Shown here piece after piece: positions 1 through 64,000 of a stretch of DNA of 64,000 bases. Made by a program: the position numbers and the translations under genes. The notes beneath the pieces are model-generated. The model was not told where the DNA came from and made no database searches. It worked only from the letters and a program-made list of their open reading frames with translations. Source of the DNA: Candidatus Bathyarchaeota archaeon (GTDB lineage Archaea > Thermoproteota > Bathyarchaeia > Bathyarchaeales > Bathycorpusculaceae); the NCBI GenBank assembly GCA_026014665.1, contig JAOZHX010000017.1, forward strand, positions 1-64,000, given 5' to 3'. The number at the start of each line of letters is the position of its first letter. The first letter of the stretch is position 1.

Positions 1-88
1 TTCGCTTCTAAATAAATTTTTAACTTTTCAAAAAACTCTCGTTCTCTCAAAAACTCTTCACATTTAAAAGGGGTTTGGAATCGTTAAA

Positions 89-163
89 TGGGGCTGCCCG
101 GATTTGAACCGGGGTCTATAGAGCCCAAGTCTACAAGCCTAGACCAAGCTAGCCGACAGCCCC
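89..163 (-). tRNA. tRNA-Pro (anticodon UGG)
   Basis: The minus strand folds into a full cloverleaf. The acceptor stem is GGGGCTG with CAGCCCC and discriminator A. The D-stem is GGCT/GGCT with one G-U at each end, and the anticodon stem is GTAGA/TCTAT. The anticodon loop is C-T-TGG-G-C, and the T-arm is CCCGG/CCGGG around TTCAAAT. Anticodon UGG reads proline codons. No intron is seen and CCA is not encoded. The tRNA lies close to the left window edge, so its downstream flank is visible for only about 88 bases. Confidence 0.96.
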
Positions 164-528
164 AGACTGTTGCTGGAAACACATAATTTCGGATGGATCA
201 TAAAAACCTTGCCAATGTCGGCCAGCAACCCGCTTATGGCCGTTTAATCTTTGAATCCTAAGATGTCTTCCATGATTCAAGTATAGGAGGCTTTGTCCGT
301 CTGGTGAATGGTACATAAGGCACAAGGTGTCAATTCTATAATATCGTCCATAGCTCAGAAAACGAAAAAATTGTGTTTCTAAAGAAACCTTACAAGTACG
401 CGGTTTCTAAAAAGATGACTACACTTTGTTAAAAACTTAGATCGGCTTATCTTAAAAGAACTGCCAAAATGCAAGTTTCAGCTCATCCCTTTCTTCCAAG
501 GGTCAGCGGTTATTGAGATGAGAATTTT
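164..528. other. Intergenic region, no gene recognised
   Basis: About 365 bases between tRNA-Pro and the convergent end of a small zinc-protein gene. Several short AT-rich runs are present, but no open frame with a convincing start, ribosome-binding site or domain, and no tRNA-like fold. It probably holds the promoter of tRNA-Pro. Confidence 0.5.
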
Positions 529-930
529 TTATATTTTGCGTATGTTGCATTGGAGAACCTTGGGGCAGACCAAACATTCATCCTGGGAGAGCTTGGCACT
601 TGGCGGTGCGTTGAGGAGTCCGTTGAAATGGGCGCACTTTGCTGGGGAATCAAAGACCATTGGGTATTCGGTGGGTTTTATGCCTACTATTTTGTTGTTC
701 TGTGTTTCAATGTCGAGTTTGGACATGCAGTAGGGGCAGGCGAAATGCGTCTGGCGTGGGATCACGGAATTGTCCGTAATCACGGTTGGCTTATCAAAAT
801 GCTTCTCGCATCCCTTGTAGGGGCATTGAAGCTTTGCCTCGGAACCTTGCGAAAAAAGACGCATTTGCTGTTGCCTCGCAAAAATAACCAGAGTCGCATC
901 ATTTAATAAACCTTGCTTATTAGCAGTCAA
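529..930 (-). CDS. Small zinc-binding protein of unknown function
   Basis: A 133-residue soluble protein with several cysteine pairs: CPYKGC near residue 36, CPYC near residue 66, a lone Cys near residue 99, and CLVCPKVLQC close to the C-terminus. The spacing looks like a double zinc ribbon plus a final metal knuckle. It resembles small archaeal zinc-finger proteins in composition, but I do not recognise a named family. It stands alone between two tRNA genes and is transcribed on the same strand as both. Function is unknown; a nucleic-acid-binding or structural zinc role is inference from the cysteines only. Confidence 0.7.
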   Translation of the reverse strand: MTANKQGLLNDATLVIFARQQQMRLFSQGSEAKLQCPYKGCEKHFDKPTVITDNSVIPRQTHFACPYCMSKLDIETQNNKIVGIKPTEYPMVFDSPAKCAHFNGLLNAPPSAKLSQDECLVCPKVLQCNIRKI

Positions 931-970
931 CCCGTCGAATTGAACAACACAAATACATCCAGTACATGGG

Positions 971-1047
971 TGGAGCCTCGAGCGGGCCTTGATCCCGCGG
1001 CCTGCTGCTTACGAGGCAGCCGCTCTACCGGGCTGAGCTATCGAGGC
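971..1047 (-). tRNA. tRNA-Thr (anticodon CGU), CCA encoded
   Basis: The minus strand gives acceptor stem GCCTCGA with TCGAGGC, a D-arm beginning TAGCTCAG, anticodon stem GCTGC/GCAGC with loop C-T-CGT-A-A, and a GC-rich T-arm. The discriminator is U, and CCA follows directly in the DNA at 971-973. Anticodon CGU reads ACG (threonine). No intron. The other tRNA in the window has no encoded CCA. Confidence 0.96.
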
Positions 1048-1170
1048 GCTTGTGGCTATTGAATGGTTTCCAAATTTTTAAATGTTCACAGGTTATCTGG
1101 GATATTTAGCACTAGTTTTATGGCATTAGTTTTAAATGTTGTTTATGTAATTTGTGTTTGGTGTTTTTGT

Positions 1171-1176
1171 GGAGGT
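1171..1176 (+). promoter_or_regulatory. Shine-Dalgarno site fixing the thiL start
   Basis: GGAGGT lies six bases before the ATG at 1183. A longer open frame starts at 1063, but its extra 40 residues are a hydrophobic, cysteine-rich stretch unlike any ThiL N-terminus and overlap the likely tRNA-Thr promoter. The site therefore selects ATG 1183. Confidence 0.8.
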
Positions 1177-1182
1177 TGTTGG

Positions 1183-2202
1183 ATGAGTGTTGGCAAATCG
1201 GGGAGGGCATCGGTTGCGGTTTTAGGAGAGCATGAAATTATTGAGATTATTAGGCGACGTTTGGAGTTGATGCCTGATTCGCCTGTTAGTTTTGGGGATG
1301 ATGTTTCTGCCGTGGGTTTAGGGGGTAAGCGTTTAGCTGTTTTGAAGACGGATATGCTTGTTGGCAAAACCGATGTGCCTAGTGGCATGAGTCTTTGGCA
1401 GGCAGCTCGTAAATCCATCGTGATGAATGTGAGTGATTTTGCTTCAAAGGGGGTTTCTCCGGTTGCGGTGTTGGTTGCGTTAGGGTTGCCGAGGGATTTG
1501 ACGCGGCAGGATATTGAACAGATTGCAGATGGCTTAAATGCTGGCGCTCGTGAATACGGGGCTTATGTTGTGGGCGGAGACACTAATGAGGCATCGGATT
1601 TGGTCGTTTCAGTTTCGCTGTTTGGGTCCACGGAGCAGGGAAAGCTTATGCTGCGCAGTGGTGCTTGTCCGGGGGATGTTTTGGCTGTTACTGGTTCTTT
1701 TGGCAAATCGGCGGCTGGTTTGCGGTTGCTGCTTGATGAAAGGTGTTCGGCACCGAATGAGTTGCGGGAGGGTTTGTTGCAGGCGGTTTACATGCCTAAA
1801 GCAAGGTTGCCAGAGGGGTTGGCGCTGGGTCAGTGCGGCGCGGTTTCTGCTTCCATCGATTCTAGTGATGGGTTGGCGTGGAGTTTACATGAAATTGCTC
1901 GTATGAGTAACGTGGGGTTTGCTTTGGATAGGGTACCCATGGCGGAAGAGGTTTTTCGGTTTGCGGAGCTTAATGGGTTTGATGCTTTGGATTTGGCCCT
2001 TTACGGTGGTGAAGAATACGAGTTGGTGGTAACTGTTAAGGCTAATCTTTGTGCTAAGGCTGCTGCTGCGGTAGAGGCGGTTGGCGGGTGTCTTTTGCCG
2101 ATTGGGAAGGTTACTGGCGAACGCGGGATTTTCTTTCATGTAGGGGGTGAAAAGCGTCTGATTGAAGCTCGGGGCTGGGAGCATTTTAAGAGTGAGGTTT
2201 AG
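1183..2202 (+). CDS. thiL: Thiamine-monophosphate kinase
   Basis: ThiL phosphorylates thiamine monophosphate with ATP to give the cofactor thiamine pyrophosphate, a cytosolic reaction. The 339-residue product has the AIR-synthase-like ThiL layout: SFGDDVSAV near the N-terminus (Mg/ATP-binding aspartates), a LKTDMLV segment, MNVSDFASKG, the YVVGGDTN motif, SIDSSDGLAWSL and GGEEYELV. Length is near the usual 310-340. Its last four bases overlap the end of the convergent trmY gene. The coding strand is rich in G and T. No other thiamine gene is next to it. Confidence 0.93.
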   Translation: MSVGKSGRASVAVLGEHEIIEIIRRRLELMPDSPVSFGDDVSAVGLGGKRLAVLKTDMLVGKTDVPSGMSLWQAARKSIVMNVSDFASKGVSPVAVLVALGLPRDLTRQDIEQIADGLNAGAREYGAYVVGGDTNEASDLVVSVSLFGSTEQGKLMLRSGACPGDVLAVTGSFGKSAAGLRLLLDERCSAPNELREGLLQAVYMPKARLPEGLALGQCGAVSASIDSSDGLAWSLHEIARMSNVGFALDRVPMAEEVFRFAELNGFDALDLALYGGEEYELVVTVKANLCAKAAAAVEAVGGCLLPIGKVTGERGIFFHVGGEKRLIEARGWEHFKSEV

Positions 2203-2759
2203 GTTTGCTGTTGGTCGATTACGTAGTTGATTATGGTTATGCATGTGGCGGCTAAATATGGGGTTTTGCCGAGGCTGATTTTTTCGCCGTAACGCAAGGC
2301 GAAGTTTTCGGCTTTTTTGGGTAATCCAACGTGGTCGCCTAATATGAAGAGACTGTTTGGGGGGATAGCGGCTTTGTTTATGTTTTTGCCGTCTTCTTCG
2401 AGGACGTAGATTTGGTTTGTTTGTGCTTTAGTTTTGAGTAGTGTTTCGAATGCTGTTTTGTCTGCGGTGATGCCTGGGTGGGGTTTGTTGGCGATTGTTT
2501 TTTTGAGGATTTGCTGCCACGTTTCGATGTCGGTGCGTACATCGTGGAGTGTTGTGCCGTCGATTTTGATGTGCAGGGGTGGGTTTGGGGGTCCGTTGAG
2601 GATAGCGTGGAAGGATGTGTCTCGGCGTAAGCCGTGGGAGAGGAAGAGGCTGCTGATGATGCATTCGTGTACTATGTCGAGTCTTCCTGCGTCGTGTAAA
2701 CTGGTGAAGTTGGGGCTGGTTTGTCCTTGGCGTGAAAAGAGGATGAATTCTCGTGGCAT
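2199..2759 (-). CDS. trmY: tRNA pseudouridine-54 N1-methyltransferase
   Basis: TrmY methylates N1 of pseudouridine 54 in archaeal tRNAs using S-adenosylmethionine. The 186-residue protein matches the family from end to end. It begins MPREFILFSR, has HECIISSLFLSHGLRRDT, a VLEEDGKNI segment, and the SPOUT knot sequence ILGDHVGLPKK close to the C-terminus. SPOUT enzymes bind cofactor in a deep trefoil knot and act as dimers. The gene converges on thiL with a 4-base overlap of the ends. No operon partner is evident upstream. Confidence 0.93.
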   Translation of the reverse strand: MPREFILFSRQGQTSPNFTSLHDAGRLDIVHECIISSLFLSHGLRRDTSFHAILNGPPNPPLHIKIDGTTLHDVRTDIETWQQILKKTIANKPHPGITADKTAFETLLKTKAQTNQIYVLEEDGKNINKAAIPPNSLFILGDHVGLPKKAENFALRYGEKISLGKTPYLAATCITIINYVIDQQQT

Positions 2760-3071
2760 TTGTTTTCATTGTTAGGTAGTGTTCGGTTGGTTTAAGTGTT
2801 TTTTGAGGAAGCTCCGAATTGCTGATGATTTATTAATTTTACTAAATAATTTTTCTCTATTCCAGATTAAGGCAGAGGATTCTTTATTCATCTTCCCAGA
2901 GAGATATTGGGGCGTGTGAATGATTTTTTGATTCGGAACTAGCATTAATTGCAAATATGCTAAGAACAAATCCGAAGCAGAACACATAATGTTTGGATAT
3001 GAGCGGTTGGCTATGAAGAGTATGTTGGTTTGGTCTAAAAGAAAAGAGGGATAGGTACGCTTGTTTTGGGT
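2760..3071. other. Intergenic region, no supported gene
   Basis: An AT-rich stretch upstream of trmY. It holds a 71-codon minus-strand frame (2772-2987) ending 12 bases before trmY, without a recognisable domain or ribosome-binding site, so I do not call it a gene. The region probably carries the trmY promoter. Confidence 0.4.
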
Positions 3072-4082
3072 TTATTGCGGCGGTGGTGGTGGCGGGGGTA
3101 AGTTGGCTGATTTTTTTGAGCGAGGCAGTTTTCCAGTTTTTTTAAGCGTAAGGAGGACAACAATGATTATTGTAATTATAGCAGCGAGTGCAGCAGCGAT
3201 TAATAGTGTTTGCATGGCGTCGTTTGTTGTTTGTAACGGTTGAGTTTCATCTGTTGGTTCTTGGATTGGAGATTGCGTGGACGTGTTAGCGGGGGTTCCT
3301 GTGGGTGATTCGGCGGGTGTTGGAGTCGATTCTTCTGGTGTGGGTGTAGGCGAAGTGCTTGGGGTTGGTGTAGCTGGGGCGTTGACTGTGATTATTTGTG
3401 AGGTAACTTTGACTAGGTTGAAATCTCTGTTGGTGGCTGTAATGGTTTGGGAACCTGCGGTGTTGAGGGTTATATTAAAAACCCGAGTGCCACTAATTAG
3501 TCTGCTTTGGCTGCCTTGTGCTGGAAGGACCGCTTGGGTATCTGTGGAGGAAAATTCGATAGCTGCGCCATAGCCTTGGTTGCCAAGGTTTGTTAGAACG
3601 TTATCTTGATAATCTAGCGCAGTGACTGTGACGTTGACACTTTCGCCCGCGGTGATTGTTGTTGGGGTTACTGCGATGTTGAAGTGGATGGGGCTGACAG
3701 TAACTGTTATGGTTCCGGTTATGGCGCTGTTTGTTGCATTAGTTACTGTAATTGTTTGGGTTCCAGGTGTTCCAAAGTATACGATGGCACTGCCCACGCC
3801 GGTATCTAGTAGGTTTATTGTGGTGGTTGGCAGAATTGCTTTGGGGTCGCTGCATGTTATGGTTACCGTGCCCGCAGCCATGACCGTGTTGTTATCTGCA
3901 TCTTTGGATTGTACGATGAGGTTGTTTGGCATGGCAACGTCAAAAGAGGTCTGGATGAAACCAACCCAATAGTGTGTGAGTGGACCGATTACTGCTGCTT
4001 TTGCTTGTGGAGGTTCTATGCACATAGTGGAGCTAATTATTAAGATTGCGAGTATTAGAATGAAAAATATTGTTTTTTTCAT
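3072..4082 (-). CDS. Membrane-anchored surface protein with Ig-like domains
   Basis: A 336-residue exported protein. Residues 1-29 form a signal peptide (MKKTIFFILILAILII). Two beta-rich Ig/invasin-like repeats follow; each carries an AGTVTITCSD- or AGESVNVTVTA-type strand and ends in a TITVT or TITATN strand. A Thr/Pro/Ser/Glu-rich stalk (about 240-285), likely glycosylated, leads to a transmembrane helix near residues 293-313, then a short basic cytoplasmic tail and a run of seven prolines. The topology is outside-in with a C-terminal anchor. It opens a block of minus-strand surface genes. Partner and substrate unknown. Confidence 0.8.
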   Translation of the reverse strand: MKKTIFFILILAILIISSTMCIEPPQAKAAVIGPLTHYWVGFIQTSFDVAMPNNLIVQSKDADNNTVMAAGTVTITCSDPKAILPTTTINLLDTGVGSAIVYFGTPGTQTITVTNATNSAITGTITVTVSPIHFNIAVTPTTITAGESVNVTVTALDYQDNVLTNLGNQGYGAAIEFSSTDTQAVLPAQGSQSRLISGTRVFNITLNTAGSQTITATNRDFNLVKVTSQIITVNAPATPTPSTSPTPTPEESTPTPAESPTGTPANTSTQSPIQEPTDETQPLQTTNDAMQTLLIAAALAAIITIIIVVLLTLKKTGKLPRSKKSANLPPPPPPPQ

Positions 4083-4202
4083 ACTTTGATCCTTGTTTGG
4101 TCGATTATGTTTTTTATACGTTTATAAGCTTTGTTACGGGAGCTCAGGCATACAAAGGGTTGCCTAATAACAGCTTTCTTAAGGAAAATAAAGGAGTGTC
4201 CT

Positions 4203-4655
4203 TTAAGCCAACAGTTTTATGATTACGAAGATGTTGTTGATAACCACCACCAAGAGGAATAGGGTTAGCCCAGAAAAAGCCACTTTTAAAAAATTTTGTG
4301 TTAGTTTAAATGAACGGGAGCTTTTGTTTAGGCTCTTCATAAGCGTTCTTTCTGCTAAGACAAAAACATACCCAACTGCAACCGTTATCGTTAACTTTAA
4401 CACGACAAAAGCTGTCAAGTTGGTGTTGATTAATCCTGCAATCAGAGGATTGAGCTCCACCGTGCCAAAATAAACTGTTCCTATGACGGTGGTTAAGCAA
4501 TCCATTGTTCCCATTAAAACCAGCACCAAGCTTGGAATGAACTTTATCTCAAACAAGGCATGTAACTCCCGAATTCTATTCATCAGCGGTTCAAGAAACA
4601 GAGTCATAGCTGTAAGCGATACGTTGCCAGCACAACAGACAATTAAGCAAAGCAT
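4203..4655 (-). CDS. DUF5658 family membrane protein
   Basis: A small integral membrane protein of up to 150 residues. Its core has the DUF5658 signature: a helix with MDCLTTVIGT, then VELNPLIAGL, then a second helix (FVVLKLTITVAVGYVFVLAER) and a C-terminal helix (LTLFLLVVVINNIFVIIKLL). The first 24 residues are poorly supported and a start at Met25 (base 4583) gives a more usual N-terminus. DUF5658 proteins have no assigned function. It lies downstream of the roadblock operon on the same strand but about 115 bases away, so co-transcription is uncertain. Confidence 0.7.
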   Translation of the reverse strand: MLCLIVCCAGNVSLTAMTLFLEPLMNRIRELHALFEIKFIPSLVLVLMGTMDCLTTVIGTVYFGTVELNPLIAGLINTNLTAFVVLKLTITVAVGYVFVLAERTLMKSLNKSSRSFKLTQNFLKVAFSGLTLFLLVVVINNIFVIIKLLA

Positions 4656-4769
4656 TCAAACCGCGAAAAAGGCAGTATTGCTGCTCTGTTACATGATTGT
4701 AGATTAGACTTTTTAAATCTTAACTAGGCAGATTGAAGCTCAAAAAACCAATAGGTGACTAATTAGACC

Positions 4770-5177
4770 TTAAATCAAAATTCTCTTTATAATCCATGCA
4801 TGTGTCGCGTCTTTATCCATAAAGACGCTAATTCGGTTCTCGCCTAGGCACATGCAAAGGAGTTTCAAAGTTTTGCCCTCGACCAGTATGCTTTCGGCTT
4901 CACCGAGGCTAAACTCTTTAGCCATCTGGACGCTTGCCTCATGCACTTGCGATGATAAAACAGCGTACTCAACAACCTTGTCCTGTTCCTCTATATCGAG
5001 GATGGCTGTGGTTTGGTTTCTCAGTATGTAACCAACAACTCCTGTTAAGTTGCGGATTTCTGCTAGGCTGCTGCTTAGGCTATCAAAACTCAACAGGTCG
5101 TCGCTTGCTTCCACCATTATGCCTTGCTTGAAGTCCGATTCTGATGGGGATAAGTCATTTTTTTGTTTTTTAGACAT
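4770..5177 (-). CDS. Roadblock/LC7-like protein (short)
   Basis: A 135-residue soluble protein whose residues about 30-130 read as a roadblock/LC7 domain: a first helix, a VVGYILRNQTTAIL strand pair, a long helix (VVEYAVLSSQVHEASVQMAKEF), then SILVEGKTLKLLCM and a final strand-helix with FMDKDATHAWIIKRIL. Roadblock proteins form dimeric platforms that control small Ras/MglA-like GTPases or act in motility and polarity. It lies 12 bases after the larger roadblock gene, so the two are almost surely co-translated. No GTPase gene is in the window. The family call rests on pattern, not a search. Confidence 0.65.
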   Translation of the reverse strand: MSKKQKNDLSPSESDFKQGIMVEASDDLLSFDSLSSSLAEIRNLTGVVGYILRNQTTAILDIEEQDKVVEYAVLSSQVHEASVQMAKEFSLGEAESILVEGKTLKLLCMCLGENRISVFMDKDATHAWIIKRILI

Positions 5178-5189
5178 ATACTCTTACTC

Positions 5190-5984
5190 TCACTTTACTA
5201 CAGGTTTAACCATGACCAGTTTGCCCTTGCCGGTCTGTAAAGCTTGCAAGATTTTCTCAGGTACCTGTATTATGCCTTGGTTTGCTTTTTCTTCTTTGAC
5301 GCTTTTGAGTTTGCAGGTGATTTTTTTGCCCTCAAGCGTTTCGATACTGACTTGTGTGATTGGTTTGCCTTTGTAGAGTGTGCTCCATTTCGATATGGTT
5401 TCAGCATCAAGTCGCACTGTGTCTGAGGGCGCAAGCAAGCCGCCGATTTTCTCTACCATAAACTGTTTGATAGGGGGATAGGCAGGAAACTGCTCTGAAG
5501 GCACCTCTGGTTCAAGGGTTAGTTTAGCTGGTGGGGCTTCTATAATTTGCGTGGGGTTCTCTAGTTGCTCTTCCGCTTGGGGTTTCGCGGTTTCTTTTTC
5601 TTCTTGCGGTTCAAGCGGTTTCTGTGTTGAATCTAACAGTTTAATATACAGCGGTACCAAAACATGCGTAAAAGACTGCAACCTTTTTTGGTCAGCGGCA
5701 CGTGAAGAAACAGTTGCCAAAAAGTAGTTGTTTATCGCTGTGATGTTAAGTTGTCCTTGGCTGCCCTGGATGGTGAATTCTTCCACGCCGCCGATGATTT
5801 GAGCTTGAGCAGTTACGCTGTCAAAGTTGGCGATGAGGCTTTGGGTTTGCTCTTTTGTGGTGGCTTCGTTTTGGGCTATAGTTTCGCCGAAGCGGTTGAA
5901 GATGAAGGCGCTGCTGGCTTCTGGGTTGATGTGGTTGAATTCAGCGATGACTGTTTGAAGCGTATTGTTGGGTGCCTCAGTCAT
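5190..5984 (-). CDS. Roadblock-like protein with linker and C-terminal domain
   Basis: A 264-residue soluble protein. The N-terminal 115 residues look like a roadblock/LC7 fold: a helix, SSAFIFNRFGETIAQNE, a helix, GGVEEFTIQGSQGQLNITAINNYFLATVSS, then the final helix. A Glu/Pro/Gln-rich flexible linker covers about 120-165. The C-terminal 100 residues are a distinct basic domain that contains ITQVSIETLEGKKITCKLKS. It is the middle gene of a three-gene minus-strand set, with 24 bases to the coiled-coil gene upstream and 12 to the short roadblock gene downstream. A polarity, trafficking or surface-assembly role is inference. Confidence 0.65.
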   Translation of the reverse strand: MTEAPNNTLQTVIAEFNHINPEASSAFIFNRFGETIAQNEATTKEQTQSLIANFDSVTAQAQIIGGVEEFTIQGSQGQLNITAINNYFLATVSSRAADQKRLQSFTHVLVPLYIKLLDSTQKPLEPQEEKETAKPQAEEQLENPTQIIEAPPAKLTLEPEVPSEQFPAYPPIKQFMVEKIGGLLAPSDTVRLDAETISKWSTLYKGKPITQVSIETLEGKKITCKLKSVKEEKANQGIIQVPEKILQALQTGKGKLVMVKPVVK

Positions 5985-6008
5985 GGTTCAGCTCCTGCAA
6001 TCGCTGCC

Positions 6009-6437
6009 CTAAGATATCTTGAAGAGTATGCGTTCTGGAATGCCCTCGTCTGCAACCACTAAGTACCTGAGGCCTTCTGTGTCGCCGAGTTGATCAAGCC
6101 ACTTTAAGGCTTCTCTAACCCTCTGCAACACCAGCAATCGTTCTTGGTGACTGCGCACAACGGATTCGATGGCTGCTAACTCATGGAAAGCGTTGGCGTC
6201 TAAGACTATGTTTAGGGCGCCAACGGTGATTTCGCTGGGGTTGTCTCCGTTGTTGGGTTTTTTGCCTGCCAACTTCATGACGACTTCCCGCACTTTTTTG
6301 GATTTCTCGGCTAGGGTGCGGATTTCGTCTAGACGCCTTAGGTTTTCGCCCAGGACGCTTTTGGTTTCTGAGAGTTCTTTGTCGAGGGCTTCAGCTATTG
6401 CTTGGGCTGAATTGTATTCTTGTATTTGTACGACCAT
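6009..6437 (-). CDS. Helical coiled-coil protein, unknown
   Basis: A 142-residue soluble protein, mostly alpha-helical. Residues 10-55 have heptad-like spacing with LDKELSETKSVLGENLRRLDEIRTLAEK, followed by a short loop and a second helical pair. The final strand-like end reads YLVVADEGIPERILFKIS. I do not recognise a family. It leads the operon with two roadblock proteins, which suggests an adaptor or scaffold for them (inference). A pilin gene lies about 100 bases upstream on the same strand. Confidence 0.6.
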   Translation of the reverse strand: MVVQIQEYNSAQAIAEALDKELSETKSVLGENLRRLDEIRTLAEKSKKVREVVMKLAGKKPNNGDNPSEITVGALNIVLDANAFHELAAIESVVRSHQERLLVLQRVREALKWLDQLGDTEGLRYLVVADEGIPERILFKIS

Positions 6438-6537
6438 TCTTTTTTTGTTCCTCCGTTAATTGAAAGAGAGAAAGGGAAAATTGAGGTGAACACTCATTCA
6501 CCTTACCCCGAATTTCAAACTAAAGATTTAGGGATGC

Positions 6538-7008
6538 TTAACTGATTGGGTTGTATGTTGCTGTGTAGACAACGGTTGTGCCTTTCGCAGTGACTAACTT
6601 AATCTCATATTGAGAGCCTGCATTGAATGGGTCAGAACTAGCGCTTAATGACAGCATAAAGTCCGCAGAAGTTCCTTTAGCAATGTTCACAGGTCCTGGA
6701 GTTGGTTCAGGTGTTTCTTCTGTAGCGGCTGGGGTCAAGGTCACTGTCTTTCCGTCAATTGTAGCTGAACTTATTGTTACGGTTGCACCACCAGTGTTGC
6801 GCACTGTTAAAGTTACTGATTTAGCATCCTGTGCAAACTGCGTGTTTGATACTTGTACTTGTTCTGCGTTGCCCATCAATCCGATGGTCATGCCTCCCAT
6901 CCAAGCTGCGACGACGACGCTGACTGCAACGGTGACTGCGATTAGAATGATTGATGCGACTACGGGGCTTAGGGCTTTTGTGCTTTTCCTAAATTTTCTA
7001 TAGTTCAT
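6538..7008 (-). CDS. Archaeal type IV pilin
   Basis: A 156-residue secreted filament subunit. The N-terminus is a class III signal: a basic leader (MNYRKFRKSTKA), then LSPVVASIILIAVTVAVSVVVAAWMGG, the archaeal type IV pilin/archaellin N-terminal domain. Prepilin peptidase would cleave just before the LSPVVA helix. The mature domain is a beta-sandwich with VTLTVRNTGGATVTISSATI, and it ends GSQYEIKLVTAKGTTVVYTA. The same C-terminal sequence recurs in a secreted protein at 36826-37347. No assembly ATPase or platform gene is in the window, so assembly must be encoded elsewhere. Confidence 0.85.
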   Translation of the reverse strand: MNYRKFRKSTKALSPVVASIILIAVTVAVSVVVAAWMGGMTIGLMGNAEQVQVSNTQFAQDAKSVTLTVRNTGGATVTISSATIDGKTVTLTPAATEETPEPTPGPVNIAKGTSADFMLSLSASSDPFNAGSQYEIKLVTAKGTTVVYTATYNPIS

Positions 7009-7173
7009 TTATTTGTTTAACCCTCCTTGGGTTTGTGTATGTATTTCAGCAGTGGACTCTTTTAAATATTATGACTCAATAGATAATATTATTGCTCTGT
7101 TCAACACCGCTACAAACCAAAAAAATACCTTAAAAAACAAAAAAATAAGAAAAAAAGTTGGAGAAGTTGGCTG

Positions 7174-8889
7174 TTATCTTCTAACAGTCACGCGAACTGT
7201 AGCTGAATGCGTAAGACCCGTAGCGCTGTCCGTTCCTGTAACCGTAAGCGTGTACGTACCCACAACCGTGGACCTCGCAACCATAACAGTCATGGTTGCA
7301 GAAGACCCCGCTTTTATGGTTGATGCTAAAGAGGTTGTCATGCCGCTGGGTTGCCCAGTCACCGTAACCGAAGGCGAGCCAGCATAACCGTTGATACTAC
7401 CCACGCTTACTCTTGTGGTTCCAGTGCTTCCTTGCCTGATGCTGAGGCTTGAGGGATTAACTGAAATGCTGAAGTCCTGCTTTGTCACCGAGACACTTAC
7501 TGCCACTGTTTTGGTGATTGAACCGCTTGAAGCCGTCACTGTTACGGTGTATGTTCCCACATTAGCGCTTGAGGGAACTGCAATCGCCAATTGAGCCGTC
7601 GCTGTGGGCGTGACCGTCACTGGATTTGGCGCTGTCCACCCTGATGGAACCGTAGTTGTAAGCGTAACAGGACTGTTGAACCCATTTATCGACGTTACCG
7701 TTATGGCTGTTGTCCCTTGAGAACCCGCGTTGATAGTTAACGAAGTCGGCGATGCTGAAACAGAGAAATCAGGTGTTGGAGGTGGAGGAGCTACGCCAAA
7801 GTCAACTCCGATGGGGCTGCCTATACCCGTTGATAAGTCATAGTTCGGTCCTGCCGAGTAGCTGCCGCTTGAACCAACCGTTATGTCGGTGAAGTCTATG
7901 CCATAGCTCTGCGGGTAACCACCATAAAAGTTAGCGTTGGTTGCAGAGAGCCCCAGAGATTGGATTGCTGCCCACTGTGGAGCACCTGCACTTGTACCGC
8001 CAACAGCGAACCAACCTTTACTTCCACCGTAGCCGTAGGTATCAAGGACTAAGAAGCCGGTGGCTGGGTCCGCATTGTAGGCAACGTCAGGGGTTGCACG
8101 CTTCGAATATGGCAGTGCGCTCTGATAGCTTGGTTTTGCTGTCTGTGTGCTTACTCCGCCGCCGCTTCCGCTCCAAGCAGTTTCAACGTAACCAGTCGCA
8201 GTTTGAGTAAGTGTCGTTCCACCGACAGATATCACTTTTGCTGAACTCGAAGGCCAACTGACAACTCCGCCGACGTCTCCAGACGATGCAAAGAAGCTTG
8301 CTCCATAAGTGCTTGTGAAGTAACTGTCATAGGTTGTTTGCCCTGAGAACTCATTTGCACCCCAACTCATCGATATCGCAACGACATCCGGTCTGTTGCG
8401 GGCATAGTTTACTGCTGAAAGCAGATTACTTATCGAATTAGACGTGGCTTCAACCAAAAGAATCTTTGCGTCCGGGGCAACAGCGTGCGCCCACTGCACA
8501 TCCAAAGAGGTCTCCAGCGCCCAGCCTGAATTAGCCGGAATATAAGATGACATCTTGTGGACTTCCAAGTTCGGTGCGGGTAAACCAAACGTCATGCTAA
8601 ACGTTGCCAAGTCTGCAGCGACGGTTGGAGCATCGTATGCATCTATGATTGCTATAGTTCCAGACCCTCCGCTTGATGGTAAGTTATATGCCATCTTAAT
8701 GTCGGCAGGGCTGAAGTAGGGGCTGTATGGACCCAATGCTTGGGGGTCTACGCCTGATACTTTGATGCGGTGCATAGTGTGTGCTTGAGGTTCTTGCGGT
8801 TGTGCAAGGGCAATTGAAGAGTAGCTTGTGGCTATAATCATGCAAATTAGCAGTATCACTGTTGAGACTTTGATTTCTAATCGAATCAT
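7174..8889 (-). CDS. Secreted sedolisin-type (S53) serine protease with Ig-like repeats
   Basis: A 571-residue exported protease. Residues 1-29 are a signal peptide. The catalytic domain spans about 45-370: Glu126 and Asp130 in ETSLD, the oxyanion Asp205 in SSGDVGG, and the nucleophile Ser300 in GGTSAGAP. This is the Ser-Glu-Asp layout of sedolisins, and a typical calcium-site end follows (YDLSTGIGSPIG). Two repeated Ig-like domains (about 372-570) each begin FSVS or FSIS and contain a long Thr/Val-rich sheet. S53 enzymes normally carry a propeptide of about 180 residues; none is visible here. No C-terminal anchor is present. Likely role: extracellular peptide use or surface-protein processing. 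Confidence 0.85.
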   Translation of the reverse strand: MIRLEIKVSTVILLICMIIATSYSSIALAQPQEPQAHTMHRIKVSGVDPQALGPYSPYFSPADIKMAYNLPSSGGSGTIAIIDAYDAPTVAADLATFSMTFGLPAPNLEVHKMSSYIPANSGWALETSLDVQWAHAVAPDAKILLVEATSNSISNLLSAVNYARNRPDVVAISMSWGANEFSGQTTYDSYFTSTYGASFFASSGDVGGVVSWPSSSAKVISVGGTTLTQTATGYVETAWSGSGGGVSTQTAKPSYQSALPYSKRATPDVAYNADPATGFLVLDTYGYGGSKGWFAVGGTSAGAPQWAAIQSLGLSATNANFYGGYPQSYGIDFTDITVGSSGSYSAGPNYDLSTGIGSPIGVDFGVAPPPPTPDFSVSASPTSLTINAGSQGTTAITVTSINGFNSPVTLTTTVPSGWTAPNPVTVTPTATAQLAIAVPSSANVGTYTVTVTASSGSITKTVAVSVSVTKQDFSISVNPSSLSIRQGSTGTTRVSVGSINGYAGSPSVTVTGQPSGMTTSLASTIKAGSSATMTVMVARSTVVGTYTLTVTGTDSATGLTHSATVRVTVRR

Positions 8890-9116
8890 AATTTTTTCTC
8901 CTTATCGCTAATTTCCTTATGCATCGGCGGCTCTTTTAAGATTATCTAGAACTCTGCCGTCGGCTTACATTAATACGCAAAGAATTTTTCAAAAATGAGA
9001 TGTTTGATACAGCTATATCTCAGCCATGTGACAAACAACCGGCGGCAAAATAGATAGTTTTGGTTGCGTAAATTTAAAAATGAGATTGAAAGAAATCAAA
9101 GAAAGCGGCCGGATTT

Positions 9117-9455
9117 TTATGCGCTGTCTAACTCGTCAAAAAAACCCAAAAGAAGCTTTGCGACTTTTTCTCCGAGTTCTGTCTTGATATAGTACTTCTT
9201 CAGCGGATCGATGCGTTCGCTTTTAGCCAAACCCAGCGACTCAATCTCAATCATCCTAGCCCTAAACGTGCCATCACTGAGTGTTAGATTGTTTTCATGC
9301 ATGAAATCCTTAGCATCTTTCCACTTACCCTTGTTTACATGGAGCAGCAGCAAACAATCAATGGCATGGTCTTTCTCGAGCATCGATTTTATCGCAGATA
9401 GTTTTTTGTTAGTCAACACTCGCTTGATTTTTTCCTCATCCACATTTTTCACCAT
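9117..9455 (-). CDS. Winged-helix transcriptional regulator
   Basis: A 112-residue cytosolic protein with the helix-turn-helix and wing layout of small archaeal regulators. Helices cover about 8-30 and 32-45. The recognition region is LSDGTFRARMIEIESLGLAKSERID, followed by a wing (LKKYYIKTELGEKVAKLL). The family resembles the PadR/MarR-like and HxlR-like one-domain regulators. It stands upstream of the protease and pilin genes on the same strand, 227 bases from the protease start, so control of the surface module is possible. That link is inference. Confidence 0.7.
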   Translation of the reverse strand: MVKNVDEEKIKRVLTNKKLSAIKSMLEKDHAIDCLLLLHVNKGKWKDAKDFMHENNLTLSDGTFRARMIEIESLGLAKSERIDPLKKYYIKTELGEKVAKLLLGFFDELDSA

Positions 9456-9776
9456 TTTTCTATCTCTCCTTTCCTTTTTATGTAGTCGAAAAAAGCATCT
9501 CAGCTTTTAAACTATATTGCGTATAACGACACATATCTGCAGACGCCTTCTTAACCCTCCTGTTCTACCAACTATAATAACCCCTTAATAAATTTAATAC
9601 GAGTTGGAAAAAACAAGCCCAAATTGAGGCGGATTTGGTCAAGTTATAGCTTAGAGAAAGCAATGTTGCCAAAAAAAAGCAGCCTTATTTATAAGGATAA
9701 ATCATAAAAAATCGCCCCCCGCATAAAAAGCCTTAACAGAGCATACGCCATTTTCCTACTCAGAGAAGGCAAAACC
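9456..9776. other. Divergent intergenic region with promoters
   Basis: A 321-base spacer between the winged-helix gene (minus) and the phosphoribosyltransferase gene (plus). It is AT-rich, with no open frame of note. It contains the TATA element at 9685-9695 for the rightward gene and probably the promoter of the leftward regulator. Confidence 0.5.
9685..9695 (+). promoter_or_regulatory. TATA box for the phosphoribosyltransferase/cgi121 unit
   Basis: TTATTTATAAG matches the archaeal TATA consensus. A start site about 25 bases downstream would leave a leader of roughly 60 bases before GTG 9777. Confidence 0.5.
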
Positions 9777-10385
9777 GTGAGCATAATAGAATACGAAGTC
9801 CCAACTTGGAGCCAAATTTCCGATATGCTCCTATCCCAAGCCCAAAAAATCCTTAGCATCCCCTTCAAACCAGACATTATCGTTGGGATTTCACGCGGAG
9901 GAATAATACCTAGTCGCATCATGATTGATTTGCTTGGTACGCCACGACTTGCCTTTCTGCAAATAGAGTTTTATGTTGACATCGGCCAATCAAAGCTTCA
10001 GCCCCGCCTCAAAGAAGCCTTGACCACAAAAATAACCGGGCAGAATGTGTTGCTAATCGATGACATAGCAGATAGCGGCAAAAGCCTCAAACTTGCAAAA
10101 GATCATCTCCAACAGCAAGGTCCACGTGAAATCAAAACAGCCACCTTATACCGTAAACCCCAAAGTATAATCATCCCTGACTTTTACGAGAAGCAAACCA
10201 GCAACTGGGTAGTTTTTCCCTGGGAAACCAAAGAAACGTTGCGAAAAATTCTCCAATCCTCTAAGGGCAAGCGAGCGCCAAACCAAGAGGTCGCAAAACT
10301 CGTAAAAGCAGGTTTGCCTAAACAGATAGCAGAAAGACTCTTAGCTGACCTGTTGAAGGAGCTAAAGAATGCTCTATCATATTGA
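9777..10385 (+). CDS. Phosphoribosyltransferase family protein (purine type)
   Basis: A 202-residue protein with a type I phosphoribosyltransferase fold. It has DIIVGISRGGIIPSRIMIDLL near residues 33-53 and the PRPP-binding loop LLIDDIADSGKSL near residues 92-104. It most resembles archaeal hypoxanthine/xanthine-guanine salvage enzymes, which join a free base to PRPP. The last 40 residues are an extra basic/helical tail. Translation starts at GTG 9777. The 3' end overlaps the Cgi121 gene by 17 bases, so the two are translationally coupled. The exact base used cannot be read from sequence. Confidence 0.8.
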   Translation: MSIIEYEVPTWSQISDMLLSQAQKILSIPFKPDIIVGISRGGIIPSRIMIDLLGTPRLAFLQIEFYVDIGQSKLQPRLKEALTTKITGQNVLLIDDIADSGKSLKLAKDHLQQQGPREIKTATLYRKPQSIIIPDFYEKQTSNWVVFPWETKETLRKILQSSKGKRAPNQEVAKLVKAGLPKQIAERLLADLLKELKNALSY

Positions 10386-10932
10386 AGAATATGCCAAGTA
10401 CCTCGTGATAAGCGGTTTTAAGCAGATATCATTTAAGAATGTTGAAACGTTCCTAAAAAAAATCCGCAAGCAAACTCAACCAGTTGAAATTCAATTTTTC
10501 GATGCCGACCTCGTCGCTACACAGGAACATCTCTACTTTGCTGTGCTCAACGCCCTGCAAGCCTTCAAAGGCAAAACCAACATCTCCAAAAGCCCCGCCA
10601 TGGAAACCATGCTCTATGCTTCAGCCCAACGCCAAATCCAACGTGCCCTCGACCGCTGTGGCATAAAACCCCAAACCAAGAACATGGCAGTAGTAATAAT
10701 TGGCGAAAATCCTGGGCAGGTAGAAACTCAGCTCCAAGGAATTACAGCAAGTATCTGCTCGCAAATAGACGAGAGCATCCTTGAATTAAGTAATGCTAAA
10801 CTTGGAAAAATCAAAAAAGCCTTCAAAATCACAACCGAAGAATTGCAAACCGTTGCAAAAGGTGTCGGCAAAGAGAAAGCGGTGGTTGACCTTGTTATCG
10901 AACGCGTTGCCTTGCTGGCGTCCCAGCTTTAG
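10369..10932 (+). CDS. cgi121: KEOPS complex subunit Cgi121
   Basis: Cgi121 is the tRNA-recruiting subunit of the KEOPS complex, which makes N6-threonylcarbamoyladenosine at position 37 of ANN-decoding tRNAs. The 187-residue product has the family pattern: FFDADLVATQEHLYFAVLNALQAFK, then an SPAMETMLYASAQRQIQRALDRCGIK segment, then a strand AVVIIGE. The C-terminal helical tail (about 150-187) is a little longer than usual. It overlaps the upstream phosphoribosyltransferase by 17 bases and meets the convergent THUMP gene with a 4-base overlap of the ends. Confidence 0.85.
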   Translation: MLYHIEEYAKYLVISGFKQISFKNVETFLKKIRKQTQPVEIQFFDADLVATQEHLYFAVLNALQAFKGKTNISKSPAMETMLYASAQRQIQRALDRCGIKPQTKNMAVVIIGENPGQVETQLQGITASICSQIDESILELSNAKLGKIKKAFKITTEELQTVAKGVGKEKAVVDLVIERVALLASQL

Positions 10933-11456
10933 AGCATTTTTTCTTTAATAACTGCTAACATTTCATTCGGTTTTACAACTGATAAGCCAGTGTACGCTCC
11001 TACGACTTCGATGAGTAGGATAAAATCGGCGTTCTTGAGATTAACTTTGCGTTTGATGTCGCCTGCAGCTGCCTCGATTAGATCTCGAGAGTGCAAAGCG
11101 GTGAAACGTTTCTCAACAGTAACGCGGAAAGTCTGGTCCTCACCTATTTTTTCAGCTAACTCCAAAGTTGCCCTCTTGATTGCCTTCAAATCAGTGGGCA
11201 CAACCCGCTCAATCGGCAAAATCCTTAACGCATACCGGAACTCGTATGGTCGTTCAGCGATGATGCCGCGGAATTTCTCTATGACTTCATAGGGATTGAG
11301 TGTTGTCTTAGCGACGATTACGCCTCGGATTTTTGTTTTGCTTGCTTGTGCGCCGGCATCGCCTATTTGTTCTTTGAGCAGATAGAGAATCTCGTTTACC
11401 ATGGCACGTTCGTTTCCACGTGCGGTAGTGGCTAATAAGTTGAAGTCGCTAATCAT
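10929..11456 (-). CDS. THUMP-domain protein, Tan1-like
   Basis: A 175-residue protein made of an N-terminal half with LLATTARGNERAMVNEILYLL and a C-terminal THUMP domain. The THUMP part has FRVTVEKRFTALHSRDLIEAAAGDI and VNLKNADFILLIEVVGAYTGLSVV. This is the architecture of the Tan1/THUMPD1 family, the adaptor for N4-acetylation of cytidine in tRNA-Ser/Leu in eukaryotes. Archaeal members are presumed to bind tRNA for modification. It converges with Cgi121, so tRNA-modification genes sit on both sides. No acetyltransferase partner is nearby. Confidence 0.8.
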   Translation of the reverse strand: MISDFNLLATTARGNERAMVNEILYLLKEQIGDAGAQASKTKIRGVIVAKTTLNPYEVIEKFRGIIAERPYEFRYALRILPIERVVPTDLKAIKRATLELAEKIGEDQTFRVTVEKRFTALHSRDLIEAAAGDIKRKVNLKNADFILLIEVVGAYTGLSVVKPNEMLAVIKEKML

Positions 11457-11657
11457 AGGCGTTCTCCACGCATGAAATGTATGGCTGGATATTTTTCTTT
11501 TTGCCTATTCGACAAAACGACCTTTAGGCTTGAATGCTTGTTATTATCTCTAACGAGTTAGCCATCTCATTGTATTCGTTTAATAAAATCTGCTTTCTCC
11601 ACCGCAACAGCTAATATGGAGTGTGATGTTTGGAGAACGACTCCAGAGCTTTGAGAG

Positions 11658-12246
11658 ATGACCTTGGAAAGAACATCGTCGCTTGATGATTTGACGCGTT
11701 CCCGCTCAATTGCTGAATTCAACTACCTAAAAGTTATCGCCCTGTTTCTGCTGCTTTTCGTACACAGCGACCTCCTGTTCACCTCTCCGCAAATTATTTA
11801 TCCAGTCCAATGGTTCTTGCTCAGCGCCTTTTTCTTCATTAGCGGGTTTTTAGCTTATGATTCATTCCGCAAGCGAGAAAACAGCCTCCGTCGTTTCTTT
11901 AAATCCAAAGCTAAAACCCTCTACATTCCCTTCTTGATTGCAACGCTCTTCTATTTTATCATGCAAGTAGCCATGGGCTCAACCGCTGATCCGGTTAAAT
12001 TGTTTTCTCAAGTTTCCATGCTCAACATCTTTGACAGCTTAAACACCATCTACAACTGGGGCTCACTATGGTTCATCCCCTACCTTTTAGCGTTCATGTT
12101 TATCATTTGCTTAATAGAGAAATACGTCAAAGGCATTAAGATTCAGTTGGCTCTCGCCTCAATCATATGGATAGTCACAATCTTACTTTTCGTTTATGAT
12201 TCGCCATTCCGTTTAGGCGAACTTTTTAGTCAATTCTTTAGAAGTG
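11658..12246 (+). pseudogene. Acyltransferase 3 family protein, 5' part, split by an IS
   Basis: The first 196 residues of a membrane acyltransferase of the acyltransferase-3/OafB type. These proteins transfer acyl groups to surface glycans or lipids. The fragment has the expected start: a cytosolic N-terminus, FNYLKVIALFLLLFVHSD with the conserved His in the first helix, then FFFISGFLAYDSF and RFFKSKAKTLYIPFLIATLFYF, and more helices. It stops three codons after the insertion junction. The frame resumes at 13263 on the far side of the IS, and joining across one copy of TGCACA restores one frame of about 390 residues. Inactive unless the halves function separately. Confidence 0.85.
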
Positions 12247-12252
12247 TGCACA
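12247..12252. repeat. Target-site duplication, left copy (TGCACA)
   Basis: TGCACA at 12247-12252 is repeated at 13263-13268, just outside the two ends of the inserted element. Removing the element and one copy rebuilds the interrupted acyltransferase frame, which supports a true transposition target duplication. Confidence 0.75.
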
Positions 12253-13262
12253 ATTAATTTTTTATCCTTTGAACTCTAACTAATCTCTTGAGTAAGGCTG
12301 GGCTGGAACACTTAAACACTATTGGTTTGGTATCTTTGTGACTGAGGATGCCATCAACCGTCAAATTACTGTGTCAAGCCCAGTACTTGCTCACCGTTTT
12401 CAGACTTTCTTCGCCTGCGACTAGCGATCTTATTGCTTCAGCATCGTAACTGATCAGTCCAGCCGTAACCATCGCCGCTTTCTTGATTAAACCTCTTGGT
12501 CTGACCCAGCATTCATCCAAAACGTTGGCTTTAATGTGCCCATTGAACTGCTCAACAACATAGCGTTTTTTCCTCAGAAGCTCTCCTGGCTTGATTTTAC
12601 GGTTTTTCCCTTTCTTGCGTGGATTATCAGCGATGCCTGGCACAGCACCCATGTCTTTGATAGCTTCAAAGTTGCGTTTGGAACAGTAGCCTGCGTCTGC
12701 TAAAACGTAATCAGCTTCCAAATCCTCAATCAATTTTGGAAGAAAAGGGCCATCATAACAGTTTCCTGGCGTAACCAAAGCCCTCAGCGGTAGTCCAAGC
12801 TGATTAACTGCTGCATGAAGCTTAAAACCTCTAAACTTGCCTCTGCCAGTATGACCCCACCTTGCCTCCACATCGTACAGGTCAACTAGCGGCGTTGAAT
12901 CTACGATTACAGCTTTTGTTGGCTCTATTAGTTGAAGCATGTCTGCAATGTTTACAAACGTCTCCTCAAGAATACCCAAATAGCGCCTCCACCATCTGCC
13001 AACTGTAGTTCTATCTGGGACTTTGCTTAATCCAAGCGTTTTAGCAGCAAACAGATGTTTCTCTAGATGCTCAACCAGCCGTGTGTCATTATCTAACCCT
13101 TGCAATCTAGCGTAGACTAGAACTCTTAGTGCTTTGACTCTTCCATAACCGGGATTGCCACGTCTCTTAGGTTCAACTGGAACAATCGCTTTGTTGACGA
13201 AAAGCCTGACGACTTCACAGGCTTCCATGAAGCAAAATAGGCGCTAACTAGATTTAAAATTA
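12253..13262 (-). mobile_element. IS5/IS4-superfamily insertion sequence, about 1.01 kb
   Basis: A complete element with one transposase gene (12374-13228), flanked by TGCACA direct repeats. Its tips are imperfect inverted repeats: TAATTTTTTATC on the left and TAATTTTAAATC read inward on the right. Exact tips are uncertain by about two bases. The intact reading frame and clean duplication suggest a recent insertion. It disrupts an acyltransferase gene. Confidence 0.8.
12374..13228 (-). CDS. IS5/IS4-type DDE transposase
   Basis: A 284-residue transposase, intact. The N-terminal part (about 1-85) is helical with GRVKALRVLVYARLQGLDND and DRTTVGRWWRRYLG, a DNA-binding region. The DDE catalytic core has Asp in IVDSTPLVDL, Asp in YVLADAGYCSK, and Glu in YVVEQFNGHIK, which matches the DDE/YREK layout of IS4/IS5 elements. 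The element fits within the 1.01 kb insert with about 120 bases after its stop. It should be able to move itself. Confidence 0.9.
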   Translation of the reverse strand: MEACEVVRLFVNKAIVPVEPKRRGNPGYGRVKALRVLVYARLQGLDNDTRLVEHLEKHLFAAKTLGLSKVPDRTTVGRWWRRYLGILEETFVNIADMLQLIEPTKAVIVDSTPLVDLYDVEARWGHTGRGKFRGFKLHAAVNQLGLPLRALVTPGNCYDGPFLPKLIEDLEADYVLADAGYCSKRNFEAIKDMGAVPGIADNPRKKGKNRKIKPGELLRKKRYVVEQFNGHIKANVLDECWVRPRGLIKKAAMVTAGLISYDAEAIRSLVAGEESLKTVSKYWA

Positions 13263-13268
13263 TGCACA
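13263..13268. repeat. Target-site duplication, right copy (TGCACA)
   Basis: The right-hand copy of the 6-base direct repeat that flanks the IS5/IS4-type element. Confidence 0.75.
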
Positions 13269-13843
13269 CCTCTAAATTCTTTATTGTCTTCACGTTCGGT
13301 TTCTACATAAATAAACTCAAAATCTACGATAAAATCATGAATTACAAAAATGCTTTCTTCACGTTTTCATTGGCAGCCTTTTTCTCGTTGGATTTTTCGC
13401 AATTCTTCAACAACGATAATCAGGTTGAGGCCATAAAATTTTCGATCTACCATGACATCAGGATTATAATGCTGACTTTAGGCTTGGTGCTTCTAACTTT
13501 AATTGTGCTGCGAAAGCTAAAAGTTCCCAAGAATGGTTTTATAAAGAAAATTTCTTCTAAGAGCGCTTTCATTTACTTATCCGAACCTTTCATTAGCTTT
13601 ATTATACTAACATACGTATTCAACAAAGCCGATAACGTAGTCTTTGCGAGCGGCGTAGCTTTCTACCTCTACCAAGCCGTGCGAGCAATAGTTTTGCTTG
13701 TTTTCGTTCCCTTAGGGTTCATCTTATGGAAACAATCTTACCAAAAAAGAATCTCCTTGCGCACGCCAACCATTCCGATAAAAGAGAATTGGATAAAACA
13801 TTTAACCTTAAAGGTTGAGAAATACATCATCGACACGGTGTAA
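13263..13843 (+). pseudogene. Acyltransferase 3 family protein, 3' part, split by an IS
   Basis: The C-terminal half of the acyltransferase that begins at 11658. It continues the frame after the TGCACA duplication with TSKFFIVFTFGFYINKLK and further membrane helices (MLTLGLVLLTLIVLRKL, SAFIYLSEPFISFIILTYVF, VRAIVLLVFVPLGFILW), ending in a basic cytosolic tail. An ATG at 13262 could allow a separate start, created by the insertion itself, but no ribosome-binding site is evident. Seventeen bases separate its stop codon from the esterase gene, which suggests the original operon was acyltransferase-esterase. Confidence 0.8.
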
Positions 13844-13859
13844 GAGGCAAAAGAGAGCC

Positions 13860-14999
13860 GTGAAGAAAACTACTCTAGTACTTGCTCTCATCTTTCTTAT
13901 AGCCGTCATGATGCCCTTAAGCGCTTTTTTAGCGATGCCCAAACAAACCAACCCCATCAAAGTTCTGTTGCAAGACGGCTTACTTGTTGAAATCACAAAT
14001 TGCACAATCCAAAACGGCGTTTCATACTCAAAAGATGCAAGCCCATACCGCGTCATGGACATCTACATACCCGAGGGCGAAGGTCCATTCCCAGCTATCA
14101 TATATGTCCACGGCGGAGGCTGGAGCAGGGGAAGCCGAGCGGATTTTAGCGAAACAGCCCTGTTTTATGCAAAAAGAGGCATAGCTGGCTTCTCAATCGA
14201 CTATACCCTTTCAACAAACAACAAAACCGCTTGGCCTGAAAACATTCAAGACGTGGTTGAAGCAATTCGTTACATCCGAGAGAATGCAAAGCAATTTAGA
14301 ATTGACGATGAAAAGGTTGCTATTCTAGGAAGCAGTTCTGGAGCTCAACTTGCTTCCTTAGCAGGTACCCTGTATGGAGATGAATCTTTTCTTAAGGGTT
14401 CAAGCGGCAACGAAGAAATCAGAAAACAGGTATGTCTAGTGATTGATTATTCTGGTGCGACTGATCTGCAGTTTATAGGTGAAAATCTTGAGGGCTCCTT
14501 TATTTACCGTGTCACACGCAATGCTCTGGGAAACGTTACTTACGGCATGAACCCAAACCTTTGGATTGAGGCTTCGCCGGCGACTTATATTTCTGCAGGT
14601 GACCCTGTGTTTTGTATTATACATGGAACCAACGATACAATCGTTCCTATATCTGTCGCTGAATCATTCAACGCTAAACTCCAAGCTACTGGCATAGAAA
14701 GCCACTTTATCATGGTTGAGGACGGCGACCACGATATTTTAACCAGCGAAACACAAAACCAGATAGTGCGCTATTCCTTAGAACCCCTGATGGAACAAAT
14801 TTTTAACCATCAAAAAGAGACCGCGTCCAACTTGCTGATGCCATTTATAGTCCTTGCGCCTATGTCAATAGCAGTTCTTGTTGTAGTTTACTTCAAATAC
14901 GCTAAAAATCTAAACTTCGCCCAATCATTGAATAATTATCCTATCCCAGAATTGACATTCTTTCTTATAAAAACTTCATTGCGGGTCAGCGATAAATGA
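13860..14999 (+). CDS. Membrane-bound alpha/beta-hydrolase (esterase/lipase)
   Basis: A 379-residue exported or membrane-anchored hydrolase of the HSL/BD-FAE type. The start GTG 13860 gives a clean signal segment (VKKTTLVLALIFLIAVMMPLSAF); a longer frame from 13815 adds only basic residues and would overlap the gene before it. Catalytic features: the oxyanion motif YVHGGGWSRG, the nucleophile Ser in ILGSSSGAQLAS, Asp in IIHGTNDTIVP and His in EDGDHDIL. A second hydrophobic helix (MPFIVLAPMSIAVLVVVYF) near the C-terminus would anchor it. It follows the acyltransferase closely, so a joint role in adding and removing acyl groups on surface material is plausible. Confidence 0.85.
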   Translation: MKKTTLVLALIFLIAVMMPLSAFLAMPKQTNPIKVLLQDGLLVEITNCTIQNGVSYSKDASPYRVMDIYIPEGEGPFPAIIYVHGGGWSRGSRADFSETALFYAKRGIAGFSIDYTLSTNNKTAWPENIQDVVEAIRYIRENAKQFRIDDEKVAILGSSSGAQLASLAGTLYGDESFLKGSSGNEEIRKQVCLVIDYSGATDLQFIGENLEGSFIYRVTRNALGNVTYGMNPNLWIEASPATYISAGDPVFCIIHGTNDTIVPISVAESFNAKLQATGIESHFIMVEDGDHDILTSETQNQIVRYSLEPLMEQIFNHQKETASNLLMPFIVLAPMSIAVLVVVYFKYAKNLNFAQSLNNYPIPELTFFLIKTSLRVSDK

Positions 15000-15678
15000 C
15001 GATTTCTCACAGCCCAAAGCTCGAAGCCGTCGCCTCACATCATCCCGAATTATGAATGGTGGATGGCGAGATTTATTCATTGTTATTTGCTAAGCTAAAA
15101 GATTCCAGAAGTGACTGATGAGTTGCTTATAGCATCGACGTTATGCAACATGCTATTAAGTTGCCCATAGAAACACATCTTGAGTTTGGGCCTGGTAATT
15201 AGTTAGGAAATCGTGTGCCATTGCGCCATCGGTTATAGCTGCTTGATTAGTATGTATCGGCCCTTGTTTGTCTGTTATGTAAATCATCTGCAGTTTTCCA
15301 TTAATGAAGGTGCTTAGGATTGAAAGGTCGCTGTCTCTAGAACTCATAACTGTTGAATGTTTTGTCTATACAACCAGTCCCTGTATTGGTCGTCGGGGTA
15401 TTGTATCGTAGATGTATCATACTTTGACATATCTTTAAAGTAACAAGCTCAAGCATACCCCAAAAACCACTTAAAATATAAAAGGCAACTTGGATAAATG
15501 CAACGAAATAACAATAAACGGAGCACCACTGCACTTATTTAGAAACCCAAGAAATTATCTAACCTATAGCTAACCAAATGTTAACGTATAAGCGCAGGAG
15601 TAAATGTATAAGCTTTTATACGTTTGTTGATGAGATGTTAAAAAGAAAAGTTGTTGCTTCCATGAGGGTGAAGACTAA
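15000..15678. other. Intergenic region upstream of smc, no clear gene
   Basis: A 680-base gap. Two short minus-strand frames (15156-15347 and 15337-15534) have somewhat protein-like sequence but no ribosome-binding site or recognised domain. They could be remnants of a decayed gene. The right end carries the smc promoter. Confidence 0.4.
15613..15620 (+). promoter_or_regulatory. TATA box for the smc-scpA-scpB operon
   Basis: CTTTTATA sits 59 bases before the smc start codon, so transcription would begin roughly 30 bases ahead of it. Nothing else in the gap looks like a better promoter for the operon. Confidence 0.45.
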
Positions 15679-18600
15679 ATGCCGTATATAAAAAAGATCG
15701 AGTTAAAAGGCTTTAAGTCTTTTGGACCTCAAACCGTAAAGGTAAACTTAGACAAAGGTTTCACCGCCATTACAGGGCCGAATGGAAGCGGCAAAACCAA
15801 CATTATGGACGCCCTATTGTTCTCGCTTGGCGAACTTAGTACACGGAGGCTCCGAGCTGAGAACTCGGCGAAACTCATTTTTCACGGTTCAGAAAAAGCA
15901 GGGCAAGAAAAGGCGAAAATGGCTAAGGTGGTTGTGCAGTTTGACAACTCGGATGGCCTTATGCCGGTTGATACTACAACCGTAACGATTTCTCGAGAAG
16001 TTTACCGTAACGGGCAGAGTGTTTACCGCTTAAACGGAAGGCGCATGTCCCGCACGCATATCACAGAAACCCTCTCTGTGGCGGCCATCAGCAGCATGAG
16101 CCAAAACATCATTCCTCAGGGCACTATCACAAGACTAACTGACTTAACATCGCTTGAAAGACGAAAAATCATAGAAGACCTCATCGGGATAGCTCAGTAC
16201 GATGCAGAGAAAACTGAAGCTGAAGAGAAACTACGTGCCGCCGATATCTCCATCCGCACTGCAATGGGCAGAATCGATGAAGTACAGAAACGCCTAGATG
16301 ACCTTGAACGCGAGCGCAATCAGCTTTTACGCTATAATTTCATCCAAACGGAAACTAGAAAGTTTCAAGCCATAAAAATCTCAAGCGACATAGCTCAACT
16401 GATAGCAAAGATGAGCGAGAGCCAAGCTCAAACTCAAAAGGTCAAGGAAAGAGTTGACAAGCTTAAAGACCAACGGAATTTTCGTCGAAATAGGCGACAT
16501 GAAATTGAGGGTGAATGGCGTAAAATCAGCGGCGAGAACCTCGAAGCAGGCGGCTCGGAAGTTCTAAAGGTCCAAATAAGGATCGGTGAATTAAAATCAA
16601 AACTCTCCGAGTTAAACGCCAAGGTCAGTTCAGAGCAAGCAACTCTTGAAAGCCTCAAACGTGTAAGAGAAAATAACATCATCCAACGTGAAACCCTTAG
16701 AAAGGAAATCAGGGAGAACCGCCTCAAGATCCGCAGTTTTCGGACTGAACTTGAAAAGCTTAAAAGCCAAAAGGACGAGAAGGAGCTAGCCCATGAAACG
16801 TTAAAGAAGGAAACTGCCCAGCTTTTGGAGGGGCTCGATGGCAATAACCAGCAGATCCGCATCTTAAGTGCCCAAATCGAAAGTCATGTTAAGCGTTTAG
16901 CTTACTTGCGCTCTGAGTATAAGCAGGATAAAGCGGCCTTGCGGCTATGTAATGGAAGAATCAAGAATCTCAACGTTAGGAAAGAAAAATTTTTAGCTAG
17001 CCAAATTGAAATCGAGAAATCGCTCAGCGAACTTGAAAAAGTGCAGCGTGATCAGCGTCTTCAATTGAAGAATCTTGAAAATACTATTGAGCGTAAGCAG
17101 GCTCAGAAGGAAGCTGTCCAAAGAGAGATAACGGAAGCAGAAAAAATCGCTAGTTCAGCCAAAGAGGCTGTGATAGAGTTTGCCACGCAAAGAGACCTTG
17201 CTGCCACCATAGCTGCTGAGGAGAAAGCCCTTAGAAGCATTGAGGAAATGGGCGATGTCGGTGCGATACCTGGCATACACGGCAGACTTCGCAACTTAAT
17301 AAAGATCGACAAGACGTATAAGAAAGCTATTGATGCAGCCGCTACAGGTTGGCTAGATGCACTTGTGGTAAAAGATATCGAGACAGCGTTTACATGTGCT
17401 GAAACACTTCGTCGCATGAAACTGGGCAGAATCAAAATCATTCCGCTGCAGGGTGCCATTAACCTCAAAATCAAGGCGACTCCCAAACGTGAAGGCGTAT
17501 TGGGTCCTCTCTCAGAATTCATGAAGTACGAGAGCGCATTTGACCTTGCAGTTAACTATGTTTTTGGAGACACTATCGTTGTCTCAAACGATAAAACCGG
17601 CTTTGCCCTCTCTAATGAGGGCTATCGTACAGTTACAGTTAATGGTGATCTCTATGAGTCAGGTGCGCTCGAAAGCGGCTATTATAGGGCGCCCATAGAT
17701 TTCTCTACTATAATTCCAAGTGAGAAAGCTCTGCAAAGCCTCGATGTCGCCGTTAAGGCGCTTCAACAACATCTCCTTCAGCGAGGCACCGACATTGTCG
17801 GCATCGAAGAAGATTTAGAGCGCACAAAGATCGAGATTACAAGGCTCTCAGAATCCATCGCCACGTTGGACAGGGAAATCGTTAGAGTAAAACGGGGTGT
17901 TAAGCGAACCCAATTCAACATTAGGCACATAGAAAAATACGGTGGTAAACTTGAACGGGAAGCGGCAGCCTATAAAGGCCGTATGACGCTGTACCGCAAT
18001 GAACGCAACTCGATCAAAAGCGCGCTCAAGAAAATCCATGCTGAAATAGCTAGTTTACGGTTAAAAACTGATATGGTGCATATTCAAGAGCTTGAGGTTC
18101 AACGTGAAAAGCTAGGTGAAGAAGCTAACACCTTGCGCCAGCAAATAGGCTCTATACAAACTGAAATTAACACTTGCCAGTCACAGTTTGATCAGGTGCT
18201 TCGCACAGGCTACAAGAACACGAAAATCCAGGTCTCAAGGATCGAGGCTCAATATCGCAAACTCGAGAAAGAAATCGCCGACACAGTGGTGGAACGCGAT
18301 GCAATCAAAAAAGAAGTCGAAGAGTTAGAGAAAAGTCGTGTGGAACTCTCAAAGGCAGTTCTCTCAGCGCGGGAAGAATCCAAAAAATTCACTTCTCAGA
18401 TTGACGCGATAGATGCAGAATTGCGGACGTTGGATTATGAGTATGAGCAAACAGAGAAGCTTCTTAACCAACTTAACCTCGGCATTGAAACTAACCAATT
18501 GCGGCTTCAGCAGCAACTGGCTCAGTTGAGGTTGTATGGTTATGAACAACCTTTGGAAACTAACCCGCAGCAGGTGCAGGAAGCCGAAACAACTATCCGT

Positions 18601-19230
18601 ATGATGCAGTTTGAGCTTGAACGCATCGGTGCCATCAATCAGCTGGCTGCCCAGCATTATACAGACCAGATACAGCGGTATCGTGAACTCTCCGTGCGCT
18701 TAAACGAGCTGGAACGAGAAAAGCAAGCCATTGTGCAGTTCATGGATGAGATTGAAGCTAAGAAACGCAAGGTTTTCATGACCGCTTTTGATAAAATTAA
18801 CGCGAGCCTTAAAGTTTATTTTTCAAAACTCACTGGCGGTGGAGAAGCAACTTTGAAACTAGAGAATCCTGAGGAGCCGTTTGCTGGCGGCATAGACATG
18901 ATTGTGCAGTTCCCCAACAAACCTTCCATCGTTGTTAGCGGAGCAAGCGGCGGCGAACGAAGTGTTTCCGCAGTCAGCTTTATTTTTTCACTCAAAGAAT
19001 TCACGCCTGCCTCGTTTTATGTGCTCGATGAAGTAGATGCACATCTTGATGCGTTTCATACCGCCAAGTTGGCTGAGGTGCTGCTGGAGGAAGCGGAAAA
19101 AATCCAGTTTATAGTCATCAGCCTGCGTCCTGAAATGGTAAATAAGGCACAGAAAGTCTATGGAGTCTATGAGCGCAATGGCGTTTCAAATGTTGTGACG
19201 GCAAAGTTCCCTGAGGAGGCGAAAAGTTAA
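15679..19230 (+). CDS. smc: Chromosome segregation ATPase SMC
   Basis: SMC is the ATPase arm of the condensin complex that loops and compacts chromosomal DNA. The 1183-residue protein is full length. The N-terminal head has Walker A GPNGSGKTNI (about residue 33). A first long coiled coil covers about 165-505. The hinge runs from about 520 to 665 (DVGAIPGIHGRL to YYRAPIDFS), and a second coiled coil from 690 to 1000. The C-terminal head has the signature SGASGGERSVSA (about 1086) and Walker B FYVLDEVDAHLD (about 1112). The stop overlaps the scpA start by one base. An earlier ATG at 15662 leads to an immediate stop, which supports ATG 15679. Confidence 0.97.
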   Translation: MPYIKKIELKGFKSFGPQTVKVNLDKGFTAITGPNGSGKTNIMDALLFSLGELSTRRLRAENSAKLIFHGSEKAGQEKAKMAKVVVQFDNSDGLMPVDTTTVTISREVYRNGQSVYRLNGRRMSRTHITETLSVAAISSMSQNIIPQGTITRLTDLTSLERRKIIEDLIGIAQYDAEKTEAEEKLRAADISIRTAMGRIDEVQKRLDDLERERNQLLRYNFIQTETRKFQAIKISSDIAQLIAKMSESQAQTQKVKERVDKLKDQRNFRRNRRHEIEGEWRKISGENLEAGGSEVLKVQIRIGELKSKLSELNAKVSSEQATLESLKRVRENNIIQRETLRKEIRENRLKIRSFRTELEKLKSQKDEKELAHETLKKETAQLLEGLDGNNQQIRILSAQIESHVKRLAYLRSEYKQDKAALRLCNGRIKNLNVRKEKFLASQIEIEKSLSELEKVQRDQRLQLKNLENTIERKQAQKEAVQREITEAEKIASSAKEAVIEFATQRDLAATIAAEEKALRSIEEMGDVGAIPGIHGRLRNLIKIDKTYKKAIDAAATGWLDALVVKDIETAFTCAETLRRMKLGRIKIIPLQGAINLKIKATPKREGVLGPLSEFMKYESAFDLAVNYVFGDTIVVSNDKTGFALSNEGYRTVTVNGDLYESGALESGYYRAPIDFSTIIPSEKALQSLDVAVKALQQHLLQRGTDIVGIEEDLERTKIEITRLSESIATLDREIVRVKRGVKRTQFNIRHIEKYGGKLEREAAAYKGRMTLYRNERNSIKSALKKIHAEIASLRLKTDMVHIQELEVQREKLGEEANTLRQQIGSIQTEINTCQSQFDQVLRTGYKNTKIQVSRIEAQYRKLEKEIADTVVERDAIKKEVEELEKSRVELSKAVLSAREESKKFTSQIDAIDAELRTLDYEYEQTEKLLNQLNLGIETNQLRLQQQLAQLRLYGYEQPLETNPQQVQEAETTIRMMQFELERIGAINQLAAQHYTDQIQRYRELSVRLNELEREKQAIVQFMDEIEAKKRKVFMTAFDKINASLKVYFSKLTGGGEATLKLENPEEPFAGGIDMIVQFPNKPSIVVSGASGGERSVSAVSFIFSLKEFTPASFYVLDEVDAHLDAFHTAKLAEVLLEEAEKIQFIVISLRPEMVNKAQKVYGVYERNGVSNVVTAKFPEEAKS

Positions 19231-19952
19231 TGGCATCTTTTCCTTCGACCCCTATGCGTCGGCCGTTTTATTTGCGTCCACCTTGGAACATTCTTTTCGA
19301 GCTAAATAGGTTGGAGAAGCTTACGCCGTGGAACGTTAACATAGCCTACTTGCTTAGGACGTTTCTCGTGGAGATGGAGCGGACAACTCCGGAAAAAGTC
19401 GATTTCCGTGCTTCAGGCATTGCGTTGGATTCCTCCGCTTTGATCTATCTCATGAAATCAAAACTTTTGCTTACTCTGCAAGAGCCACCTGCTCCGCCAA
19501 AGGTGCCTGCAGATTTTGTTCCTCCACCCCTTTTTCTGCCTCTTCGTCATGAATTAACTTCCACGACCATCCAGCATTTGCTCGAAGTTTTAGACGATGT
19601 TTTGAAAGGAGAGAAGTTGCTTCATTTACGACCAGTGGTTGAGCAGCATCCCATCTTACCAGCGGTCACTGATTTGATGCCGCAGTTTGATAAATTCATC
19701 GCTGAATTAGAACTGCAGGTTGACCAGTTGTATGCTGTTTTATGTGAAAAAGTTGGGGGTCAGGGTATAATTGATTTTACCACTCTCTCTAAGGGTGTGA
19801 CTCGAATCGAAGCTTTGCGAATGTTCATTTATCTGTTGTTCCTTGCGCAAGATGGCCTGGTAAGTTTGTGGCAGGATCAAGAATCCGAAGAATTGTACAT
19901 CGCTGTGGGGAAACTGAACGTTGGAAAACCTGAAAAACAACAAAACCTTTGA
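19230..19952 (+). CDS. scpA: Segregation and condensation protein A (kleisin)
   Basis: ScpA is the kleisin that bridges the two SMC heads. The 240-residue protein starts at ATG 19230, overlapping the smc stop. It has the family N-terminus WNILFELNRLEKLTPWNVNIAYLLRTFL, an LDSSALIYLMKSKLLLTLQE helix, and a C-terminal winged helix (GVTRIEALRMFIYLLFLAQDGLVSLWQ) that binds one SMC head. The middle is variable and proline-rich. It overlaps scpB by 32 bases. Length is typical. Confidence 0.93.
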   Translation: MASFPSTPMRRPFYLRPPWNILFELNRLEKLTPWNVNIAYLLRTFLVEMERTTPEKVDFRASGIALDSSALIYLMKSKLLLTLQEPPAPPKVPADFVPPPLFLPLRHELTSTTIQHLLEVLDDVLKGEKLLHLRPVVEQHPILPAVTDLMPQFDKFIAELELQVDQLYAVLCEKVGGQGIIDFTTLSKGVTRIEALRMFIYLLFLAQDGLVSLWQDQESEELYIAVGKLNVGKPEKQQNL

Positions 19953-20580
19953 ACAACCTGTCGACTCAAAGTTTGAGCATGCTCAAGAAGTTGCAGAGCG
20001 GAAAGCTCGTCATCTTGCGCTTTTAGAGGCTGCTCTATATGTTGCGGGTCGTCCTTTAGACCTCAATGAGTTATGTCAGGTTCTTGGTAGTCGCTCCAAG
20101 AAGCGTGCGCAGATGTACGCGGAGATGCTCAAGCAACAGTATGTTATGCGTAACTCGGCTTTGGAGATTTTGGCGTTAAAGGATGAACGTTATGTGTTGC
20201 AAGTGAAAGCGGAATTTACTCCTCTAATTAAGAAGTTGGTAAATCGTCCGTTGTTGTCTTCGGGACCGCTCAAGACTCTTTCGTACATTGCTTATCGTCA
20301 GCCAATTAGCCAGAAAAGGGTTATTCAGGTGCGTGGGCAACATGCTTATGGGCATGTCAAGTTGCTTAAAGATATGGGGTTGATTGTGTCAGAGCGGATG
20401 GGGCGTTCGTTGGTGCTGAAGACCACCGATTATTTTGCGGATTACTTTGGGTTAACACAGGATATTTCAGCGCTGAAAAGGGATCTGCGTAAGATTTTCG
20501 GTGAAGCCGTAAAAGGGGAACAGGCACAAGCTTCGGTTGAGTCTGAGTTTCAGCCTGAGAAAACGGGAGGAACTGGTTAA
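19921..20580 (+). CDS. scpB: Segregation and condensation protein B
   Basis: ScpB is a dimeric winged-helix protein that binds ScpA and completes the SMC-ScpAB complex. The 219-residue product begins at TTG 19921 inside scpA. After a 25-residue lead it has LALLEAALYVAGRPLDLNELCQVLG (first winged helix), LSSGPLKTLSYIAYRQPISQKRVIQVRG and MGLIVSERMGRSLVLKTT (second winged helix), which is the usual arrangement. The C-terminal 30 residues are an acidic tail. The complete smc-scpA-scpB order in one operon means the organism has the full bacterial-like complex. Confidence 0.92.
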   Translation: MENLKNNKTFEQPVDSKFEHAQEVAERKARHLALLEAALYVAGRPLDLNELCQVLGSRSKKRAQMYAEMLKQQYVMRNSALEILALKDERYVLQVKAEFTPLIKKLVNRPLLSSGPLKTLSYIAYRQPISQKRVIQVRGQHAYGHVKLLKDMGLIVSERMGRSLVLKTTDYFADYFGLTQDISALKRDLRKIFGEAVKGEQAQASVESEFQPEKTGGTG

Positions 20581-20826
20581 TTGTAGCAAAAACCTCTGGC
20601 TTTGAATGGTTTATGGATTCTTTTGGGTGAAATTTTGTTTTGGCAAGAGTAATAAAAGAGGGAGGTATTTTTGGAGGGGTTTGGTTATGCTGGGTCAGTT
20701 GGATATGTTTTAGGAAACCAATTGCAGGCAGCGGAATCTAGCCAAAGAGTCAAGTTAGGATAGCTATGAGGGCTATACAGAAGCGTGAGCATAATAATCA
20801 GGTGGCAACCACACGATAGATGGCGG

Positions 20827-21540
20827 TTATTTTCTCAGGCGCTCGATTTTTTCTATGCCATCCTTGACTCCGATGTAGACGATATCGGTTAATCCTATGA
20901 AAAAACCTGTTTCAACTACGCCTGGAATCATCTTTACTTTTATTTCTAGCGTTTCAGGTTCGTTAATTTCGCCAAAAAGGCAGTCTAAGATAAAATTTCC
21001 GTTGTCCGTGATTGTGGGACCCAATTTGCCTTTTCCCTCACGCACAAGCGCAGTGCCACCTAACATCGCAATTTTTTGCTTCGCTAAAGCGGTGGCAAAC
21101 GGCAGAACTTCCACTGGCACGGCTTGACCTTTCTCGCCTAACAGTCGAACTTTTTTTTGTTCGTCTGCGATTATTACGTTGAGTTGTGAGGCTGCGGCAA
21201 CGATTTTTTCTCTGGCGAGGGCTGCACCCATGCCCTTGATTAGTTTGAGTTCAGGTGTCACTTGGTCAGTGCCGTCGATGGTTATGTTGATTTGTGGATG
21301 TTCGTCGAGTGTTGTTATGGGGATGCTGTATGTGACGGCTAATTGGAAGGCTTGATATGAGGTTGGAATGCCCATAATGTGGAGGTTTTCTTTTTTTACT
21401 CGTTCGCCGATGGCTTTGATGGCGTAGGCTGCGGTGCTGCCGCTTCCTAGGCCTACGATGTCGCCGTTTTTTACGTGTTTTACTGCTTCGAATGCGGCGT
21501 TTTGTTTCATTTCTTGGTTTGGGTCTGTGTTAGGTTTCAA
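20827..21540 (-). CDS. rpiA: Ribose-5-phosphate isomerase A
   Basis: RpiA interconverts ribose 5-phosphate and ribulose 5-phosphate, the step that supplies ribose for nucleotides. The 237-residue protein has VGLGSGSTAAYAIKAIGE (phosphate binding), ITIDGTDQVTPELKLIKGMGAALAREKIVA with the active-site Asp and Lys, an IIADEQKKV strand with the typical Lys/Glu contacts, and the MIPGVVETGFFIG end. Length is normal for the family. The start ATG overlaps the end of the upstream membrane-protein gene by 11 bases, so the two are co-transcribed. Confidence 0.95.
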   Translation of the reverse strand: MKPNTDPNQEMKQNAAFEAVKHVKNGDIVGLGSGSTAAYAIKAIGERVKKENLHIMGIPTSYQAFQLAVTYSIPITTLDEHPQINITIDGTDQVTPELKLIKGMGAALAREKIVAAASQLNVIIADEQKKVRLLGEKGQAVPVEVLPFATALAKQKIAMLGGTALVREGKGKLGPTITDNGNFILDCLFGEINEPETLEIKVKMIPGVVETGFFIGLTDIVYIGVKDGIEKIERLRK

Positions 21541-22288
21541 TTTCCATTTGCCCCAGTTTGTCGAGGACTTTTTCTACTTCGCTTGTGATGGATTCTATGC
21601 GTCGTTCGGCTTCGGTTTTGGCTGGTGGTTTTTCGTCGGGTGGTTTTCGCTTTTTCTTGGGTTTGTCTTCGTTGGTTTCTTTTGGTGTTTGTGTTGTTTC
21701 TTCTTCTGTTTCTTCTTCTTGGTCGATTTGTGTGGGTGTTTGTTGTGGGATTTTTATGGGGATTTCTCGTATGGGTTTTAGGTCTATTTTGCTTCGGAGT
21801 TCTTCGACTTTGTTTGTGAGTTCGCCGAAGCGTTCGCTGAAGAGTTTCATGAGGTCTTCTTGCATGCCTTCGAGTTCGTGTAGGGCGATTATGTTTTCGT
21901 CTTTTGCTATTGCTTCTTTTATGGTGTTCATGCGGAGTTTGTAGGTGGCTGCTAGTTTTTCGCGTTCTTGTTCGGTTATTTTTCCTTCTGCGTGGGCTTC
22001 ATAGAGTCTTCTTATTGCATCGGCTAGAATTTCTCGTTCGAGGTCTAGCATGCGTAGTTCGTCTTTTGCGCTGGATGCCATGGTGGTTTGGACGCTTTTG
22101 GATACTTTGAAGGGTATGTTTGCGTATTCAAGGGTTGGGTCGATTGGGTGTTCTTTCTTTTTTGGGGCTGGTTTGTTTTGGTATTTGCGCATGGCAAAGA
22201 CTGCTGTGGTGGTGACGATGATTACCACTGATAACATAACTACAACTATTATGGGGTCATCGTACCATGCTGCCAAGCCGTGTGCCAT
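21530..22288 (-). CDS. Single-span membrane protein with coiled coil, unknown
   Basis: A 252-residue protein with a short outside N-terminus, one transmembrane helix (IIVVVMLSVVIIVTTTAVFAM, about 13-33) and a long cytosolic part. Residues 75-125 are a helical hairpin with RRLYEAHAEGKITEQEREKL, which resembles SHOCT-type short oligomerisation segments. A second coiled coil covers 140-170. The rest is a Glu/Thr/Lys/Pro-rich disordered tail with a final helix. I do not recognise a family. It is the promoter-proximal gene before rpiA, which may reflect shared transcription rather than shared function. Confidence 0.65.
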   Translation of the reverse strand: MAHGLAAWYDDPIIVVVMLSVVIIVTTTAVFAMRKYQNKPAPKKKEHPIDPTLEYANIPFKVSKSVQTTMASSAKDELRMLDLEREILADAIRRLYEAHAEGKITEQEREKLAATYKLRMNTIKEAIAKDENIIALHELEGMQEDLMKLFSERFGELTNKVEELRSKIDLKPIREIPIKIPQQTPTQIDQEEETEEETTQTPKETNEDKPKKKRKPPDEKPPAKTEAERRIESITSEVEKVLDKLGQMEIET

Positions 22289-22705
22289 CCTTTGCTAGTT
22301 ATCCATTAGTGTATCATGGATATATTAATTGGTATAATCGGTATGTGTGGTGCTTCAAGTTTAAATAAATATTGCAAGATGCAACCGCGAGTTTAGCTGT
22401 GATTTTTTTTTCTATAGCCCCTTTTATAAAGCTGTATATGGAAACGTATGCAGCTAACGATTGTTGTAGTGTCGTTCTGGAACAGACTCAGAAAAATCCA
22501 AAAAAGAACCCAGAAAAAACGCCTTGACTTTTCAATATACGGTCTCCTGATGAAAACTCATAAAGAAAATCGCACATAAATGAAGTCTACTTCGTAAAAG
22601 TGCAAAAAGGCTTTAACATTACTTTAATCCGCTGTTGGCAAATAAAACTTAACGCGCCGACTAAGGACTAAGTTTAAATTCTTAAGCATTACACACCAAC
22701 TAGTT
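22289..22705. other. Divergent intergenic region, promoter only
   Basis: A 417-base gap between the membrane-protein gene (minus) and the cysteine-tail operon (plus). There is a strong TATA element at 22421-22430. A 43-codon basic frame starts at ATG 22448, which would lie upstream of the predicted transcription start, so I do not call it. No known RNA fold was recognised. Confidence 0.45.
22421..22430 (+). promoter_or_regulatory. Archaeal TATA box upstream of the cysteine-tail/radical-SAM operon
   Basis: CTTTTATAAA is a near-ideal archaeal TATA box. It would start transcription near 22450-22460, leaving a leader of about 250 bases before the first gene of the operon at 22706. A second, nearer promoter cannot be excluded. 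Confidence 0.5.
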
Positions 22706-23065
22706 ATGAGAGTCTTGGCTGTTCTTGGCGGTGTCGCTGCGGCGGTAGTGTTCTTTTTTGCAGTGATTTTTGCGCTTGCCGCTTCTTACTCCCCCGAAGT
22801 TACGGCGAGCAGGCTTTTGACTAGTGGTATTCTTTTCGTTATCGGGCTCGCAATTATAGTTGGAATTTACTATATCTCGCGCAAGCCAAAAACCGTGATT
22901 CAGCGCCTCGAGGTTTCAGGGCGAATGGCGGCATCGCAAATCAGGTGTCCAAACTGCGGCGGAAGTATCAGTGCCAGCGAAATCAAAATAACATCGGGTG
23001 TTCCTTACGTTAAGTGTCCGTATTGTGGCACGACTTTTGAGGTTACTGAGGAACCGAAATGGTGA
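22706..23065 (+). CDS. Membrane protein with C-terminal zinc ribbon
   Basis: A 119-residue protein. Two transmembrane helices (about 4-28 and 38-56) are followed by a cytosolic tail with a zinc ribbon: CPNCGG near residue 78 and CPYCGTTFEV near residue 104. The fold is the common rubredoxin-like knuckle pair. Its end overlaps the next gene by 7 bases, so it is the first gene of a tight three-gene operon with the cysteine-tail protein and the radical SAM enzyme. It may place or present the tail protein at the membrane (inference). Confidence 0.75.
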   Translation: MRVLAVLGGVAAAVVFFFAVIFALAASYSPEVTASRLLTSGILFVIGLAIIVGIYYISRKPKTVIQRLEVSGRMAASQIRCPNCGGSISASEIKITSGVPYVKCPYCGTTFEVTEEPKW

Positions 23066-24675
23066 AAATAAGAAGCTGCACAATCGCCCTCCTTCTCGCG
23101 TTAACGATTGCACTTGCAGCCGCCAGTCTTGCGAGCGCACAGAGCCCCGTCTATACGGTTGACCACGAGTGGGCGCAGATTTTCATCAACCAAGACGGCA
23201 CCATCGATTTAACCTACAACATAACCGTTACGGTAACTTCAGGAACAATGCACTCTTTCGATGTGGGACAGCCCAACCGCGACTTCACCATCGGCGAGGC
23301 AGTGGACCAATACGGCAACCAACTAAACAAGTACAAGTATACACCAGACGTAGCATCGGTGGATTTTGCCACGCCACTGCAGGCGGGTGACAGCATCTGG
23401 TTTATGGTTACCACGAACGTTCCGGGGTTGTTTTACAATGACTCCATGAACCCTAGCAATTTGGGGATGCAGTTTATTCCACAGTGGACACCCGTGCAAA
23501 TCAACGACGTTCGTGTTCAGATTGTTCTGCCGCCCGGCGTTGGCGTGGATGAAGTGAAGACCACCGAGAACTTCTACAATGGCACATCGACTGTGGAGGG
23601 CAGGTTGGCGGTTTACTGGGAAAAACCCTTCCTTCAACCAAACGAGCAGTTTCCCGTAGGCGTTTCTTTCCCCGCAAAGTACATGCCAGACTACAGTCCA
23701 CCTCAGCCGGCAGGCGGGTCAGATTTGGGGTTGATTGTTCCAGTGGCGGTTTTCGTGATAATCGCAGCTGTCTTAGTCGTAGTAGTAGTTGGCGTAACGC
23801 GGAAAAGCGCATACACCGCTCCCAAAGTTAGCATGGAAACCCTTGGCGTGAAACGAGGCTTAACCGCTGTGGAAGCCTCCTACTTGTTGGAACTTAAGCC
23901 AACCCAAATCGTCACCGAAATCCTCTACAGTCTCTTGCAGAAACGGGCGGTGTGGGCGGAGCAAACTAATCCGTCACTGCGGCTTAAGGTTCTGCCACCC
24001 TACGAGAATAAGACAGGCACCGATGAGAATCCTTTGCGGTACTACGAGATTGATTTTCTCCATGCCATTAAAGTTGACGGAACGCTCGATGAAGATAAGT
24101 TAGCGCGTGCCATCATGTTTCTCCGTGACACGGTAGAGCAGAAGCTTGAGGGTTACAGCCGAAAAGACACCGTGGATTACTACCGAAAAATCGTGGCGCA
24201 GGCGTGGAGTCAGGTGGAGAAAGCGGGCACTGTGGAGTTGGCATCAAACGCTTACGACGAACAGCTGCTATGGCTTATGCTCGACCCCAATCAACGAGCA
24301 CGCACCGAAACCGTCTTTCGCGACCGCACTTTTGTGCCGAATCCCCTGTGGTTCTGGTGGTGGTACGGCTACACCACGTATCACCCTCATCCAACGTATA
24401 CACCAAACATAACTGCTCCAGCCCAATCCGCCAAGCCCCCAGCAATCCCAGGAGCAGAATTCGCCAACAACATCGCAACAGCCGTGGAGAAAACCTCAAA
24501 CAGCATAGTCGTCAACATCGAAAAATTCGCCAACGCCATCGTTCCGCCGCCACCCAAAGCTTCCCATCAACCTGCAAGAAAAGGTTCAGGTTGCGTATGT
24601 GCCTGTGCAGCTTGCGCTTGTGCGTGCGCCTGCGTGTCGTGCGCCTGTGCCTGCGCTGGTGGAGGCGGACGTTAA
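23059..24675 (+). CDS. DUF2207-like membrane protein with ten-cysteine C-terminal tail
   Basis: A 538-residue protein. Residues 1-27 are a signal peptide. About 30-215 form an extracellular beta domain like that of DUF2207 proteins. A transmembrane helix covers about 223-246, and a cytosolic helical/winged part follows with GLTAVEASYLLELKPTQIVTEILYSLL. An aromatic patch (WFWWWYGY) and a helical linker lead to a remarkable tail, residues 509-538, starting GSGCVCACAA. It has ten cysteines (512-532) mostly separated by single alanines, then GGGGR at the end. Apart from Cys7 in the signal peptide, the protein has no other cysteine. The tail faces the cytosol, where the radical SAM enzyme encoded one base downstream could modify it. 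That function is inference. Confidence 0.8.
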   Translation: MVKIRSCTIALLLALTIALAAASLASAQSPVYTVDHEWAQIFINQDGTIDLTYNITVTVTSGTMHSFDVGQPNRDFTIGEAVDQYGNQLNKYKYTPDVASVDFATPLQAGDSIWFMVTTNVPGLFYNDSMNPSNLGMQFIPQWTPVQINDVRVQIVLPPGVGVDEVKTTENFYNGTSTVEGRLAVYWEKPFLQPNEQFPVGVSFPAKYMPDYSPPQPAGGSDLGLIVPVAVFVIIAAVLVVVVVGVTRKSAYTAPKVSMETLGVKRGLTAVEASYLLELKPTQIVTEILYSLLQKRAVWAEQTNPSLRLKVLPPYENKTGTDENPLRYYEIDFLHAIKVDGTLDEDKLARAIMFLRDTVEQKLEGYSRKDTVDYYRKIVAQAWSQVEKAGTVELASNAYDEQLLWLMLDPNQRARTETVFRDRTFVPNPLWFWWWYGYTTYHPHPTYTPNITAPAQSAKPPAIPGAEFANNIATAVEKTSNSIVVNIEKFANAIVPPPPKASHQPARKGSGCVCACAACACACACVSCACACAGGGGR

Positions 24676-24676
24676 A

Positions 24677-26008
24677 ATGAACCTGTTTAAGAAGAAGGTT
24701 CCCCATGGCAGGTTTACTTACCGTGGTGAGGGCGAGTTTGCTGGGATGTCGCTTCAACTGCGCATCGAAGAAGATGGGCGAGGTGTAATGGTGATTAACG
24801 CTAACACGATTCTGCACCTAAACCAATCGGCGTCGGCGTACGCGTACTTTTTCATGCAGGGTTTAACTGAGGAGCAGGTGCAGGCGAAGATTCGACGCAT
24901 GTACCGCGTGGCCGCCAAAGATGCAAAACGAGATTATCAAAAACTCGTCTACACAATAAGCACGCTGGCGCAAACCGAAAAAATCGACCCTGTCACTTTT
25001 TTGGAAATCGAAAAGGAAGAACCCTTCACCCACAAGTACTCTGCGCCACTGCGGATGGACGTGGCTTTGACGTTTAGATGCCAAAACGACTGCATCCACT
25101 GCTATGCCGGCGGACCCCACCAAACCCCAGAGTTGACGACTGAGGAGTGGAAAACCGCCATCGACAAGCTCAGTGAAGCGGGCGTTTTCATTTTAACGTT
25201 CACCGGCGGCGAACCCACGTTGCGAGAGGATTTGCCTGAACTGTTGGTGTATGCGCAAAACAAGGGCATGGTCACGGGCTTAATCACCAACGGGCGAAGG
25301 CTCAAGGACAAGGCTTACGTGGAGAGGCTGGAGAAGGCAGGGCTGGATTTTGTGCAGGTCACGGTGGAGTCTCATAATCCGAAAGTGCACGATGCCATGA
25401 CGGGCTCGGTGGGCAGTTGGGTGGAAACCGTGGAGGGCATAAAAAACGCAGTGCAATCCCAGATTTACGTTTCAACCAACACGACGCTGAGCAAACACAA
25501 CGCCGACGACTTCCTTGCCACAATCGACTTCATCAAGGGCTTAGGCGTGGATGCGTTTGGCTGTAACAGCCTCATTTACAGCGGCAAAGCGCCCGCTGCA
25601 AGCCAAGAATTTGCATTGTCCAGTGAAGAATTAAAGACGCTTCTGCCCAAGGTGCGTGATAAAGCTCACTTGATTGGTTTAAAATTCCTCTGGTACACCC
25701 CCACGCAGTACTGCCAATTCGACCCTGTGCAACTGGGCTTAGGCGTAAAAAGCTGTACGGCAGCCATGATTAACGCTTGTGTCGGACCCAGCGGAGACGT
25801 CTACCCCTGCCAAAGCTACTTTGAAAACCTAGGCAACATCCTCACCACGCCGTGGAAGAAAATTTGGCATCACCCTCTGGCGGAAAAACTACGCCGCAGA
25901 GGCTACGTCGAGGAAAAATGCAAAGACTGCGTGCAGCTGCAGGTTTGCGGCGGCGGATGCCCCTTAGAACTGGAAAACAAAGAACACCAATGCGGCACAA
26001 CAACATAA
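24677..26008 (+). CDS. Radical SAM/SPASM protein with PqqD-like N-terminal domain
   Basis: A 443-residue enzyme. The start ATG 24677 lies one base after the stop of the cysteine-tail gene; a longer frame from 24599 would run through the tail codons and is rejected. Residues 15-85 resemble a PqqD-like peptide-recognition domain (GVMVINANTILHLNQSASAY). The radical SAM core has the 4Fe-4S motif C135xxxC139xxC142 and the glycine-rich FTGGEPTLRE. The C-terminal SPASM domain has the cysteine set KSC, ACVGPSGDVYPCQ and CKDCVQLQVCGGGCP for two more clusters. Such enzymes usually make thioether or carbon-carbon links in ribosomal peptides. The tail encoded just upstream is the obvious substrate candidate. 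Confidence 0.9.
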   Translation: MNLFKKKVPHGRFTYRGEGEFAGMSLQLRIEEDGRGVMVINANTILHLNQSASAYAYFFMQGLTEEQVQAKIRRMYRVAAKDAKRDYQKLVYTISTLAQTEKIDPVTFLEIEKEEPFTHKYSAPLRMDVALTFRCQNDCIHCYAGGPHQTPELTTEEWKTAIDKLSEAGVFILTFTGGEPTLREDLPELLVYAQNKGMVTGLITNGRRLKDKAYVERLEKAGLDFVQVTVESHNPKVHDAMTGSVGSWVETVEGIKNAVQSQIYVSTNTTLSKHNADDFLATIDFIKGLGVDAFGCNSLIYSGKAPAASQEFALSSEELKTLLPKVRDKAHLIGLKFLWYTPTQYCQFDPVQLGLGVKSCTAAMINACVGPSGDVYPCQSYFENLGNILTTPWKKIWHHPLAEKLRRRGYVEEKCKDCVQLQVCGGGCPLELENKEHQCGTTT

Positions 26009-26130
26009 TTTTATATCGGCATTTTTTCTGGTTAATTTTTGAAGCTTTATGAGCACGTTACTCATATTTTTAGTGGAAGTTTCTTTAGGGAACTTTGGCC
26101 ACTGTGGAAAGGCGGGCTGAGTCGTAAACT

Positions 26131-26298
26131 ATGAAGAAAAAGGAAAGCGTTGATGTGAGTGAATCGGAGACTTTTGAGTCCTACAGCGAAAAGCTGACGA
26201 AGAAGTACGGCGATAACTGGTTGGGGAAAGGCAAATGCACTGGACTGGAATTCAAACGTTGGCTGGCGTTGCGGGATAATAAAACAGAAATCCCCTGA
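26131..26298 (+). CDS. Small hydrophilic protein, 55 residues, unknown
   Basis: A short open frame with protein-like composition: an acidic first third (SESETFESYSEKL), then KKYGDNWLGKGKCTGLEFKRW and a charged end. It contains a single cysteine. It lies 122 bases after the radical SAM gene on the same strand. The ribosome-binding site is weak. I do not recognise the family. A role with the upstream operon is possible but not shown. Confidence 0.5.
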   Translation: MKKKESVDVSESETFESYSEKLTKKYGDNWLGKGKCTGLEFKRWLALRDNKTEIP

Positions 26299-26385
26299 TT
26301 CAGACATTTCTGCATAAAAACTTATCTTTATGCAAGTTACCCTTCTTCTGTTAATAGCATGTGCTTTTTGCAGGTTTAGAGAGCG

Positions 26386-27621
26386 ATGGGTTCAACGGAA
26401 AGACGCCGTCTGATAGTTTTCGACGTTGAAGGAGTGCTTATCCCAAAAAACCGCTACATATTTGAAGTCGGCAAAAGCTTAGGCTTCATTAGGCTATTTA
26501 AACTGCTTTTCTTTGGCTTCCTCTATGAAGCAGGTTTAATGAAGCTAGACCCAGCGATGAGGCGAATCTTCCAGAACTTAAGAGGGGTAAAAACGGATAC
26601 CTTGCTTTCGATTTTTGGTAAAATCCCCGCTACGCCGTATCTGCAAAATATTTTTTGTCAACTTAAGGCCAGAAGATATCAGGTGGCACTGATAAGTTCA
26701 GGGTTACCCACTTTTATCGTAAAGAGGTTAGCGGATGTTCTGGGTGGCGATTACGGGTTTGGAATCGAAGTGGAGACCAAAGAGGGAGTTTTGACGGGTG
26801 AAATCAGAGGGGATGCTATAGCTCCCAACGGGAAACTGAAGATATTGTCTCAGATTTTAACTTCATCAGGGTTGCGGTTGAGGGATTGCGTGGTGGTCGC
26901 TGATGACCGAAACAACCGCTGTATTTTTCTGCCCGGTATGCTAAAGATTGGTTTTAACCCGGATTTTGTTGTTCGGGTGAAAGCCGACCGAGTGGTTAAT
27001 GGTAGGCTTGCAAGCATCTTGCCGATTATCGATGGCAAGAAGATGAAGCGTTCTTTTCCCTCTGCCAACGATTTAGTGCGTGAAGACATTCATGCTTCAG
27101 GGTTTTTCATGCCTGTGATTGCTAGAATGATTGGTATCCCAGCGGTTGCCGTCATAATTATTGTTATTGCTTTGGTTTACACTATCTCGGAGCTTTCACG
27201 CTTGGAAGGCCGTTGCTTGCCCTTGGTTTCAGCAATCACTAGGCATGCGGCTTCGCAGTCGGAGCTCTATGGTTTTGCAGCTGCACCATTGTACTTTGCC
27301 TTTGGAATAGTGGCAACTCTGTTGTTGTTTCCAACTTCCGCGGGCGGGGCGGCGATTGCTATGTTTTGTTTAGGAGACAGCGCTGCTTCACTGTTTGGCG
27401 GATTCATCTCGACGTCTTTGCCGTTCAACAAAGGGAAAACTTGGGAGGGTTCGCTGGCAGGGTTCTTTTTTGCTTTTTTGGCTGGCGCTTTCTTTGTTTC
27501 GCCGCCTTTAGCGTTGGTTGGTGCAGCGGTTGCCATGATTGTCGAGGTGTTGCCATTGCCGATTAACGATAATGTGTTGGTGCCGCTGGTGACGGGTGCA
27601 GCGTTAACGCTCCTGGTCTAG
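26386..27621 (+). CDS. HAD phosphatase fused to a polyprenol/dolichol-kinase-like membrane domain
   Basis: A 411-residue two-domain protein. Residues 1-225 are a HAD-family hydrolase of the SerB type: motif I VFDVEGVLIPK (second acidic residue Glu), motif II ISSGLPTF, and the acidic motif IV VADDRNN. Residues 240-411 are a multi-span membrane domain with GDSAASLFGGF, LPFNKGKTWEGSLAGFF and EVLPLPINDNVLVPL, the signature of CTP-dependent dolichol/phytol-kinase and cytidylyltransferase-like proteins. Together they could turn over a polyprenyl or isoprenoid phosphate. The fusion is unusual to me. Substrate unknown. Clear start at ATG 26386. Confidence 0.75.
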   Translation: MGSTERRRLIVFDVEGVLIPKNRYIFEVGKSLGFIRLFKLLFFGFLYEAGLMKLDPAMRRIFQNLRGVKTDTLLSIFGKIPATPYLQNIFCQLKARRYQVALISSGLPTFIVKRLADVLGGDYGFGIEVETKEGVLTGEIRGDAIAPNGKLKILSQILTSSGLRLRDCVVVADDRNNRCIFLPGMLKIGFNPDFVVRVKADRVVNGRLASILPIIDGKKMKRSFPSANDLVREDIHASGFFMPVIARMIGIPAVAVIIIVIALVYTISELSRLEGRCLPLVSAITRHAASQSELYGFAAAPLYFAFGIVATLLLFPTSAGGAAIAMFCLGDSAASLFGGFISTSLPFNKGKTWEGSLAGFFFAFLAGAFFVSPPLALVGAAVAMIVEVLPLPINDNVLVPLVTGAALTLLV

Positions 27622-27690
27622 TCGGACTAGGGCTTTTTCATAGTCTTTAACGTAGCTGTTTTTGCCCTTTTTCAAAATGGTATGGCCTTC

Positions 27691-28089
27691 CTACTCTAAA
27701 AGCGCCTTCTGCGCGTTTACTCCGCCAGGATACTTCTCGTTTATCATACCCTTGACTTTTAACGTTCGCCAATAAGGTGTAATGTCGGTTGCACCCTGTT
27801 GCTTTTGCTCTTCTGCTGCGTATGCTACAACCCAAGCGAAGATACCTGTAGTCATGGGGCAGCCGATGGTGGCGTTGTGCTTTGTGGCGAGGGCTTGGCG
27901 GATTTCATTGATTGTTATCAATTTTCCTTTTGGCACTTTACGCATCAGTTGGTCTACTTCGATGGGTGCGGGGATAACCACTGTGCCTGAGCCCCATTTT
28001 CTGCTCATGTTGCCTTTGATTTCTTCAACTTTGGGCAAGCCTTTGGCGTCGTATAGTTTTTGTTGCCAAGAATGTGCTGTTTTAGGCAT
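27691..28089 (-). CDS. MGMT-family DNA-binding protein (alkyltransferase-like)
   Basis: A 132-residue protein with the DNA-binding fold of O6-alkylguanine-DNA alkyltransferases: VPKGKLITINEIRQALATKH, ATIGCPMTTGIFAWVVAYAAEE, and TPYWRTLKVKGMINEKYPGGVNAQKALLE. In true MGMT the acceptor cysteine sits in PCHR; here the matching place reads IGCPMTTG, so the cysteine is kept in a different setting. It may bind damaged DNA, or transfer alkyl groups, or act like ATL proteins that recruit repair. Standalone gene on the minus strand. Confidence 0.75.
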   Translation of the reverse strand: MPKTAHSWQQKLYDAKGLPKVEEIKGNMSRKWGSGTVVIPAPIEVDQLMRKVPKGKLITINEIRQALATKHNATIGCPMTTGIFAWVVAYAAEEQKQQGATDITPYWRTLKVKGMINEKYPGGVNAQKALLE

Positions 28090-28259
28090 GCAAACTCACT
28101 AAACAAAACATTATTGGTTTAGGTAATATTGCTTATGCAACAGTCCAGTAGACTTGTCAGTTCCTCGTTGTTGGGTATTCTGCGTTATTATTTAGCTTCC
28201 TAGTGATAATTTGGGTTAGGTTATCGATTGATATACAAAGAAAAAAGAGAAAAAGTTTT

Positions 28260-28526
28260 TCAAAGTTCTGAGTGACTGCTATTTTGGGTGTTGATTAAGT
28301 CGATTTTTTGCTGTCGGGTAAATTTTTTGATTTCTCTTTCGCGTTTCATGGCTTTGCTTCGGGATTCGTGGAGTTCAACGTATGCGATTTTTTGGGGTTT
28401 GTGGGCTTTAGTGTACCTTGCGCCATTCCCGTTTTGGTGTTGTTTTATTCTTTCTTCTATGTTTTTTGTGTAGCCTGTGTAGAAGGTGCCGTCGATGCAT
28501 TGCAGGATGTAGACGTAGAATGCCAA
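28260..28526 (-). CDS. GIY-YIG nuclease domain protein (UPF0213 type)
   Basis: An 88-residue single-domain protein with the GIY-YIG pattern: FYVYILQC, then TFYTGYTKNIEERIKQHQNG, and KREREIKKFTRQQK. These small proteins are predicted nucleases with undefined cellular role. It is encoded 6 bases after a larger hypothetical gene on the same strand, so the two form an operon. Confidence 0.88.
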   Translation of the reverse strand: MAFYVYILQCIDGTFYTGYTKNIEERIKQHQNGNGARYTKAHKPQKIAYVELHESRSKAMKREREIKKFTRQQKIDLINTQNSSHSEL

Positions 28527-28532
28527 TTATCG

Positions 28533-29213
28533 CTATTGCTCCTTGGTTTCGGTTGGCAGGTAATCGTAGACTATGCCTTTTTGTATTGCCCTCTTGAGGT
28601 AGGCTTCTGGGTCGATTTCTTGGACTTTAGCGCGGTCGACGTCGATTATGTAGATTTCTTGGATGCGAGCATTGCATATCTCGTCTAGGGTGACTGGGGG
28701 TTTTTGGTAGTATGCGTCGACTAGGCGTTTTATTTGTTCGATTTCTGCTTTTGTGCGGTTGCGCGGCGGTTTAGCTAAGGTGCGTGGGAAAGGCAGGATG
28801 TAGTGGGGTGGCACGCCTAATGCGAATTTGCCTGCAAAGCTGCTGTAGCGGATGATTTTGCTTGCGAGACGTGCGGAAGTGTAGGTTAAGGGTGCGAGGG
28901 CGTTTTGTGGTGGGATGAAGCCTGTTTCGATTTCTACGATGAGGTTGCCTAAGCCTTTTATGGCAAAGACATCGCAGGTTAAGATTTCGTTGAGGGGGTA
29001 TTCAAGTTGGATGTCGTAGCCTTTTTTGAAGAGGTGTTTGGCGCAGACCAGCTCCATGATAGAGTGGTTTATCTTTACGATGTTTTCTCTTTGAAGTTTG
29101 ATGAGCCAGTCTTTGAGCATGTTAAGTTTGTTTTCGCATTCTTTGCCGTCATCAACCGTTAACCTGTCTACAATTATTGTTAAGTCATGCTCAAACTTTT
29201 GCCTACCGTTCAT
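28533..29213 (-). CDS. Conserved hypothetical protein, nuclease-like core
   Basis: A 226-residue soluble protein. Its middle part has YDIQLEYPLNEILTCDVFAIKGLGNLIVEIETGF (read in two pieces), with an Asp and a Glu-x-Glu spaced as in PD-(D/E)xK nuclease-fold proteins. The C-terminal part has a basic helical region (PFPRTLAKPPRNRTKAEIEQI) and ends with a long helix. I do not recognise a named family; the nuclease suggestion is inference. It sits directly upstream of the GIY-YIG gene. Confidence 0.6.
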   Translation of the reverse strand: MNGRQKFEHDLTIIVDRLTVDDGKECENKLNMLKDWLIKLQRENIVKINHSIMELVCAKHLFKKGYDIQLEYPLNEILTCDVFAIKGLGNLIVEIETGFIPPQNALAPLTYTSARLASKIIRYSSFAGKFALGVPPHYILPFPRTLAKPPRNRTKAEIEQIKRLVDAYYQKPPVTLDEICNARIQEIYIIDVDRAKVQEIDPEAYLKRAIQKGIVYDYLPTETKEQ

Positions 29214-29297
29214 TTGCTAAACCTTGGCATGCAATGTTACCCTAATAGTTGCTTATTTGGATATATATGCAGAAAAAGATTGCGCGAGGATTAACCT

Positions 29298-29477
29298 TTA
29301 AGAAGGCATCAAAACAAGCCTTGTGTTGGGAACATCGATTTCAACGATCTTGTAGCCGCTGAATTCTTTGGCTTCCCCAAGGATGTTCTTGACTACTATT
29401 TTTTCTCCTTCAACTTTTGCGTAGATTACGTCCCTGAATTGTGCTGTGCCATTTACGATGACGTTAAATTCACACAT
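29298..29477 (-). CDS. cooT: CooT-family nickel-binding protein
   Basis: A 59-residue protein not evident at ordinary length cut-offs. It begins MCEFNVIVNG, continues with an AQFRDVIYAKVEGEKIVV strand, and ends KIVEIDVPNTRLVLMPS. This is the whole CooT-type fold, a small beta-barrel dimer whose Met-Cys N-terminus binds nickel. CooT was described as a nickel protein for CO dehydrogenase maturation, and homologues occur in many anaerobes. No CODH or hydrogenase gene is in the window, so the client enzyme is encoded elsewhere. The function is assigned from family resemblance. Confidence 0.8.
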   Translation of the reverse strand: MCEFNVIVNGTAQFRDVIYAKVEGEKIVVKNILGEAKEFSGYKIVEIDVPNTRLVLMPS

Positions 29478-29736
29478 ACCCGGATCACAATTAAGCTAAT
29501 TGGCATCTTCTTATTTGGAGTTTTTGCCCCAAACACCATATACGCCACAAATTGACAGACATCACATTCAACATAAAAACATAGGATACTCGCTTTAGTC
29601 AATTGAACAAACCCAAAAAATGCTCTAAAACAGAACATTGCTTTTTTAGACATTTACGCTAAGCCCATTTATACTAGATACCCACATTTTACTATGTACG
29701 CGGTTAAGCATCAGCCATGGTGCTTCCAAACTGCGG

Positions 29737-30657
29737 GTGAAGGGCATGCCAAATAGTACTAAAGAACCGTCCCTAGCATTTGGCGGACAAGCACTCATAG
29801 AAGGTGTGATGATACGCTCAAGAAAACACATGGTCGCCTGTGTAAGAAAACCAAACAAAGAAATAATCACCGATGTACAACAACTAACCCCCTACTCGGA
29901 AAAACACAAAACTCTATCCCTGCCCTTCCTCCGAGGCATAGTAAACATGGTGGAAAGCCTCTACCTTGGCTTCAAAGGACTAATGTTTTCAGCAAACAAC
30001 GCCTTTGAATTCGAAAGCGAAGAAGGCAAAGAGCCCGAAAAGCTAGAGTTTGGCGTCGCTGAAATCGCCCTAGTTATTGCAGGCGTTATAGGCATAACAG
30101 CTGTCTTCTTTTTGGTTCCCTTCCTTCTGTCGACATGGCTTGGATTAAAAGGCTTAGTCTTCACCGTAGCCGAGGCAGTCATACGTCTCACCATGTTTGT
30201 TGCATATCTCTCAGTCATCTCTTTATGGAGCCAATACAAACGGGTCCTCATGTACCACGGAGCAGAACATAAAGCCATAAACGCTCATGAAGCAGGAGCC
30301 CCCATGGACGTCGAACACGTCAAACCTTATTCACGACTACATCCAAGATGCGGAACCAGCTTCCTCTTCATAGTGCTGATAATAAGTATAATATTGTTCA
30401 CTTTGATGCCGAATTTGGGCTTTGCCATAAACCTAGCTTACCGACTGCTTCTGATCCCGGTTATCGCAGGCATCAGCTATGAACTGCTACGATTAAGCGG
30501 CAAATACAAAGACTCCCCCATCACAAAAGTGCTCGTGGCGCCAGGCTTAGCATTTCAACGTTTAACCACACGCGAACCCACTGACGACATGCTGGAAGTC
30601 TCCATCAAAGCGGTAACCGAAGTAAACAAGCTAACCTGTTCAACACTGCAAGTATGA
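29737..30657 (+). CDS. DUF1385 (YqhQ-like) membrane protein
   Basis: A 306-residue integral membrane protein. It has the family start FGGQALIEGVMIRSRKHMV, then LPFLRGIVNMVESLYLGFKGL, several helices (about 108-135, 140-165, 213-233, 235-255), and the strongly conserved YHGAEHKAINAHEAG with PYSRLHPRCGTSFLF. DUF1385 proteins are widespread, rich in His/Glu/Cys near the membrane, and of unknown function; a metal-dependent role has been suggested by residue type only. The start is GTG 29737 or ATG 29746. Confidence 0.9.
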   Translation: MKGMPNSTKEPSLAFGGQALIEGVMIRSRKHMVACVRKPNKEIITDVQQLTPYSEKHKTLSLPFLRGIVNMVESLYLGFKGLMFSANNAFEFESEEGKEPEKLEFGVAEIALVIAGVIGITAVFFLVPFLLSTWLGLKGLVFTVAEAVIRLTMFVAYLSVISLWSQYKRVLMYHGAEHKAINAHEAGAPMDVEHVKPYSRLHPRCGTSFLFIVLIISIILFTLMPNLGFAINLAYRLLLIPVIAGISYELLRLSGKYKDSPITKVLVAPGLAFQRLTTREPTDDMLEVSIKAVTEVNKLTCSTLQV

Positions 30658-30827
30658 AAACATCAGTACAACAGGAAGCCCTAAAAAGACTCCGCGAATT
30701 ATCTTTTTGTTTATTTCTCTTTTATCAAACGTTAAACGCAGGCGACTTCATCACTATCGTAGATTTTCCAGAATTTTCCCATCTTTCTTCTCTTAAGGAG
30801 AAGTTTAAACCAATCTTAATGAGTTGA
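30654..30827 (+). CDS. Possible small protein overlapping the DUF1385 gene end
   Basis: A 57-codon frame starts with an ATGA overlap of the DUF1385 stop, a common archaeal coupling arrangement. The first part (KTSVQQEALKRLRELS) is helix-like, but the rest is AT-rich and unconvincing. It may be a small protein, or a truncated remnant. No domain recognised. Confidence 0.3.
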   Translation: MKTSVQQEALKRLRELSFCLFLFYQTLNAGDFITIVDFPEFSHLSSLKEKFKPILMS

Positions 30828-30893
30828 TATCAAAAACTGGAGATTAACAATTTTTAAATTAATTTTTAGCAATTGTTAAGAAGTGTGATTCTC

Positions 30894-31441
30894 TTGCCAG
30901 TTTACGGTAAAACAGAATCGTCCTAACAGAGAGTGCCTTCATCGGTATAATACTTTCTTCAGTTGAAGTCTACAAGAAGGAGTGTTTAGGTCTTCTGCTG
31001 GGAATCGGTTCCCTTGCAAGAATAATTGTTAATCATGCAGTACCTTTTCAAGCCGTTTCCGAAAGAAAATTCTGTAGCGTGAAATCTAATTGGAAAAAAG
31101 AGGTTGCGCTAAGAGAAACATTGCCAAAATTAGCAAACTTGGACTATTTGGGAGACTTCCATTCGCATCCACAATTTGGCAACAGCAAGGGAACCGCGCA
31201 GTTAAGTGAAACTGATAAACAAAGTATTAAAGAAACAAAGATCGAGTTAGTGATAGCAATTAATACGAGCAAACATCGTTTGAAATGGAGCGTTAGCAAA
31301 GGAGAATTATTTGGTTCTTTATGCGACTATAATATCAGAATTGCAGGTTTTTACAAAAGCAAAAACGGGGAAATTAAACAATTAGATATCATATGTCCAT
31401 ACGCGATTGGGTTCGATTCTGCTTTGAATTGCAAGAAATAA
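30894..31441 (+). pseudogene. JAB/MPN-domain isopeptidase, start frameshifted
   Basis: The open frame from 30911 encodes a JAB1/MPN (JAMM) metalloprotease domain: RIVLTESAFIGIILSSVEVY, KKECLGLLLGIGS with the conserved Glu, and GDFHSHP followed later by SETD, the zinc-binding motif. These enzymes remove ubiquitin- or SAMP-like modifiers. The frame has no start codon before residue 57 (GTG 31079), and a TAA lies at 30908-30910. A TTG at 30894 opens the correct N-terminus (LPVYGK) one base out of frame; one extra A in the run at 30909-30912 would join them. Either a real frameshift or an assembly indel. The HxHP-to-Ser spacing is longer than usual. Confidence 0.7.
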
Positions 31442-31464
31442 AAATGCTGCCAAGCCCAAATTCA

Positions 31465-32586
31465 TCAAACTGCTATTTTTTTGAAGTCTGCTAACGCTTT
31501 CTCTAGCTCCATTGCAGCATTGAAAGATAAATCATCAGTGTCGTATTCGATTCTTTTCAGTCCCTTAAAGTTTGGAGGCAAATCCACCTTTCTCTCAACA
31601 AGCAAGATGACTTGGGTGTTATATTTTAGGTATGCCGCGTTGATTTCTGAGGTTACATTGGAATTAAGGACATATAGTCCACTGTACCTTCGCTCCTGTT
31701 CGGCAGCAGCGATGTTTATGATCGCGCAATCGCAACTTTTCATTAAGCCAAACTTAGCGTCAGAAATCGGCACTGTTCCCTCTTCTTTATCACCCACGGC
31801 ATAATCGTAATGAAGGAAATCTAACATTTTCTTAACTTGATCAGCCACCTTCGTGTTGCTGTTTGAGAGGAAGACCCGAGGTTTTAGGCCTTCTCTTTGG
31901 GGCTCATTTGGCACATTTGGCATTCTCTCAAAGGGTCTTGTTTCTGCAACTTTTTCCTCTACCACACCCATAGGTGGAGGCGGAGCTTCAAAAGTCACGT
32001 GTGAACGGGCAAGACTTGCAATCCTGGCAGCATAGCGTTTATTCAATAGTTCATTTACAGGCAGCAATTGAAGTTCGATTCCCTGGTCCATGGCTGTCAA
32101 TTTTCCTTCGGCAGCGTCTTTGTCGAAACCAAACGCTACCACGGTGCCTTTTTGAGCTTTGCCTTTCACTAGCACTTTGACGAAGTCTTCAACCTCAGCC
32201 AAGCTCACGTTATCAGATTGTACAATTAAAAGCGGTTGACCTCCCTCGGTAAATCCGTTCACTGGCGAAGATGGATCGCTTGGTTTGCCATTGAATTTTT
32301 TAATAACCCAAGCTTCGAACCGGCTGGAAGGAAGCTTTTTTAAGGTTTTTTCGTTCACGCCCCTCTTCTTAACCACAACTACAGACACAACTCCAACCAC
32401 TGCTGCCGCCGCTACGATTCCCCCAATGAGGAACAAGTTTAAGAAGCTACCTTGTTGGGGCGCTTCGGTTGGAGTTGATTCGCCTTCAGGCGGAGTTGCT
32501 GTTTGGCACCTGGATGTTTGGGGAATAACTATTATTGCTATGATGAAAAAAGCGAGAAAAATGGTTAAGAGCAAATTTTTATTCAT
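31465..32586 (-). CDS. Membrane protein with nuclease-like and TIR-like cytosolic domains
   Basis: A 373-residue protein. Residues 1-28 are a signal or first helix, a Thr/Pro-rich loop follows, and a transmembrane helix covers about 48-72. The cytosolic part has two modules. The first (about 84-190) starts LPSSRFEAWVIKKF and contains GGQPLLIVQSD and KGTVVAFGF, like a degenerate restriction-endonuclease-type (Mrr-like) fold. The second (about 235-372) starts RVFLSNSNTKVADQVKKML and has CDCAIINIA and SEINAAYLKYNTQVILLVER, which resembles TIR-like/predicted nucleotide-binding sensor domains. Both calls are pattern-based. A sensing or defence role is possible. Confidence 0.6.
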   Translation of the reverse strand: MNKNLLLTIFLAFFIIAIIVIPQTSRCQTATPPEGESTPTEAPQQGSFLNLFLIGGIVAAAAVVGVVSVVVVKKRGVNEKTLKKLPSSRFEAWVIKKFNGKPSDPSSPVNGFTEGGQPLLIVQSDNVSLAEVEDFVKVLVKGKAQKGTVVAFGFDKDAAEGKLTAMDQGIELQLLPVNELLNKRYAARIASLARSHVTFEAPPPPMGVVEEKVAETRPFERMPNVPNEPQREGLKPRVFLSNSNTKVADQVKKMLDFLHYDYAVGDKEEGTVPISDAKFGLMKSCDCAIINIAAAEQERRYSGLYVLNSNVTSEINAAYLKYNTQVILLVERKVDLPPNFKGLKRIEYDTDDLSFNAAMELEKALADFKKIAV

Positions 32587-33003
32587 GGTTTTTTGCTTCC
32601 TTTGAGGTGACTAGCTGTACCTTCGAACATAGGTAACTGCCTACAGTGAATGGGGAGTTATTGTCTTGTCGCCTTAAATATTTTGGGTAAGAATTTTGCT
32701 TGAGAGTTGATTTATGGTTGCGGCGTCCACGACTGCTTTTCGGATCTGTGCAAATGCAGATTTGGCTTTAGAGTCTACTTTTGAGGTAACTTGGCTCAAC
32801 GAACCCCATTGCCTAACACACCCTTAAAGTGGGAAAAGACGGGATTCAAGACTCCCCCAGAAAAACCTGTTCTGCGCTTCATGACCTTTAGGGCACACCT
32901 ACACCAATAGGTTTTTCCCAAGAACCCTTAAATAATAATACCAATAGTCGATAGTGAGTTGTAGCCTTCACGCTTCACACTTAACAGTCAGGAGAGAAAT
33001 GGC
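32587..33003. other. Divergent intergenic region, promoter area of thrC
   Basis: A 417-base gap. TTAAATAATA at about 32928-32937 is a plausible TATA box for the thrC operon, and GGAG at 32991-32994 precedes ATG 33004. A 41-codon minus-strand frame with TTG start lies around 32680-32810 but lacks support. No riboswitch-like fold was recognised, and no leader peptide with runs of threonine. Confidence 0.45.
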
Positions 33004-34254
33004 ATGGTATATCAGGAATGCATAAACTGCAAGTCAACCTATGGCATAGACGAGATTATTTACTTCTGCAAGAAATGCGGAGACATCTTGGAAATAAAAT
33101 TCGATTTCGAGGAGTTAGCTGAATCCCTAAAGACCAGCGATTGGAAAACCAAGCCGCTCTCAGTGTGGCGGTACCGCCCCTTCATGCCAATCCATGAAGC
33201 CACAAGGCTAGTGACCCTAAACGAGGGCGGCACAGGACTGCACCGCTCAGAAAGATTGGGCAATGAGCTTGGAATTAAGAACCTCTACGTTAAGAACGAG
33301 GGCGAAAACCCCACGGGAAGCTTCAAAGACCGTGGCATGACGGTAGGCGTGACCAAAGCCGTTGAACTGGGCGCAAGACACGTTATCTGCGCATCGACGG
33401 GCAACACAAGCGCAAGCCTAGCCGCGTACGCTGCACGTGCAGGAATAAAGTGCACTGTCCTGATTCCTTCAGGCAAAATCGCCTACGGCAAGCTTTCGCA
33501 AGCCATGATTCACGGTGCCAAAGTGCTCCAAGTCAGAGGCAACTTCGACCAAGCATTGGAATTTGTGCTAAAACTCGCTGAAAAGCACAGGGATATTTAC
33601 TTGCTAAACTCGATTAACCCGTTCCGCGTTGAAGGGCAAAAATCGCTTGGCTTTGAGATTTGCGAACAACTCGGCAATGAGGCACCCGACCGCATCATAA
33701 TTCCCGTTGGCAACGCGGGTAACATCAGCGCCGTGTGGAAAGGCTTAACCGAGTTTTATAGGCTCGGCATCATAAGGAAGCTGCCCAAGATGACAGGCAT
33801 TCAAGCCGCGGGTTCAGCGCCCATTGCGCAGGCAATCAAGACCAACAGCGACAAAATCGTGCCCGTTGAGCACCCAGAGACAATCGCCACTGCAATCCGT
33901 ATCGGTGCGCCAGTAAGCTGGAAAAAAGCCGTCAACGCCATTCGCGAGTCAGGTGGGACCGCTGAAACCGTTACCGACGAGGAAATCTTGGATGCACAGA
34001 AAACGCTTGCCCGAGTCGAAGGCATATTTGTTGAGCCCGCAAGCGCCTCATCCATCGCTGGCTTAAAGAAACTCGTTAAGATGGGTGTTATAGGCGGTGA
34101 TGAGCGGGTTGTCTGCATCACGACGGGGCATGGTTTGAAGGACCCAGATACGGCGATTAAGCAGAGTGAGAAACCGCTGGAAGTGGATGCGGAAATGTCA
34201 GCCATCGAGGATGCGTTGGGCTTGAAGCATCAAGTGGCGGTACTGGCGAGGTGA
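33004..34254 (+). CDS. thrC: Threonine synthase
   Basis: ThrC converts O-phosphohomoserine to threonine with pyridoxal phosphate. The 416-residue protein has an N-terminal zinc knuckle (C7INC10 and C22KKC25), common in archaeal members. The PLP lysine is Lys108 in TGSFKDRG, followed by CASTGNTSASLAAYAARAG, the phosphate loop PVGNAGNISAVWKG, and the C-terminal EPASASSIAGLKKL. An ATG at 32999 is out of frame and leads to an early stop, so ATG 33004 with upstream GGAG is the start. First gene of thrC-hom-lysC, with 7 bases to hom. Confidence 0.96.
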   Translation: MVYQECINCKSTYGIDEIIYFCKKCGDILEIKFDFEELAESLKTSDWKTKPLSVWRYRPFMPIHEATRLVTLNEGGTGLHRSERLGNELGIKNLYVKNEGENPTGSFKDRGMTVGVTKAVELGARHVICASTGNTSASLAAYAARAGIKCTVLIPSGKIAYGKLSQAMIHGAKVLQVRGNFDQALEFVLKLAEKHRDIYLLNSINPFRVEGQKSLGFEICEQLGNEAPDRIIIPVGNAGNISAVWKGLTEFYRLGIIRKLPKMTGIQAAGSAPIAQAIKTNSDKIVPVEHPETIATAIRIGAPVSWKKAVNAIRESGGTAETVTDEEILDAQKTLARVEGIFVEPASASSIAGLKKLVKMGVIGGDERVVCITTGHGLKDPDTAIKQSEKPLEVDAEMSAIEDALGLKHQVAVLAR

Positions 34255-34261
34255 CCATGGA

Positions 34262-35290
34262 GTGAGGATTATTCTTGTAGGTTACGGCGTGGTGGGAAAA
34301 GGCGTTACAACCATTCTCTCCCGCAGGTACGTGGAGAAAACCAGAGACGTCGGATTCAACCCAAAAATAGTGGCGATTGCAGACATTGACGGTGCAGTCA
34401 TAAACCCCCGAGGCTTGAGCCCTGAAAAATTGGAAGCCATCAAACAGCGCGGTTTCCCGATTTCGGCAGACCCAGACTTTGGACGCCCAGGAATTTCAGC
34501 GCTTGACGTCATCGAGTCGGTTGAAGCGGAAGTGGTCGTTGAAGTCACGCCAGTCAACATCCAAAACGCTGAGCCTGCCATGTCGCATATCACTAAGGCT
34601 TTCAAAACTGGCAAGCACGTGGTCACGACAAACAAGGGACCGTTAGCCTTAGCCATGCCAGCACTCACGGAACTAGCCGAATTCAACAATGTCTACTTCC
34701 GTTTCAGCGGAACCGTTGGCGGCGGAACTCCGATGTTGGAGTTTGCCAAACGGTGCCTTGCAGGAGACAAAATCCTCTCAATTCGCGGAATCTTAAACGG
34801 CACCACAAATTATATTTTAACTGAGATGTCTAAGAACCATGTTTCTTTTCAAGATGCGTTGGTGAATGCGCAGAAACTGGGTTACGCTGAACGCGAGCCT
34901 TCCATGGACATCGACGGCTTTGACGCTGCATGCAAAGTCGTTATCTTGGCAAATTGGATAATGAACAAGAAAATAACCCTAAAAGACGTCGATAGAACAG
35001 GCATTCGCGATGTGTCTTTGCAGATGCTTGAAGAAGCGGCTAAAAGAAACAGCACCCTTAAACTTATCGGTTCAATCGAAGGAGACAGGGCAACCGTTAA
35101 ACCTACAGAAATTCCCCTAACCAATCCGCTTTGCGTCAGCGGGGTCTTAAACGCAGTAACTTTCCAAACAGAGTTCGCAGGCGAACAAACCCTGATCGGC
35201 AAAGGCGCAGGCGGCATAGAGACTGCCAGTGCAGTTTTAAGGGACCTCTTAGATATTAGACGTAAGTTAGCAACTAAACTACTAAACTAG
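34262..35290 (+). CDS. hom: Homoserine dehydrogenase
   Basis: Reduces aspartate semialdehyde to homoserine with NAD(P)H, the branch-point step toward threonine and methionine. The 342-residue, single-function form starts at GTG 34262. It has the dinucleotide site ILVGYGVVGKGV, the catalytic lysine region HVVTTNKGPLA, and the family signature GGGTPMLEF with GILNGTTNYILTEM and EREPSMDIDGFDAACK. No regulatory ACT domain is attached, so feedback control must act through the aspartate kinase. Six bases separate it from lysC. Confidence 0.96.
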   Translation: MRIILVGYGVVGKGVTTILSRRYVEKTRDVGFNPKIVAIADIDGAVINPRGLSPEKLEAIKQRGFPISADPDFGRPGISALDVIESVEAEVVVEVTPVNIQNAEPAMSHITKAFKTGKHVVTTNKGPLALAMPALTELAEFNNVYFRFSGTVGGGTPMLEFAKRCLAGDKILSIRGILNGTTNYILTEMSKNHVSFQDALVNAQKLGYAEREPSMDIDGFDAACKVVILANWIMNKKITLKDVDRTGIRDVSLQMLEEAAKRNSTLKLIGSIEGDRATVKPTEIPLTNPLCVSGVLNAVTFQTEFAGEQTLIGKGAGGIETASAVLRDLLDIRRKLATKLLN

Positions 35291-35296
35291 AGAGCG

Positions 35297-36712
35297 ATGA
35301 TGATGAAGATTGTAATGAAGTTCGGCGGAACAAGCGTTGGCACGGGCGAAAACATACGTCACGTCGCCGATTTGGTTGCCCAATACGCTAAAAACGAATG
35401 CAGAATTGCCGTTGTAGTCTCAGCGTTGGCTGGGGTAACAAACAGCCTAATCGAGATAGCTTGCAAAGCTAAAAGAAGCGATGCAAAACAAATTGAAGCC
35501 TTCACTGAAGGGCTGCGTGAAAAACACCTGCAAGCAGTTTCAACTGCCATCTCTAGCAAGGCAATCCAAAAAGAAGTTGCTCAAATAATCGAAAAAACCA
35601 TCTTTGAGCTTGAAAAAGTCCTGACGGGCATTGCATATATTGGCGAACTAACGCCTAAATCAAGAGACTACGTTGCTTCTTTCGGCGAGCGCCTCTCTGC
35701 ACCGATTGTTTGGGGCGCCATCAAAGACCACAAACTTGAAACACAATGGTTCACGGGAAAAGAAGCCGGCATAGTAACGGACTCTAACTTTGGTGAAGCC
35801 AACCCGCTTATGAATTTCACCTCGCACCTTATCCGCGAACGCATCAGCCCCCTACTTGAAAAGGGCATAATACCAGTTGTTACAGGGTTCATCGCCGCCA
35901 ACCAAGATGGCATCGTCACCACCGTAGGACGCGGAGGCTCGGACTACACCGCAACCATCCTAGGCGTTGCACTGCAGGTTGACGAAGTATGGATTTGGAC
36001 TGATGTGGACGGCATAATGACAACCGACCCAAAGCTTGTTCCCTCTGCTCGCATGCTACCCCAGCTTAGCTATCAGGAAGCTGCGGAAATGGCGATTTTC
36101 GGCGCCAAAGCCATGCATCCTCGGGCACTGGGACCGGTTAGCAAAGAAAATATACCTGTCCGCATACGTAACACAGCTAACCCAGAAAACCCAGGGACAC
36201 TCATCACTAAAGAGCCCAAGAATGACTCAAAGGAAGTTGTCAAAGCAGTTGCCATGATAAAGGATGTCGCCATGTTAAACGTTTACGGTGCAGGCATGGT
36301 CGGTGCTCCAGGCAGCTACGCCAAAGTGTTCGATGTCTTAGGTAAGAACAACATCAACGTCATGATGGTATCCACAGCCGTTTCAGAAGCCAACATATCC
36401 ATGATAATTAAACGCGACCTCTTGGGAAGAGCAATCAGCAACCTTGAAATCGCACTGCTTGAACGAGGCGGCTTCGTCACAGAAGTCTCCGCTGAAGACG
36501 ACGTTGCAGTTATCGCAGTCATGGGCGCCCACATGAAAGGAACCTTAGGCGTTGCATCAAGAATTTTCAGCACCGTAGCCAAGAAAGGCATTAACATTCG
36601 CATGATAGCGCAGGGCAGCTCGGAGCTTAACATTTCGTTCGTGGTTAAAGAGAAAGACGGCATAGCGGTCGTTAAAGCGATACATGAAGAATTCAAACTA
36701 GACAAAGCATAG
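35297..36712 (+). CDS. lysC: Aspartate kinase
   Basis: Phosphorylates aspartate, the first step to threonine, methionine and diaminopimelate. The 471-residue protein has the kinase start VMKFGGTSVGTGENI, SFGERLSAPI, VTTVGRGGSDYTATILG, and WTDVDGIMTTDPKLV. Two ACT domains (about 315-385 and 400-471) at the C-terminus would bind an allosteric amino acid. ATG 35297 is followed by two more Met codons within five residues, so the exact start is uncertain. It ends the thrC-hom-lysC operon. Since lysine here is likely made by the LysW route, its product probably feeds mainly threonine and methionine (inference). Confidence 0.95.
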   Translation: MMMKIVMKFGGTSVGTGENIRHVADLVAQYAKNECRIAVVVSALAGVTNSLIEIACKAKRSDAKQIEAFTEGLREKHLQAVSTAISSKAIQKEVAQIIEKTIFELEKVLTGIAYIGELTPKSRDYVASFGERLSAPIVWGAIKDHKLETQWFTGKEAGIVTDSNFGEANPLMNFTSHLIRERISPLLEKGIIPVVTGFIAANQDGIVTTVGRGGSDYTATILGVALQVDEVWIWTDVDGIMTTDPKLVPSARMLPQLSYQEAAEMAIFGAKAMHPRALGPVSKENIPVRIRNTANPENPGTLITKEPKNDSKEVVKAVAMIKDVAMLNVYGAGMVGAPGSYAKVFDVLGKNNINVMMVSTAVSEANISMIIKRDLLGRAISNLEIALLERGGFVTEVSAEDDVAVIAVMGAHMKGTLGVASRIFSTVAKKGINIRMIAQGSSELNISFVVKEKDGIAVVKAIHEEFKLDKA

Positions 36713-36825
36713 CTATCAAGCGCCAAGCATTTTCTTAAGCTTTCTTATAGTTAGCCATTACCATAATGCCTCAGCTGTTAATAACATGAATATTCTTACT
36801 CAAGTGTATTACACGATAAATGGAG

Positions 36826-37347
36826 TTATGATGTAGGGTAGTAGGTTGCTGCATAGATGATTGTTGTTCCTTTAGCAGTGACTAGTCTAATTTCATATTG
36901 GGCGCCTTGAACAAAGGTGAACGTTTCGCCAAGGGTTAATGTGAATTCGACTGAAGTACCTTTGGCAACATCGCCGTCTGGAGTTCCCGCAGAATCAAGT
37001 TTAACGCTTTGTCCATCAATTGTTGCTGAGTTTAATGTAATTGTTGCAGTTCCAGTGTTTCGAACTGTGACTGTTACCTGACGGTTATTCGTGAATACGG
37101 CATTCGCTATTGAAACCTGTTCGGCACTTTCCAATATATCGCTTGTATCAGAACATGTAGGCATAGGCGTACTAGTTGGGGTAGAGGTAGGTATGCTTAA
37201 GGAGGTTGGTTTCGGAGAACTTGTTGGAGTTGGAGATGAATTAAACGCATTATTATTTTGAGGCCAAGATTGAGGAACCAACAACGCCAATATAGCAATG
37301 TTTAATGCAATTATAATAATGGACAAGGCTAAGTACACCTTATTCAT
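36826..37347 (-). CDS. Secreted protein with pilin-like C-terminal domain
   Basis: A 173-residue protein with an N-terminal hydrophobic helix (MNKVYLALSIIIIALNIAILALL), then a Ser/Thr/Pro linker (about 36-65), then a beta domain. That domain matches the type IV pilin at 6538-7008: VTVTVRNTGTATITLNSATI, and GAQYEIRLVTAKGTTIIYAA at the end. The N-terminus lacks the LSPVVA-type class III signal, so it is probably an anchored relative of the pilin head rather than a filament subunit. Standalone on the minus strand. Confidence 0.7.
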   Translation of the reverse strand: MNKVYLALSIIIIALNIAILALLVPQSWPQNNNAFNSSPTPTSSPKPTSLSIPTSTPTSTPMPTCSDTSDILESAEQVSIANAVFTNNRQVTVTVRNTGTATITLNSATIDGQSVKLDSAGTPDGDVAKGTSVEFTLTLGETFTFVQGAQYEIRLVTAKGTTIIYAATYYPTS

Positions 37348-37480
37348 GACCTTTTACCTCTTTAACGTAAAAAGTTGTGAAAGTTCGAATTTATCGGTTA
37401 TGAATTGGAGATAAACTTTTTTGCTATCCATAGAAAAATTAAATCCCCAGTACGTTTGTTCTATTGAGGATCTGTCTTAA

Positions 37481-38050
37481 TTGAGTAAATTGAACCTGCA
37501 AAAGCAAACATTACAAAAACTGCAGAAATTGACCGGTAGCAGATTCTAAGAGTTCTTAGGATTCACACTTGACACGGAAACAGGTAGCATAACAGACAAC
37601 CTAAACGTCAAGGCGCCGGCAACCATAAGGAAGGGAGATTCGAAAGTATTGGCAATTCTGCTTGCCCATTATTTATTAGCCAACCTAACACCGCCAACTG
37701 GTAAACTTGTCAAGTTCAAAGATTTGCCCGGAGGCTACGCTTACGAGAGCACCTTTGCAAAAAGAGCCAATGATCCAATCACAAGGGCACTCGGAGAAAA
37801 ACCATATAGTTTGCAGACGGCAGCCATGGCGTTGGGCTGTGTCAAGCGCGATTTCGGGGATTGCGCTGTTGAAGTGCCTGCCTTAAAGGGCATACCTTTA
37901 ACCGTCATCGTCTACGGCGCGGACGAGTTCCCATCAACCACCAGCATACTCTACGACAAATCGGCAAGCAGCTACTTGCCCACCGAAGACTTGGCAGTTT
38001 TGGGCGAGTTAACAGCTGGGCGTCTCATGCAGGCTAAAAAGCAGGTATAA
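37481..38050 (+). pseudogene. DUF3786 protein with an in-frame stop near the N-terminus
   Basis: DUF3786 proteins have about 190-200 residues, and their function is unknown; they often sit near corrinoid or C1 genes. Here the body matches from EFLGFTLDTETGSITDNL through GGYAYESTFAKRA, FGDCAVEVPALKGIPLTVIVYG and DEFPSTTSILYDKSASSYLPTEDLAVLGE. A TTG at 37481, after GAGG at 37466, opens the first 22 codons in the same frame, and a TAA at 37547-37549 interrupts it. No canonical start occurs between that stop and TTG 37649. CAA-to-TAA is the simplest change. Inactive unless the shorter form from TTG 37649 is made. Confidence 0.7.
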
Positions 38051-38252
38051 TACAAATTTAGTAAAAAGGTTGAAGACAGTTATAATTTAAAAAGTAAGGG
38101 TTTATCCTCTAATCTCAAGTAGACTCGATTGCACTGGCTGCCCCCAAAAATTTTATAAGCCAAAGCTCTAATGAAGTTTTGAAATCCGCCAAAAGGCAAG
38201 AGTTTGGCGAACATTTAGATAACCAGCCGGCAGCATATATTAGCGAGGAAGC

Positions 38253-38830
38253 ATGCCGCAAAAGCACAATACCTTAAAGCATCTTACGCTAGATGACCTA
38301 TCATACCCCCGCCCAAAAGACGCCAAAGACGTCACAGAGCCAAGCTATGAGAAAAAGATAACCATAACCGAAATTAAAGCGGCAGCAAGGGAAGACGACG
38401 AATTAGTCGTAAAAATAACTTTCAAGTTGTATCCTTCAAAAGCGGCGTTTTCCAAGTTGAAATCGAACTTGTGGTTTGATAACGAAAAAATTAACAGTTT
38501 CCTCATCAAAGTGCTGCAGGGACCTTTAGCGACAGACGAATCCGAATACTCCACTGTTCTGGACATGAAGGGCATCGCCGCTGGCACCCATAGCATATTG
38601 GTCGAAATGTACGAGCTGTGGGTGTGGATGAGGTGCTGTGGCAAACTGTTAAGGAAGCAACGGTGGATTACGTGCCTAAAACACGCCAGGAAAGACTGGT
38701 CAGGGTCCCAACGGTCAGGGGCGTTGCAGGCGCAGATTTGGCGGTTGCTTCAGAAGTCCAGCGGGAAATTTACAGCGAACTGGAAGAGGCACTTAAAAAA
38801 GAGCAGTCGAGTCGAAGAGACCAGTGGTAG
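38253..38830 (+). pseudogene. Conserved hypothetical protein, single frameshift
   Basis: Two overlapping frames read as one protein of about 192 residues. The first part starts MPQKHNTLKHLTLDDLSY and runs to VEMYELW. The second part continues GVDEVLWQTVKEATVDYV and ends with a long charged helix (ASEVQREIYSELEEALKKEQ). One missing G in the GGG at 38620-38622 explains the shift. Beyond that point the first frame reads as low-complexity basic/Trp-rich sequence, which supports the repair. Function unknown; the middle has a beta-rich stretch with ITFKLYPSKAAF. Either a pseudogene or an assembly indel. Confidence 0.65.
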
Positions 38831-39154
38831 CTACTGGTCCTTTGGGATTTTCACGTATATCTTGCCGTTCTCGACTTTGCACAGGTAGCAAGGCACGGTT
38901 ACCAGGTTGGTTTCTTGGTACTGACCGTTACGCACGTCAAACTTCCAGCCGTGGCAGGGACACACCACGATGTAGCCACTCAGGATTCCGCCCTGAAAAG
39001 AGCAACCTGCATGGGGACAAACGTTTGAAATACCAAAAACTTCACCGCCTACTTTTGCGAGGAGAATAGGCTTGCCCTTTACGCGGACAGCTTTCATTTT
39101 GCCTTCTGCTAAGTCGGGTTCTTTTAGGCAGGCGACGTATCCGTCTTTGTCCAT
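38831..39154 (-). CDS. Rieske-type [2Fe-2S] ferredoxin
   Basis: A 107-residue soluble protein with the Rieske cluster motifs Cys46-Pro-His48 and Cys65-x2-His68, inside VCPHAGCSFQGG and VVCPCHGWKFD. Such small ferredoxins carry electrons to oxygenases or nitrite-type reductases, or serve unknown redox roles. Its first codons overlap the end of lysK by 31 bases, so it is the last gene of the LysW operon and is translated with it. It has no obvious part in lysine or arginine synthesis. The C-terminus ends VENGKIYVKIPKDQ. Confidence 0.9.
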   Translation of the reverse strand: MDKDGYVACLKEPDLAEGKMKAVRVKGKPILLAKVGGEVFGISNVCPHAGCSFQGGILSGYIVVCPCHGWKFDVRNGQYQETNLVTVPCYLCKVENGKIYVKIPKDQ

Positions 39155-40299
39155 AGGTTTAACAGGCTGTTTGTCGGTTGACTTCCATTCTTGTTGTTAT
39201 GCACTTCGGAAAGTTTCAGTAGTGTTTCTTTGTAGACTGCGATGGCTTGCAGGTATTCGTTTATGTCAATGTGTTCTTCTAGGGTGTGGTCAAGGTGAGA
39301 TTCGCCTGGTCCATAGGTGACGATTGGCAAATTCATGGCTTTTCCAAGGATGTTCATGTCGCCCGTGCCAGTTTTCCGCAGCAGGGTTGCGGGTTTGTTG
39401 AGGATTTTGCGAACGGAAGAAGATAAGACGTGAACTAGTGGTGAGGCTTTGTTTGCTTCGAACGGCTCCACAGTGTCCATAACGGTTGCTTTGATGCCTA
39501 CTTTTGGGTTTGCATTTTGGTAGCTGGCGATGATTTTCATCATTTTATCGTAAACTTGCGATGTGGAATATTGAATGGGAACGCGGACGTCAAGGTTCAT
39601 TTCTGCTTCGAAAGGAATTACAGAGTTGCCTCTTCCACCAGCCATTCGAACCAAACATACAGTGATTGCTGTAAAGGGTGTTTCTTGAGGTTCAATCGAG
39701 GGATAGGTACAAGCCGCCTTAATTTTTTCCCAAAGCTCATATGCCTTTTCTAAGGCGTTGTCAAAGAGCCAAGGGGTAGAAGAATGCCCTGTTTCAGTTT
39801 TCACGACGATTTTTAGCTGAATTTGTCCTTTGTAACCTATGGTTATGTTTTCTACGCCGCTGGGTTCACCAAAGATTGCGTAGTCAGCGTTTATGCCCTG
39901 TGTGATGAGATGGCGCACGCCTCGGCTGGTAGCTTCCTCTTCCACCACACTTGCAATTAAGATTTTACCCTTAAAACCTGGTTCTTTGGCGGCTTCAGCG
40001 GCAGCTATGACCATGGCGGCAAGTGGTCCTTTAGCGTCAACTGCGCCTCGAGCGTAGATTTTGCCTTCTTCAACGCGTAAGGGAACATGCCCTGCAACGG
40101 TGTCCATGTGTCCACAGAGCAGTATGACGGGTTCGCCGTTGCCGATGACTCCGATGACGTTGCCTATGGCGTCTATGCCTACTTCGAAACCCATGCGTTT
40201 CATTTCCGTGGCTAGGAAGTTGGCTATGTCTTGTTCTTTGCCGCTGGGGCTGTAGATACCCAGCAGGTTAGTTAGGAACCGTACTGCTTGCTCGCTCAT
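39124..40299 (-). CDS. lysK: [LysW]-lysine/ornithine hydrolase
   Basis: LysK releases the finished amino acid (lysine, or ornithine) from the LysW carrier protein. The 391-residue protein is an M20-type metallopeptidase: VILLCGHMDTVAG (metal His/Asp), ARGAVDAKGPLAAMV (bridging Asp), VVEEEATSRG (catalytic Glu pair) and GPGESHLDHTLEEHI near the end. The C-terminal 30 residues after LLKLSEVHNN are extra and overlap the Rieske gene. Its start overlaps lysJ by 32 bases. Which product it makes depends on LysX specificity. Confidence 0.92.
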   Translation of the reverse strand: MSEQAVRFLTNLLGIYSPSGKEQDIANFLATEMKRMGFEVGIDAIGNVIGVIGNGEPVILLCGHMDTVAGHVPLRVEEGKIYARGAVDAKGPLAAMVIAAAEAAKEPGFKGKILIASVVEEEATSRGVRHLITQGINADYAIFGEPSGVENITIGYKGQIQLKIVVKTETGHSSTPWLFDNALEKAYELWEKIKAACTYPSIEPQETPFTAITVCLVRMAGGRGNSVIPFEAEMNLDVRVPIQYSTSQVYDKMMKIIASYQNANPKVGIKATVMDTVEPFEANKASPLVHVLSSSVRKILNKPATLLRKTGTGDMNILGKAMNLPIVTYGPGESHLDHTLEEHIDINEYLQAIAVYKETLLKLSEVHNNKNGSQPTNSLLNLWTKTDTSPA

Positions 40300-41479
40300 G
40301 TTCTTCTTCTCCTAAAGCCGCATCCAACGCTGCGACTGCTTTATCGATTTGTTCTTTACTAATCACCAGAGGCGGCAGCAAACGCACCACTGTTCTGCCT
40401 GCATCCAGCACCACCACGCCTTTGCCGAGGGTTTTTAGGATCACGCCCAACACGTCATAGCGTAGCTCCATCCCCAACATCAAGCCTAACCCTCGGATTT
40501 CTTTAATTATCTTATGCTTTAACGCCAGAGCTTCCAGTTCAGCTTTGAAGTATTTGCCATTCGATGCTGCTCTGTCAGCAAGTTTTTCTTCTTGCAGCAC
40601 ATCGATTGAGGCGCATCCAGCTGCACAAACCAGGGGGCTGCCGCTAAAAGTGGTTGAGTGCTCGCCGACTTTAAGCGTGGACATTACGTCTTCTTTAGCC
40701 ACGGTTATGCCTATGGGTAACCCGCCTGCAAACGGCTTAGCTAAACACATCACGTCGGGTGTGACACCCCAGTTTTGGCAACCGAACAATTTGCCAGTTC
40801 TGCCGAAGCTAGTTTGGACCTCGTCAAGGATGAGGAGCACATCTTTTTGGCTACATATTTCACGGACCGCTTGTAGGTAACCATCGGGGGGCACTCGAAT
40901 GCCGCCTTCTCCACGAATTGGCTCTATGAGCACTGCGGCGGTTTTGTCGGTTATGGCTTCTCGGATTTTGTCTGCGTTGTCAGGTGCAACATGTTTGATT
41001 TCGGGGATAAGGGGCAAGAAGGGTTCACGGTATTTCTTATCCCAAGTCGCAGATAAGGCGCCCATGGTTTTGCCGTGGAAAGCACCCATGACAGCGATGA
41101 TTTCGGGTTTGCCAGTGGCTTTTCGAGCAAGCTTAATGGCGCACTCTACGGATTCTGCTCCGCTGTTAGAGAGAAACGCTTTGTCTAAGCCCCTTGGAGT
41201 TATTTTTACTAGTTTTTCTATGAATTCAGCACGTTTATCGTTGTAGTAGCAGCTGTGACAGGTTATGAGCTGCTCAGCTTGGGCTTTTACGGCAGCTACG
41301 ATTTTTGGGTGGCAGTGTCCCAGCGCTGCTACGCCGTAGCTGCTTGCGCAATCCACGTATTCCCGCCCGTTAACATCCCAGAGAAGCGCGCCTTTGCCTT
41401 TTGTGAATACGACTGGTTTTTTGGAAAACACGTTGGCTAGGTAGCGGGTCTCAATGTCGATTATTTGTTTTTCATTCAC
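40268..41479 (-). CDS. lysJ: [LysW]-aminoadipate semialdehyde/glutamate semialdehyde transaminase
   Basis: LysJ aminates the carrier-bound semialdehyde with glutamate and pyridoxal phosphate. The 403-residue class III aminotransferase has AFLSNSGAESVECAIKLARKATGK, AVMGAFHGKTMGALSAT, LILDEVQTSFGRTGKLF and the PLP lysine in MCLAKPFAGGLPIG. The C-terminus has VVLDAGRTVVRLLPPLVISKEQID. Length and motifs are typical of the ArgD/LysJ group. It overlaps lysZ by 8 bases. Confidence 0.93.
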   Translation of the reverse strand: MNEKQIIDIETRYLANVFSKKPVVFTKGKGALLWDVNGREYVDCASSYGVAALGHCHPKIVAAVKAQAEQLITCHSCYYNDKRAEFIEKLVKITPRGLDKAFLSNSGAESVECAIKLARKATGKPEIIAVMGAFHGKTMGALSATWDKKYREPFLPLIPEIKHVAPDNADKIREAITDKTAAVLIEPIRGEGGIRVPPDGYLQAVREICSQKDVLLILDEVQTSFGRTGKLFGCQNWGVTPDVMCLAKPFAGGLPIGITVAKEDVMSTLKVGEHSTTFSGSPLVCAAGCASIDVLQEEKLADRAASNGKYFKAELEALALKHKIIKEIRGLGLMLGMELRYDVLGVILKTLGKGVVVLDAGRTVVRLLPPLVISKEQIDKAVAALDAALGEEEHERASSTVPN

Positions 41480-42290
41480 TGGTTATCACCGTGCCAACCT
41501 GATGATTAAGAGCCGATGAAATTGGCTGTTTAGTTGTGCCTGAGGTTACTATGACTTCTTTCACGCCTTGGTTTAACGCCTCCAATCCAGCGTGGATTTT
41601 GGTGCTCATGCCGCCGCCGATTTTTGAGAGCACTTCTTTGACCTCGGTTGCCGCGATTTTGGGTACGCGTTCACCCTTCAGCATCAAACCTTCGACGTCT
41701 GTGAGCAATACTAGTATGTCTGCTTTTAATGCTCCTGCAAGAATGGCTGCTGTGCGGTCGCCGTCAACGTTAAGAGGCTCACAATCATGGCTCAAAGCGA
41801 TTGGCGTAACTATCGGCACATAACCTTTCTCAAGCAAAAGATTTGGCAGTTCAGTGTTGACTTGCGTTATTTTGCCAGTGTAGCCTCCGTCAATTACTTT
41901 TTTGCGTCCCCGCTCATCAACGACAATGAGACGTGTTTTCCGCTCTGCCTGCAAGATAGCATCATCCAAGCCACTCAAACCGACCGCCCGCAAACCTTGG
42001 CTTTGGAGCGCCAAAACGATTTGCTTGTTCATCTTGCCAGCCATGACCATTGTGTAGATATCGATTGTTTCCTTATCGGTGTAGCGACTGCGGAAACCTT
42101 CCGGCGACATTATGAACTTTTGTTCTTTCCCTAGTTTGGAAGCAATCTCTGTGACTTCAACTCCGCCGCCGTGCACCAAGACGATTTTGTGTTGTTTGGC
42201 GATTTCTTTTAGGTCGCTGACTAGCTCAGCTGATGCGCCTTCTTTTAGTATGCTTCCGCCCATCTTGATAACAAGCAACATGGCACTCAC
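41472..42290 (-). CDS. lysZ: [LysW]-aminoadipate/glutamate kinase
   Basis: LysZ phosphorylates the side-chain carboxylate of the LysW-bound substrate. The 272-residue amino-acid kinase has VIKMGGSILKEG, VLVHGGGVEVT, EPLNVDGDRTAAILAGAL, VLLTDVEGLML and the Lys-containing GGGMSTKIHAGLEAL. It is of the ArgB/LysZ type. The start may be ATG 42290 or Met4. It overlaps lysY by 4 bases in the ATGA manner. Confidence 0.93.
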   Translation of the reverse strand: MSAMLLVIKMGGSILKEGASAELVSDLKEIAKQHKIVLVHGGGVEVTEIASKLGKEQKFIMSPEGFRSRYTDKETIDIYTMVMAGKMNKQIVLALQSQGLRAVGLSGLDDAILQAERKTRLIVVDERGRKKVIDGGYTGKITQVNTELPNLLLEKGYVPIVTPIALSHDCEPLNVDGDRTAAILAGALKADILVLLTDVEGLMLKGERVPKIAATEVKEVLSKIGGGMSTKIHAGLEALNQGVKEVIVTSGTTKQPISSALNHQVGTVITSE

Positions 42291-43336
42291 ATCGGGTGGA
42301 ACCCCGTGCTCTTAAGGCCCGTGGTTTCATCTATACCCATGACTATGTTGAGGCATTGTACACCTTGGCCGGCGGCGCCCTTGACCATGTTGTCCAAAGC
42401 AGAAAAGAGGATGAGGCGGTTTGCGTGTTCATCGATTTCGAAGCCAACGTCACAGAAGTTGGTGCCCATGGTGATTTTTGGGTCGGGTAGTTGATAGGGT
42501 CCTTTGAGGTACTTTACGATGCGAACGAAGGGTTCTGCTCCATACATACCGCGCAAGGCACGCCAGAGATCTTTGTTTTCAACTTTCTGTTTTGGATAAG
42601 TGTGGATGGTGGCGAGTATGCCGCGTACCATGTTGACCGCATGAGGCGTGAAGGAGATTTTTACTGTTTCACCCAACAGGGCAAGTTCCTGTTCAACTTC
42701 GGCTATGTGACGATGGCCAACAACCTTGTAGGGACGTACGCCGCTGAAACGTTCAGGATGATGTGAAGCAAGGCTGGGCTTGCTGCCGCCGCCCGAAGAA
42801 CCCACCTTGAGGTCGACAACGATATGGTCGTTGTCGATTAATCCAGCCTTAACGATGGGCGCTAATGCCAAGATTGCCGCTGTGGCTTCGCAGCCGGGGC
42901 ATGCGACGAGTTTGGCCGTTTTTATTTCTTCTCGATGCAGTTCAGGCAATCCGTATGCTGCGTCTTTGAGCATTTCGGGGTGAGCATGTTTCCAGCCGTA
43001 GTAAGTTTCGTAGTCAGCAGGATTTTTTAGGCGAAAGTCTGCGCTCATATCGATAACTTTGAGGCCTGCCTCCAGCAACTTTGGAACCAAGTTGACGGAG
43101 CCACCATGCGGAGTCGCCGTAAAGACTAGGTCGCAGTTTTTCTGGAGTTCAGCCATGTCTTGGGGAACAAATTTCAGCTGGGTTAAGCCTCTTAGGTTGG
43201 GGTGCACGTTGAAGACGAATTCTCCAGCGCTCTGGCGAGAAGTAACCATCGTTACATCTACTTTGGGGTGCATTAGGAGTATTCGCAGAAGTTCACTTCC
43301 AACGTATCCTGAACCGCCAATTATTCCGATTCTCAT
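42287..43336 (-). CDS. lysY: [LysW]-aminoadipyl/glutamyl 6-phosphate reductase
   Basis: LysY reduces the carrier-bound acyl phosphate to the semialdehyde with NADPH. The 349-residue protein has GIIGGSGYVGSELLRILL (dinucleotide site), FTATPHGGSVNLVP, the catalytic cysteine in ACPGCEATAAILALAP, and GSSGGGSKPSLASHHPE. It is an ArgC/LysY type reductase of usual length. A 28-base gap separates it from lysX upstream and a 4-base overlap joins it to lysZ. Confidence 0.94.
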   Translation of the reverse strand: MRIGIIGGSGYVGSELLRILLMHPKVDVTMVTSRQSAGEFVFNVHPNLRGLTQLKFVPQDMAELQKNCDLVFTATPHGGSVNLVPKLLEAGLKVIDMSADFRLKNPADYETYYGWKHAHPEMLKDAAYGLPELHREEIKTAKLVACPGCEATAAILALAPIVKAGLIDNDHIVVDLKVGSSGGGSKPSLASHHPERFSGVRPYKVVGHRHIAEVEQELALLGETVKISFTPHAVNMVRGILATIHTYPKQKVENKDLWRALRGMYGAEPFVRIVKYLKGPYQLPDPKITMGTNFCDVGFEIDEHANRLILFSALDNMVKGAAGQGVQCLNIVMGIDETTGLKSTGFHPM

Positions 43337-43364
43337 ACTTTGTTTTCCTCTCTGTATTCTTTGG

Positions 43365-44549
43365 TTAACTGTCGATTAGACTTTGGGCGCCTTTTAGCAA
43401 GGGCACAGCTACGTTGAGTCCTGTTGCAAGCCGAGTGTTTTCCCAGAACTCTGGGCAGGAATTCGCCTCATGAAATACAATTGCGCCCATGTTTCTTTCT
43501 ACGCTCTCTTCAATTATACTATTAATTTTTTCGTAAGCTGAAGTGCTCTTGTACACCTGAAAAGCATGTTCAAGTCTTGCATTCCAAGCTGCAAAGTCGG
43601 TTAAGCGTAGTTCATCCTGCTTCATTTTTTGGACTGACAGAAACGCTTGACCTGCTTTATCAAGCTCTAATTTAAGCTCGGCTTCATCTACGTTTTTGTT
43701 TTCGCCAACATCAAACATGGCATCGAGGGCAAAAATCCAAGCGTGATTGCCTTTGCCGAGGATTTGGCCGCATTTAACCGCTAAATCCTGAATGGCTTTG
43801 GGAAGCTTCGCATGGAACACCAAGTTTCCAAGGAAAGTGTTGGTTCGAAAGTCTTTGAACCCTGCCCGAGCCATGGCTGTATGGTAACATACGGGTTGTT
43901 TGCCTTTTTCTTGATAAACGATTATGCGCAAATCGTAGAACCATTTCTGTATGAGTTCTTGGGCAACGATGCCTACAGGGTTGATGATGGAGGGTTTGGT
44001 TTCCAGTATGTTGGCTTCCAGTTGGTCGCGGGTTTTGGAAAGCATGATCATTTTGCCATGCGTTCCCGCATCTGCTTTGATTACTATTCCCTGCTCGAGG
44101 GGGATTTCCTGTTGGAAGAGGTCGGCGATGTCTTTTTCATTGTGGATTTCTCTGCCGCCTTTCATGGCATCTACGGCGTCGCAGGGAACGAAGACGGTTT
44201 TGGGAATGGGGATGCCTTCCTTATGCAAAAGCAGAAGGGTGCGCAGTTTACTGTAGCAGAGGAATTCGATTTCTGATGAGTTGAGAGTTTTTTTCCCCAG
44301 CATCTCCATGATGTAGGAAGCTTGGAGGCGGCGGTTTTTGCTTTGCGCCCGGTTTAGCACTGCTTTGGTGCCCTCTATAACGCTGGTGTAGTCTTTGCCT
44401 TTTGTTTTGGCGGAAAAACCGTTCTTGGAGATGGCGAAGGCAATTTTTCGGAAGGGAATATAAGTTAAGTCTATTCCGAGTTCTTGAGCGGTGAGCTTTA
44501 TGCCGTTTTCGTCGTTTTCTGAACGCTCATAGAGAAGTGCAATGCTCAT
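43365..44549 (-). CDS. lysX: LysX-type ATP-grasp ligase (oversized)
   Basis: LysX joins the amino group of alpha-aminoadipate or glutamate to the C-terminal Glu of LysW with ATP. The 394-residue protein has the ATP-grasp layout: VLNRAQSKNRRLQASYIMEMLG, a CYSKLRTLLLLHKEGIPIPKTVF stretch, VIKADAGTHGKMI, ELIQKWFYDLRIIVY, and the end motif EANSCPEFWENTRLATGLNVA that matches the substrate region of LysX/ArgX. Known members are about 280-290 residues. Here there is an extra central part with FALDAMFDVGENK and about 80 inserted residues. Operon position between lysW and lysY supports the call. Specificity cannot be read off. Confidence 0.8.
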   Translation of the reverse strand: MSIALLYERSENDENGIKLTAQELGIDLTYIPFRKIAFAISKNGFSAKTKGKDYTSVIEGTKAVLNRAQSKNRRLQASYIMEMLGKKTLNSSEIEFLCYSKLRTLLLLHKEGIPIPKTVFVPCDAVDAMKGGREIHNEKDIADLFQQEIPLEQGIVIKADAGTHGKMIMLSKTRDQLEANILETKPSIINPVGIVAQELIQKWFYDLRIIVYQEKGKQPVCYHTAMARAGFKDFRTNTFLGNLVFHAKLPKAIQDLAVKCGQILGKGNHAWIFALDAMFDVGENKNVDEAELKLELDKAGQAFLSVQKMKQDELRLTDFAAWNARLEHAFQVYKSTSAYEKINSIIEESVERNMGAIVFHEANSCPEFWENTRLATGLNVAVPLLKGAQSLIDS

Positions 44550-44622
44550 CGCTTATGTCCTCCTGAGATGATTGTTTATTAAAAAGATTGTTCAAAGCAA
44601 GGAATTGGTTGGGTGGATACGC

Positions 44623-44829
44623 TTATTCGCCCCAATCCTCGCCTTCAATGGTTAATTCTTGAAGGTCGATGCATCCGCCTTTAACCGCCTTAACCTCGAG
44701 TTCGAGTCCGCAGCCGGGGCAGCTTAAAATTTCACCTTTTTCAGTGTCTGCTGGAACGTCGAGTTCTGCTTCACAGTCGGGGCATTTTGCAGTTATGTTT
44801 GCTTGGTTTGAGTTTATGGGTTTAATCAT
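44623..44829 (-). CDS. lysW: Amino-group carrier protein LysW
   Basis: LysW is a 55-70 residue acidic protein that carries pathway intermediates on its C-terminal glutamate. This one has 68 residues, a zinc ribbon (CPDCEAELDVP and LSCPGCGLELEV) and the diagnostic C-terminus EDWGE, to whose last Glu the substrate is attached. It is the first gene of the operon, 73 bases before lysX. A palindromic operator and a TATA box lie upstream. Confidence 0.97.
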   Translation of the reverse strand: MIKPINSNQANITAKCPDCEAELDVPADTEKGEILSCPGCGLELEVKAVKGGCIDLQELTIEGEDWGE

Positions 44830-44886
44830 TTCTTATTCGTCACTTTACTTTTTTTTTGGAAATGTCTTTTTGATAGATTCGACTGC

Positions 44887-44897
44887 ATTTTTAAACG
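44887..44897 (-). promoter_or_regulatory. TATA box for the lysW operon
   Basis: On the minus strand GTTTAAAAATG gives an A/T-rich TATA-like element about 60 bases before the lysW ATG. It lies directly downstream of the palindrome at 44903-44923 in the direction of transcription. Confidence 0.45.
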
Positions 44898-44902
44898 TTG
44901 CG

Positions 44903-44923
44903 ACTAATTTGTTACAAGTTAGT
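44903..44923. promoter_or_regulatory. 21-base palindromic operator, probable Lrp-type site
   Basis: A nearly perfect palindrome: the outer arms are ACTAA and TTAGT, and the core reads TTGTTACAA. Only the centre base and one symmetric pair break the symmetry. It sits immediately upstream of the lysW TATA box and in front of a divergent Lrp-type regulator gene. In Sulfolobus, the Lrp-like protein LysM activates lysW operon transcription from a site in this same kind of place. The assignment to the neighbouring regulator is inference. Confidence 0.7.
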
Positions 44924-45060
44924 TTATTAATGTTCTATTTGGTGCACAACCTAAGATAGCGAATTGGTTCTTTGAGGAGGAAAACGGAAGAAAACCCTTT
45001 AAGCATAACGTTTTTCGAGTTAACGATTGGATACTTGTATGGAAAACGTTAAATCTCTCC

Positions 45061-45069
45061 ATTAAAATA
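45061..45069 (+). promoter_or_regulatory. TATA box for the Lrp-type regulator, probable leaderless mRNA
   Basis: ATTAAAATA is centred about 26 bases before ATG 45091, the spacing expected when transcription starts at the initiation codon. This supports a leaderless transcript and start at 45091 rather than the TTG at 45079. A perfect 8-base inverted repeat (AACGTTTT at 45007-45014 and AAAACGTT at 45043-45050) lies just upstream. Confidence 0.55.
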
Positions 45070-45090
45070 ACCACTCGGTTGGCACTGAAG

Positions 45091-45501
45091 ATGGATGATA
45101 AAGACAAAGAAATCATAAAACTTCTCAAAGAGGATGGGCGAGCAGGATACGGCGAAATAGGTGCTAAAGTGGGTTTATCCGAAGGAGCCGTACGGAAAAG
45201 AATCAAAACCCTAACTGATGAACATATTATTAGGAAATTCACAGTGAAAATCGGCGTCGGCGAAGGCGCCCAAGCCATCACTCTCCTAACCCTAAACCCT
45301 GCTTATCCGACGCAGGAGGTTTCTAAAAAAATTCAAGCGATACCCAACGTAGAAACTACATATGAGGTCACAGGGGAATATGACATAGTCGCAGTTATCA
45401 GCGGCATGAACGTCATGGAAGTCAACGAATGCATCGAGAAAATTCGCTCGGTTGAAGGCATAATGAAAACCAACACCATGATAGTGCTAAGAAGCCTCTA
45501 A
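45091..45501 (+). CDS. Lrp/AsnC-family transcriptional regulator
   Basis: A 136-residue regulator that starts MDDKDKEIIKLLKEDGRAG. The N-terminal helix-turn-helix is IGAKVGLSEGAVRKRIKTL; the C-terminal ligand-binding RAM domain has TLLTLNPAYP, IPNVETTYEVTGEYDIVAVI and a final IVLRSL. It is divergent from the lysW operon with a palindrome between, so it is likely the functional counterpart of LysM, sensing lysine or a related amino acid. TTG 45079 is an alternative start. Confidence 0.9.
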   Translation: MDDKDKEIIKLLKEDGRAGYGEIGAKVGLSEGAVRKRIKTLTDEHIIRKFTVKIGVGEGAQAITLLTLNPAYPTQEVSKKIQAIPNVETTYEVTGEYDIVAVISGMNVMEVNECIEKIRSVEGIMKTNTMIVLRSL

Positions 45502-45860
45502 CTCTGCCCGTGAAAATAAACCGAACGTTCAAACGATACATTTGGATGCTAACTGTTGATCTACGCAAAAACATGTAATGGGCAAACCACCATCGGCAGT
45601 TCCTAACGGACAACAAGCATAAAATCAGCGCTTTATAGAAGCGTCGAAGGATTACAAGAGACCAACATCATTTTACCATAAAACGCAAGCCGCCTATTTA
45701 TAAGGGGGTATAGAAAAAAATCGCACGCACCCACCACAGAAAAAACCAAGCAGCCACCAAGCAAAACTATACAAGCTACCCCAACAAAAAATAGAATGAG
45801 TATTTATTAATCAAAAACCATTAACAAAACAACCCAAATTACTAACAGCGGTGAAAAAAC
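45502..45860. other. Intergenic region with promoter of infB
   Basis: A 359-base spacer, AT-rich, with no gene seen. Two TATA-like elements stand out: CTATTTATAAG near 45691-45701 and TATTTATTAA near 45801-45810. The second would give a start about 25 bases before ATG 45861. No structured RNA was recognised. Confidence 0.4.
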
Positions 45861-47648
45861 ATGCCAACACGCCAACCAATCGTATGTGTCCTAGGACACG
45901 TCGACACAGGCAAAACTAGCCTCCTCGACACTCTGCGCAAAACCTCCGTCCAAGCCCGCGAAGCAGGAGGCATGACCCAGCACATCGGTGCCAGCTTCTT
46001 CCCAACCGAAACCCTCAAACAACTCATCGGACCCTACATCGCCAACTTCAAAACAGGCATAGAAATCCCAGGTCTCCTCATCGTCGACACCCCAGGACAC
46101 GAAGCCTTCACCAACCTAAGGCGCAGAGGCGGAAGCGTTGCCGACATCGCCATCCTCGTCATAGACATCCTCAAAGGATTCGAAGCCCAAACTCTCGAAT
46201 GCATCGAAATCCTAAAAGCCCGCAAAACCCCCTTCATCGTAGCAGTGAACAAAATCGATCGCATCCCAGGATGGAAACCCCAACCATCCGCACCATTCCT
46301 AAAATCCTTCGCCATGCAAGATAGCTTCGTACAAGAAGACTTCAACAACCGCCTCTACCAAGTTATGGGCGAATTCAGCCGCCTAAACTTTAAAACCGAC
46401 CGCTTCGACCACATACGCGACTTCACCATCAACGTAGCCCTGGTGCCCACCAGCGCCAAAACAGGCGAAGGCTTACCTGAACTCGTCATGGTTTTAGTCG
46501 GTCTCACCCAGCAATACCTTAAAAAACGTCTCCAAACCACCGAAGGTCCAGCAAAAGGCTCAGTGCTGGAAGTCAAAGAAGAACCTGGACTTGGACTAAC
46601 GTTAAACACTATAATCTACGACGGAACCCTCCATAAAGACGACTTAGTCGTAGTCGGCGGCAAAGAAGGCCCAATAATCACGCGCATACGCACCATACTT
46701 GTTCCCAAACCCCTTGACGAAATGCGTGATCCGCGAGACAAATTCTCGAACGTGGACACAATATATGCTAGTGCAGGTGTCAAAATTGTTGCTCCCAACG
46801 TTGAAGGCGCCTTGGCAGGTGCACCCTTACTTGCAGTTCCCCCAGGCGAGGATACGGCAAAATATTGCAAGCTCATCACTGAAGAAATCGGCAGAATCCG
46901 CATAGCAACCGAAATCGACGGTGTAATAGTCAAAGCTGACACGCTTGGCTCGCTTGAAGCCATGGCGGAAATCCTCAAAGCAAACAACGTGCAGGTACGC
47001 ATCGCCGACATAGGAGACATAAGCAAACGCGACGTCATCGAAGCATCAGTCGTGAAGGCAAAAGAACCATTGGTTGGAGCAATCCTTGCGTTCGGCGTTA
47101 AAACGTTGCCTGACGCTGAAGCCGAAGCAGCTGCCAACAACATACCAATTTTTAAAGAACCTATCATCTACAACCTTGTTGACAATTATCTGCGATGGGT
47201 CAAGGAGAAACGTGAAGCAAAAAGCGAACAGGAATTTGAAGCCCTCACAAAACCAGGCAAAATCATGGTCCTGCCAGGATGCATCTTCCGAAGAGCAAAA
47301 CCCGCAATTTTTGGCGTCGAAATTTTAGGAGGCAGACTTAAACCGCGTGTTGGTCTGATTCGGGCTGAAGATGGGTCGGACGTTGGAGATTTGCAGCAGA
47401 TTCAAGATAAAGGCAAAGCAGTAAGCGAAGCCAAAGTGGGTATGCAGGTGGCGGTTTCTATGGATAAGCCAATTGTCGGCAGGCACGTGTTTGAACGTGA
47501 TGTTTTGTATGTGAAAGTTCCTGAGCAAGACGCTAAAGCCTTGTTGACGACGCATTTGGATGATTTGACTGCCGAAGAAGTAGAAGTGCTAAAGGAATAC
47601 GTCAACTTGATGCGTAAAAAAGTGCCGTTCTGGGCTGGGGTAATGTAA
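45861..47648 (+). CDS. infB: Translation initiation factor aIF5B
   Basis: aIF5B is the GTPase that joins ribosomal subunits at the start codon. The 595-residue protein has the G motifs: [14 protein letters not shown] (G1), GGMTQHIGA (G2), VDTPGHEAF (G3), [11 protein letters not shown] (G4) and PTSAKTGEG (G5). Domain II then domain III ([22 protein letters not shown]) follow, and domain IV with [20 protein letters not shown] and a C-terminal helix ([16 protein letters not shown]). No intein is present, unlike some archaeal infB genes. Standalone gene. Confidence 0.97.
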
Positions 47649-47685
47649 GTGGCTTTTTTAGTCCTATTTAAAGGGTAGTTGAAAA

Positions 47686-48798
47686 CTAGTTCTTCTTCCC
47701 ATTCTTTCCATTTGATTGCTGTTCAAGCTTTGTCGGCAAATACTCATCGACAATGTAGGTCAATCCATACCTGCTGAAAGCTTCTTGTTCTGCCTTGCGC
47801 TTAATTTTTAGGAATAACTTGATTTCACGCTGCCAAAGAGGGTCGTTTTGGTATCTTGGGTCTTTCTGCAACTCGTAAAGGCGTTTAATGTCCACTTCGT
47901 CAAGAGGGTCTGTTGGCAGTTTGTATTCAACGATGTCACTTGCCCAAACTCCGCTCCAAACCGCGTCGGGGGTGTTAAGCTCCCGCAGGTGTGCAGCGTT
48001 GGCTGAACCGCTGATGATGACTTGTGCAATGTGCATGCCCCAAGGGTCGCCATCGGTTAAGATGTAAACGGGCAAGCCAAGTTCATCATGTAAGCGTCTT
48101 ATGAAGCTGCGCGTTTGCCTTGGCGCTTGACCGCCGCATGATATGAGCAATGATTTGTGCTTGTTGTGGACGTTTTCTTCGATGAATCTCGTGAATAGAG
48201 CACCTTTCTCTATGGCTATTACTTTGTCGGCTTTAGTGCCTATGAACTCAGAACTGGTCAAGGCTGGGCCGATAAGGACGCCGTCTGGGTGGCTGGTGAG
48301 GTTGAGGGTTTTGCCTTCATAGCCTGGAACGGTATAGCCGATGTCGAGGTCGCCAAAAATAGCCGAGCGCTCTTCGGGGAATATGTTGAAGTCTTCCCTA
48401 GCAAATCCAGTTAAAGTTTCAAGGTCGGTTATGATGTTGTTTGATTCCTGTTGGTCAGTGAAGGTCATTTCGTAAGCTTGAGCAGAATAATAGACATCTC
48501 TTAGCGTGCTGGTTTTGCGTTGGCTAGTCAGTTCGTTGCTAAACATGGCTGCCCAAGCAAGTTGGGTAAAAGGTTTTATGTGGCGGATGTTGCGTGCGCT
48601 TCTGCCGACGCTTTTTTCGCCCAAGATGTATTGGCGCAGGTTAGGGTCGTAAGTTATGTTTTCGGTGCTGCGGCTGGGCATGTTTATGGTTGGAAAGATA
48701 CCCTGGTCTAGTTGGCTGTAGATTTGGTTGCCAAAGGACTTTAGACCTGCAAGGACTTCTTGCTTTTTCTCAACAATTTTAGCTTTCTTCTGCGCCAT
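47686..48798 (-). CDS. top6A: DNA topoisomerase VI subunit A
   Basis: The DNA-cutting subunit of topoisomerase VI, a type IIB enzyme related to Spo11. The 370-residue protein has the 5Y-CAP domain with catalytic tyrosine in RDVYYSAQAYEM (Tyr at 103-104), and a Toprim fold with SLLISCGGQAPRQTRSFIRRLHDEL (in pieces) and ILTDGDPWGMHIAQ, whose Asp pair binds magnesium. It overlaps the top6B end by 20 bases. The last 20 residues are a short polar tail. Confidence 0.97.
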   Translation of the reverse strand: MAQKKAKIVEKKQEVLAGLKSFGNQIYSQLDQGIFPTINMPSRSTENITYDPNLRQYILGEKSVGRSARNIRHIKPFTQLAWAAMFSNELTSQRKTSTLRDVYYSAQAYEMTFTDQQESNNIITDLETLTGFAREDFNIFPEERSAIFGDLDIGYTVPGYEGKTLNLTSHPDGVLIGPALTSSEFIGTKADKVIAIEKGALFTRFIEENVHNKHKSLLISCGGQAPRQTRSFIRRLHDELGLPVYILTDGDPWGMHIAQVIISGSANAAHLRELNTPDAVWSGVWASDIVEYKLPTDPLDEVDIKRLYELQKDPRYQNDPLWQREIKLFLKIKRKAEQEAFSRYGLTYIVDEYLPTKLEQQSNGKNGKKN

Positions 48799-50305
48799 AT
48801 TTTTGCACGCTCTTGAGGAGTTTATCTATGTCTGGAACCCGGTCTTTACCCGCTAAAGTGGTGGAGAACTGGGCGATTTTAGGGAGGTATTTGCTAAAGA
48901 TTCCTAAGCGTTTCTTTTCCATATGCACGTGCTCTTGTCTTGTTAGGAAATGCTGGAGTTGACGTGCAACTTCGCGGAGGGCGTTGGCAACTTCACGGCG
49001 CACTTCGGGTCTGTCGCTTATGAATTCTTTGCCGACGGTTTTGTAGGGGACTTTGGTGCTACATATGTGGACAACTATGGCGATAGGCATGTCCGGTGAG
49101 ACTTTGTAGCGCCGCCAATTCATGGCTGAAATAACACGGTAGGAAACGTCGCTTGCTTCATCATAGAGCAGAGGAATTTTGTTGGCGAAGCGGTAGATGA
49201 CAAAGTTGTTTCGTTTCGGTATGTTGCCGCCGTAAGCCATAGCCATCTCCACGATGAAGGGGTGTCCTGCGTAGGTTGAGGGTTTGCGTTGATGGACAAC
49301 GAGGTACTCAGGGTTCAGTTCTTTTGCAACCCCAGCTTTGAGGAGTTCTTCGCCGAGGGGTGAGAGGCAGCTGGCATCGGGTGGAAGGAAGTCTTTGTAT
49401 TTTTTTAGGTTCTGCATCAGCCGAACGATTTCTTCGTGGTTGAGTTTTTTGGGGTTTTTGCTTGGGTTAATACTTGCGAACTCGAGGAATTTTTGAGCTG
49501 TAATTTCGCCGACTCGGTGGAAGTGACCTTTTAAGAAGTCAGCCATGTTGCTGTATTCGGTTATCTGTACGAGGCGCTGGAGAAGTTCGACATCCACGCC
49601 GTAGGGGTGAGGCATGGTTTCTTTGGGTGGTTCGGGCATGGTCGTGGTTGCCCTTATGAACTTGTAGAGTCTGCCTTTTGGGTCAACGAATGTGAGGTTC
49701 GCGTATGGGTTGACCATGGCTGTTTGTTTGAAGTACTCTATGATTTTTGGCATGGCACGCAGGTAGTCGCCTTCAAGCGTAAACTCGATGATGGTGCCTC
49801 GCCAGTTTTCTTTGTTTATGATGACTTTGCGATCCAATATTATGGGCTTGTTCCGCTGGATGTCGATCATCAACTTGAAACTGTAAATCTTTTCTTGTCC
49901 AGTGCTTGAAGTCACAAACACGGGTTGGTGAGTTGTGATTTGTCCGTAAAGAACAGCCATTTTTCCTCCTAAGCCAAAGGTGCCTCTGGCTTGTTTGAGT
50001 TTATATTTGCTGCCGTAGAGCACTTGACCAAACGCCGAAGGAATGAAACGAGGTGGTATGCCTGAACCGTTGTCTTCGACTCGGAGCTTGTAGATTTGAG
50101 TGTCAGGTGTTGCCTCCGCTTCAAAAGAAAGCCGTACGTAGATGTCTGGAGGAATTCTTTGGCTCTCAGCAGCATCAAGGCTGTTTTCGACAACTTCTCG
50201 GATAGCTACGAATATGCTACGGGAGGGGTTGGTTAAGCCCGCGATGTCACGGTTACGGTAAAAGAAGTCGGATGCGCTGATTTCTTCGAAGGTTGCTTGA
50301 GCCAC
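48779..50305 (-). CDS. top6B: DNA topoisomerase VI subunit B
   Basis: The ATPase subunit of topoisomerase VI, of the GHKL fold. The 508-residue protein has FVAIREVVENSLDAAESQ (Bergerat N box), YKLRVEDNGSGIPP (G1), a QARGTFGLGGKMAVLYGQ region (G2/lid), an H2TH-like middle domain and a transducer domain that contains AMAYGGNIPKRN and PLLYDEASDVSYRVISAMNW. It precedes top6A and the two overlap, as in most archaea. Complex A2B2 unlinks DNA. Confidence 0.97.
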   Translation of the reverse strand: MAQATFEEISASDFFYRNRDIAGLTNPSRSIFVAIREVVENSLDAAESQRIPPDIYVRLSFEAEATPDTQIYKLRVEDNGSGIPPRFIPSAFGQVLYGSKYKLKQARGTFGLGGKMAVLYGQITTHQPVFVTSSTGQEKIYSFKLMIDIQRNKPIILDRKVIINKENWRGTIIEFTLEGDYLRAMPKIIEYFKQTAMVNPYANLTFVDPKGRLYKFIRATTTMPEPPKETMPHPYGVDVELLQRLVQITEYSNMADFLKGHFHRVGEITAQKFLEFASINPSKNPKKLNHEEIVRLMQNLKKYKDFLPPDASCLSPLGEELLKAGVAKELNPEYLVVHQRKPSTYAGHPFIVEMAMAYGGNIPKRNNFVIYRFANKIPLLYDEASDVSYRVISAMNWRRYKVSPDMPIAIVVHICSTKVPYKTVGKEFISDRPEVRREVANALREVARQLQHFLTRQEHVHMEKKRLGIFSKYLPKIAQFSTTLAGKDRVPDIDKLLKSVQKYGAEES

Positions 50306-50621
50306 TTGCCGCTTACACCACTTTTCCCTGTTTTTAGTTTGCAGATTGCTAAGTATATTTGTTGCTTGTTCTTTAAGTTAACTGCACTATGCGTATAAAA
50401 GGTTCATTTTAAAAGGCGAGCTGGAACATGCCTGAATGGTTACTTTTGCCGTAAATGTGTTAAAATCGAAGCGTATCTATCCTAAATCACATATCTGTAG
50501 AAAACCATAGATCCTGCTGTATTATTAGGCAATCAGGGCGATGCTGAGAAAAGAGTTTGTTGCTTTACATTTCCCCAACATTGATTGATTAAATGATAGG
50601 GTCAGTTTAGGATTCCTGATT
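50306..50621. other. Intergenic region, no supported gene
   Basis: A 316-base spacer between the ABCE1 end and the top6B start on the same strand. It should carry the top6B promoter. A short plus-strand frame near 50400-50480 encodes a CxxC knuckle (YFCRKCVK) but has no start codon, so it is not called. Confidence 0.35.
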
Positions 50622-52445
50622 TTATTTTCTGGGTTTGCTTGTTGGCTCTTGCTTTTCCGTTTTTTCTGTTTTGGTGTAGTAGTATTCGCCGATTTCCTTC
50701 TGGAACATATCCATCTGTGAACCTTCCTTGTTTACACGTGGCCTAAAGGTAACTGAGTCGCGCCGGAAGGTGATGTTCATTTCTTTGAGGAAAATGTTCA
50801 TGCCTTGCCGCAGAGAGGTCGGTGGGTGAGCCAAGCCGTTTTCTCCGGGGACGCCGTTGAAAACCATAAGTCGATCTGCTATAAAGTCCTGAGTCACTAC
50901 GTCGTGTTCTACTACAAATGCTGGTATGCCGTGTGCTTCGACGACTCGTCGCAGAGTTTTCGCCATTATTAAGCGTTCTTCAACATCAAGGTAAGCGCTC
51001 GGCTCATCAAGCAAAAAAAGATCAGCTTTCCGGCTCAGGCAGGCGGCTATGGCGACTTTCTGGAGTTCTCCCCCGCTGAGTTCCATGATGTTCCTATCCA
51101 TCAACGCTTGGAGTCGCAGGGGCTGGTCGATTTCTGTTTTATACCAGCTAGAGGTGAAATTTTCTTTAGCCACGCTCATGAGTAGTTCTTGAACGGTGCC
51201 TTCATAATCAGGCGATATGCGCTGTGGCTTGTAGCTGACAGTTAACTTGCCCAGCTGACGCTTATCATCAGTTTCCTCGAGCCCAGCTAAAATCTTAACG
51301 AAAGTTGTTTTTCCTATGCCGTTGGGTCCAAGGATACCCACGATTTCGCCGCTTCGAATTTCGCCCGGTTCGATGACAAGCTTAAAGCCTTGGAAAGTCT
51401 TCTCCAGTTTATCCCATTTAAGCAAGGGTGCGCCAACGTTGATGCCTGCGGTTGGAGGTGGCTTCTCATGGAAAACGATAGATTCTTTTCGGAACATGAT
51501 ATTTTCGTCTGAGATGTAGCCTTGCAAGTAAATGTTTATGCCTGTGCGCACTCCATGCACGTGAGAAACTACACCGTAGACTCCTGGTTCACCGTAGTAC
51601 ACGCAGATTTGATCAGAGAGATAATCGATGATTGCTAAGTCGTGTTCAGCTACGATTATGGTTTTATTCTGCTCTTTTAGGTTGCGTATGGCTCGGGCAA
51701 CAACGAGGCGTTGCTTTACGTCTAAGTAGCTTGATGGCTCATCGATAAGGTACACGTCGGCCTCACGACAAAGAGCTGCGGCAACTGCAACACGTTGAAG
51801 TTCGCCTCCACTCAAAATATCCAAGTGTCTGTCCCAGATTTTTTTAAGCTCGAGTTCCTCTGCGATTATTCCAAGCTGTCTCCGCTCATCCACCTTCTCA
51901 AGCAAGTCGCCGACTTTACCTGTAACTGCTTTGGGAATCTTGTCTACGTACTGGGGCTTACTGCTAACCTTGAGGTTTTTCTGGCTGAGCTTTTGAAAGT
52001 ACTCCTGAAGGCTTGAACCCCGATAAAACTGGATGATCTCCCCCCATTCTGGCGGTGAGTCAAATTTTCCAAGGTTAGGCTTTATCTCGCCAGAAAGAAC
52101 CTTAAGCGAGGTGCTCTTCCCGATGCCGTTTTGCCCCAGCAAACCCAGAACTGTTCCAGGGGACGGCGTTGGGAGACGGAAAAGCTTGAAGCTGTTGGCG
52201 CTGAACCTGTGACTGCAATCCTTCTCCAACGCGTCGGGCAAATTAACGATGCTTATAGCTTTGAAGGGGCATTTTTTGACGCATATGCCGCATCCGCTGC
52301 AGAGCGTTTCGGATATTATGGCTTTGTTGCCTTCGACTCGGATGGCTTCCACTCGGCTACGCACCATGGGGCAGTAGCTCACGCAGAGTTGGTTGCATTT
52401 TTTGACTTTACATTTGTCAGCTTCTAATACTGCGATTCGTGTCAT
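50622..52445 (-). CDS. Ribosome recycling ATPase ABCE1 (RNase L inhibitor homologue)
   Basis: ABCE1 splits ribosomes after termination in archaea and eukaryotes. The 607-residue protein has two iron-sulphur clusters in the N-terminus (CKVKKCNQLCVSYCP and CSGCGICVKKCPF), then two nucleotide-binding domains: Walker A GQNGIGKSTSLK with signature LSGGELQRVAVAAALCREAD, and Walker A GPNGIGKTTFVK with signature ELSGGELQKVAIAACLSRKAD. Each is followed by a DEPSSYLD or DEPSAYLD Walker B. The hinge region is present. Full length. Confidence 0.97.
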   Translation of the reverse strand: MTRIAVLEADKCKVKKCNQLCVSYCPMVRSRVEAIRVEGNKAIISETLCSGCGICVKKCPFKAISIVNLPDALEKDCSHRFSANSFKLFRLPTPSPGTVLGLLGQNGIGKSTSLKVLSGEIKPNLGKFDSPPEWGEIIQFYRGSSLQEYFQKLSQKNLKVSSKPQYVDKIPKAVTGKVGDLLEKVDERRQLGIIAEELELKKIWDRHLDILSGGELQRVAVAAALCREADVYLIDEPSSYLDVKQRLVVARAIRNLKEQNKTIIVAEHDLAIIDYLSDQICVYYGEPGVYGVVSHVHGVRTGINIYLQGYISDENIMFRKESIVFHEKPPPTAGINVGAPLLKWDKLEKTFQGFKLVIEPGEIRSGEIVGILGPNGIGKTTFVKILAGLEETDDKRQLGKLTVSYKPQRISPDYEGTVQELLMSVAKENFTSSWYKTEIDQPLRLQALMDRNIMELSGGELQKVAIAACLSRKADLFLLDEPSAYLDVEERLIMAKTLRRVVEAHGIPAFVVEHDVVTQDFIADRLMVFNGVPGENGLAHPPTSLRQGMNIFLKEMNITFRRDSVTFRPRVNKEGSQMDMFQKEIGEYYYTKTEKTEKQEPTSKPRK

Positions 52446-52480
52446 GGTTAAACTTCGTTAAATGAAGTCAACAAGTAAGT

Positions 52481-52490
52481 TATAAATATA
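52481..52490 (-). promoter_or_regulatory. TATA box for ABCE1
   Basis: On the minus strand TATATTTATA lies about 40 bases before the ATG at 52445, so transcription would begin roughly 10-15 bases before it. It separates the acidic micro-ORF from ABCE1, which suggests separate transcripts are possible. Confidence 0.5.
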
Positions 52491-52565
52491 AACCCAAAAA
52501 AGAAGGCTAAAATGCTTCTAACATAAGAAATGACTAAAAGAAAAAGCAATTTTTAGGCGTTTAGT

Positions 52566-52634
52566 TTACCATTCTTCTTCTTCCCATTCTTCATCTTCGC
52601 CTTCTTCCCATTCATCTTCTTCTTCATACACCAT
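52566..52634 (-). CDS. 22-residue acidic tryptophan micro-protein
   Basis: A very short minus-strand frame. It starts at ATG 52634, six bases after a perfect Shine-Dalgarno GGAGGTG at 52641-52647, the best ribosome-binding site near any gene in this part of the window. The peptide begins MVYEEEDEWEEGED. It has three tryptophans at positions 9, 17 and 22, with acidic runs of mostly glutamate between them. No basic residue is present. It precedes ABCE1 on the same strand. It could be a translated regulatory ORF or a real micro-protein; its function is unknown. Confidence 0.5.
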   Translation of the reverse strand: MVYEEEDEWEEGEDEEWEEEEW

Positions 52635-53082
52635 CTTTTTCACCTCCACCTAAAGGCATCTATCCTAGCCTATTCCTGCGTTAGTTTAAACGTTTAGATT
52701 CGTCAAGTGACGTTAAACAATCTCACATGACTAATGCAAAACAGGAGGTTCTCTACTTTTTTACACTAAAATTCGCTTCGTTAATTTTGTTTCTTTATGT
52801 GGTTGTGGCGGTTTTTTGGGTGCCACAAGATGGCTGGTAGGGGCGGTTGCTTTTTGTGTTTGCAACCTTTTTTGTTGTCTGTTTGTTTGTGGGATAAGCG
52901 TTTTTCTTCACATGCTCTGCATGACTCAATGTTGAAAAAGTTGGAGTGTGGGTGTGGTTGCATGTTGAAGGAACCAAGATTGACACATCGAACAGGGGAG
53001 GAAACATGATTATGAAGTTTATTAAATCAACAAGTTTATTTGCTACTCGGCAAATTTTCCATACAAAAAGGAGTTTCTACGA
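52635..53082. other. Intergenic region, no supported gene
   Basis: A 448-base gap between the micro-ORF and the flavodoxin-like gene. Its short frames (for example 52797-53009 plus) are Cys/Trp-rich with no start support. GGAG at 53070-53073 precedes the flavodoxin ATG. The leftward part should contain the micro-ORF promoter. Confidence 0.35.
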
Positions 53083-53646
53083 ATGAGGAAAATATTTAAA
53101 ATATTTATCGTTATATTCGCTACTCTGGTGGTACTTTTTGCAGCCTTTGCAGCAGTGATATTTTTGGACTTGGCAGCTTATGGAGCAACCGCTTCAGAAA
53201 CCTTAACGCCGACTGGAGCCTCGATTGGAAATGCCATAGTCATCTACAATCCGGGGTTAACAGGTGCATCTAAAACCGTTGCGGAAAAAGTCGCTTCAAG
53301 CCTACAAGCAAAAGGCTACACGGTTACTTTGGCAGGCGTAAAAAGCCAAGCAGCAGCCAACACAGCATGGTACAGCATCATAGTTGTGGGTGGACCGGTC
53401 TACGCGGGTGGATTAACCGCTTCAGTCAAGGACACCCTAAGCAACATAGTCATAGCTGACGGAGCAAAAGTAGGTATTTTCGGAAGCGGGCAAGGCGCAA
53501 CCACACCTCAAGACATAATTCAAATCCAGCAATCCCTCCCAACACGCTCAGACTCGGCACTATCCAAGGCTATCATAGTTAAAATCGGCGAGTCTGAAGA
53601 CCTCGATGCAAGAGCCCAAGACTTCGTCAACCAACTTACAGCTTAA
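53083..53646 (+). CDS. Membrane-anchored flavodoxin-like protein
   Basis: A 187-residue protein. Residues 1-35 hold one transmembrane helix (FKIFIVIFATLVVLFAAFAAVIFLDL, in part). The rest is a flavodoxin-like fold: NAIVIYNPGLTGASKTVAEKVAS (phosphate loop region), YSIIVVGGPVYAGGLT, AKVGIFGSGQGA. The FMN phosphate loop normally has T/S-x-T-G-x-T; here NPGLTGASK fits loosely. It may carry electrons at the membrane or be a flavin-free relative. Start ATG 53083 follows AAGGAG. Confidence 0.75.
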   Translation: MRKIFKIFIVIFATLVVLFAAFAAVIFLDLAAYGATASETLTPTGASIGNAIVIYNPGLTGASKTVAEKVASSLQAKGYTVTLAGVKSQAAANTAWYSIIVVGGPVYAGGLTASVKDTLSNIVIADGAKVGIFGSGQGATTPQDIIQIQQSLPTRSDSALSKAIIVKIGESEDLDARAQDFVNQLTA

Positions 53647-53812
53647 GCCTTAGTTGCAGACACAATCTCCGAGCGCCGTTTTTGCATCGTTCCCTTTTCT
53701 GGACAGACACCACCAACATGGGTTCGGAGCTACTGGTCAAGTTAGTTTCACGCGCTAAGTATAATATGTTAAACGTCTATTTGTTAGCATGATTAATAGG
53801 TAGGAACAGAGA

Positions 53813-54331
53813 ATGCCTGAAACAATCAAGGTTTTAGAAATCGATGACCCGCATTTCACAATCAAGCTCTATGAAGACTTACTCCAAATTGACGTAAAAG
53901 GAAGCGTCAAGAATGAAATCGAAGAAGCACTTGAAAATAAACCGGTTCTAAAAGAAACACTCGGCAAGATGCTTGGCATATTTGTTCCCTTGCATATTCG
54001 CTTAATCGACATAGACTCAGTGCATCTTGATGAAACCGGAAAAATCATTGTGCGGCTACCACATCACCGAGATGTTGTAATTGGGCTTGAACGTAAAGAG
54101 GATGCTCAGAAACTCGTGGAAAAACTGAATCAATTGACTATAAAGGCGTTAGATCTAAAAATCAAAGAAGACATTGCGAAGAAACGAGCGGAAAGGAAAC
54201 AAAAAAGAAAATCAAAGGGTGAATCACCAAGCTCCTATGATACTTTTCCATACTACTTCCCTACTGAACAAGTGGATATTGTTGACAAATTCAAACGAAA
54301 AAAAGGAAATAAAAAAAGTAAAGCAAAGTAA
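53813..54331 (+). CDS. Conserved hypothetical archaeal protein with basic C-terminus
   Basis: A 172-residue soluble protein. The first 125 residues form a mixed alpha/beta domain with FTIKLYEDLLQIDVKGSVKN, a helix, LGIFVPLHIRLIDIDSVHLD and KIIVRLPHHRDVVIGLERK. The C-terminal third is very basic (KKRAERKQKRKSKGE and KFKRKKGNKKSKAK) and likely disordered, suggesting contact with nucleic acid. I do not recognise the family. Standalone gene on the plus strand with a GGTAGGAAC-type leader before ATG. Confidence 0.6.
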   Translation: MPETIKVLEIDDPHFTIKLYEDLLQIDVKGSVKNEIEEALENKPVLKETLGKMLGIFVPLHIRLIDIDSVHLDETGKIIVRLPHHRDVVIGLERKEDAQKLVEKLNQLTIKALDLKIKEDIAKKRAERKQKRKSKGESPSSYDTFPYYFPTEQVDIVDKFKRKKGNKKSKAK

Positions 54332-54501
54332 ATCAAATTATTTTAATTCTTAAAGCCCTCCTTTGCTCTCATAAAAGTCGCCAAATCGGCTTTTTTTTAT
54401 GATTTAAAACAACAATTTCGCTTTGATTTTGAAGCTGTTTATTTCTGTTTTTATTTTTTAAAAACAGTTTCCATTGAGATAAACAAAAATAATTGGTCGT
54501 G

Positions 54502-54684
54502 TTAAGTTTTTTCAAATGTTATATTCAAAGCTATCGGTCCGCTTAGTTTTTGTATGGCGCCCTCATGAAGTTTGCTGTTCTTGCTTTTTTGTGAGTTTTC
54601 TTCTAACTTTTCAAGTGTCATCGACCAGTTAAGAAAGCAATCCCAGAGCAAACTCGTTTCTTTTTGGTTTTGAGGATTATTCAT
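54502..54684 (-). CDS. Small protein coupled to the dienelactone hydrolase gene
   Basis: A 60-residue protein. The start ATG at 54684 overlaps the stop of the upstream hydrolase gene as ATGA, a usual sign of coupled translation; a longer frame from 54732 would overlap the hydrolase by 52 bases and is less likely. The sequence (NNPQNQKETSLLWDCFL) and the rest are helical and polar with a hydrophobic C-terminus. No family recognised. Confidence 0.5.
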   Translation of the reverse strand: MNNPQNQKETSLLWDCFLNWSMTLEKLEENSQKSKNSKLHEGAIQKLSGPIALNITFEKT

Positions 54685-55487
54685 TGTTTCGCCTTGAGAT
54701 TTTTGTGGAAAAAGGCTAAAGTCATAATCCATGCATCTTGTGCAGCAGCTTTGTTGTATGAAGGTCTTGTTTCGTTGAAAAAAGCGTGTTGCGTTCCTTG
54801 ATAGATTTTCATTTGAAAGGTCTTTTTATATCTTATAATACTTTCTACAAGTGCCGGGACGCCGCTCGTTATCCTCTGGTCTTCTCCTGCATAGACCGCA
54901 AATATAGGTCCATTAATCTTGGCGACAGCGTCGAGGGGCTTTGGGTTTGCACCGTAGAATGGAACCACAGCGTTGAATGGATACTCGGTAGCAAGCTGGT
55001 AGGTTAATCCGCCGCCTAAGCAGAAACCAGTAACTCCAAGTCTATCCGTATCTGTGTTGTCTAAGCTTTTCGCATAGCTTAGGCAGAAAAGCAGGTCCTT
55101 TATCATTACTTTCTCTGCTTCTTCCCTTCCTGTAAAGAAATAGTTTACTACTCTGTGGTCTTTTGGGGGCAAGCTTTCCATCATACTTCTAATTGCTGTT
55201 GGGTCGTTGCGTTTTTCCGGAGGAATTTGCCATATGCGCATCATGGCTTTTTCGATTGCTTGTTCGGTTAAATCTTTCTCTCGGCTAAACAGGTGCGGCG
55301 CTATGGTGACGAAGCCTTGCTGTGCATACTGGTCAGCAACGTGTTTAATCTGCTGGTTGAGTCCCCAGGCTTCATGGACTAAAATGATTGTTGGTTGTTT
55401 ACCCTCTAAAACAGGTTCAGCAACATAGGCTGTTATGTCGACGTCATCAAAAGACTTGAAAGCTATGGTTCGCGTTAAAAAATCCAT
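54681..55487 (-). CDS. Dienelactone hydrolase family protein
   Basis: A 268-residue alpha/beta-hydrolase of the dienelactone-hydrolase type. It begins ITAYVAEPVLEGKQPTIILVHEAWGLNQQIKHVADQ (in parts), with the catalytic cysteine in GVTGFCLGGGLTYQLA, an Asp in YAGEDQRI, and His in IYQGTQHAFFNETR. These cytosolic enzymes open lactone rings or cleave activated esters. Substrate unknown. It follows a secreted COG4315-like gene by 11 bases on the same strand and overlaps the small downstream gene by 4. Confidence 0.9.
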   Translation of the reverse strand: MDFLTRTIAFKSFDDVDITAYVAEPVLEGKQPTIILVHEAWGLNQQIKHVADQYAQQGFVTIAPHLFSREKDLTEQAIEKAMMRIWQIPPEKRNDPTAIRSMMESLPPKDHRVVNYFFTGREEAEKVMIKDLLFCLSYAKSLDNTDTDRLGVTGFCLGGGLTYQLATEYPFNAVVPFYGANPKPLDAVAKINGPIFAVYAGEDQRITSGVPALVESIIRYKKTFQMKIYQGTQHAFFNETRPSYNKAAAQDAWIMTLAFFHKNLKAKQ

Positions 55488-55498
55488 AGAAGATCAAG

Positions 55499-56521
55499 TT
55501 ATACTTTTACGTGTGAAATATTTAACTCTCTGTCATCGCTGCTTCTGATGTCTTTACAGCTTTGCGGCTTACAAAAAGCCGATAATCGGACTTTAGTGGT
55601 GTACTTTTTGGTGTAAAATTGTCTTTTTCGGGTCAAAATTAATGTCAATGCACTTACTGCACCAATGAGAATCGCGGCTATCATTGTTGATACCTCTGGA
55701 ATGGTAGGAGTCGGAGTAGGCGAGGGCGTAGGCGTAGGACTTGGCGAAGCAGTCATGGCGTACCATAGATTAAGCAAGCCTTGACCATTGGCATCTCCTG
55801 GCTTAGTATCATTGTAAAAATAATGCAAGGGCCACCCCAGGTACGTGGTTTCGTTAGAGCCGTCAGGCAAAGTAATGACTGAGAAATCTGTAGCGTTAAG
55901 GTATGTCGGGTAAACTGGAATTTGAGCGTTAAACGGTGGCCAGTTTTTAGTTAGTAAGGCGGATGTTGCAGCGCTCTTTCCGCTTCCAGGTGTATCATTT
56001 AAAAATCTATATAAAGTGAATCCATGATTGTCTGTCAGGTAGAGTCCTCCAACGTCTGCTTTATTAGCTAACATCACCGTATAAGAGGGATTCATGACCC
56101 ACCAGATGTTAAGGTATCCTTGGCCGTTGATTTGCCCAGAAGCTGTATCGTTATTAAAGTAGTAAAGAGGCCAACCACGGTAAGTAGTCTGGTTTTGTCC
56201 ATTTGCGCCAATAATCGTGTTGAAGTCTGACACGTTAATTGGAATAGACTGATCTGGTTGAATCGTAATGGTGGGGGCGTAGAAGGGTGTCCAAATAGCA
56301 AGCCCTGCAGGGGTTAAACTGCTGTTTCCGCCGCTAGGAACATCATTCGCAAAATAATAGAGCGCTCTTCCAGTTGGGCCTTCAAGGTAGAATCCTACGG
56401 TACCCGAGTATCCGAGTTGTATCGAAGGGTTATATGTCGATTGAGCCGAAGTTAAGGCTACAGAAAAGCTGCCGGCAGCAATAGCAACTATCATGATAAC
56501 GGCAATAAATTTCGGGGTCAA
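55499..56521 (-). CDS. Secreted COG4315-type repeat protein with C-terminal anchor
   Basis: A 340-residue exported protein. Residues 1-27 are a signal peptide. Four related segments follow, with YFANDVPSGG, YYFNNDTASGQ, YRFLNDTPGSGK and HYFYNDTKPGD, each the Y-x-F/Y-x-x-D core of COG4315-type secreted repeats. A Thr/Pro/Ser stalk leads to IPEVSTMIAAILIGAVSAL, a transmembrane helix with a PEV-type lead that resembles archaeosortase-type signals, and RKR after it. The last 40 residues are a polar tail, which would be unusual for a sorting signal. Confidence 0.75.
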   Translation of the reverse strand: MTPKFIAVIMIVAIAAGSFSVALTSAQSTYNPSIQLGYSGTVGFYLEGPTGRALYYFANDVPSGGNSSLTPAGLAIWTPFYAPTITIQPDQSIPINVSDFNTIIGANGQNQTTYRGWPLYYFNNDTASGQINGQGYLNIWWVMNPSYTVMLANKADVGGLYLTDNHGFTLYRFLNDTPGSGKSAATSALLTKNWPPFNAQIPVYPTYLNATDFSVITLPDGSNETTYLGWPLHYFYNDTKPGDANGQGLLNLWYAMTASPSPTPTPSPTPTPTIPEVSTMIAAILIGAVSALTLILTRKRQFYTKKYTTKVRLSAFCKPQSCKDIRSSDDRELNISHVKV

Positions 56522-56601
56522 ATCAAAAACACCTACTTCTTTTTTAGTTTGAACAATAAGTTAAACGTTTGTTGATGGTATGGGAAGTGTTAAGTGCCGT
56601 G

Positions 56602-56627
56602 GGCGCTCACGCCATACCATGAGCGCC
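56602..56627 (+). promoter_or_regulatory. Hairpin over the IS110 transposase start codon
   Basis: GGCGCTCA (56602-56609) and TGAGCGCC (56620-56627) form a perfect 8-base stem around a 10-base loop. The ATG at 56619-56621 lies at the base of its 3' arm, so a folded mRNA would hide the start. It could limit transposase translation, or form part of the guide (bridge) RNA of IS110-type elements. Confidence 0.55.
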
Positions 56628-57608
56628 TTAGTGTGTGGGTTGGATGTGCATAAGGATAGCACTTATGCGACTATTTTGAACGCTGAAGGAAAGCTTGTAG
56701 ATCAAACAAGAATGGAAAATGAGAAAGTAGCGTCTTATCTGTCACAGCATAGAGTTGGAAAAGTTGCCATGGAATCCTCGACAGCTGTCGCCCCACTCTA
56801 TCGCCAGCTAAAAAGGGAAGGCTTTGATGCTGTGGTTTCTCATCCAAAAAAGACGAAGTTGATTGCTGAGGCTAAAATTAAAAGCGATAGAGTAGACTCT
56901 AAAGCTATTGCACAGCTGCTAAGGATGGATTGGTTGCCGCTATCATATGTACCTGATGAGGTAGTAGGGGCTTTACGTGAGAAGGTTCGAAGACGAGCTT
57001 TTCTAGTGAGGGAAAGGGTCAAGCTTAGGGTGAAGATTAAGAGCTATTTGACTTATCAGGGGTTGAAGTGGCCAGAGGGTCATGGATTGTGGACTAAGAA
57101 TGGGCTGGTTTGGCTACGTGGCCTAAATTTGCCTCCAGTCGAATCGTACCTTAGATTGATAGATGGTTTGGGTGAAGAAATCAAACTGCTTTCTAAGGAA
57201 TTGCAAAATGAAGCGAAAGAGGATGAGGATGTTAGACTTTTGATGACTATTCCAGGCATTGGCTACTACTCAGCGCTTTTGGTGAAGAGTGAGATTGGTG
57301 ATATTGGTCGTTTTCCGTTTGCTGAGAAGCTTTGCAGCTATGCCGGGTTGGTGCCATCAACTTACCAGTCTGGAGGTATGGTTCGTCATGGAAACATTAC
57401 CAAGGAGGGTAGTCGGTGGCTGCGTTGGATTATGATTGAGTGCGCTTCTACGCATGTGGCTAAGTATGATACTTGGATTAGTCGGTCTTATCGTTGCCTT
57501 GCTGGGAGGAAGGGAAGGAATACAGCTAGGGTAGCAGCGGCTAGGAAGCTGTTGGTGGTTTGCTACTCTGTGCTTAGGCATAAGAAGCCGTTTTATGATC
57601 AACCTTGA
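56619..57608 (+). CDS. IS110-family transposase
   Basis: A transposase of 329 residues from ATG 56619; an upstream ATG at 56580 would add 13 residues. The N-terminal DEDD RuvC-like domain has CGLDVHKDSTYATIL, Glu in VAMESSTAV, and KSDRVDSKAIAQLLRMDW. The C-terminal Transposase_20 domain has LLMTIPGIGYYSALLVKSEIGDIGRF and the serine region TYQSGGMVRHGNITKEGSRW. The frame is intact. The start codon is inside a hairpin. Confidence 0.93.
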   Translation: MSALVCGLDVHKDSTYATILNAEGKLVDQTRMENEKVASYLSQHRVGKVAMESSTAVAPLYRQLKREGFDAVVSHPKKTKLIAEAKIKSDRVDSKAIAQLLRMDWLPLSYVPDEVVGALREKVRRRAFLVRERVKLRVKIKSYLTYQGLKWPEGHGLWTKNGLVWLRGLNLPPVESYLRLIDGLGEEIKLLSKELQNEAKEDEDVRLLMTIPGIGYYSALLVKSEIGDIGRFPFAEKLCSYAGLVPSTYQSGGMVRHGNITKEGSRWLRWIMIECASTHVAKYDTWISRSYRCLAGRKGRNTARVAAARKLLVVCYSVLRHKKPFYDQP

Positions 57609-57743
57609 CTCTGCTTTCACCGTGTAGAACTGTCCCTTGATTGTGGACGTGTTGTTGATTGATGAAGGGTTGAATGCGTTGCCATATTGCCTCTTTGGTG
57701 TGGGCGGATAGGTGTTTGCCTTTGTCGTCAACTATGAAGGAAA

Positions 57744-59540
57744 GAATTAGTGGAATTGGAGGAAGCTGAGGAAAGAAAAGGTCAAATAATTAAACTTCAC
57801 ATAGGTGTCTTTACAAGTATTCTAATACCTCTCTTCTTAATTTTAATTTTTATTTCAGAAAAATATCATAAGCAAGAATTTAAGAGGATAGCTCTAACGA
57901 AAACAAATCAGTCTCTGATGACGGGTTTATTTTTAACAGTGATAATTACGATTTTATTCTTTCTCCCACTATTGAGAGAGACTTCGCTATATTTCATTTT
58001 GCCTTCATTCAGCATTGGCGTTCTGATGCTGATACTTTTCTTATTCCCATTTTACAGAAAATACAGGTTTGCTATAATCCTATTGATTATATTTCTACAC
58101 TTAAACATACTATACACGTGGCCTTCAGGTATTATGATAACCGAGCGGTCGGCTGCATTTGCTAAACTATCCTTGTCTGGATCATGGAATCCCGACTGGA
58201 AACTTCTTAATCCCTATTACAACCCATTCCCCATGGATATTGGTTTATTTTCAATCGTGTCGGAAATAACATCAATCATCCCAATAAGTGCATTACTCGA
58301 TTGGATTATAGGAGTACTTTTCGTTATAGCTTTTGATCTCATTCTATACTCTTTAATTAAACAAATTTCCGGAAGCTGGAGAGTGGGAATTTTTGGTGTT
58401 ATTCTATTTGTTTTTACACCTCCAGCACGTATTAACGCACAACCCTAGTGGCTTTCCATATTTTGCCTTCTAGTTTCCTTGCTATTCATGGTTAAGATTC
58501 TTACTGGGAATCCCTCAATAGCAAACATAGTTATCGCTAATGTAAGTTATATGGTTGCAATATTCACCCATGCTGTTGCCACATTAGGAATATTTGTTCT
58601 TTTAGGCATATTAGTCGGTATCTGCTTCATGAGCAAAGTCAAAAAAGTGGAATTAAGCTGTCTTTTTAAAAGCTCACTTCTCCAAGTAACCATTGTTATG
58701 CTTGTAGTTATGACACTTGCAAGGTGGGTTTACGTAGCAGGCGTTATGGAAAGTTTAATCGCTACCATAAAATCTTTTACAATGGAGTTGATGGGTTATC
58801 GCCCAGAAGGGTTATTCACACAATATACACCATTATACGATCAATTTGTCTCGCCCTTTAATGCGTATGCGTGGAGTATCCCTGTATCTATGGGGTCTGC
58901 CCTGATCCTTTACTACCTTATTAGTAAAAAATCTTTGAAGTCAACCATGGGCGTTCTTGTAACGTCAATGTATTTTGCTGGAAGTGTTTTCCTATTGATA
59001 GGCTTTATAGGTGGATACTTTGTTTCGCATGTAGGTTTTCAACGTTACTTTGGCTATCCATCCTTCATATTTTTAATACCTGCCGCAGCGTTATTATGCG
59101 TGCAACTCTTGAAGTCATCAAAGAGTTTAGGAATACTCATCATACTATTAATGATTTTTCAAGCTGGGGTAGCAATGACTGATCCTGCCATATCCCCTCA
59201 GCTTTATAGGGAAAGAAAATCAGTAGACGCGGCAAGTTCAAAAGACTATATTGAGACATGTTTTCTATCCAATTATCTCCCTGCAGGCAAGTCGATTGTA
59301 GCGCCATATGAGGTGTTGGTATCTTTTAATTATTTAGCGATCACCCAGGGCACAACTATTATCGCCTATTCTGGGTCACTAAAAATCCACCGAATAATGA
59401 TTAATAAAGTAGTTGCTGAAAATGAAGTTTCACAAGAAATCATGTATATATGGTCGCCTGAAATCAAAACACAAGTGACTGAAGAATTATTGAATGTTGT
59501 TTATGATAGCGGAAGACATATAGCATTTGAATCAGGTTGA
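57744..59540 (+). pseudogene. Multi-span membrane protein of a glycan cluster, split by an amber codon
   Basis: Two long frames in the same reading phase are separated only by TAG at 58446-58448. The first part (about 230 residues) has several helices and LSLSGSWNPDWKLLNPYYNPFPMDIGLFS; the second (about 360 residues) continues WLSIFCLLVSLLFMVKILTG with further helices and a soluble end. Together about 600 residues, like GT39/GT83-type or dolichyl-phosphate-sugar mannosyltransferase-like proteins of archaeal surface-glycan clusters. CAG to TAG in INAQP-x-WLSIF is the simplest cause. Start near GTG 57744 or TTG 57750. TAG is used as an ordinary stop elsewhere in the window. Confidence 0.65.
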
Positions 59541-60540
59541 AACATCAAAAACGAAGTTTTTGCCACTTATAACCGCCGGACTTTGCGTTAAGAACAACGA
59601 GAGAACAGTAGGCAATACGGTTAAGAGCATAATCAGTTCCGATTATCCTCATGAAAATCTGGAGGTTATAGTGGTTGATGGCATGTCTGAAGACAAAACT
59701 GAAAATATAGTTAGGGAACACCTTGGAAAATCAGCTTTAAAGTATAAACTACTTCATGATAACGGGAGAGGTTTAGCCTATGCGCGCCAAATGGTACTTG
59801 AAAATTGTCAAGGCAAGTATGTAATATGGGTTGATGGAGACAATACTATTCCATCTCAGTTGATAACAAGACATGTTACTTTTATGGAGCGTAACTTTGA
59901 CTTCGGTGCTTCCAGCGCCTTAATAATCCCTGAAGGCAAGTGTGTCGTGGCTAAACTTCAAGGCTACCAGTGGTTAATAACTTCCTTGTTCGAGACTCGA
60001 ATTAAGAAATATGCTAATCAAAACCCCGCTCTTTCAATCGGAATGCAAGGCGTTGTATGCAGAGTAGATGCGATGAAAGAAGTAAACGGTTTTGATTTAC
60101 GCATTGAGGGCGCAGGAGAAGATATAGACTTATTCATTAGAATGCAACGCAAAGGTTGGCAAATAGGTCGAACCCCCCACGCACGGATAAATCACAACAT
60201 GAGAGGCACTTGGCGCTCCCTGTTAAATGAGTCTATTTGGTGGGGGTACGGCAGGCATTACTTGTCCCATAAATACTATCAAGCAATAGGTCCTTTAATA
60301 ACTAAAAGGAGCCAACTTATACCTTATGATATAGTTGAGCTTACCCTTTATTCAGCCAAATTATTCAAGGATCCCGCATGCTTGATTTTGCCATTTCATT
60401 ACTTATTACGGCGGATTGGTTTTTTTATTGGATTTAATAAGGCTCATAATAAAGGATACGGGCACGACGTCTTGGGTGATATCACAGAGCAAGATTTAGA
60501 AGCCAGCGTCATCCTTAAAAATGCTACCAAATCTCCTTAA
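59527..60540 (+). CDS. GT2-family glycosyltransferase
   Basis: A 337-residue glycosyltransferase of the GT-A fold. It has ITAGLCVKNNERTVGNTVKSIISSDYP, VIVVDGMSEDKTE, the DxD-type WVDGDNT and EGAGEDIDLFIRMQRKGWQIG, with C-terminal hydrophobic stretches near 270-300. It transfers a sugar from a nucleotide- or lipid-linked donor onto surface glycans. It starts at TTG 59527, 14 bases inside the preceding gene, and is followed by a methyltransferase remnant. Confidence 0.9.
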   Translation: MNQVETSKTKFLPLITAGLCVKNNERTVGNTVKSIISSDYPHENLEVIVVDGMSEDKTENIVREHLGKSALKYKLLHDNGRGLAYARQMVLENCQGKYVIWVDGDNTIPSQLITRHVTFMERNFDFGASSALIIPEGKCVVAKLQGYQWLITSLFETRIKKYANQNPALSIGMQGVVCRVDAMKEVNGFDLRIEGAGEDIDLFIRMQRKGWQIGRTPHARINHNMRGTWRSLLNESIWWGYGRHYLSHKYYQAIGPLITKRSQLIPYDIVELTLYSAKLFKDPACLILPFHYLLRRIGFFIGFNKAHNKGYGHDVLGDITEQDLEASVILKNATKSP

Positions 60541-60566
60541 GGCACTCCAAATTAAGTGAGAAACCT

Positions 60567-60810
60567 ATGCACCGTATGATTGATGTAGGTTGTGGCTATG
60601 GGGGATTGACTAAACTTATAGCAGATTATCTTGGCATCACGGAAGTTGTTGTTATAGACTTCGAAGATTTACGGGTTAAAAATAGCGAAGAAAAGATTAT
60701 CATCAGTCGTTAACATAAATTTGGAAAAAAAATTCCCTATCCAGATTATTATTTGGGATTTCAAAGAACTCAAGACAGGTATATTCGAGAGTATAAACGT
60801 AGCGTGTTAT
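60567..60810 (+). pseudogene. Methyltransferase remnant
   Basis: A fragment of a class I SAM-dependent methyltransferase. ATG 60567 opens MHRMIDVGCGYGGLTKLIAD and a strand VVVIDF, the SAM-binding motif I region, and stops at 60711. The next frame carries VVNINLEKKFP, which fits the following part of such enzymes (the region between motifs I and II). The catalytic middle and end are missing. At least one frameshift and a large loss are present, so it is a decayed gene between two glycosyltransferases. Confidence 0.7.
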
Positions 60811-60841
60811 TAGCGAATTGTTAAGCAGTTCAGCGGATGAG

Positions 60842-61717
60842 ATGAGTTACCCTTATGTTACTATTGGGATATGCGTAAAGGATTCTGAAGATACTATAGC
60901 TGAATGTCTTCAAAGCGTCATTAGAAGTGATTATCCCGAGAACAGCATAGAGTTGATTGTCGTGGACGGCTTATCTAATGATCATACATTAGATTTATGC
61001 AAGAACATATTGAAGCAATCTATACGCCATAAACTAATCAGCGATGAAGGTAAAGGATTAGGTTTCGCTAGACAACTAGTTGTAAATAACGCCAATGGAA
61101 AGTACATATGTTGGGTTGATGGTGATAGTACAATAACAAAAAATTTCATAAAGGTTCAAGTTAAATTTCTTGAACATAATCCTTCAGTGGGAGTAGCAAT
61201 TCCTGTTACGTTCCCTAAAAGAAAATCAATTATTGAAAGACTTGATGGCTATCGATGGCTTATCCCCACTTTAAACGCAATAAAGAAAGGAAAAATCCCC
61301 TATCTTGCTATGCAGGGTGCGTGCTTACCTGTAAAGGTTATTAGTGACGCAGGGGGGTTTAACAAGACAATTAATAGTGCGGGAGAAGACATTGATTTAT
61401 TTTTGAGAATTATTAAGAAAGGCTACAGGATTCGTGCTAATTCAAAGGCATTTGTTTATCATTCAATGGTTTGTTCATTTAAAGGAATTTTTAAAAAAGG
61501 CTTCTGGTTCGGCTCTGGCTCTTATAACATATTTTCATTCAGAGAAATTTTTTATAGAATAATAATTGGTTTTCTGCTACATACAAAATCAGTTTATACT
61601 ATTGTTAATTGTTATCATGATTTAAAGGCTGCAATACTAATGCCTTTTTTCAACGGTACATATTATGTTGGCATGCTAATTGGTTATTTTACTGTTGATT
61701 TCAATAGCAAATTTTAG
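60842..61717 (+). CDS. GT2-family glycosyltransferase, second copy
   Basis: A 291-residue GT2 enzyme that starts MSYPYVTIGICVKDSEDT. Motifs: ELIVVDGLSNDHT, CWVDGDSTITKNF, NSAGEDIDLFLRIIKKGYRI, and a C-terminal membrane-associated part with IIIGFLLHTKSVYTIV. It is similar in layout to the glycosyltransferase at 59527, so the two probably came from a duplication and act on the same glycan. A longer frame from TTG 60818 adds eight residues. The 3' end is 8 bases before the FkbM gene. Confidence 0.9.
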   Translation: MSYPYVTIGICVKDSEDTIAECLQSVIRSDYPENSIELIVVDGLSNDHTLDLCKNILKQSIRHKLISDEGKGLGFARQLVVNNANGKYICWVDGDSTITKNFIKVQVKFLEHNPSVGVAIPVTFPKRKSIIERLDGYRWLIPTLNAIKKGKIPYLAMQGACLPVKVISDAGGFNKTINSAGEDIDLFLRIIKKGYRIRANSKAFVYHSMVCSFKGIFKKGFWFGSGSYNIFSFREIFYRIIIGFLLHTKSVYTIVNCYHDLKAAILMPFFNGTYYVGMLIGYFTVDFNSKF

Positions 61718-61725
61718 GTTTACCG

Positions 61726-62490
61726 ATGATAAAAAATAGAGAACGTTTCTGGTATCTTTTCTGTTCCAAATCTCCCTTCCTAATTATTTCAATCTTGCGT
61801 AGGTTGAATTTCTCCTTAAAGTTGACCCCTCAAATAAATCGTCGGTTGTATCCACTTATTCTTGGCCCCAAAATTGCGAAATACGTTTCAATTCATTATT
61901 TGTCAGATCCAACAGAAGCTGTTGAAGCCTTTAGCCCAAAGCCCGGACAAGTAGTAATAGATATAGGGGCTCATGTTGGCGCTTACACGGTTATGTCTGC
62001 AAGTATGGTAAAAAGCGGAAAAGTGATTGCTATCGAAGCTCACCCAGCCAACTATAGATTACTTCTTAAAAATATAAAACTCAATGATCTGAAAAATGTT
62101 ATTCCAGTTAACATTGCGGTCTTGGATAAAGAAGGGTATGTAAAACTTTACTCAGGAAAGACTTCCGGTTGGCACTCAATAAGGCAAGAAAGGAAAAGTA
62201 ACCTATGCTCAAGTTATTTAACGGTTTGTTGCACTACGATTGATAGGTTGCTCTTAAAATTAAATTCGGGAAAGGCTGACTGGATTAAAATTGATGTTGA
62301 AGGTGCAGAGTTGGATGTACTGAAAGGTATGAGAGCAACTTTAAATAATAACCCTAAACTCAACCTACTGATAGAATTACATTCTAACCCTACAGATACG
62401 ATAGCTTACTTGAAGACTTTTGGGTTTGATATTAGAGTTTTGAGCGCTTTTAGTGATGGTAGGCAACATATTTATGCCGTGTATAAATAA
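61726..62490 (+). CDS. FkbM-family methyltransferase
   Basis: A 254-residue SAM-dependent methyltransferase. FkbM enzymes O-methylate sugars or hydroxyl groups. It has VVIDIGAHVGAYTVMSASMVKSGKVIAIEAHPANYRLLLKNIKLN (in short parts), the segment RLLLKLNSGKADWIKIDVEGAELDVLKGM, and an ending HIYAVYK. The DVEGAE motif is typical. It follows the second glycosyltransferase by 8 bases, and its role is probably to methylate the glycan made by the cluster. Confidence 0.92.
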   Translation: MIKNRERFWYLFCSKSPFLIISILRRLNFSLKLTPQINRRLYPLILGPKIAKYVSIHYLSDPTEAVEAFSPKPGQVVIDIGAHVGAYTVMSASMVKSGKVIAIEAHPANYRLLLKNIKLNDLKNVIPVNIAVLDKEGYVKLYSGKTSGWHSIRQERKSNLCSSYLTVCCTTIDRLLLKLNSGKADWIKIDVEGAELDVLKGMRATLNNNPKLNLLIELHSNPTDTIAYLKTFGFDIRVLSAFSDGRQHIYAVYK

Positions 62491-62542
62491 AGAGCGCTGA
62501 TGAAAGCGGTTTATTTGAGAGCGTAATTTTTTTTACATATGA

Positions 62543-63469
62543 GGCAAACAATTCCAACTGTGCTTATTTAACACGATAGATTATTTAAGATTAAAAGTTA
62601 AGTCTCCGACTGGACGAGGCATCTATATTAGCGATTATTATGTTGTGAAGAAATATCGCGAATATCAAGAAGCCTGTTATGAATACAGGATGCTAAAGGA
62701 GATTACATATAAAAATCCATTGACTTTTGTGGTCCCGAAGCCGTACATTGTCGTTAACAAACGGGCAGAAGCATGCTTGCTAATGGAATACGTGAATGGC
62801 CATAGATTCGATTCTATCTTTTTGCATTATTTAATTAATGAAAGCCACAAATCGAAAGATATACTCAATTCTTTTGGCGTCGCTCTTGGGGAGTTTCATT
62901 CTCTTACCCTCGAGAATTTACCTCAGAGTTCCTTTCCTCTAACTCCTTCCCAACTAAAAAAAGAGGTGATCCTTCTTTCAGAAAACTTGGAACAAAAAGA
63001 AATTATAAATAAAAACCTCTTACATCGAATTCTCGATTTTACAGAAACAGCGCAGGTTAGCGACAAAATTTTTGTCACTGTAACTCTACATGGAGAATTA
63101 TACTTCACGCACGTGTTCGTATTGTCTGATAAGTTTGTATTATTTGATTTGCATAATATTTTAAGGGGACCTTCATATTTTGATTTAGCTATGTTTGCTT
63201 TAAGCATACGTGTTTCCCTCGCCTTCTCAGCATTTTCAACAAGAAAATTTGACCCCTTACTGTGCTCTTTTTTAATGGGGTACTATAAGAATCATTGCGA
63301 GAAAAAAATATTTGAATCTATAAAGGTTGCAGAAATATACGTTGCTCTTCGAGAAATTATGTCACTCTGTTATTTAAAAAAAATCCCTTTAATCGTGAGA
63401 CTGCAAAATGCTTTAAAGATTCAGCGACTCAGGCATGTGATAGACCAGAGTGTGAAAGCTGATATCTGA
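62543..63469 (+). pseudogene. Kinase-like (LPS/Kdo-kinase or APH fold) protein without a clear start
   Basis: The domain begins before any start codon: the frame is open from 62543, and the first start codon in it is GTG 62645. The upstream part has RLKVKSPTGRGIYISDYY and then VVKKYREYQEACYEYRMLKEI, which are the first strands, catalytic Lys and Glu helix of a protein-kinase-like fold. Downstream it has LLMEYVNGHRFDSIF, TLHGELYFTHVFV (in the place of the catalytic loop) and LFDLHNILRGPSYFDLAMFAL. An ATG at 62539 is one base out of frame, so a small indel is likely. Similar proteins phosphorylate sugars or lipids in surface glycans. Confidence 0.65.
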
Positions 63470-63610
63470 TGGCTAAGCATATCAATCTTAATGAACTGCC
63501 TATGGCGAAGATATCAAGATAGTTGTTTCAAACATGGCGATTTTCTTTTATCATTACTACATTTCTTTTGTAAAATTTAGTTTTCCTATAATATTTACAC
63601 GATAAAGAAA

Positions 63611-64000
63611 TTGACGATAATTTGTTTTTTTGGACCAGATGGCTCAGGTAAGACAACTCTCGCCCGAAACTTGGTAAAACAACTCGAGGGGCAATCAAGA
63701 AATAAGGTGTCATGGATGAGGGGCACTCATACATTTGTCTCTTTGCTTGCCAGATTCATGTCAAAATTCAGAATGTTCAAAGGGACCAATAATACCTATT
63801 ATCAAATAAATATCCCCTCAAATATTAGAAGAGCATGGCAAATCATGGAATTTTTTTCTGTGATTCCTGTAATTTTGTTCAAGTTTATCCTGCCTAGCTT
63901 TTTGAACTACTGTGTTATTGCTGAAAGGTACGTACCCGACTTTATCGTTTGGATAGCGATTACAACCCGTGATAAAAGTTACCTTGAAAAGATTGAAGCA
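63611..64000 (+). CDS. P-loop nucleotide/thymidylate kinase-like protein (cut by window end)
   Basis: An open frame of 130 codons that runs off the window. TTG 63611 starts TIICFFGPDGSGKTTLARN, with a textbook Walker A. Later parts have VSWMRGTHTFVSLLARF, VIAERYVPDFIVW with an ERY-type motif like the DR-x of thymidylate kinases. Homologues in glycan clusters are annotated as thymidylate-kinase-like enzymes. Its activity is unknown. Only the N-terminal part is seen. Confidence 0.8.
   Translation, partial: MTIICFFGPDGSGKTTLARNLVKQLEGQSRNKVSWMRGTHTFVSLLARFMSKFRMFKGTNNTYYQINIPSNIRRAWQIMEFFSVIPVILFKFILPSFLNYCVIAERYVPDFIVWIAITTRDKSYLEKIEA

Follow-up and report, generated by a model that had tools for sequence, protein, structure and literature searches.

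A three-gene locus of a bathyarchaeon encodes a large membrane protein with a strictly patterned cysteine-alanine tail at its end and, next to it, a radical SAM/SPASM enzyme of a cross-linking type, which suggests that bathyarchaea chemically remodel this tail while it is part of the membrane protein. We put the probability of an in-place modification of the tail by this enzyme, irrespective of the type of chemistry, at about 0.6. If this is true, a major lineage of uncultured archaea uses radical SAM peptide chemistry for the completion of a large membrane protein, not for small products, and the system would be an archaeal counterpart, with another chemistry, to the bacterial Cys-tailed membrane proteins associated with MNIO enzymes. 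A short tail of almost invariant register, with its likely enzyme encoded by the adjoining gene, lends itself to co-expression and to a test by a single mass measurement.

Organization of the locus

In the window (the whole stretch of 64 000 nucleotides that was analysed) the three genes lie on the + strand at positions 22706-23065, 23059-24675 and 24677-26008. Re-reading at exact coordinates bore out the tight linkage noted in the sequence-only reading: the first two genes share 7 bases, and a 1-base gap precedes the third. A TATA-like TTTAAAT (22673-22679, + strand), noticed by eye about 30 bases 5′ of the first ATG of the trio, is possibly an archaeal promoter giving a leaderless transcript.

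The first gene encodes a 119-residue protein with hydrophobic segments at residues 3-21 and 37-55 and a C-terminal zinc ribbon (CPNC...CPYC). It scores 24.3 bits against TIGR02098 (cut-off 20.9), and the CxxC-n-CxxC pattern is retained in all 61 homologues, those found in distinct loci.

The product of the second gene, the tail protein (538 residues), consists of a signal sequence (residues ~1-27, positions 23059-23139), a strand-rich ectodomain (residues ~28-222, 23140-23724), one membrane helix (residues 226-250, 23734-23808), a cytosolic domain and the tail (residues 512-538, 24592-24672; CVCACAACACACACVSCACACAGGGGR). The signal sequence and the helix were assigned from hydropathy and the predicted model, the ectodomain from the model and remote matches; the model is modest (mean pLDDT 59). 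Ten of the 11 cysteines fall within the last 27 residues and the remaining one is residue 7, in the signal sequence, a distribution that the sequence-only reading had given correctly. Hydropathy analysis detected a signal-like segment (7-25) and one more segment (226-244), after which positive charges are richer. When 65 full-length homologues, with two (49) or three (16) hydrophobic segments, were scored by a topology vote, the C-terminus was placed inside in 62, outside in none, and three votes were tied. By this hydropathy and charge vote the tail is predicted to be in the cytosol, on the same side as the enzyme, as had been proposed.

The ectodomain has remote DUF2207-N-like and ribophorin I/OST1-like matches. 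DUF2207 proteins (PF09972) have a signal sequence, an ectodomain, a membrane helix, a cytosolic domain and a low-complexity end, and the tail protein is alike in overall architecture, but the sequence matches are only remote: PF09972 was matched by 4/14 homologues in one set (best E = 1.6e-5) and by 4/17 in another (best 7.1e-4), and not by the tail protein of the window or in the window's own genome.

Conservation of the cysteine tail

The tail is the best-conserved part of the tail protein. We found 77 distinct copies. The C-terminus is readable in 74 of them and carries the tail every time; a complete, unbroken protein without it was not seen among the copies. The cysteine spacing 2,2,3,2,2,2,3,2,2 is identical in 70 of the 74, and the other four are short of the first cysteine only or of one two-residue unit only, with the alternation kept. 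In a set of 65 sequences, mostly picked for having the tail, the mean share of the commonest residue was 0.91 in the tail, 0.55 in residues 28-222 and 0.68 in residues 251-420.

Synonymous codon variation in the tail is about 10 times the residue variation. Pairs of canonical tails (68, drawn from 73 distinct ones by a pattern that itself fixes the cysteines) differ over 22 codons by 12.5 synonymous codons and by 1.26 residues on average. Because the codons drift freely while the residues are held, an origin of the tail as a low-complexity artefact or a DNA repeat was ruled out. The cysteine tail is thus confirmed as a feature beyond chance.

Apparent exceptions include L090, in which an in-frame TGA stands in the place of the third tail cysteine, and G081 and G224, in which the frame stops 39 and about 580 bases short of the contig end, respectively; what is left of either contig could not accommodate the part that is missing.

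The radical SAM/SPASM enzyme

The third gene encodes an enzyme of 443 residues (24677-26008), which exceeds the Pfam cut-offs for Radical_SAM (PF04055, 94.9 bits, cut-off 29.5) and SPASM (PF13186, 38.8 bits, cut-off 21.5). The radical SAM core (25058-25570) carries the CX3CX2C motif as C135, C139 and C142, and this motif is present in 77 of 78 aligned rows, in which the enzyme of the window was entered twice. The SPASM domain (25712-25966) has the pattern C360...GX4C378...CX2CX5CX3C (C415, C418, C424, C428) plus C346; all seven of these cysteines are invariant among 15 diverse members.

The sequence-only reading had also assigned a PqqD-like N-terminal domain (residues ~11-99, 24707-24973). 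The radical SAM/SPASM part of the assignment stands, and PqqD is matched at E ≤ 1 by 12 of the 15 members (best 3.7e-5), but the copy in the window stays below the cut-off (E = 0.19, 12.5 bits against 23.4). The predicted model, of modest confidence (mean pLDDT 63), starts with strands followed by three helices, an order that fits an RRE.

Among solved structures the best matches were SkfB, followed by PqqE or SuiB, and SkfB came first in the fold comparison as well as in the sequence comparison; the matches also include anSMEcpe, whose structure was solved with Cys peptides. Likeness to the peptide-modifying radical SAM class, as first proposed, is thereby upheld. The Foldseek alignments with SkfB, SuiB and 5why cover 391-484 columns, with full-length TM-scores below 0.5 and rmsd above 20, the placement of the domains being unmatched. 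Against the NCBIfam equivalogs (PqqE, mycofactocin, SkfB, AlbA, heme and ACGX among them) the enzyme was under the cut-off in all 25 listed of the 80 families matched. The best score among the matches listed, 146 of 500 bits, was to the heme d1 family TIGR04055. Because the enzyme fits no listed equivalog and its best-scoring relatives include families of the heme pathway, we only infer that it is specific for peptides. The ACGX system (TIGR04340) pairs a radical SAM/SPASM enzyme with a Cys repeat protein; the bathyarchaeal enzyme reaches 68.8 of 400 bits against that family, and the repeat differs.

Linkage of the tail protein and the enzyme

Among 250 genomes of the class the tail protein was found in 72 and an orthologue of the enzyme in 68, all within the 72; orthologues were defined by E < 1e-50, a line set after the gap was seen, and up to six candidates were scored per genome, so that a lower-ranked orthologue would escape. 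In the four genomes with the tail protein only, the contig runs out before the enzyme gene could be complete. The trio genes are co-inherited, and much of the co-occurrence statistics is not independent.

A scan of the whole collection with exact stretches of one protein returned 14 loci. In two genomes outside the class (G491 and G559) the gene order is rearranged and the trio is intact; in a third (G544) the tail/enzyme pair is intact. The pairing, which had been proposed for a search in other archaea, thus holds across the class (68/68) and beyond it. Since co-occurrence is complete and the genes stay together where the order is rearranged, chance neighbourhood was ruled out.

At 55 loci, where frames of at least 70 residues were grouped by similarity without annotation, the tail family was present at 54, the enzyme family at 54, the zinc ribbon at 42 and the next family at 10, which is the maximum for any family beyond the trio. 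The zinc-ribbon gene, proposed as a trio member, is therefore a usual partner (42/55) but not a universal one: it was not found adjoining the pair in G544.

Sequence outcomes at odds with the proposed pairing were looked for and not seen: no complete, unbroken tail protein lacked the tail, and the only enzyme copy that could be judged a stray is degenerate. This sole copy clearly away from a tail (L241), which is the one exception among the 78 aligned rows, has lost a cysteine of the CX3CX2C motif as well as SPASM cysteines, and its 8-kb stretch contains no CXC run. Three scaffolds (L246, L249 and L259, from G246, G222 and G241) carry pieces of the enzyme without the tail; they cannot be judged, because each piece ends at or beside an N run. 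Five further genomes of the class (G090, G096, G099, G174 and G223) have only enzyme relatives of 31-35% identity. No CXC run was detected, in frames of at least 30 residues, in four stretches, those of three of these five genomes and that of a second enzyme in G177. In G090 the relative adjoins a gene that we take to resemble uroporphyrinogen decarboxylase.

Proposed mechanism and alternatives

We envisage a self-contained system, in which the enzyme would be guided to its substrate by its own PqqD/RRE-like domain. The substrate would be the Cys-Ala tail of the remotely DUF2207-like membrane protein, on the cytosolic side of the membrane. The likeliest single chemistry would be Cys-S-to-C-alpha thioether cross-linking, as performed by SkfB and RumMC2, a proposal that we hold tentatively, on less than even odds. 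The cysteines come as three, four and three with small residues between them and two-residue spacers between the groups, and with this even spacing a meander of three strands could display all thiols on the same face. The trio has no additional, widely conserved family as a neighbour, and for this reason the modified product most likely remains part of the tail protein, probably as a rigid sulfur-rich patch for metal or cluster binding or for redox work. In its fullest form, which is possible on odds clearly below even, archaea would use RiPP-type radical chemistry to equip a membrane protein permanently with a platform of three cross-linked Cys/Ala strands, so that the tail itself would become a cofactor borne by the protein. 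As many as ten sulfurs, all on the same face, would hold a metal or cluster at the cytosolic surface and couple it to the ectodomain, with nothing secreted.

Modest models, TM-scores below 0.5, heme-pathway relatives and the different link type of SuiB, which reportedly joins carbon to carbon instead of making a thioether, count against modification in place, and the cysteines might be conserved simply as reduced thiols. An unmodified tail might act as a thiolate platform for metal or iron-sulfur clusters that works together with the enzyme, for example as its electron donor, cluster source or membrane dock, while the enzyme acts on another molecule. Ten evenly spaced cytosolic thiols would fit such binding, as would the frequent presence of the zinc-ribbon protein and the good scores of the enzyme against heme-pathway families. 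This is nevertheless unlikely in our view, given that the PqqD-like domain matched in most members and the likeness to SkfB and SuiB suggest a peptide substrate and that the trio has no other widely conserved gene beside it. The latter observation also speaks against the tail being a true precursor, which the enzyme would modify and from which a protease encoded elsewhere would then free a small Cys-Ala product to serve as a cofactor, metallophore or signal, in the manner of the PQQ and mycofactocin pathways. The PqqD-like domain and the scores against PqqE and the mycofactocin maturase would suit a precursor, but the conservation of the cytosolic body (0.68) is not something that a disposable leader would need, and we consider this reading improbable.

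Modification in place, the reading preferred here, includes a variant with other chemistry: carbon-carbon cross-linking, epimerisation, conversion of Cys to formylglycine or decarboxylation. SPASM enzymes are chemically diverse, and SuiB and anSMEcpe are among the structure matches; the best match is, however, the thioether synthase SkfB, and dense cysteines beside small residues fit thioether donors and acceptors, which makes other chemistry rather unlikely, though far from negligible.

Comparison with known systems

Among the matches listed in the open-licence literature there was no description of the tail/radical SAM trio. The closest known arrangement is that of the TIGR04222 membrane proteins with MNIO enzymes, although TIGR04222 was matched neither by the tail protein of the window (E up to 10) nor by 14 members (E up to 1). 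As portrayed in the relevant part of PMC12452194, these proteins, too, are large and membrane-bound, and they carry at the C-terminus a low-complexity tail that contains Cys, with an adjoining gene for a metalloenzyme thought to modify it; there the enzyme is an MNIO, the tail is periplasmic and the run is Ser/Gly-rich, whereas here we find a radical SAM enzyme, a tail predicted to be cytosolic and a fixed Cys-Ala register. Linkage between tail and enzyme is strict here and loose there: the same part of the source states that more than a quarter of the TIGR04222 proteins are without a C-proximal Cys and that MNIO genes are missing from a third of the genomes (PMC12452194).

SkfB, SuiB, CteB (5why) and RumMC2 share with the bathyarchaeal enzyme the radical SAM core and the SPASM domain and, to go by PqqD matches in most of its relatives, probably an N-terminal RRE-like domain, and in RumC2 a CXC pair lies inside a thioether hairpin, according to the portion of PMC6779426 concerned. 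They act on short leader/core peptides, whereas the likely substrate here is the end of a 538-residue membrane protein, and the present system is archaeal and has no widely conserved extra gene. No short leader/core precursor of the sactipeptide or ranthipeptide type was found among the frames of at least 70 residues grouped at the 55 loci, where the membrane protein is the only conserved motif-bearing partner. Asp-Cys repeat peptides, which adjoin a radical SAM enzyme in cluster 59 and whose motif also occurs in cluster 115, are alike in that every Cys is followed by the same kind of partner residue in alternation and that a radical SAM/SPASM gene lies alongside (PMC9062424, in the part dealing with these clusters); those peptides are free and described there as uncharacterised, whereas the Ala-Cys alternation reported here is carried by a membrane protein.

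Architecture and occurrence of the tail protein

The sequence-only reading had described three tightly linked genes, encoding a zinc-ribbon membrane protein, a membrane protein with a ten-cysteine tail and a radical SAM/SPASM enzyme. Rechecking of gene coordinates and translations bore out both the linked trio (zinc-ribbon protein at 22706-23065, 538-residue tail protein at 23059-24675 and enzyme at 24677-26008, all on the + strand) and the tail. The source genome totals 2.37 Mb across 36 contigs. Of the 250 Bathyarchaeia genomes searched, 72 encode the tail protein (39/120 among high-quality ones). Fourteen named relatives come from Candidatus Bathyarchaeota (12), a Crenarchaeota archaeon and a miscellaneous Crenarchaeota group-1 archaeon. 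A phylum-wide search gave matches in 29 of 398 genomes, 25 within the same class and four outside it; in the class of genome G491, 3/81 genomes matched.

The structure model and hydropathy indicate a signal sequence followed by a strand-rich ectodomain, one membrane helix and a cytosolic part. Judged by the distribution of positive charges, 62 of 65 homologues have a cytosolic C-terminus and three are tied; the tail and the enzyme are therefore predicted to share the cytosol. Profile matches in homologues make the ectodomain remotely DUF2207-like. The fold match of the region encoded by 23140-23724 was 8b6l_O (E 6.8e-13, low TM-score), which we take to be ribophorin I/OST1 of the eukaryotic oligosaccharyltransferase, and one relative of the tail protein had a Pfam Ribophorin_I match at 0.0038. 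Possibly, the ectodomain is an archaeal relative of this subunit.

Conservation of the cysteine tail

The tail gene was read at 84 loci in the class, 73 of them distinct, and at four outside it; these 77 include some partial genes. Three of them are unreadable at or within the tail: L051 is truncated at a contig boundary, the L085 frame stops 39 bases short of the contig end and lacks about 140 residues, and the L090 tail is interrupted by a stop. The 74 readable copies all end in the cysteine tail, and in 70 of them the ten cysteines are spaced 2,2,3,2,2,2,3,2,2. The variants lack the first cysteine alone (three copies) or one two-residue unit (L044), thus the alternation never slips. Distant copies share 78-96% tail identity with the window's protein, whereas ectodomain identity is 31-35% in six of the eight compared. 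In 68 canonical tails, picked from the 73 by a pattern that itself fixes the cysteines (L044, L051, L066, L085 and L090 were left out), TGC and TGT are both used at every cysteine position, and per-pair means over 22 codons were 12.5 synonymous and 1.26 residue differences.

The stop in L090 (G036:C1:1860000-1870000, - strand) is an in-frame TGA exactly at the third cysteine codon of an otherwise typical tail; it may reflect sequencing error, decay or recoding.

The radical SAM/SPASM enzyme

Pfam identified radical SAM and SPASM domains with certainty in the window's enzyme. Of 78 aligned rows, among which the window's enzyme counts twice, 77 have an intact CX3CX2C motif; beyond the motif, sequence is missing or scrambled in nine rows, which we attribute to contig ends and runs of N. 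A PqqD match at E<=1 was present in 12 of 15 diverse members. None of the NCBIfam equivalogs among the 25 matches listed fits the enzyme. In profile comparisons, SkfB is the solved protein nearest in sequence (5e-30, residues 128-400 only). Fold ranking placed SkfB and SuiB first, then PqqE, BlsE and the sactipeptide enzyme 5why, with viperins and anSMEcpe close behind; full-length matches had TM-scores below 0.5, and the enzyme model was itself modest (pLDDT 63).

Linkage of the three genes

Enzyme orthologues (E<1e-50, a line set after seeing a gap in the list) occur in 68 of the 250 class genomes, all 68 among the 72 with the tail protein. Five more genomes contain distant relatives only (1e-40 to 1e-45, 31-35% identity). 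In the four tail-only genomes (G081, G084, G159, G224) the contig is too short to contain the complete gene, and G081 and G224 additionally have a frame that breaks off ahead of the contig end. Across 55 loci with wider flanks, which differ in flank length and include one site twice (L049 and L061) and so are not fully independent, the tail family occurs in 54, the enzyme in 54 and the zinc ribbon in 42. The next commonest family occurs in 10, so the unit consists of these three genes.

G393 shares the gene order of the window. The loci of G491 and G559 start with the enzyme gene and end with that of the tail protein, and their zinc ribbon is encoded on the other strand; G491 has an extra 190-residue frame between zinc ribbon and enzyme. 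In G544 the tail and enzyme genes lie next to each other, with no zinc ribbon detected in the surrounding stretch analysed. Such linkage surviving rearrangement is better evidence than co-inheritance. Inter-protein distances of enzyme and tail body correlate (0.88, 55 loci), as would equally be expected from co-inheritance alone.

Upstream, at a distance of about 2 kb from the trio, an SMC-like gene followed by two genes resembling ScpA and ScpB was recognized by eye (15679-20580).

Proposed modification of the tail

We propose that the RRE-like domain of the enzyme binds the tail region and that the enzyme cross-links the tail cysteines. Two-residue spacers would allow neighbouring strands to pair with Cys opposite Cys and Ala opposite Ala, so that every sulfur lies on the same face. 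This parity is preserved in the tail variants found. The structure model shows the tail as unstructured and so does not predict the meander that such pairing would form. For RumC2, the favoured model has thioethers tying a CXC pair in a hairpin (PMC6779426). Since the surroundings of the trio contain no further widely conserved gene, the product most likely remains attached to the protein. The chief alternative to cross-linking is that the tail serves, unmodified, as a thiolate platform binding a metal or cluster.

Radical SAM/SPASM enzymes with an RRE are known in kind. Membrane proteins with cysteine tails beside a modifying enzyme are described for TIGR04222/MNIO (PMC12452194). Judging by the literature searched and by the NCBIfam and Pfam scans, the combination seen here is new, being archaeal and featuring a fixed Cys-Ala register in a tail predicted to be cytosolic.

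The sole CX3CX2C exception is L241 (2134-3420, + strand), a second enzyme copy in G041 with 45% identity. One of its three cluster cysteines is missing, Tyr occupies the position of C378, and the final four SPASM cysteines are absent and were not found downstream in any of the three frames; this copy is a candidate pseudo-radical-SAM protein. Six-frame translation of its 8-kb stretch revealed neither a CXC run nor a tail gene. This single case of a degenerate enzyme exactly where the tail is missing is consistent with the tail being the substrate.
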